From Clostridiaceae bacterium (GTDB taxonomy: Bacteria > Bacillota > Clostridia > DSM-8532): a stretch of DNA of 64,000 nt. This document shows, piece after piece, positions 1 to 64,000 of this stretch (the first letter of the stretch is position 1; every line of letters begins with the position of its first letter). Made by a program: the position numbers and the translations under genes. The stretch is taken from assembly GCA_012728095.1 (NCBI GenBank), contig JAAYFU010000007.1:1-64000 (forward strand), in the 5' to 3' direction. The notes under the pieces were generated by a model. It saw only the letters and a program-made list of their open reading frames with translations, had not been told where the DNA came from and did no database searches.

Positions 1-306
1 TCCTCCTACTCTGGCAGATACTTTAAAGCCGGTAAAAATAATTGAAGAAACCGTTCTTCCTCTTTGCTTCAAAGAAACGCCCATATCTCCCTGAAGAAAT
101 TTTATCATATAATTTTTGTACTGGACTATTTTGGGCTGATCCAATCCGTATTTTTGGTTCAATGCTTTCAATGTCGCTTCCGACGGCGCTTTTTCAGCAA
201 GAAAAGGCCCGCCTGGAACCATAAACATCAAAGCAAATGTCAGCGTAGCCACAAGCCAAAGAGTAAATACGGACATCAATAATCTCTTTGTTATATAAGC
301 AGGCAA
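1..306 (-). CDS. oppB: Oligopeptide/dipeptide ABC transporter permease, OppB/DppB-like (N-terminal part, truncated by window edge)
   Basis: Read by hand on the minus strand (absent from the ORF track because it runs off the edge): TTG start with upstream GGAGTG, L-PAYITKRLLMSVFTLWLVATLTFALMFMVPGGPFLAEKAPSEATLKALNQKYGLDQP...GDMGVSLKQRGRTV, typical of OppB N-termini. Confidence 0.85.
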   Translation of the reverse strand, partial: MPAYITKRLLMSVFTLWLVATLTFALMFMVPGGPFLAEKAPSEATLKALNQKYGLDQPKIVQYKNYMIKFLQGDMGVSLKQRGRTVSSIIFTGFKVSARVGG

Positions 307-353
307 AAATATCACTCCAATTCAATAACTCTTTTAAGGCGCACTATAATAAA

Positions 354-380
354 CTTAATCTTTATTGATTAAAGATTAAG
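354..380. promoter_or_regulatory. Perfect 10-bp inverted repeat CTTAATCTTT-N7-AAAGATTAAG, putative operator upstream of oppB-like gene
   Basis: Seen directly; lies just upstream of the minus-strand opp start in non-coding DNA. Confidence 0.4.
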
Positions 381-652
381 CAATGTTTTCAATTATATAC
401 TTTTGGCAAATACATGACGGGCAAAATTCAGACTGATGTCATTCCTATTATGCCACGACCTAATGTGAAAGATTCAGTTACCATGATCAATGATACTTCT
501 CTGTTCACACCTAGTTGCCAAAATTCATAAACCTCACTAAAGTATAAATCATATTATATATAAATGTCAAAATAATTATAAAGGCAAAATTTATAATAAT
601 CAAATCCAATAACAGCCATTGATTATATTACGTGGCAGTACAACCTTTTGTT

Positions 653-701
653 GTTGACCCGTATACTTTATTTAAAGTATACTATGTGTGAACATATGTT
701 C
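653..701 (+). promoter_or_regulatory. Putative promoter (TTGACC / TATACT) with palindrome GTATACTTTATTTAAAGTATAC and LexA/DinR box GAACATATGTTC (690-701)
   Basis: GAAC-N4-GTTC matches the Gram-positive SOS box core; located at the expected +1 region of the helicase gene. Confidence 0.65.
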
Positions 702-778
702 TGTAAAACACTTTACGGAATAGACCGGCGCTTAAAAGCACGCCATGGAAAAAATTTGCGCTTGATAAGGAGATTGCT

Positions 779-3229
779 TTGGCAAAAAGAGCAAATAAAA
801 AAGAGACAGTATCTGAGCATAATAAATCTCAGGATGAACCGTTTCGTTTTAAGACTTCGGTAAGAAATCTTGTGGCTTTTTCGGTTAAGGATGATGCCTT
901 TTGGAGCCTCTCCTCATATCGTTCGGCAAATGAGGGTTCCCTGGCTCATGCCCAGCTCCAGGCAATAAACAGGTCTAAAGGAAACTACACTTCCGAGGTC
1001 CATCTTTCATATACCTTTGAAATCATGGATTGTATCCTGGAAGTTACCGGAAGAGCAGACGGCGTCTGGAGGCTTGAAGATAAAATAATCGTTCATGAAA
1101 TAAAAACCTCTGCCACTCCGTTATCGGAAATACATGAGGATTTCAGTGAATCTCACTGGGCGCAGGGTAAGTGCTACGCCTATATCCTGGCTTTACTTGA
1201 AAATATCGACGAAGTTACGGTGCGCCTAACTTATTATGATCCGGACAAAAACGAGGAAAAATCGTTTGACAGAAGTTTTTCCCGGATAAGACTTGAGCGT
1301 TTTTTTAAAACACTGGTTTATCCTTACCTGACCTGGGCGGTTTCCCAGGAAAAATGGAAGGAGATCCGTGACCTGTCCATAAAGAACATGGTTTTTCCCT
1401 ATCCCTCCTACAGGAAAGGCCAGAAGCTCCTGGCATATAATACCTATAAATGTATTGAAGATAATAAGCGGCTTTTTGTCCAGGCTCCCACCGGTATAGG
1501 CAAAACAATGGGAGTTCTTTATCCCGCCATTAAGGCCCTTGGTGAAGGAAAAGTTGACAGGCTTTTTTACGCCACTGCCAAAACCACCACCAGGAGGATA
1601 GCCGAAACGGCATACAAAATCCTTGCAGAACAGGGATTGCGTCTGAAAGTCCTGACCCTTACGGCAAAAGAAAAAATCTGCCTTAACGACGAGAAGAATT
1701 GCAGTCCTGACAAATGTCCTTTTATACTGGGTTATATGTCTCGTTGCCGTAAGGTGGTTAAGGAACTGATAAAGAAGCATGACTTTTTCCCAAGGGAAAT
1801 AATTGCCCAGGCTGGTTTGCGCCATGGAATCTGCCCGTTTGAGCTGAGTCTTGACCTGGCGTTAAGTTGTGATCTTATAATATGCGACTATAATTATATT
1901 TTTGATCCGAGGGTTTATTTAAGGCGTTTTTTTGAACAAAAGGGAAGGGAAAACTACCTGATAATGATAGATGAAGCCCATAACCTCTTTGATCGCGCAA
2001 GGGACATGTATTCTGCGGAATTGAATTACAGATTGCTGTTGGATATATCAAAGGAAATAAAGAAGGATTTGCCGGAAATAAACAAGAAACTGATTAAACT
2101 CAGGAAAGAACTTTCCTCACTGGAAAAGGAAGCAGGAAAACCTGTTTTGCAAGCCGGCGGAGTAAAGTACAACACTTCAGGCGATGCTCCCATAAGGCTG
2201 AAAGCTCCCCTTCAGGAATTTATCATTGAGGCTGAGAGCTGGGTTTCAGGAGAAAGAGAAGATAAACCCTATACCGAAAAACTGGTAAACCTTTTCTTCG
2301 ATATCCTGCATTTTAAAAATATTCTTGAAATATATTCAGACAATTATTGTACCCTCATGACCGGAAAAAAGACCGGATTTTGCCTGAAGCTGTTATGTCT
2401 TGATCCCAGCGCAATGCTGGATCTTAAAATGTCTTCGGCAAAGAGTACTATTCTCTTTTCGGCCACCTTGTCCCCGTTATGGTATTTCAAGAGTATCCTG
2501 GGAGGAAGGGATGAGGATATCACCCTTAGGCTTCCATCCCCCTTCCCCCGGGAAAATTTGTTGATTCTTAATGAAGATCGCATTGAAACCCGTTACAGCC
2601 ACCGGCAGCAGTACCTGGAAGCCACAGCAAAAGCCATATACGATTGGGCGGTTTCCCACAAAGGAAACGTTATGGTTTTCTTTCCGTCATATAAATATCT
2701 TCTTGATGTATTGGAGATTTTCAGACCATTGGCTCTCGACTTTGAAATACTATGCCAGGACCGGGAAATGGACGAATCTGCCAGAGAGGATTTCTTAAGA
2801 AAGTTTGAGCACTTCGGGGATAAAAACCGTGTTGCCTTCTGCGTTTTGGGAGGCGTTTTCAGCGAAGGCATAGACTTAACGGGAGAAAAGCTTACTGCTG
2901 TGGTAATTGTTGGCGTAGGCCTTCCACAGGTATCCCCGGAACTTGAAATCATGTGTGCCTATTATCAGAATAAAGGGGTATCGGGTTTTTCATTTGCCTA
3001 TACCTATCCCGGCATTAATAAGGTACTGCAGGCCGCCGGAAGACTGATACGGTCCGAATCTGACCGCGGAGCCCTATTACTGATTGATTCCAGGTTTTCT
3101 TCACAGGAGTATTTAAACCTCTTTCCGGAGGAATGGCATCCTGTACCGAGAACCTCACAGGGAGCGTCATTATACCGGATTGCCTGCGACTTTTGGAATG
3201 AGAATAAGCAAGACTTAGAACAGGCCTAA
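779..3229 (+). CDS. ATP-dependent DNA helicase, Rad3/XPD/DinG-like superfamily 2, with N-terminal PD-(D/E)XK-like segment and Cys cluster
   Basis: Walker A-like APTGIGKTMG, DEAH (IDEAHN), C-terminal QAAGRLIRSESDRG; N-terminal GRADGVWRLEDKIIVHEIKTS resembles PD-(D/E)XK; CLNDEKNCSPDKC...GICPF cysteines suggest an Fe-S site. TTG start with AAGGAG RBS. Confidence 0.85.
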   Translation: MAKRANKKETVSEHNKSQDEPFRFKTSVRNLVAFSVKDDAFWSLSSYRSANEGSLAHAQLQAINRSKGNYTSEVHLSYTFEIMDCILEVTGRADGVWRLEDKIIVHEIKTSATPLSEIHEDFSESHWAQGKCYAYILALLENIDEVTVRLTYYDPDKNEEKSFDRSFSRIRLERFFKTLVYPYLTWAVSQEKWKEIRDLSIKNMVFPYPSYRKGQKLLAYNTYKCIEDNKRLFVQAPTGIGKTMGVLYPAIKALGEGKVDRLFYATAKTTTRRIAETAYKILAEQGLRLKVLTLTAKEKICLNDEKNCSPDKCPFILGYMSRCRKVVKELIKKHDFFPREIIAQAGLRHGICPFELSLDLALSCDLIICDYNYIFDPRVYLRRFFEQKGRENYLIMIDEAHNLFDRARDMYSAELNYRLLLDISKEIKKDLPEINKKLIKLRKELSSLEKEAGKPVLQAGGVKYNTSGDAPIRLKAPLQEFIIEAESWVSGEREDKPYTEKLVNLFFDILHFKNILEIYSDNYCTLMTGKKTGFCLKLLCLDPSAMLDLKMSSAKSTILFSATLSPLWYFKSILGGRDEDITLRLPSPFPRENLLILNEDRIETRYSHRQQYLEATAKAIYDWAVSHKGNVMVFFPSYKYLLDVLEIFRPLALDFEILCQDREMDESAREDFLRKFEHFGDKNRVAFCVLGGVFSEGIDLTGEKLTAVVIVGVGLPQVSPELEIMCAYYQNKGVSGFSFAYTYPGINKVLQAAGRLIRSESDRGALLLIDSRFSSQEYLNLFPEEWHPVPRTSQGASLYRIACDFWNENKQDLEQA

Positions 3230-4453
3230 AAATTTTTGTTTTACCTTGATATTGACACGGTTTACCGTATCGGCCGAAACCACATATGCCAGATCATCCT
3301 TAGCAAGATATACACCGGAAACGTTCGATTTTGCGGTGAAGCGATCCATAATCTCACCGTCCTCGTTAATAAAAAGCACCTCTGATTCGGCTATAACAGC
3401 CGCGGTCTTCTTCCTGGAGACTATTCCCGTCACCTTTGCATCAATATCAAAACCAGTTTTTTCAGTTCCGTTGCTGTTGTATATCTGTATAGTTGTCAAA
3501 AAGCGCCTGTTTCTTGAATATTCCTCGTTATTTAAAAGAGCCACAACCGGGAATTTGTTATTTATGACATTAGCCGCTGTTACCGAATATCCCTCGAAAT
3601 CCTTCTCCCATACGGTGTGGTAACCTTTATCAATGGTAATTAAGCTTTTTTCTCCATAAATCAGGAGCCTTTCTTCCAATATGGGATAACAGCCGCCAAA
3701 TATTTCTTTTTCTCCTTTAATACTTGCTTTCTGGTTCATTGCAGGATCCAGTATTTCAAAAATTCCGTTAGCTTCAAGACCGGATGTCTCCAGGCTGCTT
3801 ACGGCAAAAGCCGCTTTATTATATCCGGGATGATTAACGACTGAAAAAGGATAATAATTTGAAACGCTTCTGAAAGAAATCTCCTGACCGTCTTTTGAAT
3901 AAGCACGAATTGTGCGCTTGTATCCCGATTGTTTGCTTTGGGTTATCAAAAGGATCCACGTGTCCGAAATGCTGGCGTTTACAATAAACTCGTCAATGTT
4001 TTTTTCCCAGGCTATCCTGTTGTTCACAATCAGGGCAAAATAATGCCCCGCCAAATCAGCTACCAGGGTATCATCGGCATATGACACAACAAAAGGCTTG
4101 TTTAAGCTTACAGGGAGGTATGCTTTCTCCATTCCGTCCGGGTCAATAATTTTAACAGAACTTACGGAGGCTGCCACAAGATTATTGGAAACAGTCGAAA
4201 AATAGATATCCTCATTTTGCTCAAATGTCAGGACTGGTCTTACCGTTTCCTTAAGAGCATCAATTTCGCCTGCTCCGACAGTAAATACACGGGTGTACAG
4301 GCCCGTTATTCCTTCGGAGAGCGCATCCAAAGGATTTATGTTCAGGAAAGCATATAATACTACTCCGGACACCAATATCAATATTAACAGAAAGAGCGCC
4401 AGCTTTAAAAAACTGAAGCCCTTTGCTGCGCCTTTAGTGTTTTCAGCTTCCAT
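3215..4453 (-). CDS. Membrane-anchored DUF5711-like protein
   Basis: Single N-terminal TM followed by an extracytoplasmic beta-rich (propeller-like) region; family resemblance recalled. Confidence 0.6.
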   Translation of the reverse strand: MEAENTKGAAKGFSFLKLALFLLILILVSGVVLYAFLNINPLDALSEGITGLYTRVFTVGAGEIDALKETVRPVLTFEQNEDIYFSTVSNNLVAASVSSVKIIDPDGMEKAYLPVSLNKPFVVSYADDTLVADLAGHYFALIVNNRIAWEKNIDEFIVNASISDTWILLITQSKQSGYKRTIRAYSKDGQEISFRSVSNYYPFSVVNHPGYNKAAFAVSSLETSGLEANGIFEILDPAMNQKASIKGEKEIFGGCYPILEERLLIYGEKSLITIDKGYHTVWEKDFEGYSVTAANVINNKFPVVALLNNEEYSRNRRFLTTIQIYNSNGTEKTGFDIDAKVTGIVSRKKTAAVIAESEVLFINEDGEIMDRFTAKSNVSGVYLAKDDLAYVVSADTVNRVNIKVKQKFLGLF

Positions 4454-4473
4454 ATATGAAAAGTTCCCCTTCT

Positions 4474-5943
4474 TTAATCACTGAATAAGCTCAGCGCTTC
4501 CAGAGCCTTTACATATTGTTTGTCGTTGTCTTTTCTCAGTTCGATTAATGTTTGGTTGAGCTTATCCCTTGTTGCTGTATCAATTATACCAGTTTCAGCA
4601 AGATTGTTAACAGCCTGATATTTTTTGACAGCCTCAACAGTTTTATCGTCAAAAAGCCTGTCAGGCGCAGTATCCAGGAAACCTGCAGCTTTCAAAATCT
4701 TTTCGGCATTTAAGACATCATTATTATAGGAATTAAGCTCCAGGTTTGCCTTAACAGGCGCTATCTTTGATAAATCAATTCCGCCGGGATATGTGGGATT
4801 TGGTTCGATTAATGAAGGTTTAAGCCCTATCCCGTTAATGGATCTTCCTTTAGGGGTAAAATAATAGCCTGTTGTGAGTTTAACCGAGCCTATAATCTCG
4901 TCTTCCTTCGGGTAAACGCCGTAATATGTTTTCCATTCAATATCGGTAACATATTTTGCTCCGTATAATTGATTATATTTATTATATGCTTCCGGAGTGA
5001 GGATATAGAAGATGCTCTGGAAAACACCCTTACCATATGTATTCTGCCCGATTAAAAAACCCACTCCTGAATCTTCAATCGCACCAGCGAGAATTTCGGA
5101 AGCGCTGGCCGTTTTTTCATTAACCAAGACAGCTATCAAGTATTTGGGGTTATTCCCATATGAATAATATACCTGATCCTTGTATTTTTCCGACTTATAA
5201 TCCAGTTTGGTTATGATTCCTTTGGGAATTAGCTTCCTTGCCACCGCTACAGCCTCATCGACATAACCGCCGGGGTTTCCCCTTAAGTCCAGGATAATTT
5301 TTTTTATCCCGGCTTTATTGAGTTCCCCGATTGCTTCGTCAAACTCCCCGGATGTTCCACTGTCAAAACTGTCAATAGATATATAACCAACATTCCCTTC
5401 AATCCTGTAATTTACTGTCTTATTTATGATGGATTCTCTTACAATAGAAAAATCCTTTTCTGTTCCATCGCGAATTATAGTAAGTGTAACTGTCGTCCCG
5501 GCCTCGCCCCTGATAAGCGCCGCCGCGGTTGTGGCATCCATACCAACAACGCTTCTACCGTCAACTGCGATAATTATGTCGCCTACCTGTAATCCTGACC
5601 TTTCGGCCGGTGAATCTTCAAAAATATCAACTATAATAATTCCGTCATCATGGGTCTCAAGAACTGCCCCGATTCCTTCATAAGAATTATTCAAGCTGTT
5701 TAGATAAATCTGCGTTTCTTCCTTATTATAGTATGTCGAGTAATCATCCAGTTGAGAGAACATACCCTTTAAAACGGCAGTAAGAGCCTCTTCATCAGTG
5801 AGGCCCTCATAGTACATTTCTGTCATAAAATCCAGCATTGATTCAAGGTATGACCCGTATTCCCCGGCATATGCCATGGGAGAAACCGCAAAAATAAAGC
5901 ATATCACAAGAACAAGGCTTATCAGCACTTTATTCTTTTTCAT
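4474..5943 (-). CDS. S41 family carboxy-terminal processing peptidase with PDZ and C-terminal peptidoglycan-binding domain
   Basis: Signal peptide; PDZ GIIIVDIFEDSPAERSGLQVGDIIIAVDG; catalytic VNEKTASASEILAGAIEDSGVGFLIGQNTYGKG; C-terminal PG_binding_1-like AEKILKAAGFLDTAPDRLFDDKTVEAVKKYQ. Confidence 0.92.
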   Translation of the reverse strand: MKKNKVLISLVLVICFIFAVSPMAYAGEYGSYLESMLDFMTEMYYEGLTDEEALTAVLKGMFSQLDDYSTYYNKEETQIYLNSLNNSYEGIGAVLETHDDGIIIVDIFEDSPAERSGLQVGDIIIAVDGRSVVGMDATTAAALIRGEAGTTVTLTIIRDGTEKDFSIVRESIINKTVNYRIEGNVGYISIDSFDSGTSGEFDEAIGELNKAGIKKIILDLRGNPGGYVDEAVAVARKLIPKGIITKLDYKSEKYKDQVYYSYGNNPKYLIAVLVNEKTASASEILAGAIEDSGVGFLIGQNTYGKGVFQSIFYILTPEAYNKYNQLYGAKYVTDIEWKTYYGVYPKEDEIIGSVKLTTGYYFTPKGRSINGIGLKPSLIEPNPTYPGGIDLSKIAPVKANLELNSYNNDVLNAEKILKAAGFLDTAPDRLFDDKTVEAVKKYQAVNNLAETGIIDTATRDKLNQTLIELRKDNDKQYVKALEALSLFSD

Positions 5944-5969
5944 AAATGACCCCCTTTAGCACATATGGT

Positions 5970-7505
5970 TTAAAAATCAATTATTCTGTCCCTGTAATCT
6001 TTTACCAGTTCACTGCCCATATAACTAATTAAATCATACATCAATTTAGCCATAATTTCATTAGTCAGGCGCATTGACGGATTAAATCTTCCCATATAAT
6101 CAGGTTCTATGATCCCAAGAATTGCTGCCACAGATGCAGCGTTCCGGGCATAAGCGGGAATACTGTCATTATCGGTAAACGGTGTTGTTGATGCCGGGTA
6201 AGGGGCTAGTTTTTCCAAGCCCAAAGCCGAAACGATCATCTTGATTGCTTCCGCCCTGGTAATATAGTTGTTGGGCCTGAAATTGCCGTTTCCGTCTCCC
6301 AGCGTTATACCTTTTTGATAAGCTTTTTTAATTTCTTCATAGTATAAGTCTCCCGGCTCGACATCCTTAAAAGGCGATATTTCGGGGGCATTTTTGGATG
6401 AGGATCTTCTTGTGTTTACCGTTGTTGCTACCCTTACATCAGGATCGGCAGGGATATCCTTAAGAGTATTCATAAGTATTCCAACGAATTCTCTCCTGGT
6501 CAAATATTTGCCCACTTTAAAGTTTTCTCCCGTTCCCGGAAGAATTTCAAGACCGAACAAGATACTGATGGGTTCCTCTGCCCAGTGGCCGTTCAGGTGT
6601 TTTATATCCGGAACCATTAGTCTCGACAGTTCCATTTGTGTACTCAGGCTTTCGGTATTGGTATAGGTTTTTAAAACATCAGTAGGTCGGCCGTTCTTGT
6701 CAAATTCGGGAAATCTTGCGGTATAATCCAGGGTCGATTCCATCCATTTCTTTTTGACATACCCGCCGTCAAAGCTAATATATGTGGGTTCATTTTCAGC
6801 GTAATCCACCTGATAGAGGGTTGCGCCTGAAACAATTATCTCAGCCGCGCCGCCCCATTTGACGGGAGGATCGGCATTCTTTAAATCCGCTTCCACCATC
6901 ATGTTTATTCTTTGGGTTTCAGTACTGCTCCAGTACTGATCATAAGCATAGGTTCTTCCTGAAATAGTGACCGTTACGGTATCCCTAACCGTACCGGTTC
7001 CTATTGCATATACTTTTTTTTCGCTGAATTCGCCGGTATGATAATTAATCGCGGCCTTAGGATCAGTAATCATGGATTGGGTAAAGGAAGATTCTATTAG
7101 CCTGTAAGTTGTTCCGCCGATATTGATTACCTCGGTAGGCAATCGGCTGAGCCTGGTAGATTCCGTTATTTGCCCGTTTGCTTTGGTTTCTCTTGTCGTG
7201 GTATAGATTGCCACCCGGTTTAAAGTTACGTTACTTTCGGCATTACTGAGTCTATATGTATATGTCGCGGTTACAACATCGTTTTTATCGGTTTTCTTTA
7301 TGGTCAAAGTGCCGCTTAACTTTATGGGAACCCCTGTTAAAAAACACATTTCCGTATATTGATATTCGCTTTTCTCAATCGGGTCTGCAACAGAAATTCC
7401 GCCCGAATAACCCATTGACCCTTCAACACCCAATATATTAAATGGAGTAACAGCAATAATTGAAACCAGTATAATTGTCAATACCTGAAAATAACTTTTT
7501 TTCAT
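5970..7505 (-). CDS. Secreted S-layer homology (SLH) domain protein
   Basis: Signal peptide; three SLH-like repeats near the C-terminus (HWAEEPISILFGLEIL..., FKDVEPGDLYYEEIKKAYQKGITLGDGNGNFRPNNYITRAEAIKMIV, PFTDNDSIPAYARNAASVAAILGII). Confidence 0.88.
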   Translation of the reverse strand: MKKSYFQVLTIILVSIIAVTPFNILGVEGSMGYSGGISVADPIEKSEYQYTEMCFLTGVPIKLSGTLTIKKTDKNDVVTATYTYRLSNAESNVTLNRVAIYTTTRETKANGQITESTRLSRLPTEVINIGGTTYRLIESSFTQSMITDPKAAINYHTGEFSEKKVYAIGTGTVRDTVTVTISGRTYAYDQYWSSTETQRINMMVEADLKNADPPVKWGGAAEIIVSGATLYQVDYAENEPTYISFDGGYVKKKWMESTLDYTARFPEFDKNGRPTDVLKTYTNTESLSTQMELSRLMVPDIKHLNGHWAEEPISILFGLEILPGTGENFKVGKYLTRREFVGILMNTLKDIPADPDVRVATTVNTRRSSSKNAPEISPFKDVEPGDLYYEEIKKAYQKGITLGDGNGNFRPNNYITRAEAIKMIVSALGLEKLAPYPASTTPFTDNDSIPAYARNAASVAAILGIIEPDYMGRFNPSMRLTNEIMAKLMYDLISYMGSELVKDYRDRIIDF

Positions 7506-7526
7506 GTCTCAAACCTCCGTAATGTC

Positions 7527-9194
7527 CTATTGGCAAAGGATAATAATACCCTCTCCACTCTGGCTGTGCCGCATTATCCTGACTTCATCTCCGGGTTTTA
7601 TCAGGGAAACGGTTCCTATCAGACCGTTTTTGATAACAATGGAGTTGAAAGGTATGGTTATGTCCAGGTTGGGACTTTCATCCCAAACATAGTTCTCATT
7701 ATCATAAATTCTGGCTTCAGTCAGCCTCAAAACAGAAGGCACAGTCGTTTCGGCGTTATCATTCTCATTATCGTCTTCTCCGTTATCGGTTGTTATACCC
7801 GAAACACGTCCCATAACCGGTACATCTGCATAGGGCGCCGTACTCATCAGCACAATTTTGTTTCCCTCTGCCACTATGTAAACGGTCTGTTTGACATACG
7901 CCGAATCCAGGTCACGCATATTCCCCACTCCGTCAGCTTCCACCAAACGACTGACGTAAAGGTCAATATCAAATGTTTTTGGAGTATTTGTGAATTCCCA
8001 GCTCACTCCGTCCAGTTGAACAAAGGATTCAACCGTTACACTCTTTAACGGTTCAACATTCTTAATGCGTCCCCTGTATATAACCAGGCCGGTTTGAGCA
8101 GCCGACTCGCTGACTATAACGTTGGCGATATATTTACTGTCATAAAGAGATTTTTCCATGGATATTTTCAACGGATCCAAAGTGTTTAATGCGCTTATAT
8201 CCACCAGTCTTCCGTCTTTGATTGCAATGGTATTGGTATCATAACTGACTATATCCGAGGTATTTTCCAGATACAGTATTCCTCCGTCAGTCATGCCAAG
8301 AAGATTGTCCCTGGTTGTCCTCTCGTACCCGGATGTGGTTCTGAACGACGCTTTTATAATCTTATCCAGGCCGTCATATTCCTTCTTTGTAACAAAATAA
8401 ACGGTACCTCCGAACCTCCTGGGAGGCAGTTCCTTGTATTCACTGCTGTACTTAAAGTTTTGTATCCCTATACCGGAAGTATATTCCCATCTTCCGTTAA
8501 TGAACTGTTGTACCTGTGAAACCGCAAGCGAGGTGTTAATATTATCGACAAACTCAATTTTCCCCCTGTAAATTCCGCTTATGGTCCTGGGCTGTTTTTC
8601 TATATCAATGCCTGCTATATGGATATTTGAGCCGTTTTTCTGTACCAGGACCCGTATCCGGTCTCCCAGAACTATATCGGAAATTGTACAGGGCCGGTTA
8701 TTTTTATAAATTGGAGTGGTTTTTGATAAAGTATAATTTACAAAGGTGCCGTCATCCTTTTTTAAAATCAACCATGACGTACCTTTCAAATAGGCAGTGC
8801 CGTATATCGATTCATAATAGCTTTTTGCACTGATTTTTTCTATATATCCGTCCTTATCCAGCTTTATAAAAGCCATATCTCCAGGTCGGATATCGTCAAT
8901 AACCGTTTCATACCCGTCCCTTAATACCGGTATATCGTATCCGTATGTAAAAGTACGGAGGATACTCAACCGGTTTGCCGCGGCCGGATCCATTCCTGAG
9001 CCGTCTTCGAAATAGAGAGTTATATATCCCAGCGATGGATTGTTCTCCTTAACAACACCGCTAATGAATCCATTTTCCTCTGTCTGACCGGGAGCATAAG
9101 TTTCAGCGAATATATAATTACCTGAACCATATGTAGAGCAAATGGCTATTGTTAGTATAAGAGCAAAAATAATAAATGTTTTTCCTGTCTTCAT
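7527..9194 (-). CDS. Secreted beta-rich repetitive protein of unknown function
   Basis: N-terminal signal peptide; several similar modules (e.g. ISGVVKENN..., YRGKIEFVDN..., YRGRIKNVEP..., MGRVSGITTD...) each ending in a GD-type turn; full-length ORF with a tight gap to the SLH gene. Confidence 0.6.
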   Translation of the reverse strand: MKTGKTFIIFALILTIAICSTYGSGNYIFAETYAPGQTEENGFISGVVKENNPSLGYITLYFEDGSGMDPAAANRLSILRTFTYGYDIPVLRDGYETVIDDIRPGDMAFIKLDKDGYIEKISAKSYYESIYGTAYLKGTSWLILKKDDGTFVNYTLSKTTPIYKNNRPCTISDIVLGDRIRVLVQKNGSNIHIAGIDIEKQPRTISGIYRGKIEFVDNINTSLAVSQVQQFINGRWEYTSGIGIQNFKYSSEYKELPPRRFGGTVYFVTKKEYDGLDKIIKASFRTTSGYERTTRDNLLGMTDGGILYLENTSDIVSYDTNTIAIKDGRLVDISALNTLDPLKISMEKSLYDSKYIANVIVSESAAQTGLVIYRGRIKNVEPLKSVTVESFVQLDGVSWEFTNTPKTFDIDLYVSRLVEADGVGNMRDLDSAYVKQTVYIVAEGNKIVLMSTAPYADVPVMGRVSGITTDNGEDDNENDNAETTVPSVLRLTEARIYDNENYVWDESPNLDITIPFNSIVIKNGLIGTVSLIKPGDEVRIMRHSQSGEGIIILCQ

Positions 9195-9366
9195 CTAATA
9201 GCCTCCAAACATATTTATCCTAAAAAGTTTATCGGCAATTGGAGTAAAAGCATAAACAAAATATACTTTACGCTTTTATGACAAATGAAATAAGCACAGG
9301 GTCATTTTTTCCCTGTTATCCTGACCCTGCGTCAAATTACAAAATTACAATCATTATTACCGGCAT

Positions 9367-10260
9367 TCATTGGGATTTCTTATTTTGGAATCTCAACTCT
9401 GTTATAACCATTCCGGATAATATGAGAAGGCATCCGATAAATGTTTTTATTGTCAGTTTTTCGGTGTTTCCGTTGATATCCGGGACAATTAAAGCAAAAA
9501 TAGCACCGAAAACCGGCTCACAGGTTAAAATCAGCGCTGTCCTGGTAGGAGTTGTGTATTTTTGGGCTATTGTCTGTACGCTATAACCAAATGCCGTTCC
9601 AAGTGCCCCTGTATAGAGAATGGTAAGAATAACCCTGGAATCAAAAACAATATAAGCCGGAACAGGGGATACAAACGCAATCCCTGCCCATGTTACAAGA
9701 TAAAACACGGCCGCAGCCGAAATCTGAATAAAAGCTAAATGATAAATATTCATATCGGATGCAAATTTATCTATAAAAATTATCTGAAGCGCAAAGCACA
9801 AGGCACAAATAAGAGTTAAGGTATCACCAATCGTCCAGTTCCCCTGAAAGCCTGTCAGAAAGAAAAGTCCCAGCGCTGCCAGCATAACCCCTGTAACTGC
9901 GTTTAACGGCGGTTTTTTCTTAAGTAAAAAAACAGAAATTACCGGAACCATAACCACACAGAGCCCTGTTATAAAGGCTGAATTGGAAGCCGTCGTAGTT
10001 TTCAGCCCCTGTACCTGCAGCATCATACCCGCATACAGTAAGAGTCCGATTATTGAACCACGAATAATGCTGCTAAGACTTATCCCTTTCAGATTCTTAT
10101 TGAAAATAGCCGCCAATATAATGGAAGCCGCCAAAAACCTCATTGCAAGATATGCGTAAGCGGGTATATCGCCAGATATGTTTTTCATTACAATAAATGA
10201 CGACCCCCATATAATAGTTATGCAAAAAATTGATAAATCGGCCTTAAGTTGCTTACTCAT
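9367..10260 (-). CDS. DMT superfamily (EamA) transporter
   Basis: About 10 TM helices; SFIVMKNISGDIPAYAYLAMRFLAASIIL and the C-terminal EPVFGAIFALIV motif. Confidence 0.9.
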   Translation of the reverse strand: MSKQLKADLSIFCITIIWGSSFIVMKNISGDIPAYAYLAMRFLAASIILAAIFNKNLKGISLSSIIRGSIIGLLLYAGMMLQVQGLKTTTASNSAFITGLCVVMVPVISVFLLKKKPPLNAVTGVMLAALGLFFLTGFQGNWTIGDTLTLICALCFALQIIFIDKFASDMNIYHLAFIQISAAAVFYLVTWAGIAFVSPVPAYIVFDSRVILTILYTGALGTAFGYSVQTIAQKYTTPTRTALILTCEPVFGAIFALIVPDINGNTEKLTIKTFIGCLLILSGMVITELRFQNKKSQ

Positions 10261-10308
10261 TAGTCTTTCCCTTCATTTTTGGTTTTTTAATTGATACCAG
10301 CAAAATTT

Positions 10309-10330
10309 AACCACCGGCATTCCGGTGGTT
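10309..10330 (-). terminator. Hairpin AACCACCGGCATTCCGGTGGTT downstream of the CvpA gene
   Basis: Perfect arms; T-rich on the minus strand. Confidence 0.6.
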
Positions 10331-10458
10331 ATCCTGTACAACAGGGAATATGCTGACTCTTTTTAAGATTATACACTTTAAAGCATTAATCGGCAATAAA
10401 TCAATTTCGGAACAGGTTTAATGTCCCTCTGCTTTTGATATGAAAACAAAAGTCAACA

Positions 10459-11286
10459 TCATTTGATTAACGTAAGAAATTCATTAAACCAGGACAGTAC
10501 AATCGAATCGGTATATGTTTCGGGTACCTCGATAATCCGTATAGCTCCTAAGATGGGAACAGTAATAACAAAAACAACATAACTAATCAGTATACCCACT
10601 ACAAAACCAACTGCCATTCCAGCAACCCGGTTTGCCGTCCCTAAAACCGAACTACCGCTCAACAATCCGGTTATAATTTTACCTATTATTACAACCAGCA
10701 GTTTTATCAGAATAAATAAAACAATAAAAGAAATAACCTTTAAAATATTAAACGCAATAAGATCATTAACAGTAACTACGGTTTCCGAATATAAGTCTCC
10801 TGTTTCAACAGCCGTATTTGTAAGAGTCATTAACTGCTTCAGCATGGAATTCTCTGCAATGGCTTTTTCCAGTTCGGGTGTTTTATCTATTACACTCATT
10901 GCAGTTTTAGCCTCAGTATCCGGTATTTTCATATTCCCTATGAATGAAAAGGCAGGTACCACTTCATTTAACTTATTGGCCATAGCATCACCCAGTTTCG
11001 TTTTTTGCATGGCCAACAGGGTGACTTTCGGGGAAAGCAAATAAGCAGCAAAAATTCCGATTAAATATCCGGCCAGGCTGAAAACTGAATTAATTAATCC
11101 TTTTATGTAGCCTTTTAGTCCAAATAGAGCTATAATGATAACTATTATATAGTCCACCCAGTTAAAGTCAAATCCCAGGAGCAAATCAGCTGCTATAAAA
11201 ACAATTACAGCCAACATAAGGAGAAAAAGCGGCATACGATTCATAGCAGCGGCGACAGGTTTTGGCTTGCCATAACTGTGGCGCAA
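10459..11286 (-). CDS. CvpA family membrane protein
   Basis: NWVDYIIVIIIALFGLKGYIKGLINSVFSLAGYLIGIFAAY and RVAGMAVGFVVGILISYV typical of CvpA. Confidence 0.85.
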   Translation of the reverse strand: MRHSYGKPKPVAAAMNRMPLFLLMLAVIVFIAADLLLGFDFNWVDYIIVIIIALFGLKGYIKGLINSVFSLAGYLIGIFAAYLLSPKVTLLAMQKTKLGDAMANKLNEVVPAFSFIGNMKIPDTEAKTAMSVIDKTPELEKAIAENSMLKQLMTLTNTAVETGDLYSETVVTVNDLIAFNILKVISFIVLFILIKLLVVIIGKIITGLLSGSSVLGTANRVAGMAVGFVVGILISYVVFVITVPILGAIRIIEVPETYTDSIVLSWFNEFLTLIK

Positions 11287-11532
11287 GAGCTACACCCCCT
11301 AAAGATTAATGCAACCGGAGATCATTACTTGAGGCAGGAATAAATTTACGGGATTAAAAGATACATAAAGAATAAATTTAATTTACTGTACCTGTTTTTG
11401 CATTTTTATTGCAAAATAACACTATAGGATTCCTCCCTCAATAATATCCTAAATTTGCTAGATGTATTATAACATTATGACAAATATTTGTAAAACGATA
11501 TTAAACATTTTGTAATATTAGAGGTGGCTTAA

Positions 11533-13278
11533 ATGCCTTTTGACGGAGTATTAACAAATAAAATTGCCAATGAATTAAATAATACCCTTGTCGGCGGCAG
11601 GATAGGAAAAATACATCAAATCGGCTGGGATACCGTCGTGATCCAGGTGCGTACGGCAGGCGAGAACCATCGGCTTCTGCTTTCCTGTAACGCGTCATCA
11701 GCCAGGATTCATCTTACCCAAAGACAATTTGAAAACCCTGACAGTCCTCCGGTCTTTTGCATGTTGCTTCGAAAGCATTTCCTGGGAGGGATAATTAAAC
11801 GTATCAGTACAAGCGGATTTGAGCGTATTGTTACTATGGAAGCTGAAGTTATCGATGATTTGGGTGACCGCAGCATTAAAAAACTTATAATTGAGATTAT
11901 GGGACGTCACAGCAATATTATTATTCTCAACAAAGACAATTATATTATTGACGCCATGAAGCATGTTGACAACGAAGTAAACCGTGTCCGCGAACTGCTT
12001 CCGGCAAGGGCTTACGTACTTCCTCCCCCACAGGACAAGCTTGATCCTGCAGCGGACGATACACCGGATATGTTATTGAAAGCCGCTTCGGAATCCGGAA
12101 GAAAGGTTGAATCTTTCCTGCTTGACAAACTGAAGGGATTTTCACCTGTTTTGTGCAGGGAAATATGTTTCCGTGCCGGCATCAATGAGTCTAAACCGGT
12201 CAATAAGCTGGCTTTTCGCGAATTGTTAAGAATAACGGAAGCTTTAAGAAGCTTAATGGACCAGCTTACAGGCAAAGATATTTCTCCAACAGTCATATTT
12301 GATAATACGGGAAAACCTGTCGATTTTCATTGTATTAAACTACTTCAGTATTCTTCACACAAAAGTTTTGACACCATAAGCGCCGCTGTTGAAGAATATT
12401 ACTCTTTAAAAAACTGGAATGAATTTAATACCCAAAAAGCGAAAAATCTTCATGCAATGGTATCCAAGTTGCTTGAAAAATGCGAAAAGCGTTTAGCTAA
12501 AAATTTACAAACCTATGAAGAAAACAAAAATTTTGATGAATACAGGCTGTGGGGAGAGCTTATAACCGCAAATATTTATTCCCTTGCCAAAGGAATGGAT
12601 AAAGCAAGCGTCATTAACTATTACAGCGAAAAAGGCGAAAGCGTGGATATCCCTCTTGATAAGGAAAAATCTCCCCAGCAAAACGCTCAAAACTATTTCA
12701 AAAAGTATAATAAAGCCAGGACAGCGTTTTTGTACGCCCAAAACGAAATATCGGTGATAAAGGATGAAATTGCTTATCTTGAGAGCATTCTTTTCGCAAT
12801 TGAAAATTCGAAAGACACGGAACAGCTGTCCGAGATACAAACGGAGCTTATAGAGCAGGGCTATATCAAGCATATGGACAGAAAAAACAAAAAAACCCCC
12901 CCTGCGAAAATTCTGCCGCTTAAAATGCTCTCAAAGGACGGATTCGAAATCTTTATAGGACAAAATAACAAGCAGAATGACAAGCTGACATTCAAACTGG
13001 CAAGGCACGAAGACATTTGGTTACATGTAAAAAACTTTGCGGGCGCTCATGTGGTGATAAAAACCGAAGGGAAAGAAGTTCCCGATTCCACATTAATTGA
13101 GGCGGCCCAATACGCAGCCTGGTTCAGTAAGGCAAAATCAGCTTCAAAAGTTGAAGTTGACTATACACAGATAAGAAATGTCAAAAAGCCTTCAGGTGCA
13201 AAACCGGGTATGGTGAATTACGTGAATTACCATACTGTTGTTGTTGCGCCACAACAGCCTGATTTGCCAACTTCTTAA
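11533..13278 (+). CDS. rqcH: NFACT family protein, Rqc2 homolog RqcH
   Basis: MPFDGVLTNKIANELNNTLVGGRIGKIHQ; C-terminal NFACT-R GFEIFIGQNNKQNDKLTFKLARHEDIWLHVKNFAGAHVVI. Confidence 0.93.
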   Translation: MPFDGVLTNKIANELNNTLVGGRIGKIHQIGWDTVVIQVRTAGENHRLLLSCNASSARIHLTQRQFENPDSPPVFCMLLRKHFLGGIIKRISTSGFERIVTMEAEVIDDLGDRSIKKLIIEIMGRHSNIIILNKDNYIIDAMKHVDNEVNRVRELLPARAYVLPPPQDKLDPAADDTPDMLLKAASESGRKVESFLLDKLKGFSPVLCREICFRAGINESKPVNKLAFRELLRITEALRSLMDQLTGKDISPTVIFDNTGKPVDFHCIKLLQYSSHKSFDTISAAVEEYYSLKNWNEFNTQKAKNLHAMVSKLLEKCEKRLAKNLQTYEENKNFDEYRLWGELITANIYSLAKGMDKASVINYYSEKGESVDIPLDKEKSPQQNAQNYFKKYNKARTAFLYAQNEISVIKDEIAYLESILFAIENSKDTEQLSEIQTELIEQGYIKHMDRKNKKTPPAKILPLKMLSKDGFEIFIGQNNKQNDKLTFKLARHEDIWLHVKNFAGAHVVIKTEGKEVPDSTLIEAAQYAAWFSKAKSASKVEVDYTQIRNVKKPSGAKPGMVNYVNYHTVVVAPQQPDLPTS

Positions 13279-13389
13279 AGTAAATTTATGGAACCTTTAT
13301 TGGATGTCATATTAGAGATATGAGATGTGTGAACCGAAAGCTGTTTCTTCTCACTTTATTGTCATACTGTGTGAAGTGTAACCTCACTT

Positions 13390-13470
13390 GTCATCCTGAA
13401 CGGAACGAATTGGAGTGAAGGATCTTTCACAAGTTGACACAAAATATCCTTCGCTAACGCTCAGAATGAC
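13390..13470. repeat. Dispersed imperfect-palindrome repeat, copy R1 (GTCATCCTGA...GGATCTTTCAC...ATCCTTCGCTAACGCTCAGAATGAC)
   Basis: Shares termini and core with copies at 18347, 20445, 24588 and 62094. Confidence 0.85.
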
Positions 13471-13476
13471 ATAAGG

Positions 13477-13508
13477 TTCTAACTTCTAACTTCTAACTTC
13501 CAACTTCT
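13477..13508. repeat. Short tandem repeat (TTCTAAC)x3-TTCCAAC-TTCT
   Basis: Read directly; adjacent to R1 and to the stop codon of the next gene. Confidence 0.8.
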
Positions 13509-13509
13509 A

Positions 13510-14805
13510 TTATTGGAAAATCCTCTCATAGCATTTTTTTATTCCATGGATTACCTTTTCTTTGTCAATAGTCTTAAACTCTCCGTTTTCATAGAGTATT
13601 ACACCGTCCACCATCGTAAGGCATACATCGGAAGCCTGCACTGAATATGCCAGCGCTGAAACTATATTATGAATCGGCATAAGGTGGGGTTTATCCATAT
13701 CTATCAAAATAACATCGGCCTTCGCTCCCTCTTTAATAACGCCCATATTATCCATGCCAAGAGCCGTGGCTCCGTTTAAAGTCGCCATTTTTAATGATTC
13801 CATGGCATTTATAAGTAGCGGATCCCTGTTTGTTCCCTTATGAATAAGGGCTGCAAGGTGTATTTCTTCAAACATGTTAAGGTTATTATTACTTGACGCG
13901 CCATCTGTTCCCAATGCCACATTAACTCCCATGCTTAAGGCTTTCGGAACAGGAGCGATTCCGCTGGCAAGCTTAAGATTACTGGAAGGATTATGTGCCA
14001 TGGTTACCTTTTTATCGGCCAAAATTCTTGCATCATCTTCTGTTATCCATACACAGTGGGCGGCTACGGTTTTTTGCTCAAACACTCCAAGATCAAGTAA
14101 ATGTTTAGTGGGAGTTTTGCCGTACTTTTTCAGGCAATCCTCATGTTCAGTCAAGGTTTCATCCAAATGTACATGGATTGGCGCATCGTACTTCTGCGCG
14201 GTTTCCACTATGGTTCTAATATAAGCAGGGGAACAGGTATAAATAGCATGCGGCGCAAATGCCCCTGTAATCCTGCCATTAGCGGCTCCGTTCCACTTTT
14301 TGTAGAAATCAATACTTTCATTTAACCGGGCATCTTCGGAGAAATCGGGCCCACTGCCTGTATTCATCATTCCCCTGGATAGTTGGGCACGGATTCCTGA
14401 TTCCTCGACTGCACGAGCCAGGTCATCCATATGGTCATACATGTCTATGAAACATGTAGTGCCTGACGCAATCATCTCCATAATCCCCAGAAGCGATCCG
14501 TAATAAATATCTTCTCCCTGAAGTCTTTCCTCAACTGGGAAAATGTGATCAAAAAGCCATGTTTGCAAATTCAGATCATCAGCATAGTTTCTAAGGAGTG
14601 TCATGGGAACATGGCAATGAGCGTTAATAAGCCCCGGCATCAAAAGCTTTCCCGAGGCATCAATTACTCTGGCATTATTTATTTGTTCATTATTAAGACT
14701 GCCGACAGCACTTATTTGGTCATTCTCTACAAGAACATCACATGATTCCAATAACTCGTCATTGTTCATGGTAAGCACCATGGCATTCTTAAAAACATAC
14801 TTCAT
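13510..14805 (-). CDS. Amidohydrolase, S-adenosylhomocysteine/5'-methylthioadenosine deaminase-like
   Basis: MPGLINAHCHVPMTLLRNYADDLNLQTWLFDHIFPVEERL; HVHLDETLTEHEDC; GTDGASSNNNLNMFEE. Confidence 0.88.
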   Translation of the reverse strand: MKYVFKNAMVLTMNNDELLESCDVLVENDQISAVGSLNNEQINNARVIDASGKLLMPGLINAHCHVPMTLLRNYADDLNLQTWLFDHIFPVEERLQGEDIYYGSLLGIMEMIASGTTCFIDMYDHMDDLARAVEESGIRAQLSRGMMNTGSGPDFSEDARLNESIDFYKKWNGAANGRITGAFAPHAIYTCSPAYIRTIVETAQKYDAPIHVHLDETLTEHEDCLKKYGKTPTKHLLDLGVFEQKTVAAHCVWITEDDARILADKKVTMAHNPSSNLKLASGIAPVPKALSMGVNVALGTDGASSNNNLNMFEEIHLAALIHKGTNRDPLLINAMESLKMATLNGATALGMDNMGVIKEGAKADVILIDMDKPHLMPIHNIVSALAYSVQASDVCLTMVDGVILYENGEFKTIDKEKVIHGIKKCYERIFQ

Positions 14806-14862
14806 AAAATTTCCTCCGATATATATTATCAGTTTCCCGTTATTATGGGTTTGCTTCTGTCA

Positions 14863-16104
14863 TCACGGCAAATCATTATTGCTATTGGAAATGATTGTGA
14901 CATTTACGCTATATTCCCCTATCAGGGTTACATTATTGGGAACGGTTACCTTAAGCGGAACTTCGTGTTCTCCGGGCAAAAGGTCGCTCACATTGATGGA
15001 CAGTTTTATATCACTGGTTTTCAAAGCATTCACATCTTCGCTTTTGCCTTTTACTGTTATAGGTATTATATCGTTTGTAATCCTGTAACTCATATTTCCC
15101 TCGGTATCACCATGAAAAATCGCAACCTGACCGGGAGAAATATTTATATTTCTGGTAATATATTTTTCGATAACAACCTCGGCCGTAAGGCGCTCAGCAT
15201 CTTCCGCAAATATCGTCGCGCCTTTTGGTAGTATTGTTGTCAACGGGGTTGTGAATGATTCCGATTTATCCGTAACATCAATTGCTTCAGCGCTGATACT
15301 CTTTATGCCGTCCAGTATGCTTCTGCTTCCCAGTACACGTACATTTGGCAGGGAATACCTAATCTCTTTCACATAATGGTCATCCATGGGATTGCCTTTG
15401 GTTACGGCAATAACCGGCACTTTTTTTGCCAGATTAAAAGATACTATAATCGGTACTTTCCCTTCAAATTGCCTTAAAACTTCTCCATTTTCATCCAGTA
15501 CCGTTCCGCGCATAACGATTTCTTTCTTGTCATCCGCTTCGTCCAGGTTTACAAAGGCGACCACTTTACTTACCATTGAAATGCTGCTTTCTTTTTCCTC
15601 CAGGATAACATTGCTTGGCTCAACCCTTAGATTAACAAGTTCGTAGCCTGCCGGAAGAGAACCGGTAAATTCTACCTGTACGGGATATTGCTTGCCCACA
15701 ACCCGCTCAAAATTAAGGTTGATTGATGTGGGATTTATGCCAAGAATGATAATATCCTGATCACCTTTATATTCCGGACCTTCAATTTCAATGGTTTTAC
15801 GGCCTGATGATGTAACTTTTGAAAAATCAATGAAGACAACAAAATCATTGGCGGTAACTTTCGACAACTTATCTCTGCGACCTTTTATCTTAACATCAAC
15901 ACTTGTGGGAAGTAGGGTACCTACAATTTGGAAATTATTGTTGTGAAGCACATCCATATTACTGGTCAAGGGAACAGCTATGGTTCTCTCTTCGAAAGGA
16001 TTCTCGGAATCTAAAACTACAAACCATATCAATATGGCTGTAAATATGGATATGATTTTTACAATTGAATCCTTTTCAAATAAACTATTTATTAGCTTGT
16101 TCAT
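14863..16104 (-). CDS. cdaR: YbbR-domain protein, CdaA regulator
   Basis: N-terminal TM (IVKIISIFTAILIWFVVLDSENPFEERTIAVPL) and several YbbR-like repeats; overlaps the cdaA stop. Confidence 0.88.
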   Translation of the reverse strand: MNKLINSLFEKDSIVKIISIFTAILIWFVVLDSENPFEERTIAVPLTSNMDVLHNNNFQIVGTLLPTSVDVKIKGRRDKLSKVTANDFVVFIDFSKVTSSGRKTIEIEGPEYKGDQDIIILGINPTSINLNFERVVGKQYPVQVEFTGSLPAGYELVNLRVEPSNVILEEKESSISMVSKVVAFVNLDEADDKKEIVMRGTVLDENGEVLRQFEGKVPIIVSFNLAKKVPVIAVTKGNPMDDHYVKEIRYSLPNVRVLGSRSILDGIKSISAEAIDVTDKSESFTTPLTTILPKGATIFAEDAERLTAEVVIEKYITRNINISPGQVAIFHGDTEGNMSYRITNDIIPITVKGKSEDVNALKTSDIKLSINVSDLLPGEHEVPLKVTVPNNVTLIGEYSVNVTIISNSNNDLP

Positions 16105-16969
16105 CCTGCTTCACCTTTCTGAAAGTAAAGAGCTTCCTGTCAGTATTACTGTTCAACAGGAATTTGGTCAATGCTTTTCTAAGCATATCAGGGGTAAGAT
16201 TCCTGGTAAGACCTCCGCTGTGGGCATACGAAATTTTACCCGACTCTTCCGACACTACAACAGCTATGGCATCCGATACCTCGGTAATACCAAGGGCAGC
16301 GCGATGGCGGGTTCCCAATTCTCTGCTCAGCCCGGCATTCTGGGTGAGGGGAAGATAACACGCTGCGGCTTTAATAGTATTATCGCGAATTATTACTGCT
16401 CCGTCATGCAGCGGAGTTTTTGGAGTGAAAATATTGACCAGAAGTTCGCTTGACAACATTGCGTCCATTTGAGTTCCTGTATTTACAATGTCCCCTATTT
16501 TGGTAACTCTTTCGATTATTATTAAAGCGCCGATATATTCCTGAGATAGAACAGTACATGCTTTAACAATAGCTTCAATGGCAGATATGGTCTTAATTCT
16601 GTCTTCATCGGTTTTCCTCAGCATGATATCCTGGAATCCGCTGCTTCCAAGCTTTTCGAGAGCCCTTCTGAGCTCAGGCTGAAAAATGACAATCAAACTG
16701 AATCCAAAGAGCTGAATAGTGCCCTTTAAAAGATAGGCAATAGTTTTCAGGCCCAATATTTCGGACAATTTTGAGAAAATCAGTATGAAAAATAAACCTT
16801 TAACCAACTGGAGGGCACGGGTTTCTCTGACAAGCTGAATGCTTTTATAAACTACATATGAAATCAAAGATATCTCAATTATTAACCTGATAATATCTAA
16901 TGGACTATTTAGTCCCAAAAAATTCGTAATGTAACTGAAAATATCTCCTATTGTCATACTGCCGGGCAC
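16085..16969 (-). CDS. cdaA: Diadenylate cyclase CdaA
   Basis: DAC-domain motifs DGAVII and GTRHRAALGITEVSDAIAVVVSEESG; N-terminal TM helices. Confidence 0.93.
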   Translation of the reverse strand: MPGSMTIGDIFSYITNFLGLNSPLDIIRLIIEISLISYVVYKSIQLVRETRALQLVKGLFFILIFSKLSEILGLKTIAYLLKGTIQLFGFSLIVIFQPELRRALEKLGSSGFQDIMLRKTDEDRIKTISAIEAIVKACTVLSQEYIGALIIIERVTKIGDIVNTGTQMDAMLSSELLVNIFTPKTPLHDGAVIIRDNTIKAAACYLPLTQNAGLSRELGTRHRAALGITEVSDAIAVVVSEESGKISYAHSGGLTRNLTPDMLRKALTKFLLNSNTDRKLFTFRKVKQDEQANK

Positions 16970-17147
16970 AACTGCTCCTATTCTTTAATATTGGTTCAGG
17001 CTATGAAATCCCAAATACTGAGCTTTCTCACAATAAGATTATATATTCTAGTATAAATAAATGCAATAAAGGGATAATCACAAAAAGCAGTATAAAACCT
17101 GTATCTAATCTGTATTATGAAACAATCAGGAAGGTGTTAAACTCATG

Positions 17148-18278
17148 TCAGAGACGTATTTTTTCCAGCAACAGTTCTAAAGCTAATTTGGGCTCTATAA
17201 GCCCTTTTTTATAGTTTTCCTCTGCTTCCATGCATTTCCCCAACATATGTCTTAAAAATTCGACACTCATTCCGGCAGCCTGCTGGGTCATTATTTTCAA
17301 AGCATAAGGATGTTTCCCCTGGAAATATTGAGCAATTTGTCCCTGGGTGGCTCCATCCTCCATTAAGAGTTTTAACTTTAACATTTCCCCCATTTGCTTT
17401 GAAAGCATGGCAAGGATCTTCTGTTCAGGTTCCTTTAAAGCTATAATCTCATTAAGAATATTTAATGCATGGGGTATGTCTTTTTTCGCCACTGCATCCA
17501 AAAGATCAAATATCACACTCTTTATGGTGGGTATGGCCATAATTTTTACATCGTCTAAAGTAATCTCTTTCCGGTCTCCAGCATAATCAGCGAGTTTAAA
17601 TATCTCGTTCCTCAAGGTATACATGTCCGGTTCGCTGATTGCCACAAGGTACTGGGCGGCATTATAATCTATAACCTTATTTAATGATTTCATTCCCTTG
17701 ATAACCCATGGTACAAGTTCTGCCGGTTTATTCCTGTTAAACTCCAAGGCAAGTCCGGCTGACACGACCTGCTTATATGGCTTAAGCCTTTTATCAACCT
17801 GTTTTTCAATGAATATAAGACATGTGGTGTCCGGAATATCGGGAATATATTCAGTTAAAGCGTCCTGCACTTTATTTTTCAGGCGGGTCTCGGTTAACGG
17901 TTTTACATCGTCTTCTTCCGGTGTATCATCTTTATCTGAAGAATCAGTAATTCTCTTTGTTTTGCTATAGAATAAACCTGAATTTTTAACTATGACCAAT
18001 TTACGCCGGGCAAAAACCGGGAACATTTCACATGCGTCTATGACATCGTCTATGTTTATATTCTCCTCAAATACAGATAAATTAAGGCCTTCATTATCTC
18101 CTTCAAGAACCAGGTCTTTCAAGGCCTTAACATAGTAATCTATCAAAAACGGTTCATCACCGTAAAAAAGATAAACCCTGGCAGGATTTTTAGCCTTAAG
18201 CTGTTCCTTAAGTTTGTCCAGGCTTTGCTTATTGCTGTCTTTTCCATAGTTTTTTGAGGTAGAACTGTACCCGGCCAT
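17148..18278 (-). CDS. holA: DNA polymerase III subunit delta
   Basis: NPARVYLFYGDEPFLIDYYVKAL...; MAGYSSTSKNYG start preferred over the 18308 ORF start (RBS GGGGG). Confidence 0.88.
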   Translation of the reverse strand: MAGYSSTSKNYGKDSNKQSLDKLKEQLKAKNPARVYLFYGDEPFLIDYYVKALKDLVLEGDNEGLNLSVFEENINIDDVIDACEMFPVFARRKLVIVKNSGLFYSKTKRITDSSDKDDTPEEDDVKPLTETRLKNKVQDALTEYIPDIPDTTCLIFIEKQVDKRLKPYKQVVSAGLALEFNRNKPAELVPWVIKGMKSLNKVIDYNAAQYLVAISEPDMYTLRNEIFKLADYAGDRKEITLDDVKIMAIPTIKSVIFDLLDAVAKKDIPHALNILNEIIALKEPEQKILAMLSKQMGEMLKLKLLMEDGATQGQIAQYFQGKHPYALKIMTQQAAGMSVEFLRHMLGKCMEAEENYKKGLIEPKLALELLLEKIRL

Positions 18279-18346
18279 AATAAACCCCCGACATATTATC
18301 GTAACCATGCCATTATTTGCGTCAGCGAAGAATCTTGCTCTCCTCT

Positions 18347-18424
18347 GTCATTCTGAGCGCTAGCGAAGGATCTTTCGTTAACATAAAAGATCCTTCGACT
18401 CCGCTTCGCTCCGCTCAGGATGAC
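18347..18424. repeat. Dispersed imperfect-palindrome repeat, copy R2
   Basis: GTCATTCTGAGCGCTAGCGAAGGATCTTTCG...AAAGATCCTTCGACTCCGCTTCGCTCCGCTCAGGATGAC, strong hairpin. Confidence 0.9.
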
Positions 18425-18458
18425 ATTTTCGGTAACGGGTAAAGTTATTTTCCAAGCT

Positions 18459-20369
18459 CTATGCCCGTGTTCTTATCTCCTCCACAATTTTTTCCACGAA
18501 TTTGTCTAAATCCATCGCGCCTAAGTCCCCGTCTTTCCTGGATCTTACCGCAACTGTTCCCTGTTCTACTTCCTTATCGCCTATAACAAGCATGTAAGGA
18601 ACTTTTTCAAGCTGCGCTTCACGAATCTTGTACCCTATTTTTTCATTTCGATCGTCAATTTCAACGTCTACGTCATATTCTCTAAGCTTATCAGCAACTT
18701 TTTGAGCATATTCATGGTGTTTTTCCATGATAGGTATAATCTTTGCCTGTACCGGGGCAAGCCATACGGGGAATGCGCCGGCATAGTGCTCAATTAATAT
18801 TCCGAAGAATCTTTCGATAGAACCCAGCAGGGCCCTGTGAATCATATATGGGCGCTTTCTGCTTCCGTCCGATGCGATGTAGGTTATATCAAAACGTTCA
18901 GGCTCATTAAAGTCGAATTGTATTGTTGTACACTGCCATTCACGGTTAAGAGCGTCCTTAATCTTAATATCAATCTTGGGTCCGTAGAAAGCCCCGCCTC
19001 CTTCGTCCACATCACATTCCAGTCCTTCGGCTGCGACAGCTTCCTTCAAGGCTTTTGTGGCCGCTTCCCACATGCTTTCGTCCCCAACATATTTATCTTT
19101 TGGTTTTGTGGAAACATATATTTTAAAATCCTTAAACCCAAAAGCATTTAGGATTGAAAGACTAAATCTCAGTACCCTGCGGATTTCATCGGGCATTTGT
19201 TCAGGGGCGCAGAAAATATGGGCATCATCCTGGGTAAATCCCCTTACCCTCAGAAGGCCATGGAGAGCTCCGCTTTTCTCATAGCGGTAAACAGTTCCCA
19301 ACTCAGCCCATCTGTATGGTAAATCACGATAAGAGTGCATTTTGCTCTTATAAATGGCAATATGGAAAGGACAGTTCATAGGCTTGGCGTAGAAATCCTG
19401 TCCGTCTACATCCATAGCCGAATACATGCTTTCCTTATAGAACCCTAGATGTCCCGATGTCTCCCACAGCTGTCCTCTGCCTATATGGGGAGTGTAAACC
19501 AAATCGTATCCGTTTTTAAGATGCTCTCTTCTCCAGAAATCTTCAATGTGCAGCCTGACACGGGCCCCCTTTGGATGCCATAACACCAGGCCGGGACCCA
19601 CCTCTTCATCAAAGGAAAATAATTCAAGTTCCTTGCCAAGACGCCTATGGTCACGCTTTTCCGCTTCTTCCAGCATTTTCAGGTACTCTTCCAGCTGGCT
19701 GGCTTTAGGAAACGCAGTACCGTATATTCTCTGGAGCATTTTATTTTTCTCATCGCCCCTCCAGTATGCACCAGCCAGTTGCATGAGTTTAACAGCCTTT
19801 ACCTTGCCGGTTGACATAAGATGAGGCCCGGCACAGAGATCAGTAAAATCACCCTGCCTGTAGAAAGATATCTCAGCATCTTCTGGAAGTTCCTTTATAA
19901 GCTCAACCTTATAAGGCTCGTCCTTCATAAGCTCAAGAGCTTTCTCCCTGGAAAGAGTAAATCTTTCTATGGGAGTATCCTCTTTAATTATTTTTTTCAT
20001 TTCCTGCTCAATCGCGGCCATATCCTCGGGAGTAAAACTCTTGTCCAGATCAAAATCATAATAGAAACCGTTGTCAATAGCCGGCCCGATAGCAAGTTTT
20101 ACACCCGGGAAAAGCCTTTTTACAGCCTGGGCCATTATGTGGGATGTGGTATGCCAATAGGCATGCTTGCCTCCCTCATCATCGAAAGTAAGAATACTCA
20201 ATTCACAATCCTCATACAACTGCTTTCTCAAGTCTTTCAACTCACCATTTACCTCTCCAGCCAATGCTACCCGGGCAAGCCCTTCGCTGATATCCTTCGC
20301 TATATCGAAAATAGTAATCCCGCTTTCATAGGATTTGACGCTTCCGTCTTTTAATTTAATCTTTATCAT
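18459..20369 (-). CDS. thrS: Threonyl-tRNA synthetase
   Basis: TGS domain, editing domain HTTSHIMAQAVKRLFP, class II motifs, C-terminal anticodon-binding domain. Confidence 0.97.
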   Translation of the reverse strand: MIKIKLKDGSVKSYESGITIFDIAKDISEGLARVALAGEVNGELKDLRKQLYEDCELSILTFDDEGGKHAYWHTTSHIMAQAVKRLFPGVKLAIGPAIDNGFYYDFDLDKSFTPEDMAAIEQEMKKIIKEDTPIERFTLSREKALELMKDEPYKVELIKELPEDAEISFYRQGDFTDLCAGPHLMSTGKVKAVKLMQLAGAYWRGDEKNKMLQRIYGTAFPKASQLEEYLKMLEEAEKRDHRRLGKELELFSFDEEVGPGLVLWHPKGARVRLHIEDFWRREHLKNGYDLVYTPHIGRGQLWETSGHLGFYKESMYSAMDVDGQDFYAKPMNCPFHIAIYKSKMHSYRDLPYRWAELGTVYRYEKSGALHGLLRVRGFTQDDAHIFCAPEQMPDEIRRVLRFSLSILNAFGFKDFKIYVSTKPKDKYVGDESMWEAATKALKEAVAAEGLECDVDEGGGAFYGPKIDIKIKDALNREWQCTTIQFDFNEPERFDITYIASDGSRKRPYMIHRALLGSIERFFGILIEHYAGAFPVWLAPVQAKIIPIMEKHHEYAQKVADKLREYDVDVEIDDRNEKIGYKIREAQLEKVPYMLVIGDKEVEQGTVAVRSRKDGDLGAMDLDKFVEKIVEEIRTRA

Positions 20370-20444
20370 ATTTGCTCCGCTCCTTTTAATTTTTATATAA
20401 TAAATATAATAAATAAGGACTTCATGTCATTTTAAGCCTCATTT

Positions 20445-20561
20445 GTCATTCTGGGTGTCTGTGAAAAATCATTTGGTCTACTTAACAGATCCTTCGACTT
20501 CGCTAACGCTTCGCTCAGGATGACATCTTCCGTGTCATTCTTGGCGCTGACGAAGAATCTT
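20445..20561. repeat. Dispersed imperfect-palindrome repeat, copy R3 (20445-20524) plus appended half copy (20532-20561)
   Basis: GTCATTCTGGG...AGATCCTTCGACTTCGCTAACGCTTCGCTCAGGATGAC then GTCATTCTTGGCGCTGACGAAGAATCTT. Confidence 0.8.
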
Positions 20562-20597
20562 TTATCAATTGCGCCGGTAGAGCCGTTTACTTTGTAT

Positions 20598-20840
20598 AAA
20601 AAACTCTCACCCAAATGTATAACATTTAAGGGTGAGAGCTTATACTCACACGGTTCCACCTTAATTACAGAAATAATTCTGTCACTCATAAGATTATAAC
20701 GTAATCAACGTGATAGCTTACTGTTATTTCGGCCATCAAGCTCCGGGGTGGTACAAAACAGTGATTCGCAGGAAGGATTGCAGCCGGGTCCTTCCCTCTC
20801 TGAAGCGTTTGCAACAGTTTTGCATGTCCCCTTCATAGCA
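20598..20840 (-). promoter_or_regulatory. T-box leader of thrS (putative ACC specifier, T-box AGGTGGAACCGTG, terminator hairpin)
   Basis: Minus strand: Stem I GCTATGAAGGGG...CCCCGGAGC, specifier-like ACC followed by A (20750-20752), AAGGTGGAACCGTG (20647-20662), terminator CTCTCACCC...GGGTGAGAGTTTTTT. Confidence 0.88.
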
Positions 20841-20918
20841 TTTTCATATTAAAGACAAGTTCATAATACAATATCGGGTTTTCTTTGTCAAACCTTATGT
20901 TCATTATCATCATATAAT

Positions 20919-21719
20919 CTATGATTCCGACAGGAATTTATATATTACATGAGCAACACCGTCTTCCTCATTGGATAACGTAATATAATCCGCCCTTTGT
21001 TTGACTTCATCGGGGGAATTGGCCATTGCGACACCCAATCCGGCATATTCAATCATGGATATATCGTTATAGCCATCTCCAACGGCTATCATCTCGCTTT
21101 GCTTTATACCGAAGTACAGGCCGATTTTTTCCAATGCAATCGCTTTTGAAGCGTTTTTATCTACAAATTCCATGAAATACGGCCTGGATGGATGAAAATT
21201 AACATTGACACTTAAAAGTGCCCCAATCTCTTTTTGGTATTGATGTATTTTTTCAACTTCATCATACCAGAGAATTTTTGTCACACCGTTTTCGGCTACC
21301 TGTTCCAAATCATTTGCAACAACGGGCTCCACACCTGATATGCACTTGTATTTATTGACTCTGTCATTAATTTCAGACACAAAAAGCTTATTATCTTTCC
21401 ATATCAGGATGGTTGTATTGTATTTTTGGCCCAGTCTGATAATACCCCTTGAATCTTCCGGGGACAGTTTTTGCTCATAAAGCACCTGTTTTGACTTTCC
21501 CATAACCACCATGGCACCGTTATATGTAATGAAGGGCACATCAAGGTTCAGTTCCTTGTTAAGTTTTTCAACCCCCTGAATGGGGCGGCCTGATGCGATG
21601 GTAAATATGAGACCTTTGTCTACCCATTTTCTGATGGCATTTTTCGTATTCTCCGTAAGCTCTCCGCTATCATTCAAGAGCGTACCGTCGATATCTACCG
21701 CCATAAGTTTGTAAGCCAT
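20919..21719 (-). CDS. Cof-type HAD-IIB family hydrolase
   Basis: AVDIDGTLLNDSGELTENTK; GDGYNDISMIEYAGLGVAMANS. Confidence 0.92.
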   Translation of the reverse strand: MAYKLMAVDIDGTLLNDSGELTENTKNAIRKWVDKGLIFTIASGRPIQGVEKLNKELNLDVPFITYNGAMVVMGKSKQVLYEQKLSPEDSRGIIRLGQKYNTTILIWKDNKLFVSEINDRVNKYKCISGVEPVVANDLEQVAENGVTKILWYDEVEKIHQYQKEIGALLSVNVNFHPSRPYFMEFVDKNASKAIALEKIGLYFGIKQSEMIAVGDGYNDISMIEYAGLGVAMANSPDEVKQRADYITLSNEEDGVAHVIYKFLSES

Positions 21720-21775
21720 TTAAAAACTCCTTTTTATTTCATTGCTTTTTAATATACCTGCGTATTCCTTGAAAA

Positions 21776-22561
21776 TCAACAATAATTAAAAACATCTTTC
21801 CCTTTGTATCGTACCACACTTAAGTCTGAAAAACGTTCTTCAATAATATTCGCCATCTCGTCCACAAAAATAATCTCGGTTCCGTAATGCCCGGCATCAA
21901 TTGTAAATATCCCGTTATATAAAAGTTCCTGGGCATCGTGGTATTTCAAGTCTCCCGTAATAAGGACAACAGGACTGATTCTTTTAAGGCTATCCATTAT
22001 GTCCCTGTCAAATGAGCCATTGAATACAGCCACCTTTGTAACCGTCGGCGGAATATCCCCTACGTATCTCAGGAAATCAACAGACAGCTTGGTTTTTACC
22101 CTGTTAATAAACTCCATACCGTCAACAGGTTTGATTTCTCCATACCTTCCGGCACCATATTCGGCCGTTTCGTCAGATGTTGTTTTCAAGACTTTTATAT
22201 TTTTCAGCCCAAGCTTTTCACACAACAGATCGCTAAGGCCTCCTTCAGCCGAGTCAAAATTGGTATGGCAGCTGTAGAGCGCTATATCATTCTTTATTGC
22301 TTTAATCAGAATACTGCTTTCTTTATTCGTTCCGGAAAAAATCTTCAAACCTTTAAATATCGCGGGATGGTGGGACAAAACCAACTGGCAGTTCTGTGAA
22401 ACAGCATGTTCAATGGCGCCAATGTCAACATCAAGACATACCAATACCCTGGAAATCTCATTATCGGGATTTCCAAGAATCAACCCGCTGTTGTCATATA
22501 TTTCCTGAAGTGATATGGGGGCTTTTTCCTCTAAAAATTCAATAAGGTTTCGCAGTTTCAT
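21776..22561 (-). CDS. Nif3-like dinuclear metal center hexameric protein
   Basis: VLVCLDVDIGAIEHAV..LVLSHHPAIFKGLK...; C-terminal DAGHYGTE. Confidence 0.92.
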   Translation of the reverse strand: MKLRNLIEFLEEKAPISLQEIYDNSGLILGNPDNEISRVLVCLDVDIGAIEHAVSQNCQLVLSHHPAIFKGLKIFSGTNKESSILIKAIKNDIALYSCHTNFDSAEGGLSDLLCEKLGLKNIKVLKTTSDETAEYGAGRYGEIKPVDGMEFINRVKTKLSVDFLRYVGDIPPTVTKVAVFNGSFDRDIMDSLKRISPVVLITGDLKYHDAQELLYNGIFTIDAGHYGTEIIFVDEMANIIEERFSDLSVVRYKGKDVFNYC

Positions 22562-22565
22562 TTAT

Positions 22566-23267
22566 TCAGCCTCCTAAGGAATTAAGAAGTTCTGTCAGCT
22601 CTTTCAGAAGCCTTTCCTCTGTTTCAATTTTTTCAGGATCATATACGGCTTTTGCGCGTTTTAAACCGTTTACTGCCTTTCTTTGCTTTCTTATATGTTC
22701 TATTACCCAATCCTTTAACAAAGGGTTGTTTTTTCGAATCAAAACATCACCAATTAATTCCCTGATTCTATCCTTATTTACCTTTCTTATTCCGGTGTAC
22801 CTTGCAGAGATTACCAGGTAGAGCTTGTTGCCTTCACATGCAAGACCCTCATCGATAATCTCAAAACCGTTTTCCCATAAAAACGGGCGAATAAGATCCC
22901 TGTTTGTCATAGGCTGTAAAAGGATACAATTAGCCTTTTTAGCTATATTAATTGATTTAAGGATCAGCTGGGTAATCAGTGCGCCGCCCATACCCGCCAT
23001 GACTATTACATCGGCTTCTTCCTCCCTGACAGGTTCAAGACCGCTCCCCATCCGTAATTCCATGCTATTCGTCAGCATATATTTTCTGCGGGTACTCTCC
23101 GCCCTTTCCAAAGGACCTGGTTTTATATCGCAGGCTATAGCCTTTTTGCATCGGCCGTTAAGAAGCGCAAAAGCAGGAATCAGGGCATGGTCGGTTCCGA
23201 TATCCGAAAGAATATCGCAAGGAGGTATCATATCATAAATAAGCTTTAACCTTCCTTTGAGAACCAT
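22566..23267 (-). CDS. trmK: tRNA (adenine(22)-N(1))-methyltransferase TrmK
   Basis: DIGTDHALIPAFALLNGRCKKAIACDIKPGPLERA; adjacent to the Nif3-like gene as commonly seen. Confidence 0.9.
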   Translation of the reverse strand: MVLKGRLKLIYDMIPPCDILSDIGTDHALIPAFALLNGRCKKAIACDIKPGPLERAESTRRKYMLTNSMELRMGSGLEPVREEEADVIVMAGMGGALITQLILKSINIAKKANCILLQPMTNRDLIRPFLWENGFEIIDEGLACEGNKLYLVISARYTGIRKVNKDRIRELIGDVLIRKNNPLLKDWVIEHIRKQRKAVNGLKRAKAVYDPEKIETEERLLKELTELLNSLGG

Positions 23268-23463
23268 AAATCCCCCCGTGTAATTGACCCAGGTATTATT
23301 GAAGCCTTGCTGAAATCATTGATTTCCGACTGTTCTCGGATAATTGGGCCCGATGCGGCAGATTTCGTCTTCCTGACAGAAAGGCACCGGGCTTAACTTT
23401 AAGGAACTTTGCTGCAATAAATTTAAAAGGATGATTGCTCTGCAATCATCCTTCATATTTATT

Positions 23464-23540
23464 TGGTGGGCCTTCAGGGACTCGAACCCCGGACCAACCG
23501 GTTATGAGCCGGTAGCTCTGACCAACTGAGCTAAAGGCCC
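23464..23540 (-). tRNA. tRNA with CAT anticodon, probably tRNA-Ile2 (lysidine type), otherwise elongator tRNA-Met
   Basis: GGGCCTTTAGCTCAGTTGGTCAGAGCTACCGGCTCATAACCGGTTGGTCCGGGGTTCGAGTCCCTGAAGGCCCACCA folds as a cloverleaf; C4-G69 and C5-G68 pairs are Ile2-like. Confidence 0.9.
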
Positions 23541-23545
23541 GAATG

Positions 23546-23621
23546 TGGCTCCCCAAGTTGGACTCGAACCAACGACCCTGCGGTTAACAGCCGCATGCTC
23601 TACCGACTGAGCTATTGAGGA
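23546..23621 (-). tRNA. tRNA-Asn (GTT)
   Basis: TCCTCAATAGCTCAGTCGGTAGAGCATGCGGCTGTTAACCGCAGGGTCGTTGGTTCGAGTCCAACTTGGGGAGCCA. Confidence 0.95.
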
Positions 23622-23825
23622 ACGTTATTGCACTTTTTCTTCAAGCGCAGAACAAAATATATTATACTTATAAAGCTGCTATTGGTCAAGATTTATTTTT
23701 AATCTTTCTCTTGATTATAAATTGCAATATTAAATGCCGTCCTAAATTATGGTAATACATTGTATCTTAGCAAGCGGCAGCTATTTCATTTGCCGGCTTA
23801 TTTCCGAATATTCTATCACTTAATC

Positions 23826-24284
23826 TTACAACTTGTAAAACTTCTTCTTGATTTCGATATATCTCTTTAAGATGTTATCTGTCTGAGATAATAAATCTTC
23901 CAGAAAAAGGCTGTATAACTCGGAGTTATCTATTGTATATTTTGCTTCCAAAACACGGTCCGTAAAAGTACTGATTTTCCTGACGACATCCGGGTCTGAC
24001 AGGGTTTTCAGATTTCTCTCCTTAGCCAGCGTCAGCTTCAGCAATGACGGAATACGCGCTAGGTAATTGTCTTTGGCGGACTCGACACCTAAAAGCATCT
24101 CAATGTCGATACCAAGTTCGTGTATAATCCTTAATATGATCTCCAGTTTTGGATTTGTCCTTATGCCATTCTCAATCTGTGAAAGGTAGCCGGGCGATAT
24201 CTCTATTAACTTTGCAAAATCGCTTAAACTGTATCCTTTTTCCTCACGCTTTGTTTTTATTATCTCGCCGATTTTTATTTCCAT
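23826..24284 (-). CDS. XRE-family helix-turn-helix transcriptional regulator
   Basis: IGEIIKTKREEKGYSLSDFAKLIEISPGYLSQIENGIRTNPKLEIILRIIHELGI. Confidence 0.9.
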   Translation of the reverse strand: MEIKIGEIIKTKREEKGYSLSDFAKLIEISPGYLSQIENGIRTNPKLEIILRIIHELGIDIEMLLGVESAKDNYLARIPSLLKLTLAKERNLKTLSDPDVVRKISTFTDRVLEAKYTIDNSELYSLFLEDLLSQTDNILKRYIEIKKKFYKL

Positions 24285-24587
24285 AAGAATTCCTCTATTC
24301 TGTGTATTCTGGCAATTTTATTTTTATCTACAAAGCTAATTTTATTTTATCATGGGACAGCTTGGTAATAACATCTTATATTTCCTTGTTTGTATTTACA
24401 TCCTGTTATCGGGTTTACTTTTATTCCATATTTCCAGTTTTTTGAAGCGAATTGTATTAATATTGGCTTATTATAGAATAATATTATATTAATTATATTA
24501 TATCTTCCTGTAAATAGCAAAGATACCCAGTAACTTTTACCGATGGGGGGATATGTGTTATAATCGTTACCGAAATCAAAGTGTGAG

Positions 24588-24655
24588 GTCATCCTGAGCT
24601 GAGCAGAAAGATCTTTTAATTTGATGAAAGATCCTTCGCTAACGCTCAGAATGAC
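24588..24655. repeat. Dispersed imperfect-palindrome repeat, copy R4
   Basis: GTCATCCTGAGCTGAGCAGAAAGATCTTTTAA...GAAAGATCCTTCGCTAACGCTCAGAATGAC. Confidence 0.88.
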
Positions 24656-24832
24656 ATGGGGACTAAAAATATACAATTGGGTGCAGTGAACATTGAAACA
24701 CTAAGCAGATTGGTCTGCTCTGCAGTCCATGCCGTTTTGCGACGGCTCACAGCAAATAAATTGCTGTGTCTGAACTTGTGTTATAATTGTTCTTGTAAAT
24801 TATTTTTTGTCCTTAAACAAGGAGGATATTAT

Positions 24833-27403
24833 ATGAACAAAAACTTTGGAAGCCGCAGGAAACCTGATGTTGCTACTGCTGCTTCAAAGAAGGAACCAAG
24901 TATTGGTCTGATTATACTGGCGTTATTTATGAAAGCTTTTTTAATATCCCTCGGAATTGTTTTTTCTGTTTTGATGGTAGTTGGTAGTGCTGCTGGCGGT
25001 ATGCTGGCCGGTGGTATTTACGGCATTATTAAGACAACTCCTATGGTTGATGCCGAGCTATTTAAAACCATGGGGTTTAATTCATACGTATATGATGCTG
25101 AAGGAAATGTCATTGCCGAGCTGAAAAGAGAAGAAAACCGTGTATGGATTAATTACGAAGAAATACCAAAAATGCTGATTGACGCTTTTATAGCTGTCGA
25201 GGACAAGCGTTTTGAGGAACATAAAGGTATTGACTTCAGGCGTATAGGCAGTGCTGTTATTACTTACGGGAAAAAATTATTGGGCGCCGATGTCGAGATG
25301 GAAGGCGGAAGCACAATTACCCAGCAGTTGATAAAAAACCTGACAAAACGAGATGATGTGACGGTGCCCAGAAAGCTCCAGGAGCAATGGCAGGCTTTAC
25401 AACTGGAAAAAGTATTGACAAAAGAAGAGATTCTAACATATTACCTAAACAACATTCCTATGGGCGGTAATTTTTACGGAATTGAAACAGCAGCCAAAGG
25501 TTATTTCGGAAAAGACGTCCGGGAATTATCTCTGGCCGAATGCGCCAGTCTTGCCGGTATAACCAATTGGCCAACTAAATATATGCCTATTAATGAAACC
25601 AATATAGAAGCGAATCTGGCAAGAACAAAGACAATCCTGGGATTGATGCTGGAGCAGGGAAAAATAACACAAAGTGAATACGAGGAAGCTATCAACGAAA
25701 AAATTGTGTTTAAATATAATCCGGAAGCCGGTAAAGTTATGAAGACCAGCAATCAATCATATTTTGTTGATGAGGTCATAAAAAGTCTTAAAAACTACCT
25801 GATGCAGACAGGTGGTTACACTGAACAGGCCGCATTGGACATCATCTACAACAACGGTCTTCATATATATTCAACCATGGATCCGAAGGTACAAAGGGCG
25901 TTGGACGAGGTCTTTACCGATCCCAAATATTTTTCATTTGATAACAAATACACCGATGAAAAGCCCCAGGCAGCCATGGTTGTTTTAGATAAAGACGGCT
26001 TTGTGAGAGGTGTTTACGGTGGACGCGGCGCTAAGCAAGGCAGTGTGTTCAATCGTGCCACCCAGGCTGAACGCCCGCCTGGATCCGCGATAAAACCAAT
26101 TCTGATATATGCACCCGGTATTGACAACAGAAGTATAACCGCGGCTACGGTAGTTGATGACGTGAAACAGTATTTGTTGCACGACAAACCTGACCAGGAA
26201 TGGCCGAAAAATGTTGAAAGAGCAAATTTCGGTTTGACTACTGCCCGAATTGGCGTTTTCAAATCCCGAAATGTTGTGGCAACATTGTTATTGAAAGATT
26301 ACGTAGGTATACCCACAGCTCTTGATTATTTATACAAGCTTGGCATTGACAGACGGGAGGAACAATATCTGTCTATAGCCATGGGCGGATTTAATAAGGG
26401 TATGACTCCCCTTGAAATGGCGGCGGCTTACACCACCTTTGCCAATAAAGGAATATATACAAAGCCCATGTTTTTTACCGAGGTCAAGGATAATAACGGA
26501 AAAACCATTATATCCATCAAGCCGGAAAGAACCCAGGTATTCTCGGAACAAACTGTCTTCATCATGGACGATATTCTGGAAGACGTTGTTACAAAGGGAA
26601 CCGCTTATCCTGAGGGTATAATCGAATACAAGAATGCGGACGGCAAGAAGATAGTTATACCGTCAGCCGGAAAAACGGGAACTACAGACTCTGACAAGGA
26701 TAAATGGTTTTGTGGGTTTACCCCATACTATGTTGGAGTAAGCTGGTATGGTTACGATAAGGCAGTACAAATTCAACCGGAAGAAAAAGATAATGCATTG
26801 CTCATATGGAACGCAGTTATGAATAAAATTCATGAAGGTCTGCCGTCAATCCCGTTTTTTGACACCATGCCTCCGAATATAGTAAAACGGACAATTTGTA
26901 TTGACTCGGGCAAGATTGCTACCGATCTTTGCAAAAGAGATCCCCGCGGCGGCAGAGTCATTGAAGAAATCTTTATTGAAGGTACACAACCGGCCTACAG
27001 CGATACCTGCAAGGTTCATGTGGAATATGACGCCTGTACCGCATCCCATGATGCCCAAAACAGGTATCTCCTGGCTACCGAATACTGCCCTGCGGAAACA
27101 GTTGTGAAAAAGGTAGGCATAAAAAGACCGGTGGAATACAAACCTAAATTCCCAAATGATCCTTACCCGGCTGACAGTATCTATGAAATTCCGGAAGGAG
27201 AATATTGTACCGTTCATGGACCTGGGTTTTTGATTCCTCCCATAACCGAAGAATATTACCGTCCGCCTCAATCTACAATCGAGGATGAACGTTTACCACC
27301 GGGTTTACCCGGTTATCCACCGGCAGAAGATATTGGGGATCCTTATTCAGAAGAAAACTGGGAAGGCATAGACTGGGGTAACGATCCCAACAGATGGGAT
27401 TAG
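24833..27403 (+). CDS. Class A penicillin-binding protein (transglycosylase/transpeptidase, PBP1a-like)
   Basis: GT51 motifs AVEDKRFEEHKGIDFRRI, GGSTITQQLIKN; transpeptidase RPPGSAIKPI, AGKTGTTDSDKDKWFCGFTP. GGAGGATATTATATG start at 24833, not 24656. Confidence 0.95.
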   Translation: MNKNFGSRRKPDVATAASKKEPSIGLIILALFMKAFLISLGIVFSVLMVVGSAAGGMLAGGIYGIIKTTPMVDAELFKTMGFNSYVYDAEGNVIAELKREENRVWINYEEIPKMLIDAFIAVEDKRFEEHKGIDFRRIGSAVITYGKKLLGADVEMEGGSTITQQLIKNLTKRDDVTVPRKLQEQWQALQLEKVLTKEEILTYYLNNIPMGGNFYGIETAAKGYFGKDVRELSLAECASLAGITNWPTKYMPINETNIEANLARTKTILGLMLEQGKITQSEYEEAINEKIVFKYNPEAGKVMKTSNQSYFVDEVIKSLKNYLMQTGGYTEQAALDIIYNNGLHIYSTMDPKVQRALDEVFTDPKYFSFDNKYTDEKPQAAMVVLDKDGFVRGVYGGRGAKQGSVFNRATQAERPPGSAIKPILIYAPGIDNRSITAATVVDDVKQYLLHDKPDQEWPKNVERANFGLTTARIGVFKSRNVVATLLLKDYVGIPTALDYLYKLGIDRREEQYLSIAMGGFNKGMTPLEMAAAYTTFANKGIYTKPMFFTEVKDNNGKTIISIKPERTQVFSEQTVFIMDDILEDVVTKGTAYPEGIIEYKNADGKKIVIPSAGKTGTTDSDKDKWFCGFTPYYVGVSWYGYDKAVQIQPEEKDNALLIWNAVMNKIHEGLPSIPFFDTMPPNIVKRTICIDSGKIATDLCKRDPRGGRVIEEIFIEGTQPAYSDTCKVHVEYDACTASHDAQNRYLLATEYCPAETVVKKVGIKRPVEYKPKFPNDPYPADSIYEIPEGEYCTVHGPGFLIPPITEEYYRPPQSTIEDERLPPGLPGYPPAEDIGDPYSEENWEGIDWGNDPNRWD

Positions 27404-27424
27404 GGTAATAAAAACCTGTAAATA

Positions 27425-27478
27425 TGCCGTGAGGGATATTTCAGCAATATCACTCACGGCACTTTTAATGTTTTTTTA
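27425..27478 (+). terminator. Rho-independent terminator after the PBP gene
   Basis: TGCCGTGAGGGATATT..AATATCACTCACGGCA followed by a T-rich run. Confidence 0.85.
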
Positions 27479-27503
27479 TCTTAAGCTGCAACCAAATCAT
27501 CTG

Positions 27504-28634
27504 CTATTCAGGTTTCGGGCCAAAGTATTGATAATAGTAACTTAGAAGCCCTCCGTTATAAAGCTTGCGATTTTTATCTGCCTTCCTTCCGAAAGCTTTT
27601 TCGAACCCAGTATCCGCACTGATTATATAGTAAGACCAGGTAGGCAGCCTTTTAAAACTTTCGGCCATAGTCTTATAGAGACGAGCATTTTCCCTTTTAT
27701 CTCCCAGCCTCTGGCCATATGGAGGATTTGTAATAATAAAACCGTATTTGGCTTTTGAAGAAATGTCTTTTACATCTCTAACCTGAAAATGCACTGCTTC
27801 CGCAACTCCTGCCTGTCTGGCATGATAATTGGCCATACTTACAGCTTCGGGATTTATGTCATATCCATGGATAAGCTTCTCTTTGACCGGCTTAATTAAG
27901 CTTCTTGCTTCATCTAAAGCATTGTACCAGGTTTTCTTGGGTATTAAAGGCCATTCCTGGCAGTCAAATTCCCTGTCAAGACCCGGAGCCTTGTTAATTG
28001 CCATCAAAGCAGCTTCAATAGGAATGGTGCCGGAGCCGCAAAAAGGATCTATCAGGTATCTACCCGGCGACCATCGGCTTATCATAATCAGGGCAGCCGC
28101 AAGAGTTTCCTTAATCGGCGCGGTATATGCAAGACTCCTGTAACCTCTCTTATGCAGGCCGTCGCCGGTACTGTCCAGTGCGATTATTACATTGTCCTTT
28201 GTTATGCTGAATACAATATGAAATCTTGGGCCTGTCTCCGGGAAAGTTTCGAGCTTATATACCTTTTTCAATCTTTCCACAACCGCTTTTTTTATTATTG
28301 ACTGGCAATCAGACACACTCATGAGAGTCGATTTAACGCATCCGCCGGTAACCGGAAATTCAGCGTCCATTGGAAGCCAATCCTCCCAGGGTATTGCAAG
28401 AACCGCTTCAAAAAGATCGTTAAAAGTTGTAGCGGTAAATTCCCCCATTAATACGCAGACACGCTCTGCCGTGCGCAGCCACAGGTTCGCCCGGCAAAGC
28501 GCCTCAAAATCACCGTCAAAAAAGATTTTTCCGTTATCGGTAAAAGTATCTCCGTATCCTAAGTATTTAATTTCACGTGCCACAACCGATTCTGTACCGA
28601 ATGTTGCTGTGGCATACAACCGTAATTTCCCCAT
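27504..28634 (-). CDS. THUMP domain class I SAM-dependent rRNA methyltransferase (RlmL/YpsC-like)
   Basis: LIDPFCGSGTIPIEAALMA; FIITNPPYGQRLGD; N-terminal THUMP-like region. Confidence 0.9.
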   Translation of the reverse strand: MGKLRLYATATFGTESVVAREIKYLGYGDTFTDNGKIFFDGDFEALCRANLWLRTAERVCVLMGEFTATTFNDLFEAVLAIPWEDWLPMDAEFPVTGGCVKSTLMSVSDCQSIIKKAVVERLKKVYKLETFPETGPRFHIVFSITKDNVIIALDSTGDGLHKRGYRSLAYTAPIKETLAAALIMISRWSPGRYLIDPFCGSGTIPIEAALMAINKAPGLDREFDCQEWPLIPKKTWYNALDEARSLIKPVKEKLIHGYDINPEAVSMANYHARQAGVAEAVHFQVRDVKDISSKAKYGFIITNPPYGQRLGDKRENARLYKTMAESFKRLPTWSYYIISADTGFEKAFGRKADKNRKLYNGGLLSYYYQYFGPKPE

Positions 28635-28710
28635 ATTGCTCCTTTATCAAGTATTATTAATTCTCCGCTTCGTTTAAACATGCAGTAAATTACCTTTTAT
28701 TATTACGGTT

Positions 28711-30369
28711 TTATTCACTGAATATTGAGCCTCCCATAAACTCACGCAAAATTGAATTTGCCGGTACAAGATCGTTGGGCGCCGATACAAAATAACTCAA
28801 AAATTCAATAAGCCTTCGGGCCTCTGCATACTGAGGCATATCATTGGTTATTTCATAAAGCAACGGAAGCGCCAGAGGCTTTAACATCGGAAGTTCATAA
28901 ATCAAGGAAGAATTAAACATTGCATCTGCATTTTCCTGGAACGGAAAGATGTTTCTCTCTTCTCCTTTTCTAACGCTGGGCCACATCTCAATTGTTCTTG
29001 GCGCAGACGTGCCTCTGTACCTGTTGTCCCTGACCATACGCCTGATAAGTCTTAAATCAGTGGTAGGAATTCGGTTATGCCTGTCAATTCGCATGGAAGT
29101 AATAGCGCTGATATATATATTGAATTTATTCTCCTGTTTTACTTCACTGGTAAGCCTGGGATTCAAACAATGAATGCCCTCGATCACCAATACCTCTCCC
29201 TCAGACATTTTAAGCCTTCTGCCCCTATATTCTCTCATACCTGTTTGAAAATTAAAGTAGGGAATTTCAACCTCGCCGCCATTAATCAATGTATTTATGT
29301 GTTGGTTAAAAAGATGAAGATCTACTGCTTCCAAAGCCTCATAGTCAGGTTTTCCCTCTTCGTCCAATGGGGTTTTGCACTTTTCCACAAAATAATCATC
29401 CACTGAAATATTAAGAGGTTTTAAACCATTAACCCTAAGCTGGATGGACAATCTTTGGGCAAAAGTTGTTTTCCCTGATGATGAAGGACCGGCAATCATG
29501 ATTACTCTCTTTTGAGGCTGCTGATGTTTTATCAAATCAGCGATCTCAGCAATTTTTTTCTCGTGTAATGCTTCGGCCACCAGAACGAGATTTTTAAGGC
29601 CGCCGCTTTTTATCGCATAATTTAGCTTTCCTACATCCCCTACTCCGAGTATGCTGATCCATTCGCCGTACTCGGTAAAAATATTGAAAAGTTTTCTCGG
29701 AATGGGTACGTCCGGCAATACATTGGGGTTCTCTTTCTTCGGCAGAATCAATACAATACCGCCGTTATGGGCTTCTACTGCAAAAAGTTTAAGATAGCCG
29801 GAACTCGGTACCATGTAACCATAGAAATAATCTTCTATATCTTCAAATCTGTAAAGTGAAACATAATCTTTCTCGCGGTTTTCTATAGCTCTGTATTTAT
29901 CTCTGCGCCCTTTCTCCAGGAATAGTCTTCTCGCCTCATCAATAGAAACAGTCACTTTGACAAAAGGTATATCCTTTTCGACCAGTTCTCTCATCCGCTT
30001 TTCAATCTTTTTTGCATCATCCGGGGTTACCTGGCAATCCAGAATCTCAAAGTATATGCCCCGGCTGACCGAATGGCGAATCTGTAATTCTAATCCTGGA
30101 AACAAATCATTTACTGCTTTTAATAAAAGAAATTTTAGGCCTCGTTCATATATCCTGATTCCGTCTTCGCACGTCAAGTCTACAAAACTTATATCGCAAT
30201 CCTGTTCCAGGCGGTATGTCAGTTCCTTTATTTCATTATTTATCAAAGCTGCCACGATAATAGAATCCTTTTTCCCTTTTAAACCTTTAACAAGGTCTTC
30301 TATTTTTGTACCTTTTTTAACTGTCATATCATTACCGTTTAATTTTATGCATAATTCATTTTCAGTCAT
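28711..30369 (-). CDS. Nucleoside (uridine) kinase-like protein with N-terminal TGS and ThrRS-editing-like (SAD) region
   Basis: P-loop IAGPSSSGKTTFAQRLSIQL, DDYF; N-terminus aligns by eye with the TGS and second additional domain of the thrS product. Confidence 0.85.
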   Translation of the reverse strand: MTENELCIKLNGNDMTVKKGTKIEDLVKGLKGKKDSIIVAALINNEIKELTYRLEQDCDISFVDLTCEDGIRIYERGLKFLLLKAVNDLFPGLELQIRHSVSRGIYFEILDCQVTPDDAKKIEKRMRELVEKDIPFVKVTVSIDEARRLFLEKGRRDKYRAIENREKDYVSLYRFEDIEDYFYGYMVPSSGYLKLFAVEAHNGGIVLILPKKENPNVLPDVPIPRKLFNIFTEYGEWISILGVGDVGKLNYAIKSGGLKNLVLVAEALHEKKIAEIADLIKHQQPQKRVIMIAGPSSSGKTTFAQRLSIQLRVNGLKPLNISVDDYFVEKCKTPLDEEGKPDYEALEAVDLHLFNQHINTLINGGEVEIPYFNFQTGMREYRGRRLKMSEGEVLVIEGIHCLNPRLTSEVKQENKFNIYISAITSMRIDRHNRIPTTDLRLIRRMVRDNRYRGTSAPRTIEMWPSVRKGEERNIFPFQENADAMFNSSLIYELPMLKPLALPLLYEITNDMPQYAEARRLIEFLSYFVSAPNDLVPANSILREFMGGSIFSE

Positions 30370-30592
30370 AGAAACAGATTACCTCCCCCATGCTTCAGGT
30401 TAGTTCCATTATCCTATATTTACCCATATTCATCAAGTTTTTAAGATTTTGCAATAATATTATGCTCAAATAGTATGTCCAAAGTATTGTATTCCCTGCG
30501 GCAGTTTATAAAAAAACATGAACTATACAGAGTGTATTATTAATTTTATTTATTTTCACGGAGTAATGTCCTCACAAGTTAATACGCTTGTA

Positions 30593-30600
30593 CATATTAT
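30593..30600 (+). promoter_or_regulatory. Possible sporulation sigma-E/K-like -10 (CATATTAT) upstream of cotJABC
   Basis: Weak motif match only. Confidence 0.25.
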
Positions 30601-30633
30601 GTAAAAGAAACAAGCAAGGAGGCAAAACCTGGA

Positions 30634-30822
30634 ATGGATAATCTCAACATAGCAACAGTTTATACGGGAAACAATTGTACCGGCGAACCTATCATGATAC
30701 CGGTCATGCCTGTTCGGCCGGAACTTGCCCGGGCTTATGTGCCATACCAACTATACAATAAAATTTTTTCCGCACAGGAAAGCTTAAAAAAAGGAACTGT
30801 TTTCCCTGAACTAGTTAAATAA
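30634..30822 (+). CDS. cotJA: Spore coat associated protein CotJA
   Basis: MDNLNIATVYTG...RAYVPYQLYNKIFSAQESLKKGTVFPEL; precedes cotJB and cotJC. Confidence 0.88.
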   Translation: MDNLNIATVYTGNNCTGEPIMIPVMPVRPELARAYVPYQLYNKIFSAQESLKKGTVFPELVK

Positions 30823-30843
30823 TCATATAGGAGGTGTTATTAG

Positions 30844-31098
30844 GTGGATGAACAAACAACGCTTTTAGAGCAAATCATGGCTTACGATTTTGCTCTGTAT
30901 GATTTACAACTGTTTTTAAATACACATCCTTCAGATACGAACGCACTTCGAGACTATAAAATGGCCCTGGAACAATCCGAAAATTTAAGACGTCAGTACC
31001 AAAGCAAATACGGCCCTCTGACCGCCAGATATTTGCCGAATACAACCTGCTGGCAGTGGATTAACGATCCTTGGCCATGGAATAATAAGGAGGTATAA
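30844..31098 (+). CDS. cotJB: Spore coat protein CotJB
   Basis: QIMAYDFALYDLQLFLNTHPSDTNALRDYK...YGPLT; context. Confidence 0.9.
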   Translation: MDEQTTLLEQIMAYDFALYDLQLFLNTHPSDTNALRDYKMALEQSENLRRQYQSKYGPLTARYLPNTTCWQWINDPWPWNNKEV

Positions 31099-31101
31099 GA
31101 A

Positions 31102-31674
31102 ATGTGGTTTTATGATAAGAAAACTCAGTATCCTATTAAAATAAAAAAACCGGACCCCAGAATGGCAATTGCAATTCTTACACAGTATGGCGGTCCCAAT
31201 GGCGAATTAGCAGCATCCCTGCGCTATCTGAGCCAAAGGTTCTCAATGCCTACCAAAGAAGCAAAAGCGACATTGAATGATATAGGCACCGAAGAACTTG
31301 CTCACCTCGAGATGATAGGCACAATGGTCCATCAACTGATGGATAAGGTTCCTCCGAAGGAACTCGAAAAACTGCATGTTGATACAAATTATGTTATCCA
31401 CGGAAGAGCTGTTTATCCTTCCGATTCCAACGGTGTCCCCTTCACCGCAGCCTATATTGAATCAATGGAAGATCCTATAGCGAACCTCAACGAGGATCTT
31501 GCTGCGGAGGAAAAAGCCCGTGCTACATATGACTACCTTATAAGTATAGCGGATGATCCCGATGTAATAGATCCCCTTCGCTTCTTAAGAGAACGCGAAG
31601 TGGTACATTATCAACGATTTGGCGAAACCCTGAGAATAGTCCGGGAGACCATGGGCAAGAAAAAATATTACTAA
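31102..31674 (+). CDS. cotJC: Spore coat CotJC, manganese catalase family
   Basis: MWFYDKKTQYPIKIKKPDPRMAIAILTQYGGPNGELAASLRYLSQR; Mn-ligand-type EELAHLE. Confidence 0.93.
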   Translation: MWFYDKKTQYPIKIKKPDPRMAIAILTQYGGPNGELAASLRYLSQRFSMPTKEAKATLNDIGTEELAHLEMIGTMVHQLMDKVPPKELEKLHVDTNYVIHGRAVYPSDSNGVPFTAAYIESMEDPIANLNEDLAAEEKARATYDYLISIADDPDVIDPLRFLREREVVHYQRFGETLRIVRETMGKKKYY

Positions 31675-31732
31675 AGATAAAGATTATTGCTTATGCTGTG
31701 CACTTATACCTCCATATTTTTCCCCTTCACAT

Positions 31733-31764
31733 AGAATAAACCAGTGTTTAAACTGGTTTATTCT
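31733..31764. terminator. Palindromic (possibly bidirectional) terminator AGAATAAACCAGTGTTTAAACTGGTTTATTCT
   Basis: Near-perfect inverted repeat between cotJC and the downstream minus-strand material. Confidence 0.7.
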
Positions 31765-31778
31765 ATATTAGTTGCAAT

Positions 31779-31916
31779 TTATTCCTCAAAGAACCTCATC
31801 AATTCTTCATTGAATCTATCCCGCTCATCGTAAAATAATTCATGACTGCTGTATTGGAACGGTATAAGTTTCGAATTTTCATATATTGGCTCTGTACCTG
31901 GTAAAGTTGAAAAGGA
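31779..31916 (-). pseudogene. Possible C-terminal remnant of an alpha/beta-hydrolase
   Basis: Open minus-strand frame ...FSTLPGTEPIYENSKLIPFQYSSHELFYDERDRFNEELMRFFEE-stop with no intact upstream gene; resembles alpha/beta-hydrolase C-termini. Confidence 0.4.
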
Positions 31917-31930
31917 CAAGCAAAAGAATT

Positions 31931-32665
31931 TTATATAGCCAGCTTATATCCATATGTTTTAAGCCACTTTCGTTTTTCCTTGTAGCATGGCAGGACAGAC
32001 TCCACAAGTAACCAAAAGTCTTTTGAGTGGTTCATTATCTTTAAGTGGCATAATTCGTGTACGACCACATAATCAATAATATCGACCGGAGCCATGACTA
32101 ATCTCCAGTTTAAATTTATATTGCCCTTTACACTGCAGCTTCCCCACCTGGTTTTCTGGTCTTTAATGACAACTTTACAGGGAGTGGCATTTAACTTCAA
32201 TGAATACTTTTCTATTCTGTCGTTTACAATTTCAGAGAAGTATTGCCTGTACCATTTTATTAATGTTTCTTTTACTGCCTGCTTCCTTGATTCTTTAGTT
32301 AAACTTTGGGATATGTACACTGATATTGTATCATTCTGTATACACACTTCAGGCCTGGTTATATCCCTGTCCACGACTTTCAGGATATATTCTTTGCCTA
32401 GGTATAATAGTTTCTCACCGCTTACAAACTTCCTGGGTACAATATTTAAGTTCATTTCTCTTACTTTGTATATTTTGTTGATAATCCAGTCAGCTTTTCC
32501 CCGTATTGCTTCCTCAATCTGTTTTTTACCAAGGCGCAAAGGAACTGATACCTTTACTTCACCGTTCTTATCAATTTTTAACCCTATTGTTTTTCTATTG
32601 CTTCTGGTCAAAGTATAAAAAATCTTAGTATTTTTATATTCAATAAAATATTTTTCAGTTTTCAT
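31931..32665 (-). CDS. YgjP-like (DUF45) zinc metallopeptidase
   Basis: KTRWGSCSVKGNINLNWRLVMAPVDIIDYVVVHELCHLKIMNHSKDFW. Confidence 0.93.
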   Translation of the reverse strand: MKTEKYFIEYKNTKIFYTLTRSNRKTIGLKIDKNGEVKVSVPLRLGKKQIEEAIRGKADWIINKIYKVREMNLNIVPRKFVSGEKLLYLGKEYILKVVDRDITRPEVCIQNDTISVYISQSLTKESRKQAVKETLIKWYRQYFSEIVNDRIEKYSLKLNATPCKVVIKDQKTRWGSCSVKGNINLNWRLVMAPVDIIDYVVVHELCHLKIMNHSKDFWLLVESVLPCYKEKRKWLKTYGYKLAI

Positions 32666-33015
32666 CTCATCACTCGCTTAATACATACACCATTAAATCA
32701 TTAAAGGAATTCTTCACCCTATCAATTTACTGATGGCCATTATTATATCATGATTTCTGGGGAAGCAAAAATCATTATATAACAAAACCTGTACAACCAC
32801 ACGGTAAGTTCCACGCATAGACGTTATTTCAACAAACTTGCGCCCCGAGAACAGGTATATCAGGCAGAACAAACATACTATGCAAGTAATGTCTGTTCCA
32901 TATAGGCCATACTCCACTTGTATTTATCGCTTGTTTTAATTATGCATTCATGGTCTAATCCTTTTGGCCAAATGATACTTGGCAGGCTATGGTTTTATTG
33001 AAATTAAGTATAAGT

Positions 33016-33813
33016 TCATTCCGGCCGTATTCCTAACAGTATGGCGGCATTATTATAAAATATGGATTCCTCTTCGTCTTTTTCCAGGCAAAGCTCTTTA
33101 ATTCTTTCCACTTCTTCCCCCTGACTTTTCCATGGGGAATCCGAGCCGAAAACGATTTTTTTATATCCATGATTCCTGATGATTCTTTGCTTCTGCTCTT
33201 TATCCATATATCCCAGACAAAATGATGTATCAAAATATATATCCCTTCCTACAAGATACTTTTCGACATCGTCCCAATACCTGAAACCTCCCATATGGGC
33301 AGCAATAATGGTCCCCCCCTTGAAACGCCTGACTATTTTTTCAAGTCTTTCAGGAGTACAATGAAATGGAGGTATGTATCCAAGATCTTCCCCTGCGTGG
33401 AATATTATAATCAGACCTAATTCAAACGCCTTCTCATATATCGGATACAAAGCCTCATCATCCACATAAAAGTCCTGGTATTCGGGATGAAATTTAATCC
33501 CCTTTAATCCAAGCTCTTTAATTCTCTTAATCTCATTCTTCCAGTTCTTATATTCGGGATGAATACTTCCGAATGCTATTATATTATCCTTCTGGATTTC
33601 AGCCGCCCAACTGTTTATTGTCTCGGTCTGTGACGGTTTTGTCGCTATATTCAACACCACTGAATAAGTTATTTTATTTAGAGCCATTGATTCTTTCAAG
33701 GCACTTACAGTCCCGTTTATATATGCGGGAATATTTGCCTTTTTGGCTAAAACCGGAATAGCGACGCCGGCAAGCTCATCGGTAAAACAATGGGTATGAA
33801 AATCAATAACCAT
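33016..33813 (-). CDS. Amidohydrolase family (metal-dependent TIM-barrel hydrolase)
   Basis: MVIDFHTHCFTDEL; LKGIKFHPEYQDF; VFGSDSPW. Confidence 0.88.
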   Translation of the reverse strand: MVIDFHTHCFTDELAGVAIPVLAKKANIPAYINGTVSALKESMALNKITYSVVLNIATKPSQTETINSWAAEIQKDNIIAFGSIHPEYKNWKNEIKRIKELGLKGIKFHPEYQDFYVDDEALYPIYEKAFELGLIIIFHAGEDLGYIPPFHCTPERLEKIVRRFKGGTIIAAHMGGFRYWDDVEKYLVGRDIYFDTSFCLGYMDKEQKQRIIRNHGYKKIVFGSDSPWKSQGEEVERIKELCLEKDEEESIFYNNAAILLGIRPE

Positions 33814-33866
33814 GATTATCCCCTCACTTTTTATCAGTTCTATAATAGCATAAAGAATCGTTCTTT

Positions 33867-34643
33867 GTGGACAATAATACTGACATAAATTATTACAGGG
33901 AAGTGAAACAAGTTTTGAATGAAGGCCTTGTTGTATTTGTTAGGTCCATTATCGCGTTCTTTTCGCTTTTGATTTTCACCAGAATAATCGGAAAAGAACA
34001 AATAAGCCAGCTTACATTTTTTGATTATGTATTGGGTATTACCATCGGTTCAATCGCTGCATCGCTGACCACTGATTTATCAAGCAGAGCGTGGCCCCAT
34101 TGGGTAGGGCTTATAACCTGGGCTGTTTTGGGTTACTTAATGGAGATTGTAACCCTGAAATGGAGGTATGCCTCAAAGGTTCTGGAAGGAGAACCGGTCA
34201 TCGTGATCATGAACGGCAAAATAATGGAGAAGGCATTAAAAAAAGCTAAATACAGGATTTCGGATATCCTTGAACTTATGAGGAACCAGGGTGTATTTGA
34301 CCCCAACGAAGTGGATTTTGCAATAATTGAGTCCAACGGGCAACTCTCGATATTAAAAAAGGCTGAACACTTACCGGTAACCCGAAAGGACATGAATATT
34401 CCTGTTCAAAACCCAGGTATAAGTACAGAACTGGTTTATGACGGCATGCTTATAGAAGAAAACTTAAGGCAGCTTAACAAGGACAAAGCCTGGCTTATGA
34501 ATGAACTAAAGGCACATGGTATAAACGACATATCTGAGGTTTTTTTAGTAACCTTGAACCCCGAAGGCAGCATTTATATTGATAAATACGATGACCATAT
34601 CACAAAGATCACAGATATAGGCGACTATAAAGGACCGTTTTAG
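33867..34643 (+). CDS. DUF421 (YetF-like) membrane protein
   Basis: RSIIAFFSLLIFTRIIGKEQISQLTFFDYVLGITIGSIAASLTTD; GTG start uncertain, TTG at 33915 has a better RBS. Confidence 0.88.
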   Translation: MDNNTDINYYREVKQVLNEGLVVFVRSIIAFFSLLIFTRIIGKEQISQLTFFDYVLGITIGSIAASLTTDLSSRAWPHWVGLITWAVLGYLMEIVTLKWRYASKVLEGEPVIVIMNGKIMEKALKKAKYRISDILELMRNQGVFDPNEVDFAIIESNGQLSILKKAEHLPVTRKDMNIPVQNPGISTELVYDGMLIEENLRQLNKDKAWLMNELKAHGINDISEVFLVTLNPEGSIYIDKYDDHITKITDIGDYKGPF

Positions 34644-34654
34644 GAGGAGATCAA

Positions 34655-35020
34655 TTGAGAAGACTACTTGTAATTGCAATACCCTTAGTTACAATAATTT
34701 TATTTCTTGCTGTGATGTTAAGCGGTAATTTTTTAAAACAGCCATTAGGAAAGGATGACGACATACCGGGATTGATTGAAACTCTGATCAAAGACATCCA
34801 GGACGAGCAATGGGATAAGGTAAACCAAAAAGCCGAGGAATTGAACAATGCATGGGGAAAAGTAGTAAACAGGATTCAGTTCAGCGCCGAGAGAAATGAA
34901 ATAAATAACCTCAGCGTTGCTCTGGCTCGCTTCAAAGGAGCAATCCTTGAGAAAGACCGAACATCGGCGATTATGGAGCTAAAAGAAGCATATGAACATT
35001 GGAACCAGTTGTGCCAGTGA
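34655..35020 (+). CDS. DUF4363-like small membrane-anchored protein
   Basis: Single N-terminal TM; follows the DUF421 gene closely (TTG start with GGAGG RBS). Confidence 0.7.
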   Translation: MRRLLVIAIPLVTIILFLAVMLSGNFLKQPLGKDDDIPGLIETLIKDIQDEQWDKVNQKAEELNNAWGKVVNRIQFSAERNEINNLSVALARFKGAILEKDRTSAIMELKEAYEHWNQLCQ

Positions 35021-35203
35021 TAATCTGTCTTATCCATATGCATTTTAATTCATCACCGGTTATATCCTGAAATCCGGAAAGATAAGTCAAGCTACTATAA
35101 ATAAACCGGCAGATGATCCCGAAGACCACCTGCCGGAAAATACATCTGATTTATTTTTCTTTGTTCTGCTCCAACAATTTGGCACAGAACTTTTTCTTAT
35201 AAA

Positions 35204-38806
<3,603 letters not shown>

Positions 38807-38926
38807 TTATATAGCAGTCCAGAGTTTATTATATCACATTTTTAACTGCTAACAAGTAAAAAATCGTCAATTTATAATCAATCTTGTTCACGGTTAATGA
38901 AACCTCGTCTTCATCAAATTATTGTT

Positions 38927-39865
38927 TCAAAAAAACTTTTTAAATTGCCTGGTTTTCTTTTTAAAGTTCTCAATGTCGGTAGCAGAAAGTGAATTTAACG
39001 TAGTTTGTACGCTATTTATAGCCAGCATATTGGCTATTCCTTTTTCCAGACGACTCAGTAATTCATCAAGGTTATCCCCGTCGTCCGGAAATGTAACACC
39101 AAACAAACAAAACTTTTTATGTATACCCACTTTCTTTGATTCATTTTTGAATGCATTCCTGAATTTTTCTTCCAGCAGCGGCACATTTGCTTTCTCAACA
39201 AATGGGAAAGCGCCAATAAATGTATCATCATCTATTGATAATATCTTGTCGATATCCCTGATAAATTTTTTACTGGTATTGATTATTGAACTGACAACCT
39301 CAGGCTCATGTCCGCTTAAATGTGCCAGAATAAACGAAATGGAATAGTTTCCTCTTATGGCTCTCTTAAGTTCAAAATTTAAAGACTCCTTTACACTGAT
39401 ATTTTCATGAATCAAACCGGATAAATCAGTTTCTTTTTCCTGCTTGTTTATAGTTTCATAGTATTTGGCCATCTTGTCCTGTATGGCTTTAACATAGTTC
39501 TCGGAATTTTTAGTGAGGAACAGTATATCTTTAACACCTAGTTTAAGGGCAGTATTCACAGTTTCATACGTATCCTTATAAACCAGGGCTAAGACAGGAA
39601 CCGATGGATACCTGTTCCTGAGATACTCCACTACATCATTTAAGGCAGGACTGTTTTCATCAACAATTTCGGTGATAAACAGGACAATGTAATCGCCATA
39701 AGCATCAAGCTTTATGGCCAGGTCATCCTGATCCATGATCTCCAGAATGCCTATTCCGGCTTTAGCAATAGATTTCAACAGAATATTTCTGACAAAACGA
39801 CTTTTAATATGAAGAAATATGTATTTATCCATGCACGATAAGCCATCCTTTGCTTTTACTATCAA
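38927..39865 (-). CDS. Receiver-like domain plus degenerate GGDEF-like domain protein
   Basis: N-terminal REC-like fold sequence; C-terminal resembles a diguanylate cyclase but lacks a GGDEF motif (IDDDTFIGAFPF). Confidence 0.6.
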   Translation of the reverse strand: MIVKAKDGLSCMDKYIFLHIKSRFVRNILLKSIAKAGIGILEIMDQDDLAIKLDAYGDYIVLFITEIVDENSPALNDVVEYLRNRYPSVPVLALVYKDTYETVNTALKLGVKDILFLTKNSENYVKAIQDKMAKYYETINKQEKETDLSGLIHENISVKESLNFELKRAIRGNYSISFILAHLSGHEPEVVSSIINTSKKFIRDIDKILSIDDDTFIGAFPFVEKANVPLLEEKFRNAFKNESKKVGIHKKFCLFGVTFPDDGDNLDELLSRLEKGIANMLAINSVQTTLNSLSATDIENFKKKTRQFKKFF

Positions 39866-40111
39866 AACAATCCGTTATAATGAGTATATCATTAACCGAT
39901 ATTTCTTACAAACAGATACGCGGCTGATTTATACATTTTGCTGCTTTTAACTGAATTAAGGCGCAAAAATTTAAAGACCTTCCGGATTGTGTTATTATTC
40001 GCTTTATAATATAATGAATTTTGTTGAACATATGACATGTAAACATAATGGTACGATAAATTAATAAAAATATATATTCCTGACTCGACAATAAAAAATG
40101 GAGGTAGTTAT

Positions 40112-41365
40112 ATGTCAAAATTAGTCGGAAATCTAATATTCGGTCAATCAGGGGGACCAACATCCGTTATTAACGCCAGCGCAGCAGGAGTTTTCACTGA
40201 AGCCCTTAAAAGCGACTGCATTCCCAAAGTTTACGGAGCTGCATATGGTATCCGTGGAATCCTCGAAGAAAAATTCTATGACATAACACAGGAGGAGCCA
40301 AGGGAACTGGAGCTTTTAAAAACAACGCCTTCTTCGGCATTAGGCTCGGTAAGATACAAGCTTGCAGACCCTGATGTGGATGACACCGATTACAAAAGGA
40401 TTCTTGAAGTCTTTAAAAAATACGATATCCGTTATTTCTTCTATAACGGCGGAAATGACTCAATGGATACATGCAATAAAATAAGCAAATTTATGCAGAA
40501 GGCAGGATATGAATGCCGTGTAATGGGCGTTCCCAAAACCATTGATAACGACCTTTACGGAACCGACCATTGCCCGGGTTACGGCAGCGCGGCAAAATAC
40601 GTAGCTACCGCAACCATGGAAGTATATCTTGATGCTCGTGTTTATGACACTCCCATGGTCTGTGTTCTTGAAGTTATGGGAAGAAATGCCGGATGGCTTA
40701 CGGCAGCTACCGCTCTTGCCGCTTACAAGGGAGCAGGACCGGACCTTATCTACCTTCCTGAAATAGTTTTCGATATGGACAAATTTATAGCAGATTGTAA
40801 GAGGGTTTATGAGAATAATAACCATAAGCTTATCGTTGCTGTATCAGAAGGAGTTAAGGACAAAGACGGCAAGTATATTTCAGAATACGGTTCAGACCTT
40901 GCAAAAACCAAGGATTCATTCGGTCATGCCCAATTAGGCGGAACAGGGGCCGTACTTGCCAATGTATTAAAGAAAGAACTCGGCTGCAAAACCCGTGCCA
41001 TTGAGTTCTCACTGCTGCAAAGATGCGCTGCCCACTGCGCTTCCAAAACAGATGTAGAAGAAGCATTCACCGCCGGGCAGAAGGCTGTTCAATTTGCTAT
41101 AGAAGGAACCACGGATCATATGGTTGCTTATGAAAGGACTATGAAAGACGGTAAATATTCCTGCAATTACGTGCTTGTGAATCTTTCAGAAGTCGCCAAC
41201 ACAGAAAAGAAAATCCCCAGGGAATGGATTACTCCTGATGGTACGGGTCTGACACAGGAATTCATCGATTATGCTCTTCCTCTGATTCAAGGCGAATCCA
41301 GCCCTCCGATCGAGGACGGACTACCCAGATTTGCCAAGCTTAAAAAGGTTCTGGCCACAAAATAA
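40112..41365 (+). CDS. 6-phosphofructokinase, predicted pyrophosphate-dependent
   Basis: GGNDS and PKTIDND motifs; PFK fold. Confidence 0.93.
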   Translation: MSKLVGNLIFGQSGGPTSVINASAAGVFTEALKSDCIPKVYGAAYGIRGILEEKFYDITQEEPRELELLKTTPSSALGSVRYKLADPDVDDTDYKRILEVFKKYDIRYFFYNGGNDSMDTCNKISKFMQKAGYECRVMGVPKTIDNDLYGTDHCPGYGSAAKYVATATMEVYLDARVYDTPMVCVLEVMGRNAGWLTAATALAAYKGAGPDLIYLPEIVFDMDKFIADCKRVYENNNHKLIVAVSEGVKDKDGKYISEYGSDLAKTKDSFGHAQLGGTGAVLANVLKKELGCKTRAIEFSLLQRCAAHCASKTDVEEAFTAGQKAVQFAIEGTTDHMVAYERTMKDGKYSCNYVLVNLSEVANTEKKIPREWITPDGTGLTQEFIDYALPLIQGESSPPIEDGLPRFAKLKKVLATK

Positions 41366-41386
41366 ATCAGTACAAGATGCAAAAGC

Positions 41387-41416
41387 GGGGTTGTCTTAAA
41401 TGACAACCCCTTTTAT
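41387..41416 (+). terminator. Rho-independent terminator after pfk
   Basis: GGGGTTGTCTTAAATGACAACCCCTTTTATTT. Confidence 0.9.
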
Positions 41417-41434
41417 TTAATTATATATAGAATT

Positions 41435-42631
41435 TTAATGTTTTATAGGCCTTCCGTTTTCTATATCATGAATTCTTCCCCATGCATATGACGCCAGTTC
41501 TGAATTAGGCTCAACTTCTGTTACGACTTTAAAACAGCGCAGGGCTTCTTTTTCAGCTTCTTCCTTGGAAGGAGACTGAGATAATGCTATCGCTTTGCCT
41601 CCGTAATAATAAACACTTGTCAATATACTGGGCTTTAAATCCAGTTCTTCAATAATACTGATAGCCATTCTGTATTCATTGGCGGCTTCCTGGTAGACTT
41701 CGACCGACTGGGCAGTAGCGTTTGATCTATAGATTTCTCTCCCCATCTCATAGAACTGGGACACTGCTTTTGGCTTGCATTCATCGTTCAGGGCTTTTAA
41801 TTCTGCCTCGATATCGTCAGGTTTATCAAGCCCTGACAGATCCCTCTCAATCTGCAGCACAACTTCCCTGTATTTCCCTTCCTGTTCAAGTTTCTGTAAA
41901 CTTCTCAGGATCGCGCTCCAATAAGCATATTGTTCTAATTGGGTCTGCAATTTCTTCTCATTTTCAGTTGCTTTTCTGAGGGCTTCATTTGCATCCTTCA
42001 GCCTGTCAGCCAGCTCATTTTTTTCTTTTTCCAGTTTCGCAATCTGTGGGGATACGTTCTCAGACCTTTTAAAAATACCGCTGAAATCGATTCTTATTGG
42101 ACTGCTTGATGGCACGATAATCCAAACAATACTTAATAATAAAACTCCCAACAAAAATCCCACTATATATTTCATGTAATAAGGGCTGTTTTTTTCCGGG
42201 GAAAGGCCGCTTTTGATCCATGATATAGTTTCGGCGGCAACCCTGTTATATTTTTTTGCCCTGGTATTGTTGCCGCTGTCATCATCCGTAACCTTGCCAT
42301 CCATTTTATTTAAATAATCAGATGCCCGCAAGCTGTTGTCATCCATTTTAATAACCTTGTTAAACATGCGCCGGGCATTGCCCTCATCTCCCATACTTAA
42401 ATAGCAGAGTCCCATCAGGTTCATGGCTTCATAAAACGCAGGATATATTGATATGGCTTTTTTTAACGCAATTATTGCGATGTCTTCGTTACCGCTTTTT
42501 AAATCATCCAATGCTTTATTGTAAAGGTCAATGGCATTTTTTATATCATCCGGTATTATGCCGATTTTTTCTTCAACGCTCTGTATATCAATTGATTGGT
42601 ATCTTGATAACTCTTCATTAATGTTCAGCAT
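41435..42631 (-). CDS. Tetratricopeptide-repeat membrane protein
   Basis: TPR AIIALKKAISIYPAFYEAMNLMGLCYLSMGDEGNARRMFNKVIKMD; one TM then a coiled coil. Confidence 0.8.
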   Translation of the reverse strand: MLNINEELSRYQSIDIQSVEEKIGIIPDDIKNAIDLYNKALDDLKSGNEDIAIIALKKAISIYPAFYEAMNLMGLCYLSMGDEGNARRMFNKVIKMDDNSLRASDYLNKMDGKVTDDDSGNNTRAKKYNRVAAETISWIKSGLSPEKNSPYYMKYIVGFLLGVLLLSIVWIIVPSSSPIRIDFSGIFKRSENVSPQIAKLEKEKNELADRLKDANEALRKATENEKKLQTQLEQYAYWSAILRSLQKLEQEGKYREVVLQIERDLSGLDKPDDIEAELKALNDECKPKAVSQFYEMGREIYRSNATAQSVEVYQEAANEYRMAISIIEELDLKPSILTSVYYYGGKAIALSQSPSKEEAEKEALRCFKVVTEVEPNSELASYAWGRIHDIENGRPIKH

Positions 42632-42761
42632 AATTTCCCTCCAAGACCCTGTTTTTTATAACATTACGGAATAAAGGGTTACAATATCATTGTAACATTA
42701 CTGTTGTCAGTACTTCAAGTAATCCTTGCCATATAAACGGCTTATTTGTCGGATATAAGAA

Positions 42762-42781
42762 AATCCGGCATATGCCGGATT
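42762..42781 (-). terminator. Perfect palindrome AATCCGGCATATGCCGGATT downstream of secA
   Basis: Inverted repeat followed on the minus strand by TTCTTA. Confidence 0.6.
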
Positions 42782-42805
42782 ATTCTGAGCATTTTGTTTT
42801 TATAT

Positions 42806-45538
42806 CTAAATATTCGCTCCGCAACACTTCTTATACTTTTTACCGCTTCCGCAGGGGCACGGATCATTTCGTCCCACCTTGCCAACATCCCGTTTTTTAG
42901 GTTTTCTTACCCCGTCGTCTCCGTGGGATGCTATTGTCGGTTGAGCCACCTGTTCCCGCCTGGGCAATATATTTTCCTTCCTAATCCGAAGAATCATTCT
43001 TACCGTATCCTGCTGAATATTGCGGATCATTTCTTCAAACATCTCAAAGCCTTCCCGCTTGTATTCAATAACCGGATCATGCTGGCCGTAAGCTCTCAGA
43101 CCGATACCATATTTCAATTGTTCCATGGCGTCAATATGGTCCATCCATTTTTCGTCGACACATCTAAGCAACGCCATTCTTTCAATTTCGCGCATGAGTT
43201 CTTCGCCCAGTTCAGCTTCCTTTTCCTGGTATATACTGCGGGCTTTTTGTATTATCATATCCTTGATGTCGTTCGCGGTAACGGTTTCAAAATCAATAGA
43301 ACTAAAATCCAGTGAACCTACAGGTAACATAACACTTTCAGCATAAGAGGCGAGCCCTTTCAAATCCCAATTATCCGGAATATCGCTCTCTCCGCAATAA
43401 AGGTTCACGATATAATCGGCAATATTATCTATCATTTTCAGGATATGTTCTTTTATATTCTCGCCGTTCAATACCTTTGCACGTTCAGAGTAGATTATCT
43501 CCCTCTGCTGATTCATAACGTCGTCATATTCCAGCACGCTCTTACGTCTCTGGAAATTGATTCCCTCGATCCTTTTCTGGGCGCTTTCAATGGCATTGGA
43601 TAACAATCTTGCCTCAATAGGCTGATTTTCATCCAAACCCAGGGCTTCTACCATTCTCTCCATGCGCTCAGAACCGAACAATCGCATAAGATCATCTTCC
43701 AGTGAAATATAGAAGCGGCTTTCACCGGGGTCCCCCTGGCGGCCCGCGCGTCCCCTGAGCTGATTGTCTATTCTTCTGGACTCGTGTCTTTCGGTACCAA
43801 TAATTTTAAGACCGCCGGCCTTTATAACCAGTTCTTTTTCTCTGTCCGTCTCTTTCTTAAACTTTTCATACAATTCCTTGTATATTTTGCGTGCCTTCAG
43901 GATTTCCGGATCATCAGTCTCATTGAAACTGCCGGCTGCCATGATCAAGGACTCTTCAAAACCCTGTTTTCTCATTTCCTGCCTGGCAAGGAATTCAGGA
44001 TTGCCGCCCAGCATAATATCGGTACCACGGCCGGCCATGTTGGTGGATATGGTAACCGCCCCGAGTTTTCCGGCCTGTGCTACAATCTCTGCTTCCTTTT
44101 CATGATACTTGGCATTTAAAACATTATGCTTAATACCGTGTTTTTTCAGCATAGCGCTGAGCATTTCCGAGGTTTCTATTGAAATGGTGCCGACCAAAAC
44201 CGGTTGTCCTTTTTTATGGCTCTCCTCTATATCACGGATTACAGCCGCAAATTTCGCGTTTTTTGTTTTATATACCACATCATCATGATCTATTCGTATA
44301 ACAGGCAAATTGGTGGGAATGGGTATAACGTCCAAATTGTATATAGCCCTGAATTCCTGTTCCTCGGTTTGCGCGGTACCTGTCATACCGGCAAGTTTTT
44401 TATACATCCTGAAATAGTTCTGGAATGTTATGGTGGCCAGAGTCTTGCTCTCACGTTCCACCTTGACTCCTTCTTTTGCTTCGATAGCCTGATGCAGACC
44501 ATCTGAATAACGGCGCCCGTACATCAGTCGGCCTGTAAACTCATCAACGATAATAACCTCGTCATCTTTAACCACGTAATCAACGTCTCTCTTCATCAGG
44601 CCATGGGCTTTCAGCGCCTGATTAATATGATGGGATATAGTCATGTTCTCAATATCCGAAAGATTTTCAATACCAAAGAACTTCTCGGCTTTTTCGATAC
44701 CTCTCTGGGTTAATGTTGCTGTGTGGGCCTTTTCATCCACGATATAATCATATTCACCTTCATCAAGCAGCCGTTTATCATCGGTTTCCTTTACAACCAG
44801 TTTTGTAAGCCGTCTTGCAAAAGCATCTGCCTGCCTGTACAAATCAGTGGATTTTTCACCTTGTCCTGAAATAATCAACGGCGTTCTTGCCTCGTCTATC
44901 AGAATAGAGTCAACTTCGTCCACAATTGCATAGTTTAAACCCCTCTGGACCATGTTTTCCTTGTATACGACCATGTTGTCCCTGAGGTAATCGAATCCGA
45001 ACTCATTGTTGGTTCCATACGTAATATCGCAATTATAGGCCTGTCTTCTTTCGTCGTTGTCCATATCATGAACTATGCAGCCCACCGAAAGGCCGAGAAA
45101 ATTATAAATCTTCCCCATCAGCTCCGACTGATACTTGGCCAGATAGTCGTTAACAGTAACCAAATGGACGCCCTTTCCGGTAAGAGCGTTGAGGTAAAGC
45201 GGCAGGGTGGCAACCAGGGTTTTGCCTTCACCGGTTTTCATTTCTGCAATACGGCCCTGATGAAGTATAATTCCGCCCATAAGCTGCACCCTGAAATGCC
45301 TCAAACCCAAAACTCTGACAGATGCTTCCCTTACAACCGCAAAGGCCTCCGGAAGAATATCGTCAAGCGTTTCTCCGTTGGCCAGGCGGTTTTTAAATTC
45401 CTGCGTTTTGCCCCTTAACTGGGCATCGGTCAGTTTTTTCATATCAGGCTCCAAGGCCTCTATTTGGTCAACGATAGGTTGTATTCTCTTTAGCTCTTTC
45501 TCTGCATAACTGCCAAATATTTTTTCAAGTATTCCCAT
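42806..45538 (-). CDS. secA: Preprotein translocase ATPase SecA
   Basis: [33 protein letters not shown]-terminal Zn motif [14 protein letters not shown]. Confidence 0.98.
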
Positions 45539-45539
45539 C

Positions 45540-45845
45540 TCATAGCTCCTTCTTTTCCTTCTTTGCTAATCGGTCAAGGATGAGGCGGTACCCATCGGCC
45601 CCATAATTCAGGGCTCTGCTTACCCTGCTTATGGTAGCCTCGCTCGCGCCCGTTGCCTCATGAATTTCTTTATATGTTTTCTTCTCAGTTAACATCCTTG
45701 CCACAGCGAAACGCTGAGCGAAAGCTTTAATTTCTGTAATGGTTCCAAGATCCTCAAAGAAATTGTAGCATTCTTCAATGGTTTCAAGCATCAGAATTGC
45801 TTCAAACAATTTGTCGGTATATTCATCCTTGAGCTTACTTTTCAT
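45540..45845 (-). CDS. YerC/YecD family TrpR-like protein
   Basis: [40 protein letters not shown]...[17 protein letters not shown]. Confidence 0.92.
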
Positions 45846-45935
45846 ACTTTCAACTCCATTACATATACAATAATCGTTTATTAATAGATTATCTCATTAG
45901 CAACTTCCATTTGCAAGAAATCCCTGCTGTCAGAA

Positions 45936-46424
45936 TCATGAAATTATCTTATCTCCCACTATCTTCTTCCCTTCAAGACCGAGAAGATGTTTTTTAATGT
46001 CCAGGCCGCCGCCGTAGCCTACAAGGGCGCCCTTTGAACCGATTACCCTGTGGCACGGAATGATAATTGCTATAGGATTTCGATTATTGGCCATTCCAAC
46101 AGCCCGGCATGCTTTGGCTTTGCCGATTTGAACCGCAATATCCTTATAGCTCCTGGTTTCCCCATAAGGGATGGTTTTCAGAGCTTCCCAGACCATCTGT
46201 TGAAAAGGCGTTCCTACGGCAAATATGGGTAAATCAAAAATCTTTCTGTCCCCTTTCAAATACTCATCAATTTGCCTGGAAGCTTTCCTTATTAAAGCCG
46301 TCTCCTCTATTACCGAAGCATCAGGCATCGAATCATTTCCGAAAAAAACATCCGTAATTAAGCCGTTTTCTTCACCTATGCCAATAATTCCGATACTTTT
46401 ATAGTAATAAAAAACTTTTTTCAA
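45936..46424 (-). CDS. ogt: Methylated-DNA--[protein]-cysteine S-methyltransferase
   Basis: Active site IIPCHRVIGSKGALVGYGGGLDIKKHLLGLE. Confidence 0.95.
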   Translation of the reverse strand: MKKVFYYYKSIGIIGIGEENGLITDVFFGNDSMPDASVIEETALIRKASRQIDEYLKGDRKIFDLPIFAVGTPFQQMVWEALKTIPYGETRSYKDIAVQIGKAKACRAVGMANNRNPIAIIIPCHRVIGSKGALVGYGGGLDIKKHLLGLEGKKIVGDKIIS

Positions 46425-46628
46425 AAAAATACCTCCATCTTTATAATCATCTATATAATAATAAAAATGTAAAACGGTATTTAAAGAATATCACACAACC
46501 AATCCCATCTCAAATAAAATAACCTAAAGACGTATTATATCACAATGATAAAAAATAAAAGATTATATCCTAATTATTGCCTAACATATTTAATTCAGTT
46601 ACAATAAAACCAATATGGAGGAAATAAT

Positions 46629-47825
46629 ATGAACAATAACGGAATAACGGCACCCAGAGGGTTTTTGGCATCAGGGGTATCCTGCGGATTAAAGAATAAC
46701 GGAAAGAAAGATCTGGCAATGGTAGTATCCGAAAATATTGCCGTTGCCGCTGGTATTTTTACGACAAATGTAGTAAAAGGCCATTCCCTCAAGTGGACCA
46801 AAAGAAATATTGAAAACGGTTACGCCAGGGCAATGGTCATAAACAGCGGCTGCGCCAATGCCTGCCTGGGCGAAAGAGGCGACAAAGACGCGGCAGATAT
46901 GGCTCAATATGCATCCTTGATGATAGGATGCCGGCCGGAAGAAGTTTTGCTGGGCTCTACCGGGGTTATCGGGTTCCCCCTTGACATGGATAAAATCAGA
47001 AAGGGGATCAAAGACGCTTATGCCTCTTTGTCAAGCCAGGGAGGAACTCTTGCAGCAGAAGCCATAATGACCACCGACACTTTTCCCAAACAAGCTTCAA
47101 AAACAATAACAATAGACGGTAAAACAATTACTATAGGTGGAATGTGCAAAGGCTCAGGCATGATCCATCCCAATATGGCTACGATGATATCTCTCATTAC
47201 CACTGATGCTGCCATATCACGGGAGATGCTGGACAAAGCATTAAGACATGTTGCTGAGAAATCTTTTAACCGTGTTTCGGTAGACGGTGATACCAGCGTT
47301 TGCGACCAACTGGTAATTATGGCAAATGGTCTGGGTGGAAATACGCCCATCAATTCTGAGGATTCAAACTATGATACTTTTGTCTCCGCGTTATTGGAAG
47401 TCTCGGTAAATCTCTCCAAAATGCTTGCCAGGGACGGAGAAGGCGCTACTAAGCTGATTGAAATACGGGTTAAGGGCTGTCATGACACAGAATCAGCGCA
47501 CCTTATCCTTAATGCAATCGCAAAGTCTCCACTGGTAAAGACCGCATTTTTCGGTCAGGACGCCAACTGGGGCAGAATTATTACTGCTGCTGGTTATTCC
47601 GGAGCCAGTTTTGACCCTGATTTAGTTGATATTTACTTGGGAGAGCTCATGGTCTGCCATAACGGAGCCGGGCTTAGCTTTGACGAAGCAAAAGCCCTGG
47701 AGATTTTAAAGAAAGATGAAATAACAGTAACCCTTGATTTTAAGAGCGGTCAGGTCGATGATAAAATTTGGACCTGCGATTTATCTTATGATTATGTAAA
47801 AATTAATGGCTCCTATAGAAGCTAA
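46629..47825 (+). CDS. argJ: Bifunctional glutamate N-acetyltransferase/amino-acid acetyltransferase
   Basis: GMCKGSGMIHPNMATMISLITTDA autocleavage motif; GQDANWGRI. Confidence 0.96.
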   Translation: MNNNGITAPRGFLASGVSCGLKNNGKKDLAMVVSENIAVAAGIFTTNVVKGHSLKWTKRNIENGYARAMVINSGCANACLGERGDKDAADMAQYASLMIGCRPEEVLLGSTGVIGFPLDMDKIRKGIKDAYASLSSQGGTLAAEAIMTTDTFPKQASKTITIDGKTITIGGMCKGSGMIHPNMATMISLITTDAAISREMLDKALRHVAEKSFNRVSVDGDTSVCDQLVIMANGLGGNTPINSEDSNYDTFVSALLEVSVNLSKMLARDGEGATKLIEIRVKGCHDTESAHLILNAIAKSPLVKTAFFGQDANWGRIITAAGYSGASFDPDLVDIYLGELMVCHNGAGLSFDEAKALEILKKDEITVTLDFKSGQVDDKIWTCDLSYDYVKINGSYRS

Positions 47826-47885
47826 AACACTGTTATTCCGAAAAATATAGTGGGTAATATTATAGTATCGGATTGGAGGGATTTT

Positions 47886-48365
47886 ATGGCTATTCAGCAG
47901 CTGGTGAAATTTCATGTCGGAGACGAAGCTTTTGGAATAGGTATCAAGCAAATTTTTCAAATCATAAAGCCCCAGGAGATATTCAAAGTTCCGAATACTC
48001 CTCCTTATATTGAAGGCCTTATAAACCTTCGCGGCAAGGTCATGACAGTGTTTAACCTTAGAAAACGCTTTAATATGCCAGAGAAGGAAAATGATGAAGA
48101 TACGAAGATATTAATAGTGAGATCCGGCGATTATCTCCTTGGATTCATCGTGGACAATGTAACTGAAATTGTGCGGGTCCAGGATGAAGATATCGTGGAA
48201 ACGCCTTCAGAATTGCAAAGTTTTGACAAACGATTTCTAACAGGCGTCGCCAAGGTAGGCGAAAAACTTATCCTACTGTTGGATCCGGAAAAGATTCTGA
48301 CACCGGATGAAGAGCTCCAGGTTATAGAGCTTATTAAAGAGAATGAAGCCAAAGTAACCAGTTAA
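47886..48365 (+). CDS. cheW: CheW-like chemotaxis/signalling scaffold
   Basis: VGDEAFGIGIKQIFQIIKPQEIFKVPNTPPYIEGLINLRGKVMTVFNLRKRF; start at 47886 with GGAGGG RBS. Confidence 0.93.
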   Translation: MAIQQLVKFHVGDEAFGIGIKQIFQIIKPQEIFKVPNTPPYIEGLINLRGKVMTVFNLRKRFNMPEKENDEDTKILIVRSGDYLLGFIVDNVTEIVRVQDEDIVETPSELQSFDKRFLTGVAKVGEKLILLLDPEKILTPDEELQVIELIKENEAKVTS

Positions 48366-48370
48366 GAATA

Positions 48371-50125
48371 TTAAATATCCTCTTTATTTTCCGGCATATT
48401 TTTAGGCTTGGCAACACGTACAAGATTTCTTCCTGAACGCTTCGCTTCATAAAGAGCATCATCGGCCGTACTAATCAATTCCTGTGGGCTACCTGCCGTA
48501 ACAGGATAAGTCGATACTCCTACGCTAATAGTGATAGACGCCGAAATCACCCTATCGGTTACAACAAGCTGAGAAGCACCTATTCTTAGGTCCTCAGCTT
48601 TTTCTCTGGCTTTCTCCAAGGGTGTATACGGCATTAATATTACAAATTCTTCTCCGCCATACCTGGCGAAAATGTCCTCTTTTCTCAGGGTTTTCTTTAT
48701 ATAGCCTGAAAGAGTTTTAAGAACCTGATCTCCGAAAAGATGTCCATATGTATCGTTAAACTTTTTGAAATGATCAATGTCAAAAATCAGGAAGGATAAA
48801 TCATGCCCGCCTTCCTGCGCTTTATTGAATTCTTCCTGGAGCTTATCGTTGAAATACAAACGGTTATACGCCCCGGTAAGTCCGTCCAGTGTGGCCAGGT
48901 CATGCATCTGCTGATATAATCTCGCATTTTCAATAGCAATACTGATCTGCTGGGATATAACTTCCAAAAGTCTCATGTTCTCATAATCAAACGCATCTTT
49001 CATCTTATGTTCAATCAGAACAATGCCTAATGTCTTCCCCTTTGCCAGAAGAGGCACACAAATCATTGCCTTGATATTGCGTCCCTTGGTAAATGGATAA
49101 TCTTTTTCATTAACATCGTTGTCAATCATTGAACGGCCTTCTTCCGTAGAAGGCTTAAGAATATCACAGTTTATATAATCCGAAACAATAGCCAGATCCT
49201 TTTTGTCAACAATACTGGATACCTGTACCTTAAGCTTATTCTGGGGCCCATAACAAAGTGCGATTGTTGAGTGGGAAACACCCATAACGCCAATAATAAC
49301 ATCGTTAACAAACTTTAAGAGCTCATTCATGTCAAAAATAGAGGTTATTGCCTGCGATATTTGCTGCAGTGTAAATAGCTCGGCCAAACTTGCCGTCAGC
49401 TTGCGATTTGCTTCTTCAAGCTGATTGTTAGTCTCTATCAGCTTGTCATAATGGCTCTGAATCTCTTTTTTGGCTTGATTCAGCTGAACATACTTGTCGC
49501 CTAAACGATCAATCAATATATTTTTCTCCGCCCTGCCCCTGGCGTACTCATTGTATATCCCGCTCCATATAAAACAGAAAAGAGCGAAAAGAAAATATTG
49601 TACAACGGTGATTACAACAAGATATGCAAAATTACTTATCAAGGTTTGCGTTCCGGATTTGGCAAGCCGTGTAAGCATTACATACTGAGACAGAACCTGG
49701 GCTGTAAAACTTAATACTATATACGGGATCGTCTTTTTGAATCCCCTCGTCAAGGTTATAAAAGCAACGGGCAAAAGGGCTGCAAAATGAAAGAACGCGC
49801 CATGGTACATTGTACTTGCTAATACCGCGAATATAATTATTTCAAACAGTTTAATCAATTCAAATAATACTTCTTTATTCTCTTTATCTAAGCATTTTGC
49901 CTGCCAGGTTTTAAATATGCTTAAGCCTATAAACAGGCAAAACAACAGACCTTGTATTATAAGGACACTTATGACAACAGGCTGATTTAACAGGATTCTT
50001 CTTGCAAAAAGATCTTCAAGGATCAAAAATGCCGGTACAACCCATCCTGTTTTTGTGATATTGTGCTCGAACTTCAAATAATTTGCATACGTTATTTCAT
50101 TGAGATCCTGTTTAATGTCTTCCAA
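48371..50125 (-). CDS. Membrane-bound diguanylate cyclase (TM-GAF-GGDEF)
   Basis: GAF-type middle region; ARYGGEEFVILMP active-site motif. Confidence 0.93.
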   Translation of the reverse strand: MEDIKQDLNEITYANYLKFEHNITKTGWVVPAFLILEDLFARRILLNQPVVISVLIIQGLLFCLFIGLSIFKTWQAKCLDKENKEVLFELIKLFEIIIFAVLASTMYHGAFFHFAALLPVAFITLTRGFKKTIPYIVLSFTAQVLSQYVMLTRLAKSGTQTLISNFAYLVVITVVQYFLFALFCFIWSGIYNEYARGRAEKNILIDRLGDKYVQLNQAKKEIQSHYDKLIETNNQLEEANRKLTASLAELFTLQQISQAITSIFDMNELLKFVNDVIIGVMGVSHSTIALCYGPQNKLKVQVSSIVDKKDLAIVSDYINCDILKPSTEEGRSMIDNDVNEKDYPFTKGRNIKAMICVPLLAKGKTLGIVLIEHKMKDAFDYENMRLLEVISQQISIAIENARLYQQMHDLATLDGLTGAYNRLYFNDKLQEEFNKAQEGGHDLSFLIFDIDHFKKFNDTYGHLFGDQVLKTLSGYIKKTLRKEDIFARYGGEEFVILMPYTPLEKAREKAEDLRIGASQLVVTDRVISASITISVGVSTYPVTAGSPQELISTADDALYEAKRSGRNLVRVAKPKNMPENKEDI

Positions 50126-50152
50126 GGGCTTCCTCCATAAAGTTTTTAACTG

Positions 50153-52288
50153 TTACTTCTGCCAGTATATATCGATCCTGTCGCCGGATTTAATCTTATC
50201 GGCGTAACCGGCATCCTTACCGTTTAGTTTCAGCATAATAATTCCTTTTGGAGTTGTCAGATCAAAGTCAATGAAATTAAAAATGTCTACGAACAAATAA
50301 TCGGTATTTTTGGGCGGTAAGTTAACAGGTTTTTCATTTACGATTACATTTATTCCGTTATTCCCAACGGTTTTTTGTTCCGTCTCCAGGAGAGCATCGT
50401 CATCACGGGAGGATTCTGAACTTTTCCCCTCAGTTTGAAGCTCTTCCTCAGTTTCATCATATCGGGTTTCAATATCAGTCTCTTCAGAAGATATATCCTT
50501 ATACTCCCTGGGAAAAACCGTGACCTCGTCCCCCGGCTTTAACACCATATCCATCTCGGCAGAACGGCCGTTTATCAAAAAGTCCGAAACCAACGGATTA
50601 AATTCCAAAAGCCGTGATATATCCCTCAGGGTATAATCATATACAATATCAACCCTGTCGCCTTGCTTAACAAGGGTGTCCAAAGGAACTTCTATGCCAT
50701 TTATCAATACTTTGGGCAATACCGTATAAGTTTGAGCATTAAATCTAACATATACAGGCTTGCATTCTTCGGCTAAATCCTTTGCCGAAACTTCCGCGTC
50801 TCTGCCATTTTCAGCCGGTATAACAGTAAGCCTGTCTCCCGGTTCTATAATCTTGTTAAGGCTTGCCTCCCTGCCGTTCAAATATATCTCGGCAGGTTTG
50901 CCCATGCTTCCCCGTATGGTCCTGTCCTTATTATTCAACTTGAACTTCAAACTTTTGCCTGACCTGCATATCAACTGGTCCGGATTGTATCCCGCCAATA
51001 TAAGCGCATCGGATACAAGCATTCTTCTCGCATTATACAAACGCACCTTTTTGTCATTAACAGTTACATAATAAAAATCCTGGCCCCTTGTAAGGGCAGT
51101 GGTAACCAATATACCCAATGGTGTAATTGAATCGGGTCCGTCCAGTATGTGTATCGACTCGTCGATATCGATATTTTTGGCTATGCTTCGTTTTCTTACT
51201 GCTACCCTGTCTCCGGGCAGCCCAATAGCATTTGCTACTGCCTCGCATAAACCTTTTGACTGGCTTCCCCCGCCCACTAAAAAAACTGCATTTGGAGCTT
51301 TTCCGCCGTTAAGTTCCAGGATTCTTTCGGCAATTGTTTTAGCAAGATTATCTATTACCGGTTTGATTACCCCGATAACCTCATCGGCTTTAACTCTCAC
51401 TTCATTATCAAGTATATCTGTAAAAACTATGTCTTCCTCCTTGTCCGACAGAGCAATTTTGACCTTTTCCGCGGTTTCAAAATCCACAAGATAGTTTTGA
51501 GCAATAGCTTCGGTTACTTCATCCCCTGCAATGGGTACCATAGCATAGGCAGTTATGGTACCTGATTTTGTAATTGCAATATCGGACGTACCGGCGCCAA
51601 CATCTACCAAGGCAAGGTTAAGAAGGCGCAGATCTTTCGGTACAGCCAAATTAATGGCTGCGATAGGCTCCAGGGTAATAAAGTTTACTTCCAGGTTAAT
51701 CCTGTTCATAACAGTGTAGAGACTGTCTACAACAGTCTGGGGAAGAAAGGTTGCCAGAACTTCAACGCCGGCTTTGTGTCCTTTATGTCCGGCCAAACTT
51801 GAAATAACATAATCATTTAAATAATATGTAACCACACTGTAGCCAACACAATAATACTGGTCTTTTTCGGAGGAAGGGAGGCTTTTTTCAATCTCTGCCT
51901 GTGCCTTCTGGATGCCTTCCATCTCAAGAGCGCTGATAAATTGCTGATCGATTTCCTTACCTTCTTCAATATCCCGCTCTACCTTAATTTGGCAGGTTTT
52001 TAAGACCCGTCCCGCAGCAGCGATTGATACCCTGGTAAGCTCATGTCCCAGTTTTTTCTCCAGGGCATCCTTAACTTTGGCAGCACCCTGTGCAACTTTT
52101 GCAATATCATGAATTTGGCCGTCAAGCATGGCACGGCTTTCATGAACTATCATTTCGGCTGCCTGCACAAAAAAGCGCTCATCTCTTTGAGCACCTACTA
52201 CACCTATAATGGTACGGGTACCTATGTCCAAAGCGAAAATGACATCATCAGGCATCGGATTTAATGTATTTTCCTTATCCACTTGCAT
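50153..52288 (-). CDS. FtsA-like actin-fold ATPase with C-terminal beta-grasp-like repeats
   Basis: FALDIGTRTIIGVVG; LVDVGAGTSDIAITKSGTI; FLVGGGSQSKGLCEAVANAIGLP; C-terminal repeats LNGREASLNKIIEPGDRLTVIP, INGIEVPLDTLVKQGDRVDIVY, INGRSAEMDMVLKPGDEVTVFP, LNGKDAGYADKIKSGDRIDIYW. Confidence 0.85.
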   Translation of the reverse strand: MQVDKENTLNPMPDDVIFALDIGTRTIIGVVGAQRDERFFVQAAEMIVHESRAMLDGQIHDIAKVAQGAAKVKDALEKKLGHELTRVSIAAAGRVLKTCQIKVERDIEEGKEIDQQFISALEMEGIQKAQAEIEKSLPSSEKDQYYCVGYSVVTYYLNDYVISSLAGHKGHKAGVEVLATFLPQTVVDSLYTVMNRINLEVNFITLEPIAAINLAVPKDLRLLNLALVDVGAGTSDIAITKSGTITAYAMVPIAGDEVTEAIAQNYLVDFETAEKVKIALSDKEEDIVFTDILDNEVRVKADEVIGVIKPVIDNLAKTIAERILELNGGKAPNAVFLVGGGSQSKGLCEAVANAIGLPGDRVAVRKRSIAKNIDIDESIHILDGPDSITPLGILVTTALTRGQDFYYVTVNDKKVRLYNARRMLVSDALILAGYNPDQLICRSGKSLKFKLNNKDRTIRGSMGKPAEIYLNGREASLNKIIEPGDRLTVIPAENGRDAEVSAKDLAEECKPVYVRFNAQTYTVLPKVLINGIEVPLDTLVKQGDRVDIVYDYTLRDISRLLEFNPLVSDFLINGRSAEMDMVLKPGDEVTVFPREYKDISSEETDIETRYDETEEELQTEGKSSESSRDDDALLETEQKTVGNNGINVIVNEKPVNLPPKNTDYLFVDIFNFIDFDLTTPKGIIMLKLNGKDAGYADKIKSGDRIDIYWQK

Positions 52289-52312
52289 TTACAGCCCCCA
52301 ATATTGTTATTA

Positions 52313-52951
52313 CTATTTTATATTTTTATTTCCATACGCGCAATATGGCAAAATGCAACAATTTTCGCATTTTGGCTTTCTGGCATGACAAATTTCGCGT
52401 CCGTGGAAAACAAGACAATGAGAAAAGTTAGCCCATTCGCTTTTCGGAAGAATCTTCATAAGATCGCGTTCAACAATATCAGGATTTTGCGACTTTGTCA
52501 GCCCGAGCCTGTTGGCAAGCCTCATGCAATGGGTATCAACAATTACCCCGGGTTTGTTGAATATAGTTGACAATATCACATTTGCCGTCTTCCTTCCTAC
52601 ACCGGGCAGACTCAGCAAATCTTCCATATTATCAGGCACTTTGCCGTTATAATCCCTTAAAATCTTGATACAGCACTCTTTTATATTCCTGGCTTTATTT
52701 CGGAAAAATCCCGTCGGTTTAATATCCTCCTCAAGTTCAGATAAATCGGCGCTTGCAAAATCCTCCGCATTCCGATATTTTTTGAAAAGATCCTTAGTTA
52801 CGATATTAACCCTTGCATCAGTGCATTGCGCCGCCAATTGCGTGGCTATAAGCAATTCCAGTGGCGTTTTATAGTCCAGGGTACATGTGGCGTCGGGGTA
52901 TAGGGATCTTAATTCCTTCAGTATAATCGCAGCCTTCTCTTTTTTCTTCAA
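52313..52951 (-). CDS. nth: Endonuclease III
   Basis: HhH LLSLPGVGRKTANVIL; C-terminal CHARKPKCENCCILPYC Fe-S motif. Confidence 0.96.
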   Translation of the reverse strand: MKKKEKAAIILKELRSLYPDATCTLDYKTPLELLIATQLAAQCTDARVNIVTKDLFKKYRNAEDFASADLSELEEDIKPTGFFRNKARNIKECCIKILRDYNGKVPDNMEDLLSLPGVGRKTANVILSTIFNKPGVIVDTHCMRLANRLGLTKSQNPDIVERDLMKILPKSEWANFSHCLVFHGREICHARKPKCENCCILPYCAYGNKNIK

Positions 52952-54411
52952 ATTAAAATCCTTCCTTCGCTTTTTCTTTTAGTATTCATGACCTTAGCTT
53001 CGCGGTATATTGATAGGTATTCCAAAGCGGAATTTTCCCAGGAATAATCCTTTATCATAGCTCTTTTTACAAGCTGCCGCCATGAATCCCGGTCGTTGTA
53101 TTGGTTGATTGCCTTCTTTATGGCCCTTATAAAAGAGTCTTTTGAATATTTGCTGAAAACAAAACCTGTTCCTGAGCCTTTATTGGAAGCTTCATCAATA
53201 ACTGTATCGGCCAGTCCTCCGGTTTTATGAACCACCGGTACAGTGCCGTACCTCATGGCAATTAACTGGCTTAAACCACAGGGCTCATATCGTGACGGCA
53301 TAAGGAATATATCGCTTCCAGCGTAGATTTTTCTGGCCTTTTCCTCATTGAACTCAATATTGACCGAAACCAGTCCGGGATATTTTTCGGTTAACTCAAC
53401 AAACATTTTTTCGTAGAATCTTTCTCCGCTTCCCAGAATGACCAGTTGGTTATTATTTTTCAGGATATATTCAAATGCCGGTTCCATCAAATCAAGACCT
53501 TTATTCGGCACCAGTCTGCTTACGACAGAAAACAGGGGGACATCGCTGTCATTAAGTCCCAGCTCTTTCCGGAGCTCTTTTTTGTTTTTCTTTTTGCCTT
53601 CCATATCGTTTTGAGCATAATTGCAATAGATATATTTGTCTGTCCGGGGATCCCATTTGTTTTGACTGATTCCGTTCAATACGCCTCTTATTGCCGGTTC
53701 ACGATTTTTAAGCACGCCCTCAAGTCCGAACCCGAACCTGGGAGTGAGCATTTCCTTAGCCGATGTTTTGCTTACGGCATTGATAATATCGGCATAATTT
53801 ATTCCCGCTTTCATAGGGTTAAAACAACCGTAGTATTCTACCCTGTCAACCTTAAAGACGACGTCTTTAACACCAAAAAGATTGAATACACTGCGGTCGC
53901 TTACGCCCTGGTATTCAAGATTATGGATGGTATAAACTATGGATATTTCAGACAATTCACCGTGCTCGCGCTCGTTTTCCCTCAGCAACATGGCGACAGG
54001 CGCCGTGTGCCAGTCGTTAAGGTGTACGATATCCGGCATAAAGTCAAATCTCAAAATCATTTCATAGACAGCAGCACAGAATAAGGCAAACCTCTCACTG
54101 TCGTCATTGTGTCCGTAAACGCCTTGCCTGCCGAAATAATGGTAATTATCAATTATAAAGGTTTTAACAGGCGCATTTACAATTTCTCTGACGATACAGG
54201 TCTCTTTGCGCCATCCCAGGTTAACCGGATAATCTCCTTTGTACTGGGTAGGATAATCTATATCTTTATTGCCGGGAATTACAACCCGAATATCGACTCC
54301 CAGTTCCTTCAGTTTTAACGGAAGTTCACCTGCTACGTCACCAAGTCCGCCGACCTTAATGTAAGGCGCGCATTCGGCTGATACGTACAAAACCTTAAGC
54401 TTACTGTTCAT
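52948..54411 (-). CDS. glgA: Glycogen synthase
   Basis: KVLYVSAECAPYIKVGGLGDVAGELP; MPSRYEPCGLSQLIAMRYGTVPVVHKTGGLADTV. Confidence 0.96.
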   Translation of the reverse strand: MNSKLKVLYVSAECAPYIKVGGLGDVAGELPLKLKELGVDIRVVIPGNKDIDYPTQYKGDYPVNLGWRKETCIVREIVNAPVKTFIIDNYHYFGRQGVYGHNDDSERFALFCAAVYEMILRFDFMPDIVHLNDWHTAPVAMLLRENEREHGELSEISIVYTIHNLEYQGVSDRSVFNLFGVKDVVFKVDRVEYYGCFNPMKAGINYADIINAVSKTSAKEMLTPRFGFGLEGVLKNREPAIRGVLNGISQNKWDPRTDKYIYCNYAQNDMEGKKKNKKELRKELGLNDSDVPLFSVVSRLVPNKGLDLMEPAFEYILKNNNQLVILGSGERFYEKMFVELTEKYPGLVSVNIEFNEEKARKIYAGSDIFLMPSRYEPCGLSQLIAMRYGTVPVVHKTGGLADTVIDEASNKGSGTGFVFSKYSKDSFIRAIKKAINQYNDRDSWRQLVKRAMIKDYSWENSALEYLSIYREAKVMNTKRKSEGRILI

Positions 54412-54619
54412 AATACACCTCGCACCTTAAGATTTTACCATTATATTGCGAGAAATAAACATTTTTCACAGGGAAGAATCTATTGCAGAGGCAGATGGCT
54501 TATCTCAATGAGAAACCTTGTATCCGCCTAATTATATTATCATAATTAATGGAACGGTGATTATGGTTATTGGCTAAATTTAGGATAGGGTGATTTAATG
54601 TATTTGTCCCCTTGGAAAA

Positions 54620-54656
54620 ATTAAAAACTGACCGAAATTATAACACTCCGGTCAGC
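54620..54656 (-). terminator. Rho-independent terminator after pnp
   Basis: Minus strand CTGACCGGAGTGTTATAATTTCGGTCAGTTTTTAATTTTT. Confidence 0.8.
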
Positions 54657-54688
54657 GCTGTTATTGTTTAATAATGCTGTTATTAGTT

Positions 54689-56839
54689 TTATCTTTTGTT
54701 ATATTTATTATTGTTGTATTTATTGTTAATTTTATTGTTGGATTTACTTGTTTCACCCAATGCGTCTTTTCTGGAAAGATTAATCCTTCCCTGCTTGTCT
54801 ACTTCCATAACCATAACCAGTATTTCGTCACCGACTTTAACTACGTCTTCGACCCTGTTTACACGCTTGTTGTCAAGCTTGGATATATGCACCAGGCCTT
54901 CTTTTCCGGGGAGGAATTCAACAAATGCTCCAAAGTTCATTATACGGGTAACCTTTCCGCTGAATATAGCTCCGATTTGAACATCGCCAGCGATACCCTC
55001 TATGATTCTAATAGCTTTGTGTCCTGCTTCTTCATCAGGAGTAGCCACGTAAACCGAACCGTCGTCCTGGATATCAATCTTAACACCGGTTTCAGCAATA
55101 ATCTTGTTAATTACTTTTCCGCCGGGACCAATGACTTCGCGAATCTTATCAACGTCAATCTTTGTCTGATAAATCTTCGGAGCATATGGCGACAGGGACG
55201 GTCTAGGTTCTGATATAACAGGCAACATACATTCATCCAGGATCTGGATCCGGCCTTTTCTGGTTATTTCAAAGGCTTGCCGAATAATTTCATAGGTAAG
55301 GCCTTCCACCTTAATATCCACCTGGATCGCAGTTATACCTTTCTTTGTGCCGGCAACCTTAAAGTCCATATCTCCAAAGAAGTCTTCAATACCTTGTATA
55401 TCCATGAAAGTAACAAACCTGTCGGGATTCTCCTCATCAACCACAAGCCCCGCCGATATTCCCGCAACAGGAGCCTTAATGGGCACGCCTGCATCCATCA
55501 GGGCCAAAGTGCTGGCACATACGCTGCCCTGTGATGTCGAACCGTTAGACATCAGGACCTCGGAAACAAGCCGAATGGCATATGGGAATTCCTCTTCGCT
55601 GGGTATAACAGGCTCAAGAGCTCTTTCTGCCAGGGCGCCATGACCAATTTCGCGGCGACCGGGACCTCTAGAAGGTTTGGCTTCGCCCACCGAATAAGAT
55701 GGGAAGTTATAATGATGCATATAGCGTTTTTCTTCTTCCAAATCAACGCCATCCAACTTCTGCCCTTCACCCAGCGGACCAAGAGTAACATTGGTAAGAA
55801 TCTGCGTCTGTCCGCGCTGGAATAATGCTGAACCATGAGTTCTCGGAAGAAGTGATACTTCTGCTGAAAGCGGACGAATTTCCATCAGTGAACGCCCGTC
55901 AACACGCTTATGCTCGTCTAATAACATTCCTCTTACAATTTTTTTCTGGAGTTTATATAGAGCATCACCAATTGCCGTAGCCTGATCCGGGAAAGTCTCA
56001 GCCAATTTTTCCTGGACATCTTTACATACGGCTTCTACCCGGCTTTCCCTGATTGCCTTGTCTGCGTTTTCAAGAGCAGCCCTCATATCATCCTTTGCCA
56101 TATTGTATACAGCTGTCCAGATTTCTTCGGGAATTACGGCAGGTTCATATTCAAACTTGGGAACTCCCACTTCCTCAACAATGGTTTCAATAAAACCTAT
56201 AATACGTTTTATTTCCTCATGTCCCACTTTAATGACCTCCAGCATTACCTCTTCAGGTACCTGGTTGGCTCCGGCCTCAATCATTATAATCTTTTCCTTA
56301 TCAGCCGAAAGAGTAACATACATGTCGCTTTTCGCTCTTTGCTCCGCCGTCGGATTTATAACAACCTTGCCATCAACAAGTCCCAGTATTACACCCGCGA
56401 TAGGACCGTTAAAAGGAATATCCGAGATACACAGAGCAACGACTGTACCGATTATTGACGCAAATTCCGGAGAACAGTCCTGTTCTACTGACATCACAGT
56501 ATTTACTATTACCACATCATTCCTGAGATCTTTCGGGAACCTTGGACGCATCTGTCTGTCGATTACCCTTGAAACCAGTATTGCTTTTTCAGTGGGTTTA
56601 CCTTCACGCTTTATAAATCCTCCAGGTATTTTCCCGACAGAATAAAGCTTTTCCTCGTAATCAACATTCAACGGAAAAAAATCGATTCCTTCCCTGGGTT
56701 CTTTTGAAGCAGTTGCAGTTGATAGAACAACAGTATCACCATAACGAACCAAAGCCGAGCCATTAGCAAATTGTGCCAACTGGCCTACTTCAATTGAAAG
56801 CGGGCGGCCTGCCACTTCAAAATTATAGACTTTCTTCAT
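54689..56839 (-). CDS. pnp: Polyribonucleotide nucleotidyltransferase
   Basis: [41 protein letters not shown] ([17 protein letters not shown]) and S1 domains; start at 56839 preferred. Confidence 0.97.
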
Positions 56840-56923
56840 ATATCTACTCCTTTTCTCCGATTCCATGTACCTTTTCAGTGTTTCAACAACCTGTCAAGGT
56901 ACGATAGTCAGGGACAAAAGGTC

Positions 56924-56976
56924 AGGGAACAGGCTCCAAGAGACTTGCAGCCTCTTCTCTGATCTTCTGTTGCCCT
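56924..56976 (-). promoter_or_regulatory. Stem-loop in the pnp leader
   Basis: Nested arms AGGGCAACAG/CTGTTCCCT and AAGAG/CTCTT on the minus strand. Confidence 0.45.
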
Positions 56977-57115
56977 TGGCTATCTGGAATCGTTTTCAAT
57001 ATTATTTTTTCATTATATTTATGAGGTTATTCCCTCTATATTATCGGTTTTCTGTCTAATAAAATAACCTTTTTTATTCCCCTCTGCAGGAAATTTTTAG
57101 AAAAACAAACCCGTG

Positions 57116-57140
57116 TTAAAAAAGGGCGGAAATCCGCCCC
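57116..57140 (-). terminator. Rho-independent terminator after rpsO
   Basis: GGGCGGATTTCCGCCC followed by TTTTTTT on the minus strand. Confidence 0.9.
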
Positions 57141-57177
57141 AAATCTATTTTGTTTTACAACAAGGCATGCTGGATAA

Positions 57178-57441
57178 TTACTTTCTGATATCCAGCTTTG
57201 CAATAATATCACGGTACCTGTTAATATCCTTTTTCATAAGATAGTTTAACAGGCCTCTTCTTGCACCGACCATTTTTAACAGTCCGCGACGGGAATGGTG
57301 ATCCTTCTTGTGAATCTTCAAATGCTCGGTAAGATGATTAATTCTGTCGGTTAAAAGCGCAATCTGTACTTCGGGTGAACCTGTATCACCTTCATGCAGC
57401 GCATATTTAGCAATAATCTCTTGTTTAGACATTCTTGCCAT
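57178..57441 (-). CDS. rpsO: 30S ribosomal protein S15
   Basis: [50 protein letters not shown]. Confidence 0.98.
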
Positions 57442-57657
57442 GAATCATTCTCCTCTCTTTAAATTGCCGTATGCCCAGTAAATGGTCGGAGAGCCATTAA
57501 CCGCGCATTCGGTTCGATAGACTTGGTTATTTTAGCATAAAATTCGCCGGTTGTAAAGGACATTACATTATTTATGTTTTTTAGACAGAAGACAATTCTT
57601 CTGCGTTACCATATCCCCGAAACGAACTTTTCGGAATAACCGTCCCCATGGCTGTGG

Positions 57658-58236
57658 TCAGTTGAGCACCTGAACGTTTTTTGCTATATAGTTAACTCCT
57701 GAAATTATGGTTAGGACAACGGCTATATACATTAATACCATTCCCACAGGAAAATCGGTGACAAGTGATATTGGAAAATTCCTGATGAGAATTGCCACGA
57801 TTGCGATAATCTGAACCACAGTCTTAATTTTTCCCCATTTATCAGCGGCTATGACAACACCGCGTCCGGCCGCAATTATTCTGAAGCCTGTTACAATAAA
57901 TTCCCTGGCTATGATAATAAAAACTGCCCAAACTGACAGGTTGTCAGTCTTTATTAATGCTATCAGAGCAGATGTTACCAGCAATTTGTCGGCAATCGGA
58001 TCAAGGAACTTTCCCAGTTCCGTAACCATGTTCTGCTTTCTTGCAATCTTTCCGTCAACCATATCCGTAACAGACGCAACCACGAATATAACAGCCGCAA
58101 CATATCTGCCCCATTGGTCAAGTCCGAAAAACTGCCCGAACCATCCCGGAATCAGAAAGAATAAGAAAACAGGGGTTGCCAGGATTCTTGAAATTGTGAT
58201 TTTATTCGCCAGGTTCATTTTTTTCACCAATCCCAT
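57658..58236 (-). CDS. pgsA: CDP-diacylglycerol--glycerol-3-phosphate 3-phosphatidyltransferase
   Basis: DMVDGKIARKQNMVTELGKFLDPIADKLL motif; start may be 58218. Confidence 0.94.
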   Translation of the reverse strand: MGLVKKMNLANKITISRILATPVFLFFLIPGWFGQFFGLDQWGRYVAAVIFVVASVTDMVDGKIARKQNMVTELGKFLDPIADKLLVTSALIALIKTDNLSVWAVFIIIAREFIVTGFRIIAAGRGVVIAADKWGKIKTVVQIIAIVAILIRNFPISLVTDFPVGMVLMYIAVVLTIISGVNYIAKNVQVLN

Positions 58237-59576
58237 TAAAACTGTACTTCTCCTACCAGGTCATAGCCGTCCGGGCAAAGCATTTTTACAGGCACTGTCA
58301 TACCAATTTCCAACGGCTCAGCAGAGGTAAAATAAATAACCGAATCTATGTCTGGCGCTTCGGCATAGGTGCGTCCCACATAAAAAATACCATCCTCGGC
58401 TATCCCATCGACAATTGTATCATATGTTCGCCCCAATCGGGAACTATTATATTTTTCAACATTTGCCATTTGCAGTTCCATGAGCTTGTTTCGCCGTTCA
58501 GTTTTAACCTTCTGCGGCAGATGTCCTTTCATTTTATATGCAGGCGTTCCTTCTTCCCTTGAGTAGGCGAACACACCAAGATGCTGGAAATAGCCGGCCT
58601 TTACAAACTCATAGAGTTCGGCAAAATCCTCCTCAGTCTCACCCGGAAATCCGGTTATAAGAGAAGTCCTTAATACGACATCGGGAATCTCCGCCCTAAT
58701 ATTATCCAGCAAATTGTATATATACGATTTGCTTCCCCGTCTTCCCATAGCTTTAAGTATTTTATCCGATATATGTTGAATGGGAATGTCCATATATTTG
58801 CACAACTTCGGATTATTCTTCATTTCAGCAATCAGGTTGTCGTCTATTAATTCCGGGTAACAATACAACAGCCTTATGCGTTTTATCTCTTCAATCCTGC
58901 TGATTTCACGCACAAGTTCCACAAGCTTTTTCTCTTTGTAAATATCTGTCCCGTAACATGTAACGTCCTGGGCTATCAGGATAATCTCTTTTTTGCCTTT
59001 TTGAGCCAAAAACTTTGCTTCTTTAATGATATTCTCTATTGTACGGCTTCTGTAATCCCCCCTCAGACTGGGTATTATACAGTAAGTACACCTGTTGGAA
59101 CAGCCTTCGGCAATTTTTAAATATCCATAAGGCTTTTGATCAGTCACAAGACGGGCAAGCTCCATATAATCAACACTATTCGGAGTATTCGCGTATACTG
59201 TTTTTTCAGCCGAACCTTCTTCCAGACGCTTTCCGATTATTTCAGGCAATTGGTCTATGCTGCCGGTTCCCACCACTACATCAACTTCAGGTATTTCTTT
59301 ATATATATCAGCTTTGTATCGTTCTGCCAGGCAGCCTGTTACAACTAAAAGCTTCAAATTCCCTTCTTCCTTGTAACGCGCGGCTTCTAAAATAGCTATT
59401 ACGGCTTCTTCCTTGGCATCCCCGATAAAAGCGCAGGTGTTTACTATAATCACATCAGCGGTGTCATGCTTCTCTGTCAGCTCATAGCCCGCATCCTTTA
59501 AGGTCCCCAGCATAATTTCACTGTCTACAAGGTTTTTGGGACAACCCAGGGATACAAGACCGATCTTTTGTTTCAA
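58236..59576 (-). CDS. rimO: Ribosomal protein S12 methylthiotransferase RimO
   Basis: VSLGCPKNLVDSE; radical SAM CSNRCTYCIIPSLRG; TRAM domain. Confidence 0.96.
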   Translation of the reverse strand: MKQKIGLVSLGCPKNLVDSEIMLGTLKDAGYELTEKHDTADVIIVNTCAFIGDAKEEAVIAILEAARYKEEGNLKLLVVTGCLAERYKADIYKEIPEVDVVVGTGSIDQLPEIIGKRLEEGSAEKTVYANTPNSVDYMELARLVTDQKPYGYLKIAEGCSNRCTYCIIPSLRGDYRSRTIENIIKEAKFLAQKGKKEIILIAQDVTCYGTDIYKEKKLVELVREISRIEEIKRIRLLYCYPELIDDNLIAEMKNNPKLCKYMDIPIQHISDKILKAMGRRGSKSYIYNLLDNIRAEIPDVVLRTSLITGFPGETEEDFAELYEFVKAGYFQHLGVFAYSREEGTPAYKMKGHLPQKVKTERRNKLMELQMANVEKYNSSRLGRTYDTIVDGIAEDGIFYVGRTYAEAPDIDSVIYFTSAEPLEIGMTVPVKMLCPDGYDLVGEVQF

Positions 59577-59640
59577 AATATTTGTGCCTCCTTCGGTTTC
59601 TAATGATTTATGAATAATATATCACAACAGGCAGTCACAA

Positions 59641-59667
59641 AAAAGCGGGGAATTATTCCCCGCTTTT
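59641..59667 (-). terminator. Rho-independent terminator closing the serA-LUD unit
   Basis: AAAAGCGGGGAATAATTCCCCGCTTTTTT on the minus strand. Confidence 0.9.
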
Positions 59668-59693
59668 CATTGACATATTTTAACTTTATTACG

Positions 59694-60335
59694 TCAATAT
59701 CCAAGGCTTTCCCCTACGAGAATAACCTTTATACGGTCTTTTTGTCTCTGTTGCCTGAAAACCGTATATGAGCAGCAAATACGATCTTCGGTCCTGCAGT
59801 CAACACAATATCCTGTTTTGGCACAGGGTGTATTCTTATTTAATCTTATTGTATTGGCAGGAGCTGCAATTCGCCTAACTCTCTCGATAGCCTCGTCCGT
59901 GTTTTTTACGATCTTATTGATTCCCGCGACCACTATAACACTTTTGGGGCCATAAATCATCGCGGCTACCCGATTCCCATTGCCATCCACATTATAGAGT
60001 TCTCCGTCCTCGGTTATGGCATTGGTACTTGTCAAATAGGTATCAGCAAAGAATGATTTTCTGAAAATCTCTTCAACCTGATTTCTGGTCAATCCTTCCT
60101 CATATCTGTCTAAAAAGTTATAACGGCCTGATCTTAAATGTTCCAGCACCCCGGTTTCTTCCAGAGTCACCGAACCTCCGACAGCTACCGTTTCGCCTTC
60201 ATTAATTAATTCAGCAACCTTGTTAACAACCTCATCTTTGCTCTCAACATAAAAAGCCATCATGTTGTTTTTGACAAGGTTATTCATCGTTCTTTCCACT
60301 TTTTTGGCTATAACGGCTTTCAGATTCTTGTCCAC
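59694..60335 (-). CDS. LUD-domain (LutC/DUF162-like) protein with Cys-rich C-terminus
   Basis: FYVESKDEVVNKVAELINEGETVAVGGSVTLEETGVLEHL; C-terminal CAKTGYCVDCRTEDRICC. Confidence 0.88.
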   Translation of the reverse strand: MDKNLKAVIAKKVERTMNNLVKNNMMAFYVESKDEVVNKVAELINEGETVAVGGSVTLEETGVLEHLRSGRYNFLDRYEEGLTRNQVEEIFRKSFFADTYLTSTNAITEDGELYNVDGNGNRVAAMIYGPKSVIVVAGINKIVKNTDEAIERVRRIAAPANTIRLNKNTPCAKTGYCVDCRTEDRICCSYTVFRQQRQKDRIKVILVGESLGY

Positions 60336-60363
60336 GGTATTCCTCCCAAATGTTTATTTATGT

Positions 60364-61971
60364 TCAAAAGTATAACTTGGAAACTTTCAGTATTCCATCA
60401 GTATTGCGCAGCTTTTCAATTATGTCTTCAGATACATCACTGTCCACGCTTACAAAGGATACGGCTTTGTTTGAGCTTGGGTCACGGCGGCTCCATTGCA
60501 TTGCCGCAATATTGATATTATTCTGACCTAAAAGAGTACCCACCTTGCCGATGATACCCGGAACGTCCATGTTCTGCAACGCCAGAACATATTTAGTCGG
60601 CTCGAAGTCCAGTTTATATCCGAAGAAGTCAACTATACGAACAGAATCCTTGCCAAATACCGTACCGGCCACAGAAATCATATTGCTCTTTCTGTAGAAT
60701 TTAACGGTGATCAGATTGGTATACTTCTCAAGGTGGCTGGATTTGCTCTCAACGAGTTCCACACCCATTTCGTTAAGCTTAAGCAGAGCATTGACATAAT
60801 TGACTTCAGATTCGCTGACAACAGATAAAAATCCTTTAATGATTGCCAGCGTAATCGGCTTGGTTGATTGATCAACCAAATCACCGCTATATACAACCTC
60901 AATTTTCTGAACCCTTTCCTGTTCAGCCTGGTAATATATTGCGCCTAACTTTTCTCCCAGGATTATATATGGCTTAAGCGTTTCAATATCGCCGGAGAAA
61001 TGAGGCATATTAACCGCTGCTACCAATTCTCCGTTCAGTACCGCTTCAACATTTTTCGCCACGCCTAATGAGCAGTTGATATTGGCTTCTTTGGTAGATG
61101 CCCCGAGATGTGGAGTAAATATAACCTGGTCCAGATCCAGAAGCGGGTTCCAATAATCCTGTTCCTCAGGAGCCTTGTTGAAATTGGGTTCGACCTCCTG
61201 AACGTCAAGTGCCGCACCTGCCACATGTCCGGATACAATGGCATCATATAGGGCTTTTTCATCAATCATGCCGCCCCTGGCAACATTAACGATACGAACG
61301 CCCTTTTTACACAGGGCAAGTTCTCTTGCACCAATAAGATTCTTGCTTTCAGGAGTTTTAGGTATATGTATGGTAATTACATCGGCAACTTTCAACAGAT
61401 CGTCAAGGGTCTCTGCACGAGTAACTCCCAGGCTGGCAACACGTTCATCAGATATGTAAGGATCGTATCCGATAACCTTCATCCCAACGCCCTTTAGTTT
61501 CTTTGCAACAACCGAACCGATTTTACCAAGTCCTATGATGCCCGCGGTTTTGCCGTCCAATTCTTCCCCGATAAACCTGTTTCTGCGGAAATCCCTGTTT
61601 TTAGCGGCATGATAAGCCTGGGGAATATTTCTGAAGCAGGCATATATTAATGCTATCGTCATTTCTGCCGCTGCCATGGTATTCCCGTCGGGGGTATTTA
61701 CTACTGTTATACCTCTTCTTGTACACTCTTCCACATCAATATTATCCACGCCATTACCCGCGCGGCCGGCAACTTTAAGATTCACAGCCTTTTCAAGAAC
61801 GGCTCCTTTTACCTTCGTTGCGCTTCTCACGATGATTGCGTCATATTGATCGATAATTTTCTCGAGTTCTTCCGGAGAAATCCCAAATGGTGTATCAACC
61901 TGATGTCCCTTGCTTCTAAGGTACTCAATTCCGTTTGCTGCCATTTTGTCTGTTACAATTATTTTGGCCAT
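60364..61971 (-). CDS. serA: D-3-phosphoglycerate dehydrogenase (long form with ACT domain)
   Basis: GLGKIGSVVAKKLKGVGMKVIGYDPY; C-terminal ACT-like ALQNMDVPGIIGKVGTLLGQNNINIAAMQWSRRD. Confidence 0.96.
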   Translation of the reverse strand: MAKIIVTDKMAANGIEYLRSKGHQVDTPFGISPEELEKIIDQYDAIIVRSATKVKGAVLEKAVNLKVAGRAGNGVDNIDVEECTRRGITVVNTPDGNTMAAAEMTIALIYACFRNIPQAYHAAKNRDFRRNRFIGEELDGKTAGIIGLGKIGSVVAKKLKGVGMKVIGYDPYISDERVASLGVTRAETLDDLLKVADVITIHIPKTPESKNLIGARELALCKKGVRIVNVARGGMIDEKALYDAIVSGHVAGAALDVQEVEPNFNKAPEEQDYWNPLLDLDQVIFTPHLGASTKEANINCSLGVAKNVEAVLNGELVAAVNMPHFSGDIETLKPYIILGEKLGAIYYQAEQERVQKIEVVYSGDLVDQSTKPITLAIIKGFLSVVSESEVNYVNALLKLNEMGVELVESKSSHLEKYTNLITVKFYRKSNMISVAGTVFGKDSVRIVDFFGYKLDFEPTKYVLALQNMDVPGIIGKVGTLLGQNNINIAAMQWSRRDPSSNKAVSFVSVDSDVSEDIIEKLRNTDGILKVSKLYF

Positions 61972-62093
61972 AGTTCTACCTCCTGAAAATTAACTATAAA
62001 ACCGGCTTTAATAACTAAAAAAGCCAAACTTACAATCGTTTGACCTCTGCTCAAGCACCTTTTTGTAATAAGCAAAAACAGTAGCCGACATCA

Positions 62094-62171
62094 GTCATCC
62101 TGATATAATTCCAAATAAGACTCAAAGAACCACAGAGATTCTTCCTTCTGCTTCGCTTCATTCAGAATGAC
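62094..62171. repeat. Dispersed imperfect-palindrome repeat, copy R5 (diverged)
   Basis: GTCATCCTGA...GATTCTTCCTTCTGCTTCGCTTCATTCAGAATGAC between the riboswitch and serA. Confidence 0.75.
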
Positions 62172-62189
62172 GCTATCGCTTATTGCTTT

Positions 62190-62352
62190 ACCCTCTGTCC
62201 TTTTGCCTGAGAGAGTCATCCACAAAATATGGATTTGCCCCTTCGGCGCCTTTCAAAAAGGTCTCTCCAGAGATCCGTCCGACTTAGGTCTTTTTACCTG
62301 AGAGATTTACTCCTTCGGTGTGCTTAATAAGCCGCTCTCCCTAAGTCTTCAT
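62190..62352 (-). promoter_or_regulatory. Tandem (two-aptamer) glycine riboswitch
   Basis: Minus strand: GGGAGAGCGGC...CACCGAAGGAGTAAATCTCTCAGGTAAAAAGACC then CTCTGGAGAGACC...GGCGCCGAAGGGGCAAATCC...CTCTCTCAGGCAAAAGGACAGAGG, matching the gcvT motif twice. Confidence 0.95.
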
Positions 62353-62506
62353 CCGATTATTAAATTAAACTGTTAAAATCATGATACTCCTTGGGGATAT
62401 CAAAAGTCAAGATATATAATGCATAATTTGATATTTATTTAACAATATTTTTGTATATATTGACAAGCCGCTGTTCAGTCCGCGTATCAACTATTAAAAA
62501 CTAGAT

Positions 62507-63598
62507 TTATTGAGCGCTGAAAAGAGCTTCAACAAAATCCGAAGGATTAAACGGCTGAAGATCATTCATTTGTTCACCAACACCGATAAATTTAACCGGT
62601 ATATTTAATTCGGACTTTATGGAGACTATAATTCCGCCTTTTGCAGTTCCGTCCAGCTTGGTAAGAATAATTCCCGAAAGTTCGGAGACCTCTGAAAAAG
62701 TTTTGGCCTGTGAAACCGCGTTCTGGCCTGTAGTAGCATCCAGTACCAATAAAGTTTCAATATCGGCATCGGGCAGTTCCCGCCGAATAATCCTGAAAAT
62801 CTTTCTTAATTCTTCCATGAGATTCTTTTTGGTATGGAGCCTTCCTGCCGTATCGCATATCAATACATCGGCATCCTTTGATTTGCAATGTTGAATGGCA
62901 TCATAGATTACAGCCGAAGGGGCTGCCCCTTCAGAATGCTTTATTAAGTCTACACCGGCCCTGTTTGTCCATATTTCCAGCTGATCAATGGCCGCTGCCC
63001 TGAAAGTATCGGCAGCAGCAACGGTAATCTTTTTGCCCTGTTTTTTTAAGTGATGCGCCAGTTTGCCTATAGACGTGGTTTTACCTACGCCATTAACCCC
63101 GATAACCACAATAACCGACGGCCTGGTGTCAAGCTTCAGCCGGGTATTCTCATCGGTAAGCTTAGATGCTATTATCTTCTTAAGCGCTTCGCGAATATCT
63201 TTTGTATCGGCGATCCTCTCGTTTTTCACCTTTTCTCTGAGCTCATCTATTATCTTAAGCGAAGTAGTCATCCCCATGTCTGATGTTATCAGTATCTCTT
63301 CCAGTTCCTCAAAAAGCTCCTCATCTACTTTTCCGAAAGAAACAAGCACTTCATCGATTCTTCGTGTTATTGAGTCCCTGGTCTTTTTCAGCCCGTTCTT
63401 AAGTCGTCCGAAAAACCCTACTTTAATGTTTTCGGGTATTTCAGGCGTTGTTTGATCTTCGTCGGTTTTTTCAGTATCCGCATTGTTTTCTTCAGCTATT
63501 GTATTTTCTTGATCCTCTTCGACGGGCTGGATAAGCGTATCTTCCTGCTTTTCCGTTTCATTCTTCTTTCCCCAGCCAAACCATTTATTCTTTGCCAT
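62507..63598 (-). CDS. ftsY: Signal recognition particle receptor FtsY
   Basis: GVNGVGKTTSIGKLAHHLKKQGKKITVAAADTFRAAAIDQLEIW; DTAGRLHTKKNLMEEL. Confidence 0.97.
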   Translation of the reverse strand: MAKNKWFGWGKKNETEKQEDTLIQPVEEDQENTIAEENNADTEKTDEDQTTPEIPENIKVGFFGRLKNGLKKTRDSITRRIDEVLVSFGKVDEELFEELEEILITSDMGMTTSLKIIDELREKVKNERIADTKDIREALKKIIASKLTDENTRLKLDTRPSVIVVIGVNGVGKTTSIGKLAHHLKKQGKKITVAAADTFRAAAIDQLEIWTNRAGVDLIKHSEGAAPSAVIYDAIQHCKSKDADVLICDTAGRLHTKKNLMEELRKIFRIIRRELPDADIETLLVLDATTGQNAVSQAKTFSEVSELSGIILTKLDGTAKGGIIVSIKSELNIPVKFIGVGEQMNDLQPFNPSDFVEALFSAQ

Positions 63599-63639
63599 AC
63601 TGATTTCCTTTCATTTTAATTATGTTTGCCGGTAAATTA

Positions 63640-64000
63640 CTATCCGACGTTTTGCTTCAAATCGTTATCCATTCGCAATGATACTACCTTGGATACCCCG
63701 TGCTCCTCCATGGTAACGCCATACAGGATATCAGCGGCTTCCATTGTGCCTTTCCTGTGAGTTATCACTATAAACTGAAGCTTGTCGGTATATCGCCTGA
63801 GGTACTCGGCGAATTTATAGACATTTGCATCATCCAGCGATGCTTCAATCTCATCCAGTATGTAAAAAGGAGCCGGTCTCATCCTTAATATTGCAAATAT
63901 AAGGGCTATTGCCACCAATGCTCTTTCACCGCCCGAAAGCAGCATCATATTCTGGAGCTTCTTTCCCGGCGGCTGTACGATTATATCAATAGCGCTTTCC
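63640..64000 (-). CDS. smc: Chromosome segregation protein SMC (C-terminal part, truncated by window edge)
   Basis: ESAIDIIVQPPGKKLQNMMLLSGGERALVAIALIFAILRMRPAPFYILDEIEASLDDANV; frame stays open to the window end. Confidence 0.96.
   Translation of the reverse strand, partial: ESAIDIIVQPPGKKLQNMMLLSGGERALVAIALIFAILRMRPAPFYILDEIEASLDDANVYKFAEYLRRYTDKLQFIVITHRKGTMEAADILYGVTMEEHGVSKVVSLRMDNDLKQNVG

Follow-up and report, generated by a model that had tools for sequence, protein, structure and literature searches.

The tandem glycine riboswitch in front of serA is very probably a transcriptional OFF switch, that is, a feedback attenuator of serA (we put the probability at roughly 0.87). The aptamers, the promoter, the terminator, the complementarity within the leader, the conservation of these elements, and the opposite layout of gcvT leaders are read directly from the DNA; from them, we infer that the aptamers bind glycine and that switching in vivo goes in the proposed direction. 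The unit lies on the minus strand at positions 59641 to 62410 of the window (the whole stretch of 64,000 nucleotides that was analyzed) and runs in the order promoter, two tandem aptamers, leader terminator, serA, LUD gene, and terminator (Table 1).

Table 1. Features of the serA-LUD unit and its surroundings, in window coordinates
Feature	Position	Strand	Details
ftsY	62507-63598	-	Upstream of riboswitch
Sigma-70-type promoter, TTGACT-18-TATCAT	62381-62410	-	Upstream of riboswitch; top-scoring promoter on the strand
Glycine riboswitch aptamer I	62276-62352	-	RF00504, 60.2 bits, E 5.9e-10 (cmscan)
Glycine riboswitch aptamer II	62186-62275	-	RF00504, 60.4 bits, E 5e-10 (cmscan)
Aptamer-II P1 5' strand, GAUCUCUG	62275-62268	-	
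Aptamer-II P1 3' strand, CAGAG	62197-62193	-	
Dispersed intergenic repeat copy	~62075-62172	-	Core GUCAUUCUGAAUGAAGCGAAG at 62171-62151; between aptamer II and terminator
Antiterminator/terminator 5' arm, CAGAGGUC	62042-62049	-	Complementary to GAUCUCUG
Leader intrinsic terminator, AGAGGUCAAAC..GUUUGGCUUUU + U run	62019-62048	-	Expression platform
serA, D-3-phosphoglycerate dehydrogenase, long form, 535 aa	60364-61971	-	PGDH_inter and ACT domains (Pfam)
LUD (DUF162) stand-alone protein, 213 aa	59694-60335	-	PF02589, E 8e-60
Intrinsic terminator ending the serA-LUD unit	59641-59667	-	12-bp palindrome, G+C-rich core, T run

A cmscan of the window placed two tandem RF00504 aptamers at 62352-62186(-), both above the gathering score of 32, on the strand of serA and 5' of this serine gene, an arrangement that is kept in relatives. 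No ZTP riboswitch was found in the window by cmscan, and a whole-genome search of the 2.2-Mb genome found no glycine riboswitch besides the pair at serA. Elsewhere in the window, an ordinary T-box leader (RF00230, 116 bits) is present at 20625-20845(-), upstream of a threonyl-tRNA synthetase-like gene (18459-20369). The leader terminator ends 47 nt before the start of serA. The serA product belongs to the PGDH equivalog TIGR01327 (602 bits versus a cut-off of 454, over residues 3-532), and the LUD gene follows after 28 nt. A preliminary description of this DNA, made from the letters alone, had proposed a tandem glycine riboswitch between ftsY and serA, a long-form serA with an ACT domain, a LUD gene 28 bp downstream, and a strong terminator at the end; the Rfam scan, the TIGR01327 and Pfam matches, the exact gap, and the palindrome with its T run at 59667-59641(-) bear out all four, and its coordinates were all correct. 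Its inventory of the unit stands as listed, but the leader terminator, the promoter, the dispersed repeat, and a serC-like gene on another contig (C22) had been overlooked. SHMT is also encoded in the genome.

The direction of the proposed switch follows from how the leader is wired. GAUCUCUG, which is the P1 5' strand of aptamer II, is complementary to CAGAGGUC, the 5' arm of the terminator, at 8/8 pairs with one G-U, and the P1 helix and the antiterminator would compete since they share the P1 5' strand; ligand-stabilized P1 would free the terminator, which is the logic of an OFF switch. With glycine absent, GAUCUCUG would pair with CAGAGGUC, and RNA polymerase would continue into serA. With glycine bound, P1 would be held within the aptamer and CAGAGGUC set free, so that the terminator could fold and transcription would end before serA. 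Serine synthesis would thereby be throttled by glycine, which GlyA makes from serine in a single further step. In foldings with ViennaRNA, whose model leaves out ligand and tertiary contacts, the antiterminator was favored over the P1-forced structure (−81.8 versus −70.1 kcal/mol) as long as the 3' arm of the terminator had not been made.

The pairing in the window leader by itself is not better than chance, as 13% of shuffled leaders pair equally well, and therefore, the case for an OFF switch is a comparative one. When the P1 5' strand is matched against its own leader, the 5' arm of the terminator comes out as its best partner in 26/30 serA leaders. Across the 30 leaders, P1 strands form stronger duplexes with their own partners than with swapped ones (−12.87 versus −12.01 kcal/mol), and 0 of 20,000 permutations were as good, in a test that ignores the relatedness among the leaders. 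Furthermore, the pairing register is shifted on both strands together in four genomes (G004, G006, G007, and G010), exemplified by UUCUCUGGAG with CUCCGGAGAA in G004, and pairing of P1 with the terminator arm is also seen outside the family (G032, G046, and G056). The serA leaders of genus g7 (L039, L048, L087, L089, and L091) have kept the terminator, but the P1-complementary antiterminator is lost or replaced; since the complementarity of P1 and terminator is weak there, the OFF mechanism would need another antiterminator in this genus.

One peculiarity of the window leader is a dispersed repeat that lies between the second aptamer and the terminator. The repeat, with the core GTCATTCTGAATGAAGCGAAG..GAAGAATC, matches at least 15 other places in the genome, and these frequently form inverted pairs; copies lie on contigs C80, C74, C75, C1, C30, and C79. 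The insert is shared with one relative (G001) and is missing from the leaders of G011 and of most relatives. Because of this insertion, the spacer from aptamer to terminator is long, at 144 nt (127 nt in G001) versus ~57 nt in most relatives, and it is conceivable that the repeat uncouples the aptamer from the terminator and leaves a defective switch with constitutive or weakly controlled serA. We consider this unlikely: the insertion has left the terminator and the two strands of the antiterminator undamaged, with all of the 8 pairs retained, the insert folds into a hairpin of its own that would keep its two ends close, and G001, with the same insert, also retains every element.

The same aptamer class precedes gcvT in related genomes, and there the expression platform is laid out the other way round. 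In 14/14 gcvT leaders, the P1 3' strand, which reads (G)ACAGGG or similar, itself forms the foot of a terminator that follows the aptamer immediately; this is the layout of an ON switch. Since most of the described glycine riboswitches of gcv operons are ON switches (PMC11477304), the serA riboswitch might be imagined to work likewise, with glycine raising serA expression and the LUD protein serving the use of glycine. Such a role is highly unlikely in view of the wiring, as the terminator arm of the serA leader competes with the P1 5' strand and the P1 3' strand lies outside the terminator, and the true ON layout is seen in the gcvT leaders of the very same family. Six genomes (G004, G006, G008, G013, G019, and G031) carry both the serA and the gcvT riboswitch. 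Hence, a single aptamer class appears to be wired in opposite senses, as OFF on serA and as ON on gcvT, in the same family and even in the same genome. Within the genus, the riboswitch of gcvT has been retained in fewer genomes than that of serA. No glycine riboswitch accompanies the gcvT-gcvH-gcvPA-gcvPB-like cluster of the window genome (L102, G000:C5:47600-53016), and several congeners retain one; we considered that a gcvT riboswitch had been overlooked in the window genome, but none was detected even at an E value of 10.

The assignment of the OFF switch to serA is strengthened by its conservation. A riboswitch precedes serA in ~30 of the 32 genomes of the window's family, a count that includes G016, in which a contig break splits the two. 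The exceptions are G002 and G021, and no long serA was found in the latter (75% complete). In G015 (L064), aptamer II is truncated and a terminator was not found; this serA riboswitch is apparently decaying. Nearly all relatives have a counterpart of the promoter, with at least 9 of 12 positions matching, in front of the serA riboswitch; the exception is G028, in which the stretch searched contains a weak match only, because aptamer I was missed in this genome. The only conserved promoter is thus the one upstream of the riboswitch, and a scan of the coding strand of the window revealed no promoter-like site between the leader terminator and the start of serA. The preliminary description had proposed that the riboswitch controls serA and had named an independent serA promoter and absence of the arrangement from relatives as observations that would speak against it; neither was made, and family-wide conservation, the upstream promoter, and the P1-gated terminator all argue for riboswitch control.

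A natural deletion gives further insight. In G002 (L219, 1360-1520), which is a draft assembly like most of the comparison genomes, a deletion begins within aptamer I and extends as far as the ribosome-binding site of serA, and the riboswitch promoter plus ~25 nt of aptamer I are joined straight to the serA ribosome-binding site. A degenerate aptamer was considered for G002 and rejected, as the first part of aptamer I alone remains. The deletion supports the assignment of the promoter and suggests that serA is expressed constitutively in G002. With promoter and gene kept and the switch gone, this genome offers a ready comparison.

The LUD gene is a different matter. In the window species, it is probably cotranscribed and therefore co-regulated with serA, since the 28-nt gap places it in the serA transcript. 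Its only other neighbor is rimO, and no second gene of the genome matches PF02589, to which LUD scores 202 bits versus a cut-off of 22.6. From the control of the first committed step of serine synthesis and the tail of the LUD protein, the preliminary description had predicted that LUD takes part in the metabolism of serine and glycine or in the redox handling that goes with it. Indeed, in the window's genus (g1) and its sister genus (g7), LUD adjoins serA in 14/14 LUD-bearing genomes although the gene that comes next varies (rimO, ppx, or another), and in g1 the gaps of ~6-76 nt make cotranscription likely. However, any LUD gene is missing in 5 of 14 g1 congeners, in which riboswitch and serA stay, and also in most other genera of the family that retain riboswitch-serA; in genera g2, g4, g5, and g6, rimO or other genes follow serA. 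The g7 genomes have a terminator and a promoter of the TATAAT type between serA and LUD, and therefore, LUD is probably outside the riboswitch-controlled transcript there. Among the closest 80 named LUD relatives, only 5 are located beside serA, all of them in this family; the other 75 are found elsewhere, next to, for example, a purine nucleoside phosphorylase-like gene or rRNA methyltransferase-like genes (names judged from sequence). The C-terminal motif of four cysteines (Cys171, 177, 180, and 187) is invariant in nine aligned relatives from differing contexts and is therefore a trait of the LUD family that gives no hint of serine chemistry.

We also asked whether LUD might have one of two known functions. 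LutC of the LutABC lactate-utilization system is encoded together with LutA and LutB, and LutB has a LUD domain of its own; a single LUD gene between serA and rimO, with no LutB, does not fit LutC of such a system. 5-Formyl-THF cyclo-ligase, an enzyme with a link to glycine and folate, has the related ISOCOT fold, but LUD does not replace it, as PF01812 is present in nearly all genomes of the family with or without LUD, and no complementary pattern of the two was seen. A phmmer search of the PDB (E 0.01) returned no sequence relatives of LUD. Taken together, the patchy presence, the separate promoter in g7, and the unrelated neighbors elsewhere speak against the predicted role, and it is quite unlikely that serA and LUD form a functional module in which LUD has a conserved serine/glycine or redox role. 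Just as doubtful is a more elaborate version, in which the four-cysteine LUD protein would be an accessory enzyme of serine/glycine metabolism that joined the serA transcript, and so came under glycine control, in the ancestor of the two genera and was lost where dispensable. LUD looks like a lineage-specific passenger behind serA and not like a part of the serine pathway; one neighborhood is poor ground for assigning a function to it.

Glycine control of serA is of a known kind, and the leader described here is a well-resolved further case. In one Clostridium species, serA and serC are under a glycine riboswitch, and serine genes are rare in such regulons (Sun et al. 2013, PMC3766115); glycine OFF switches have also been predicted before serC/serA/serS, in tandem with T-box(Ser) (PMC9481103). 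As in these systems, a glycine riboswitch lies 5' of serine-synthesis genes, and tandem aptamers and OFF function are likewise described for serC-serA-serS, but the present unit has no T-box, contains serA without serC, and carries LUD behind it. A ZTP/glycine tandem in Bacillus and Oceanobacillus is predicted to be OFF on a serA-type gene (PMC9481103); in both, the predicted target is the first step that leads from 3-phosphoglycerate towards serine, but here a ZTP riboswitch is missing. The glycine riboswitches of AGCS (Na+/alanine-glycine symporter) genes of Streptococcus pyogenes and Vibrio cholerae are reported to be OFF as well (PMC5829553, PMC11477304); the direction is alike, but their target is a transporter and not a biosynthetic gene. 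The ON riboswitch of gcvT of the Bacillus subtilis type shares the aptamer family and is often tandem, too, but has the opposite layout of the expression platform. Compared to LutC and the LUD family (PMC3924224), PF02589 is common to both, but the LUD protein behind serA has no LutA or LutB partner, and its four-cysteine tail is typical of stand-alone clostridial relatives. In the literature outside subscription journals, we found no earlier account of the anatomy across a family, of the OFF/ON contrast, or of the natural deletion. The link between serine genes and glycine riboswitches, described as rare (PMC3766115), is extended here to a whole family.
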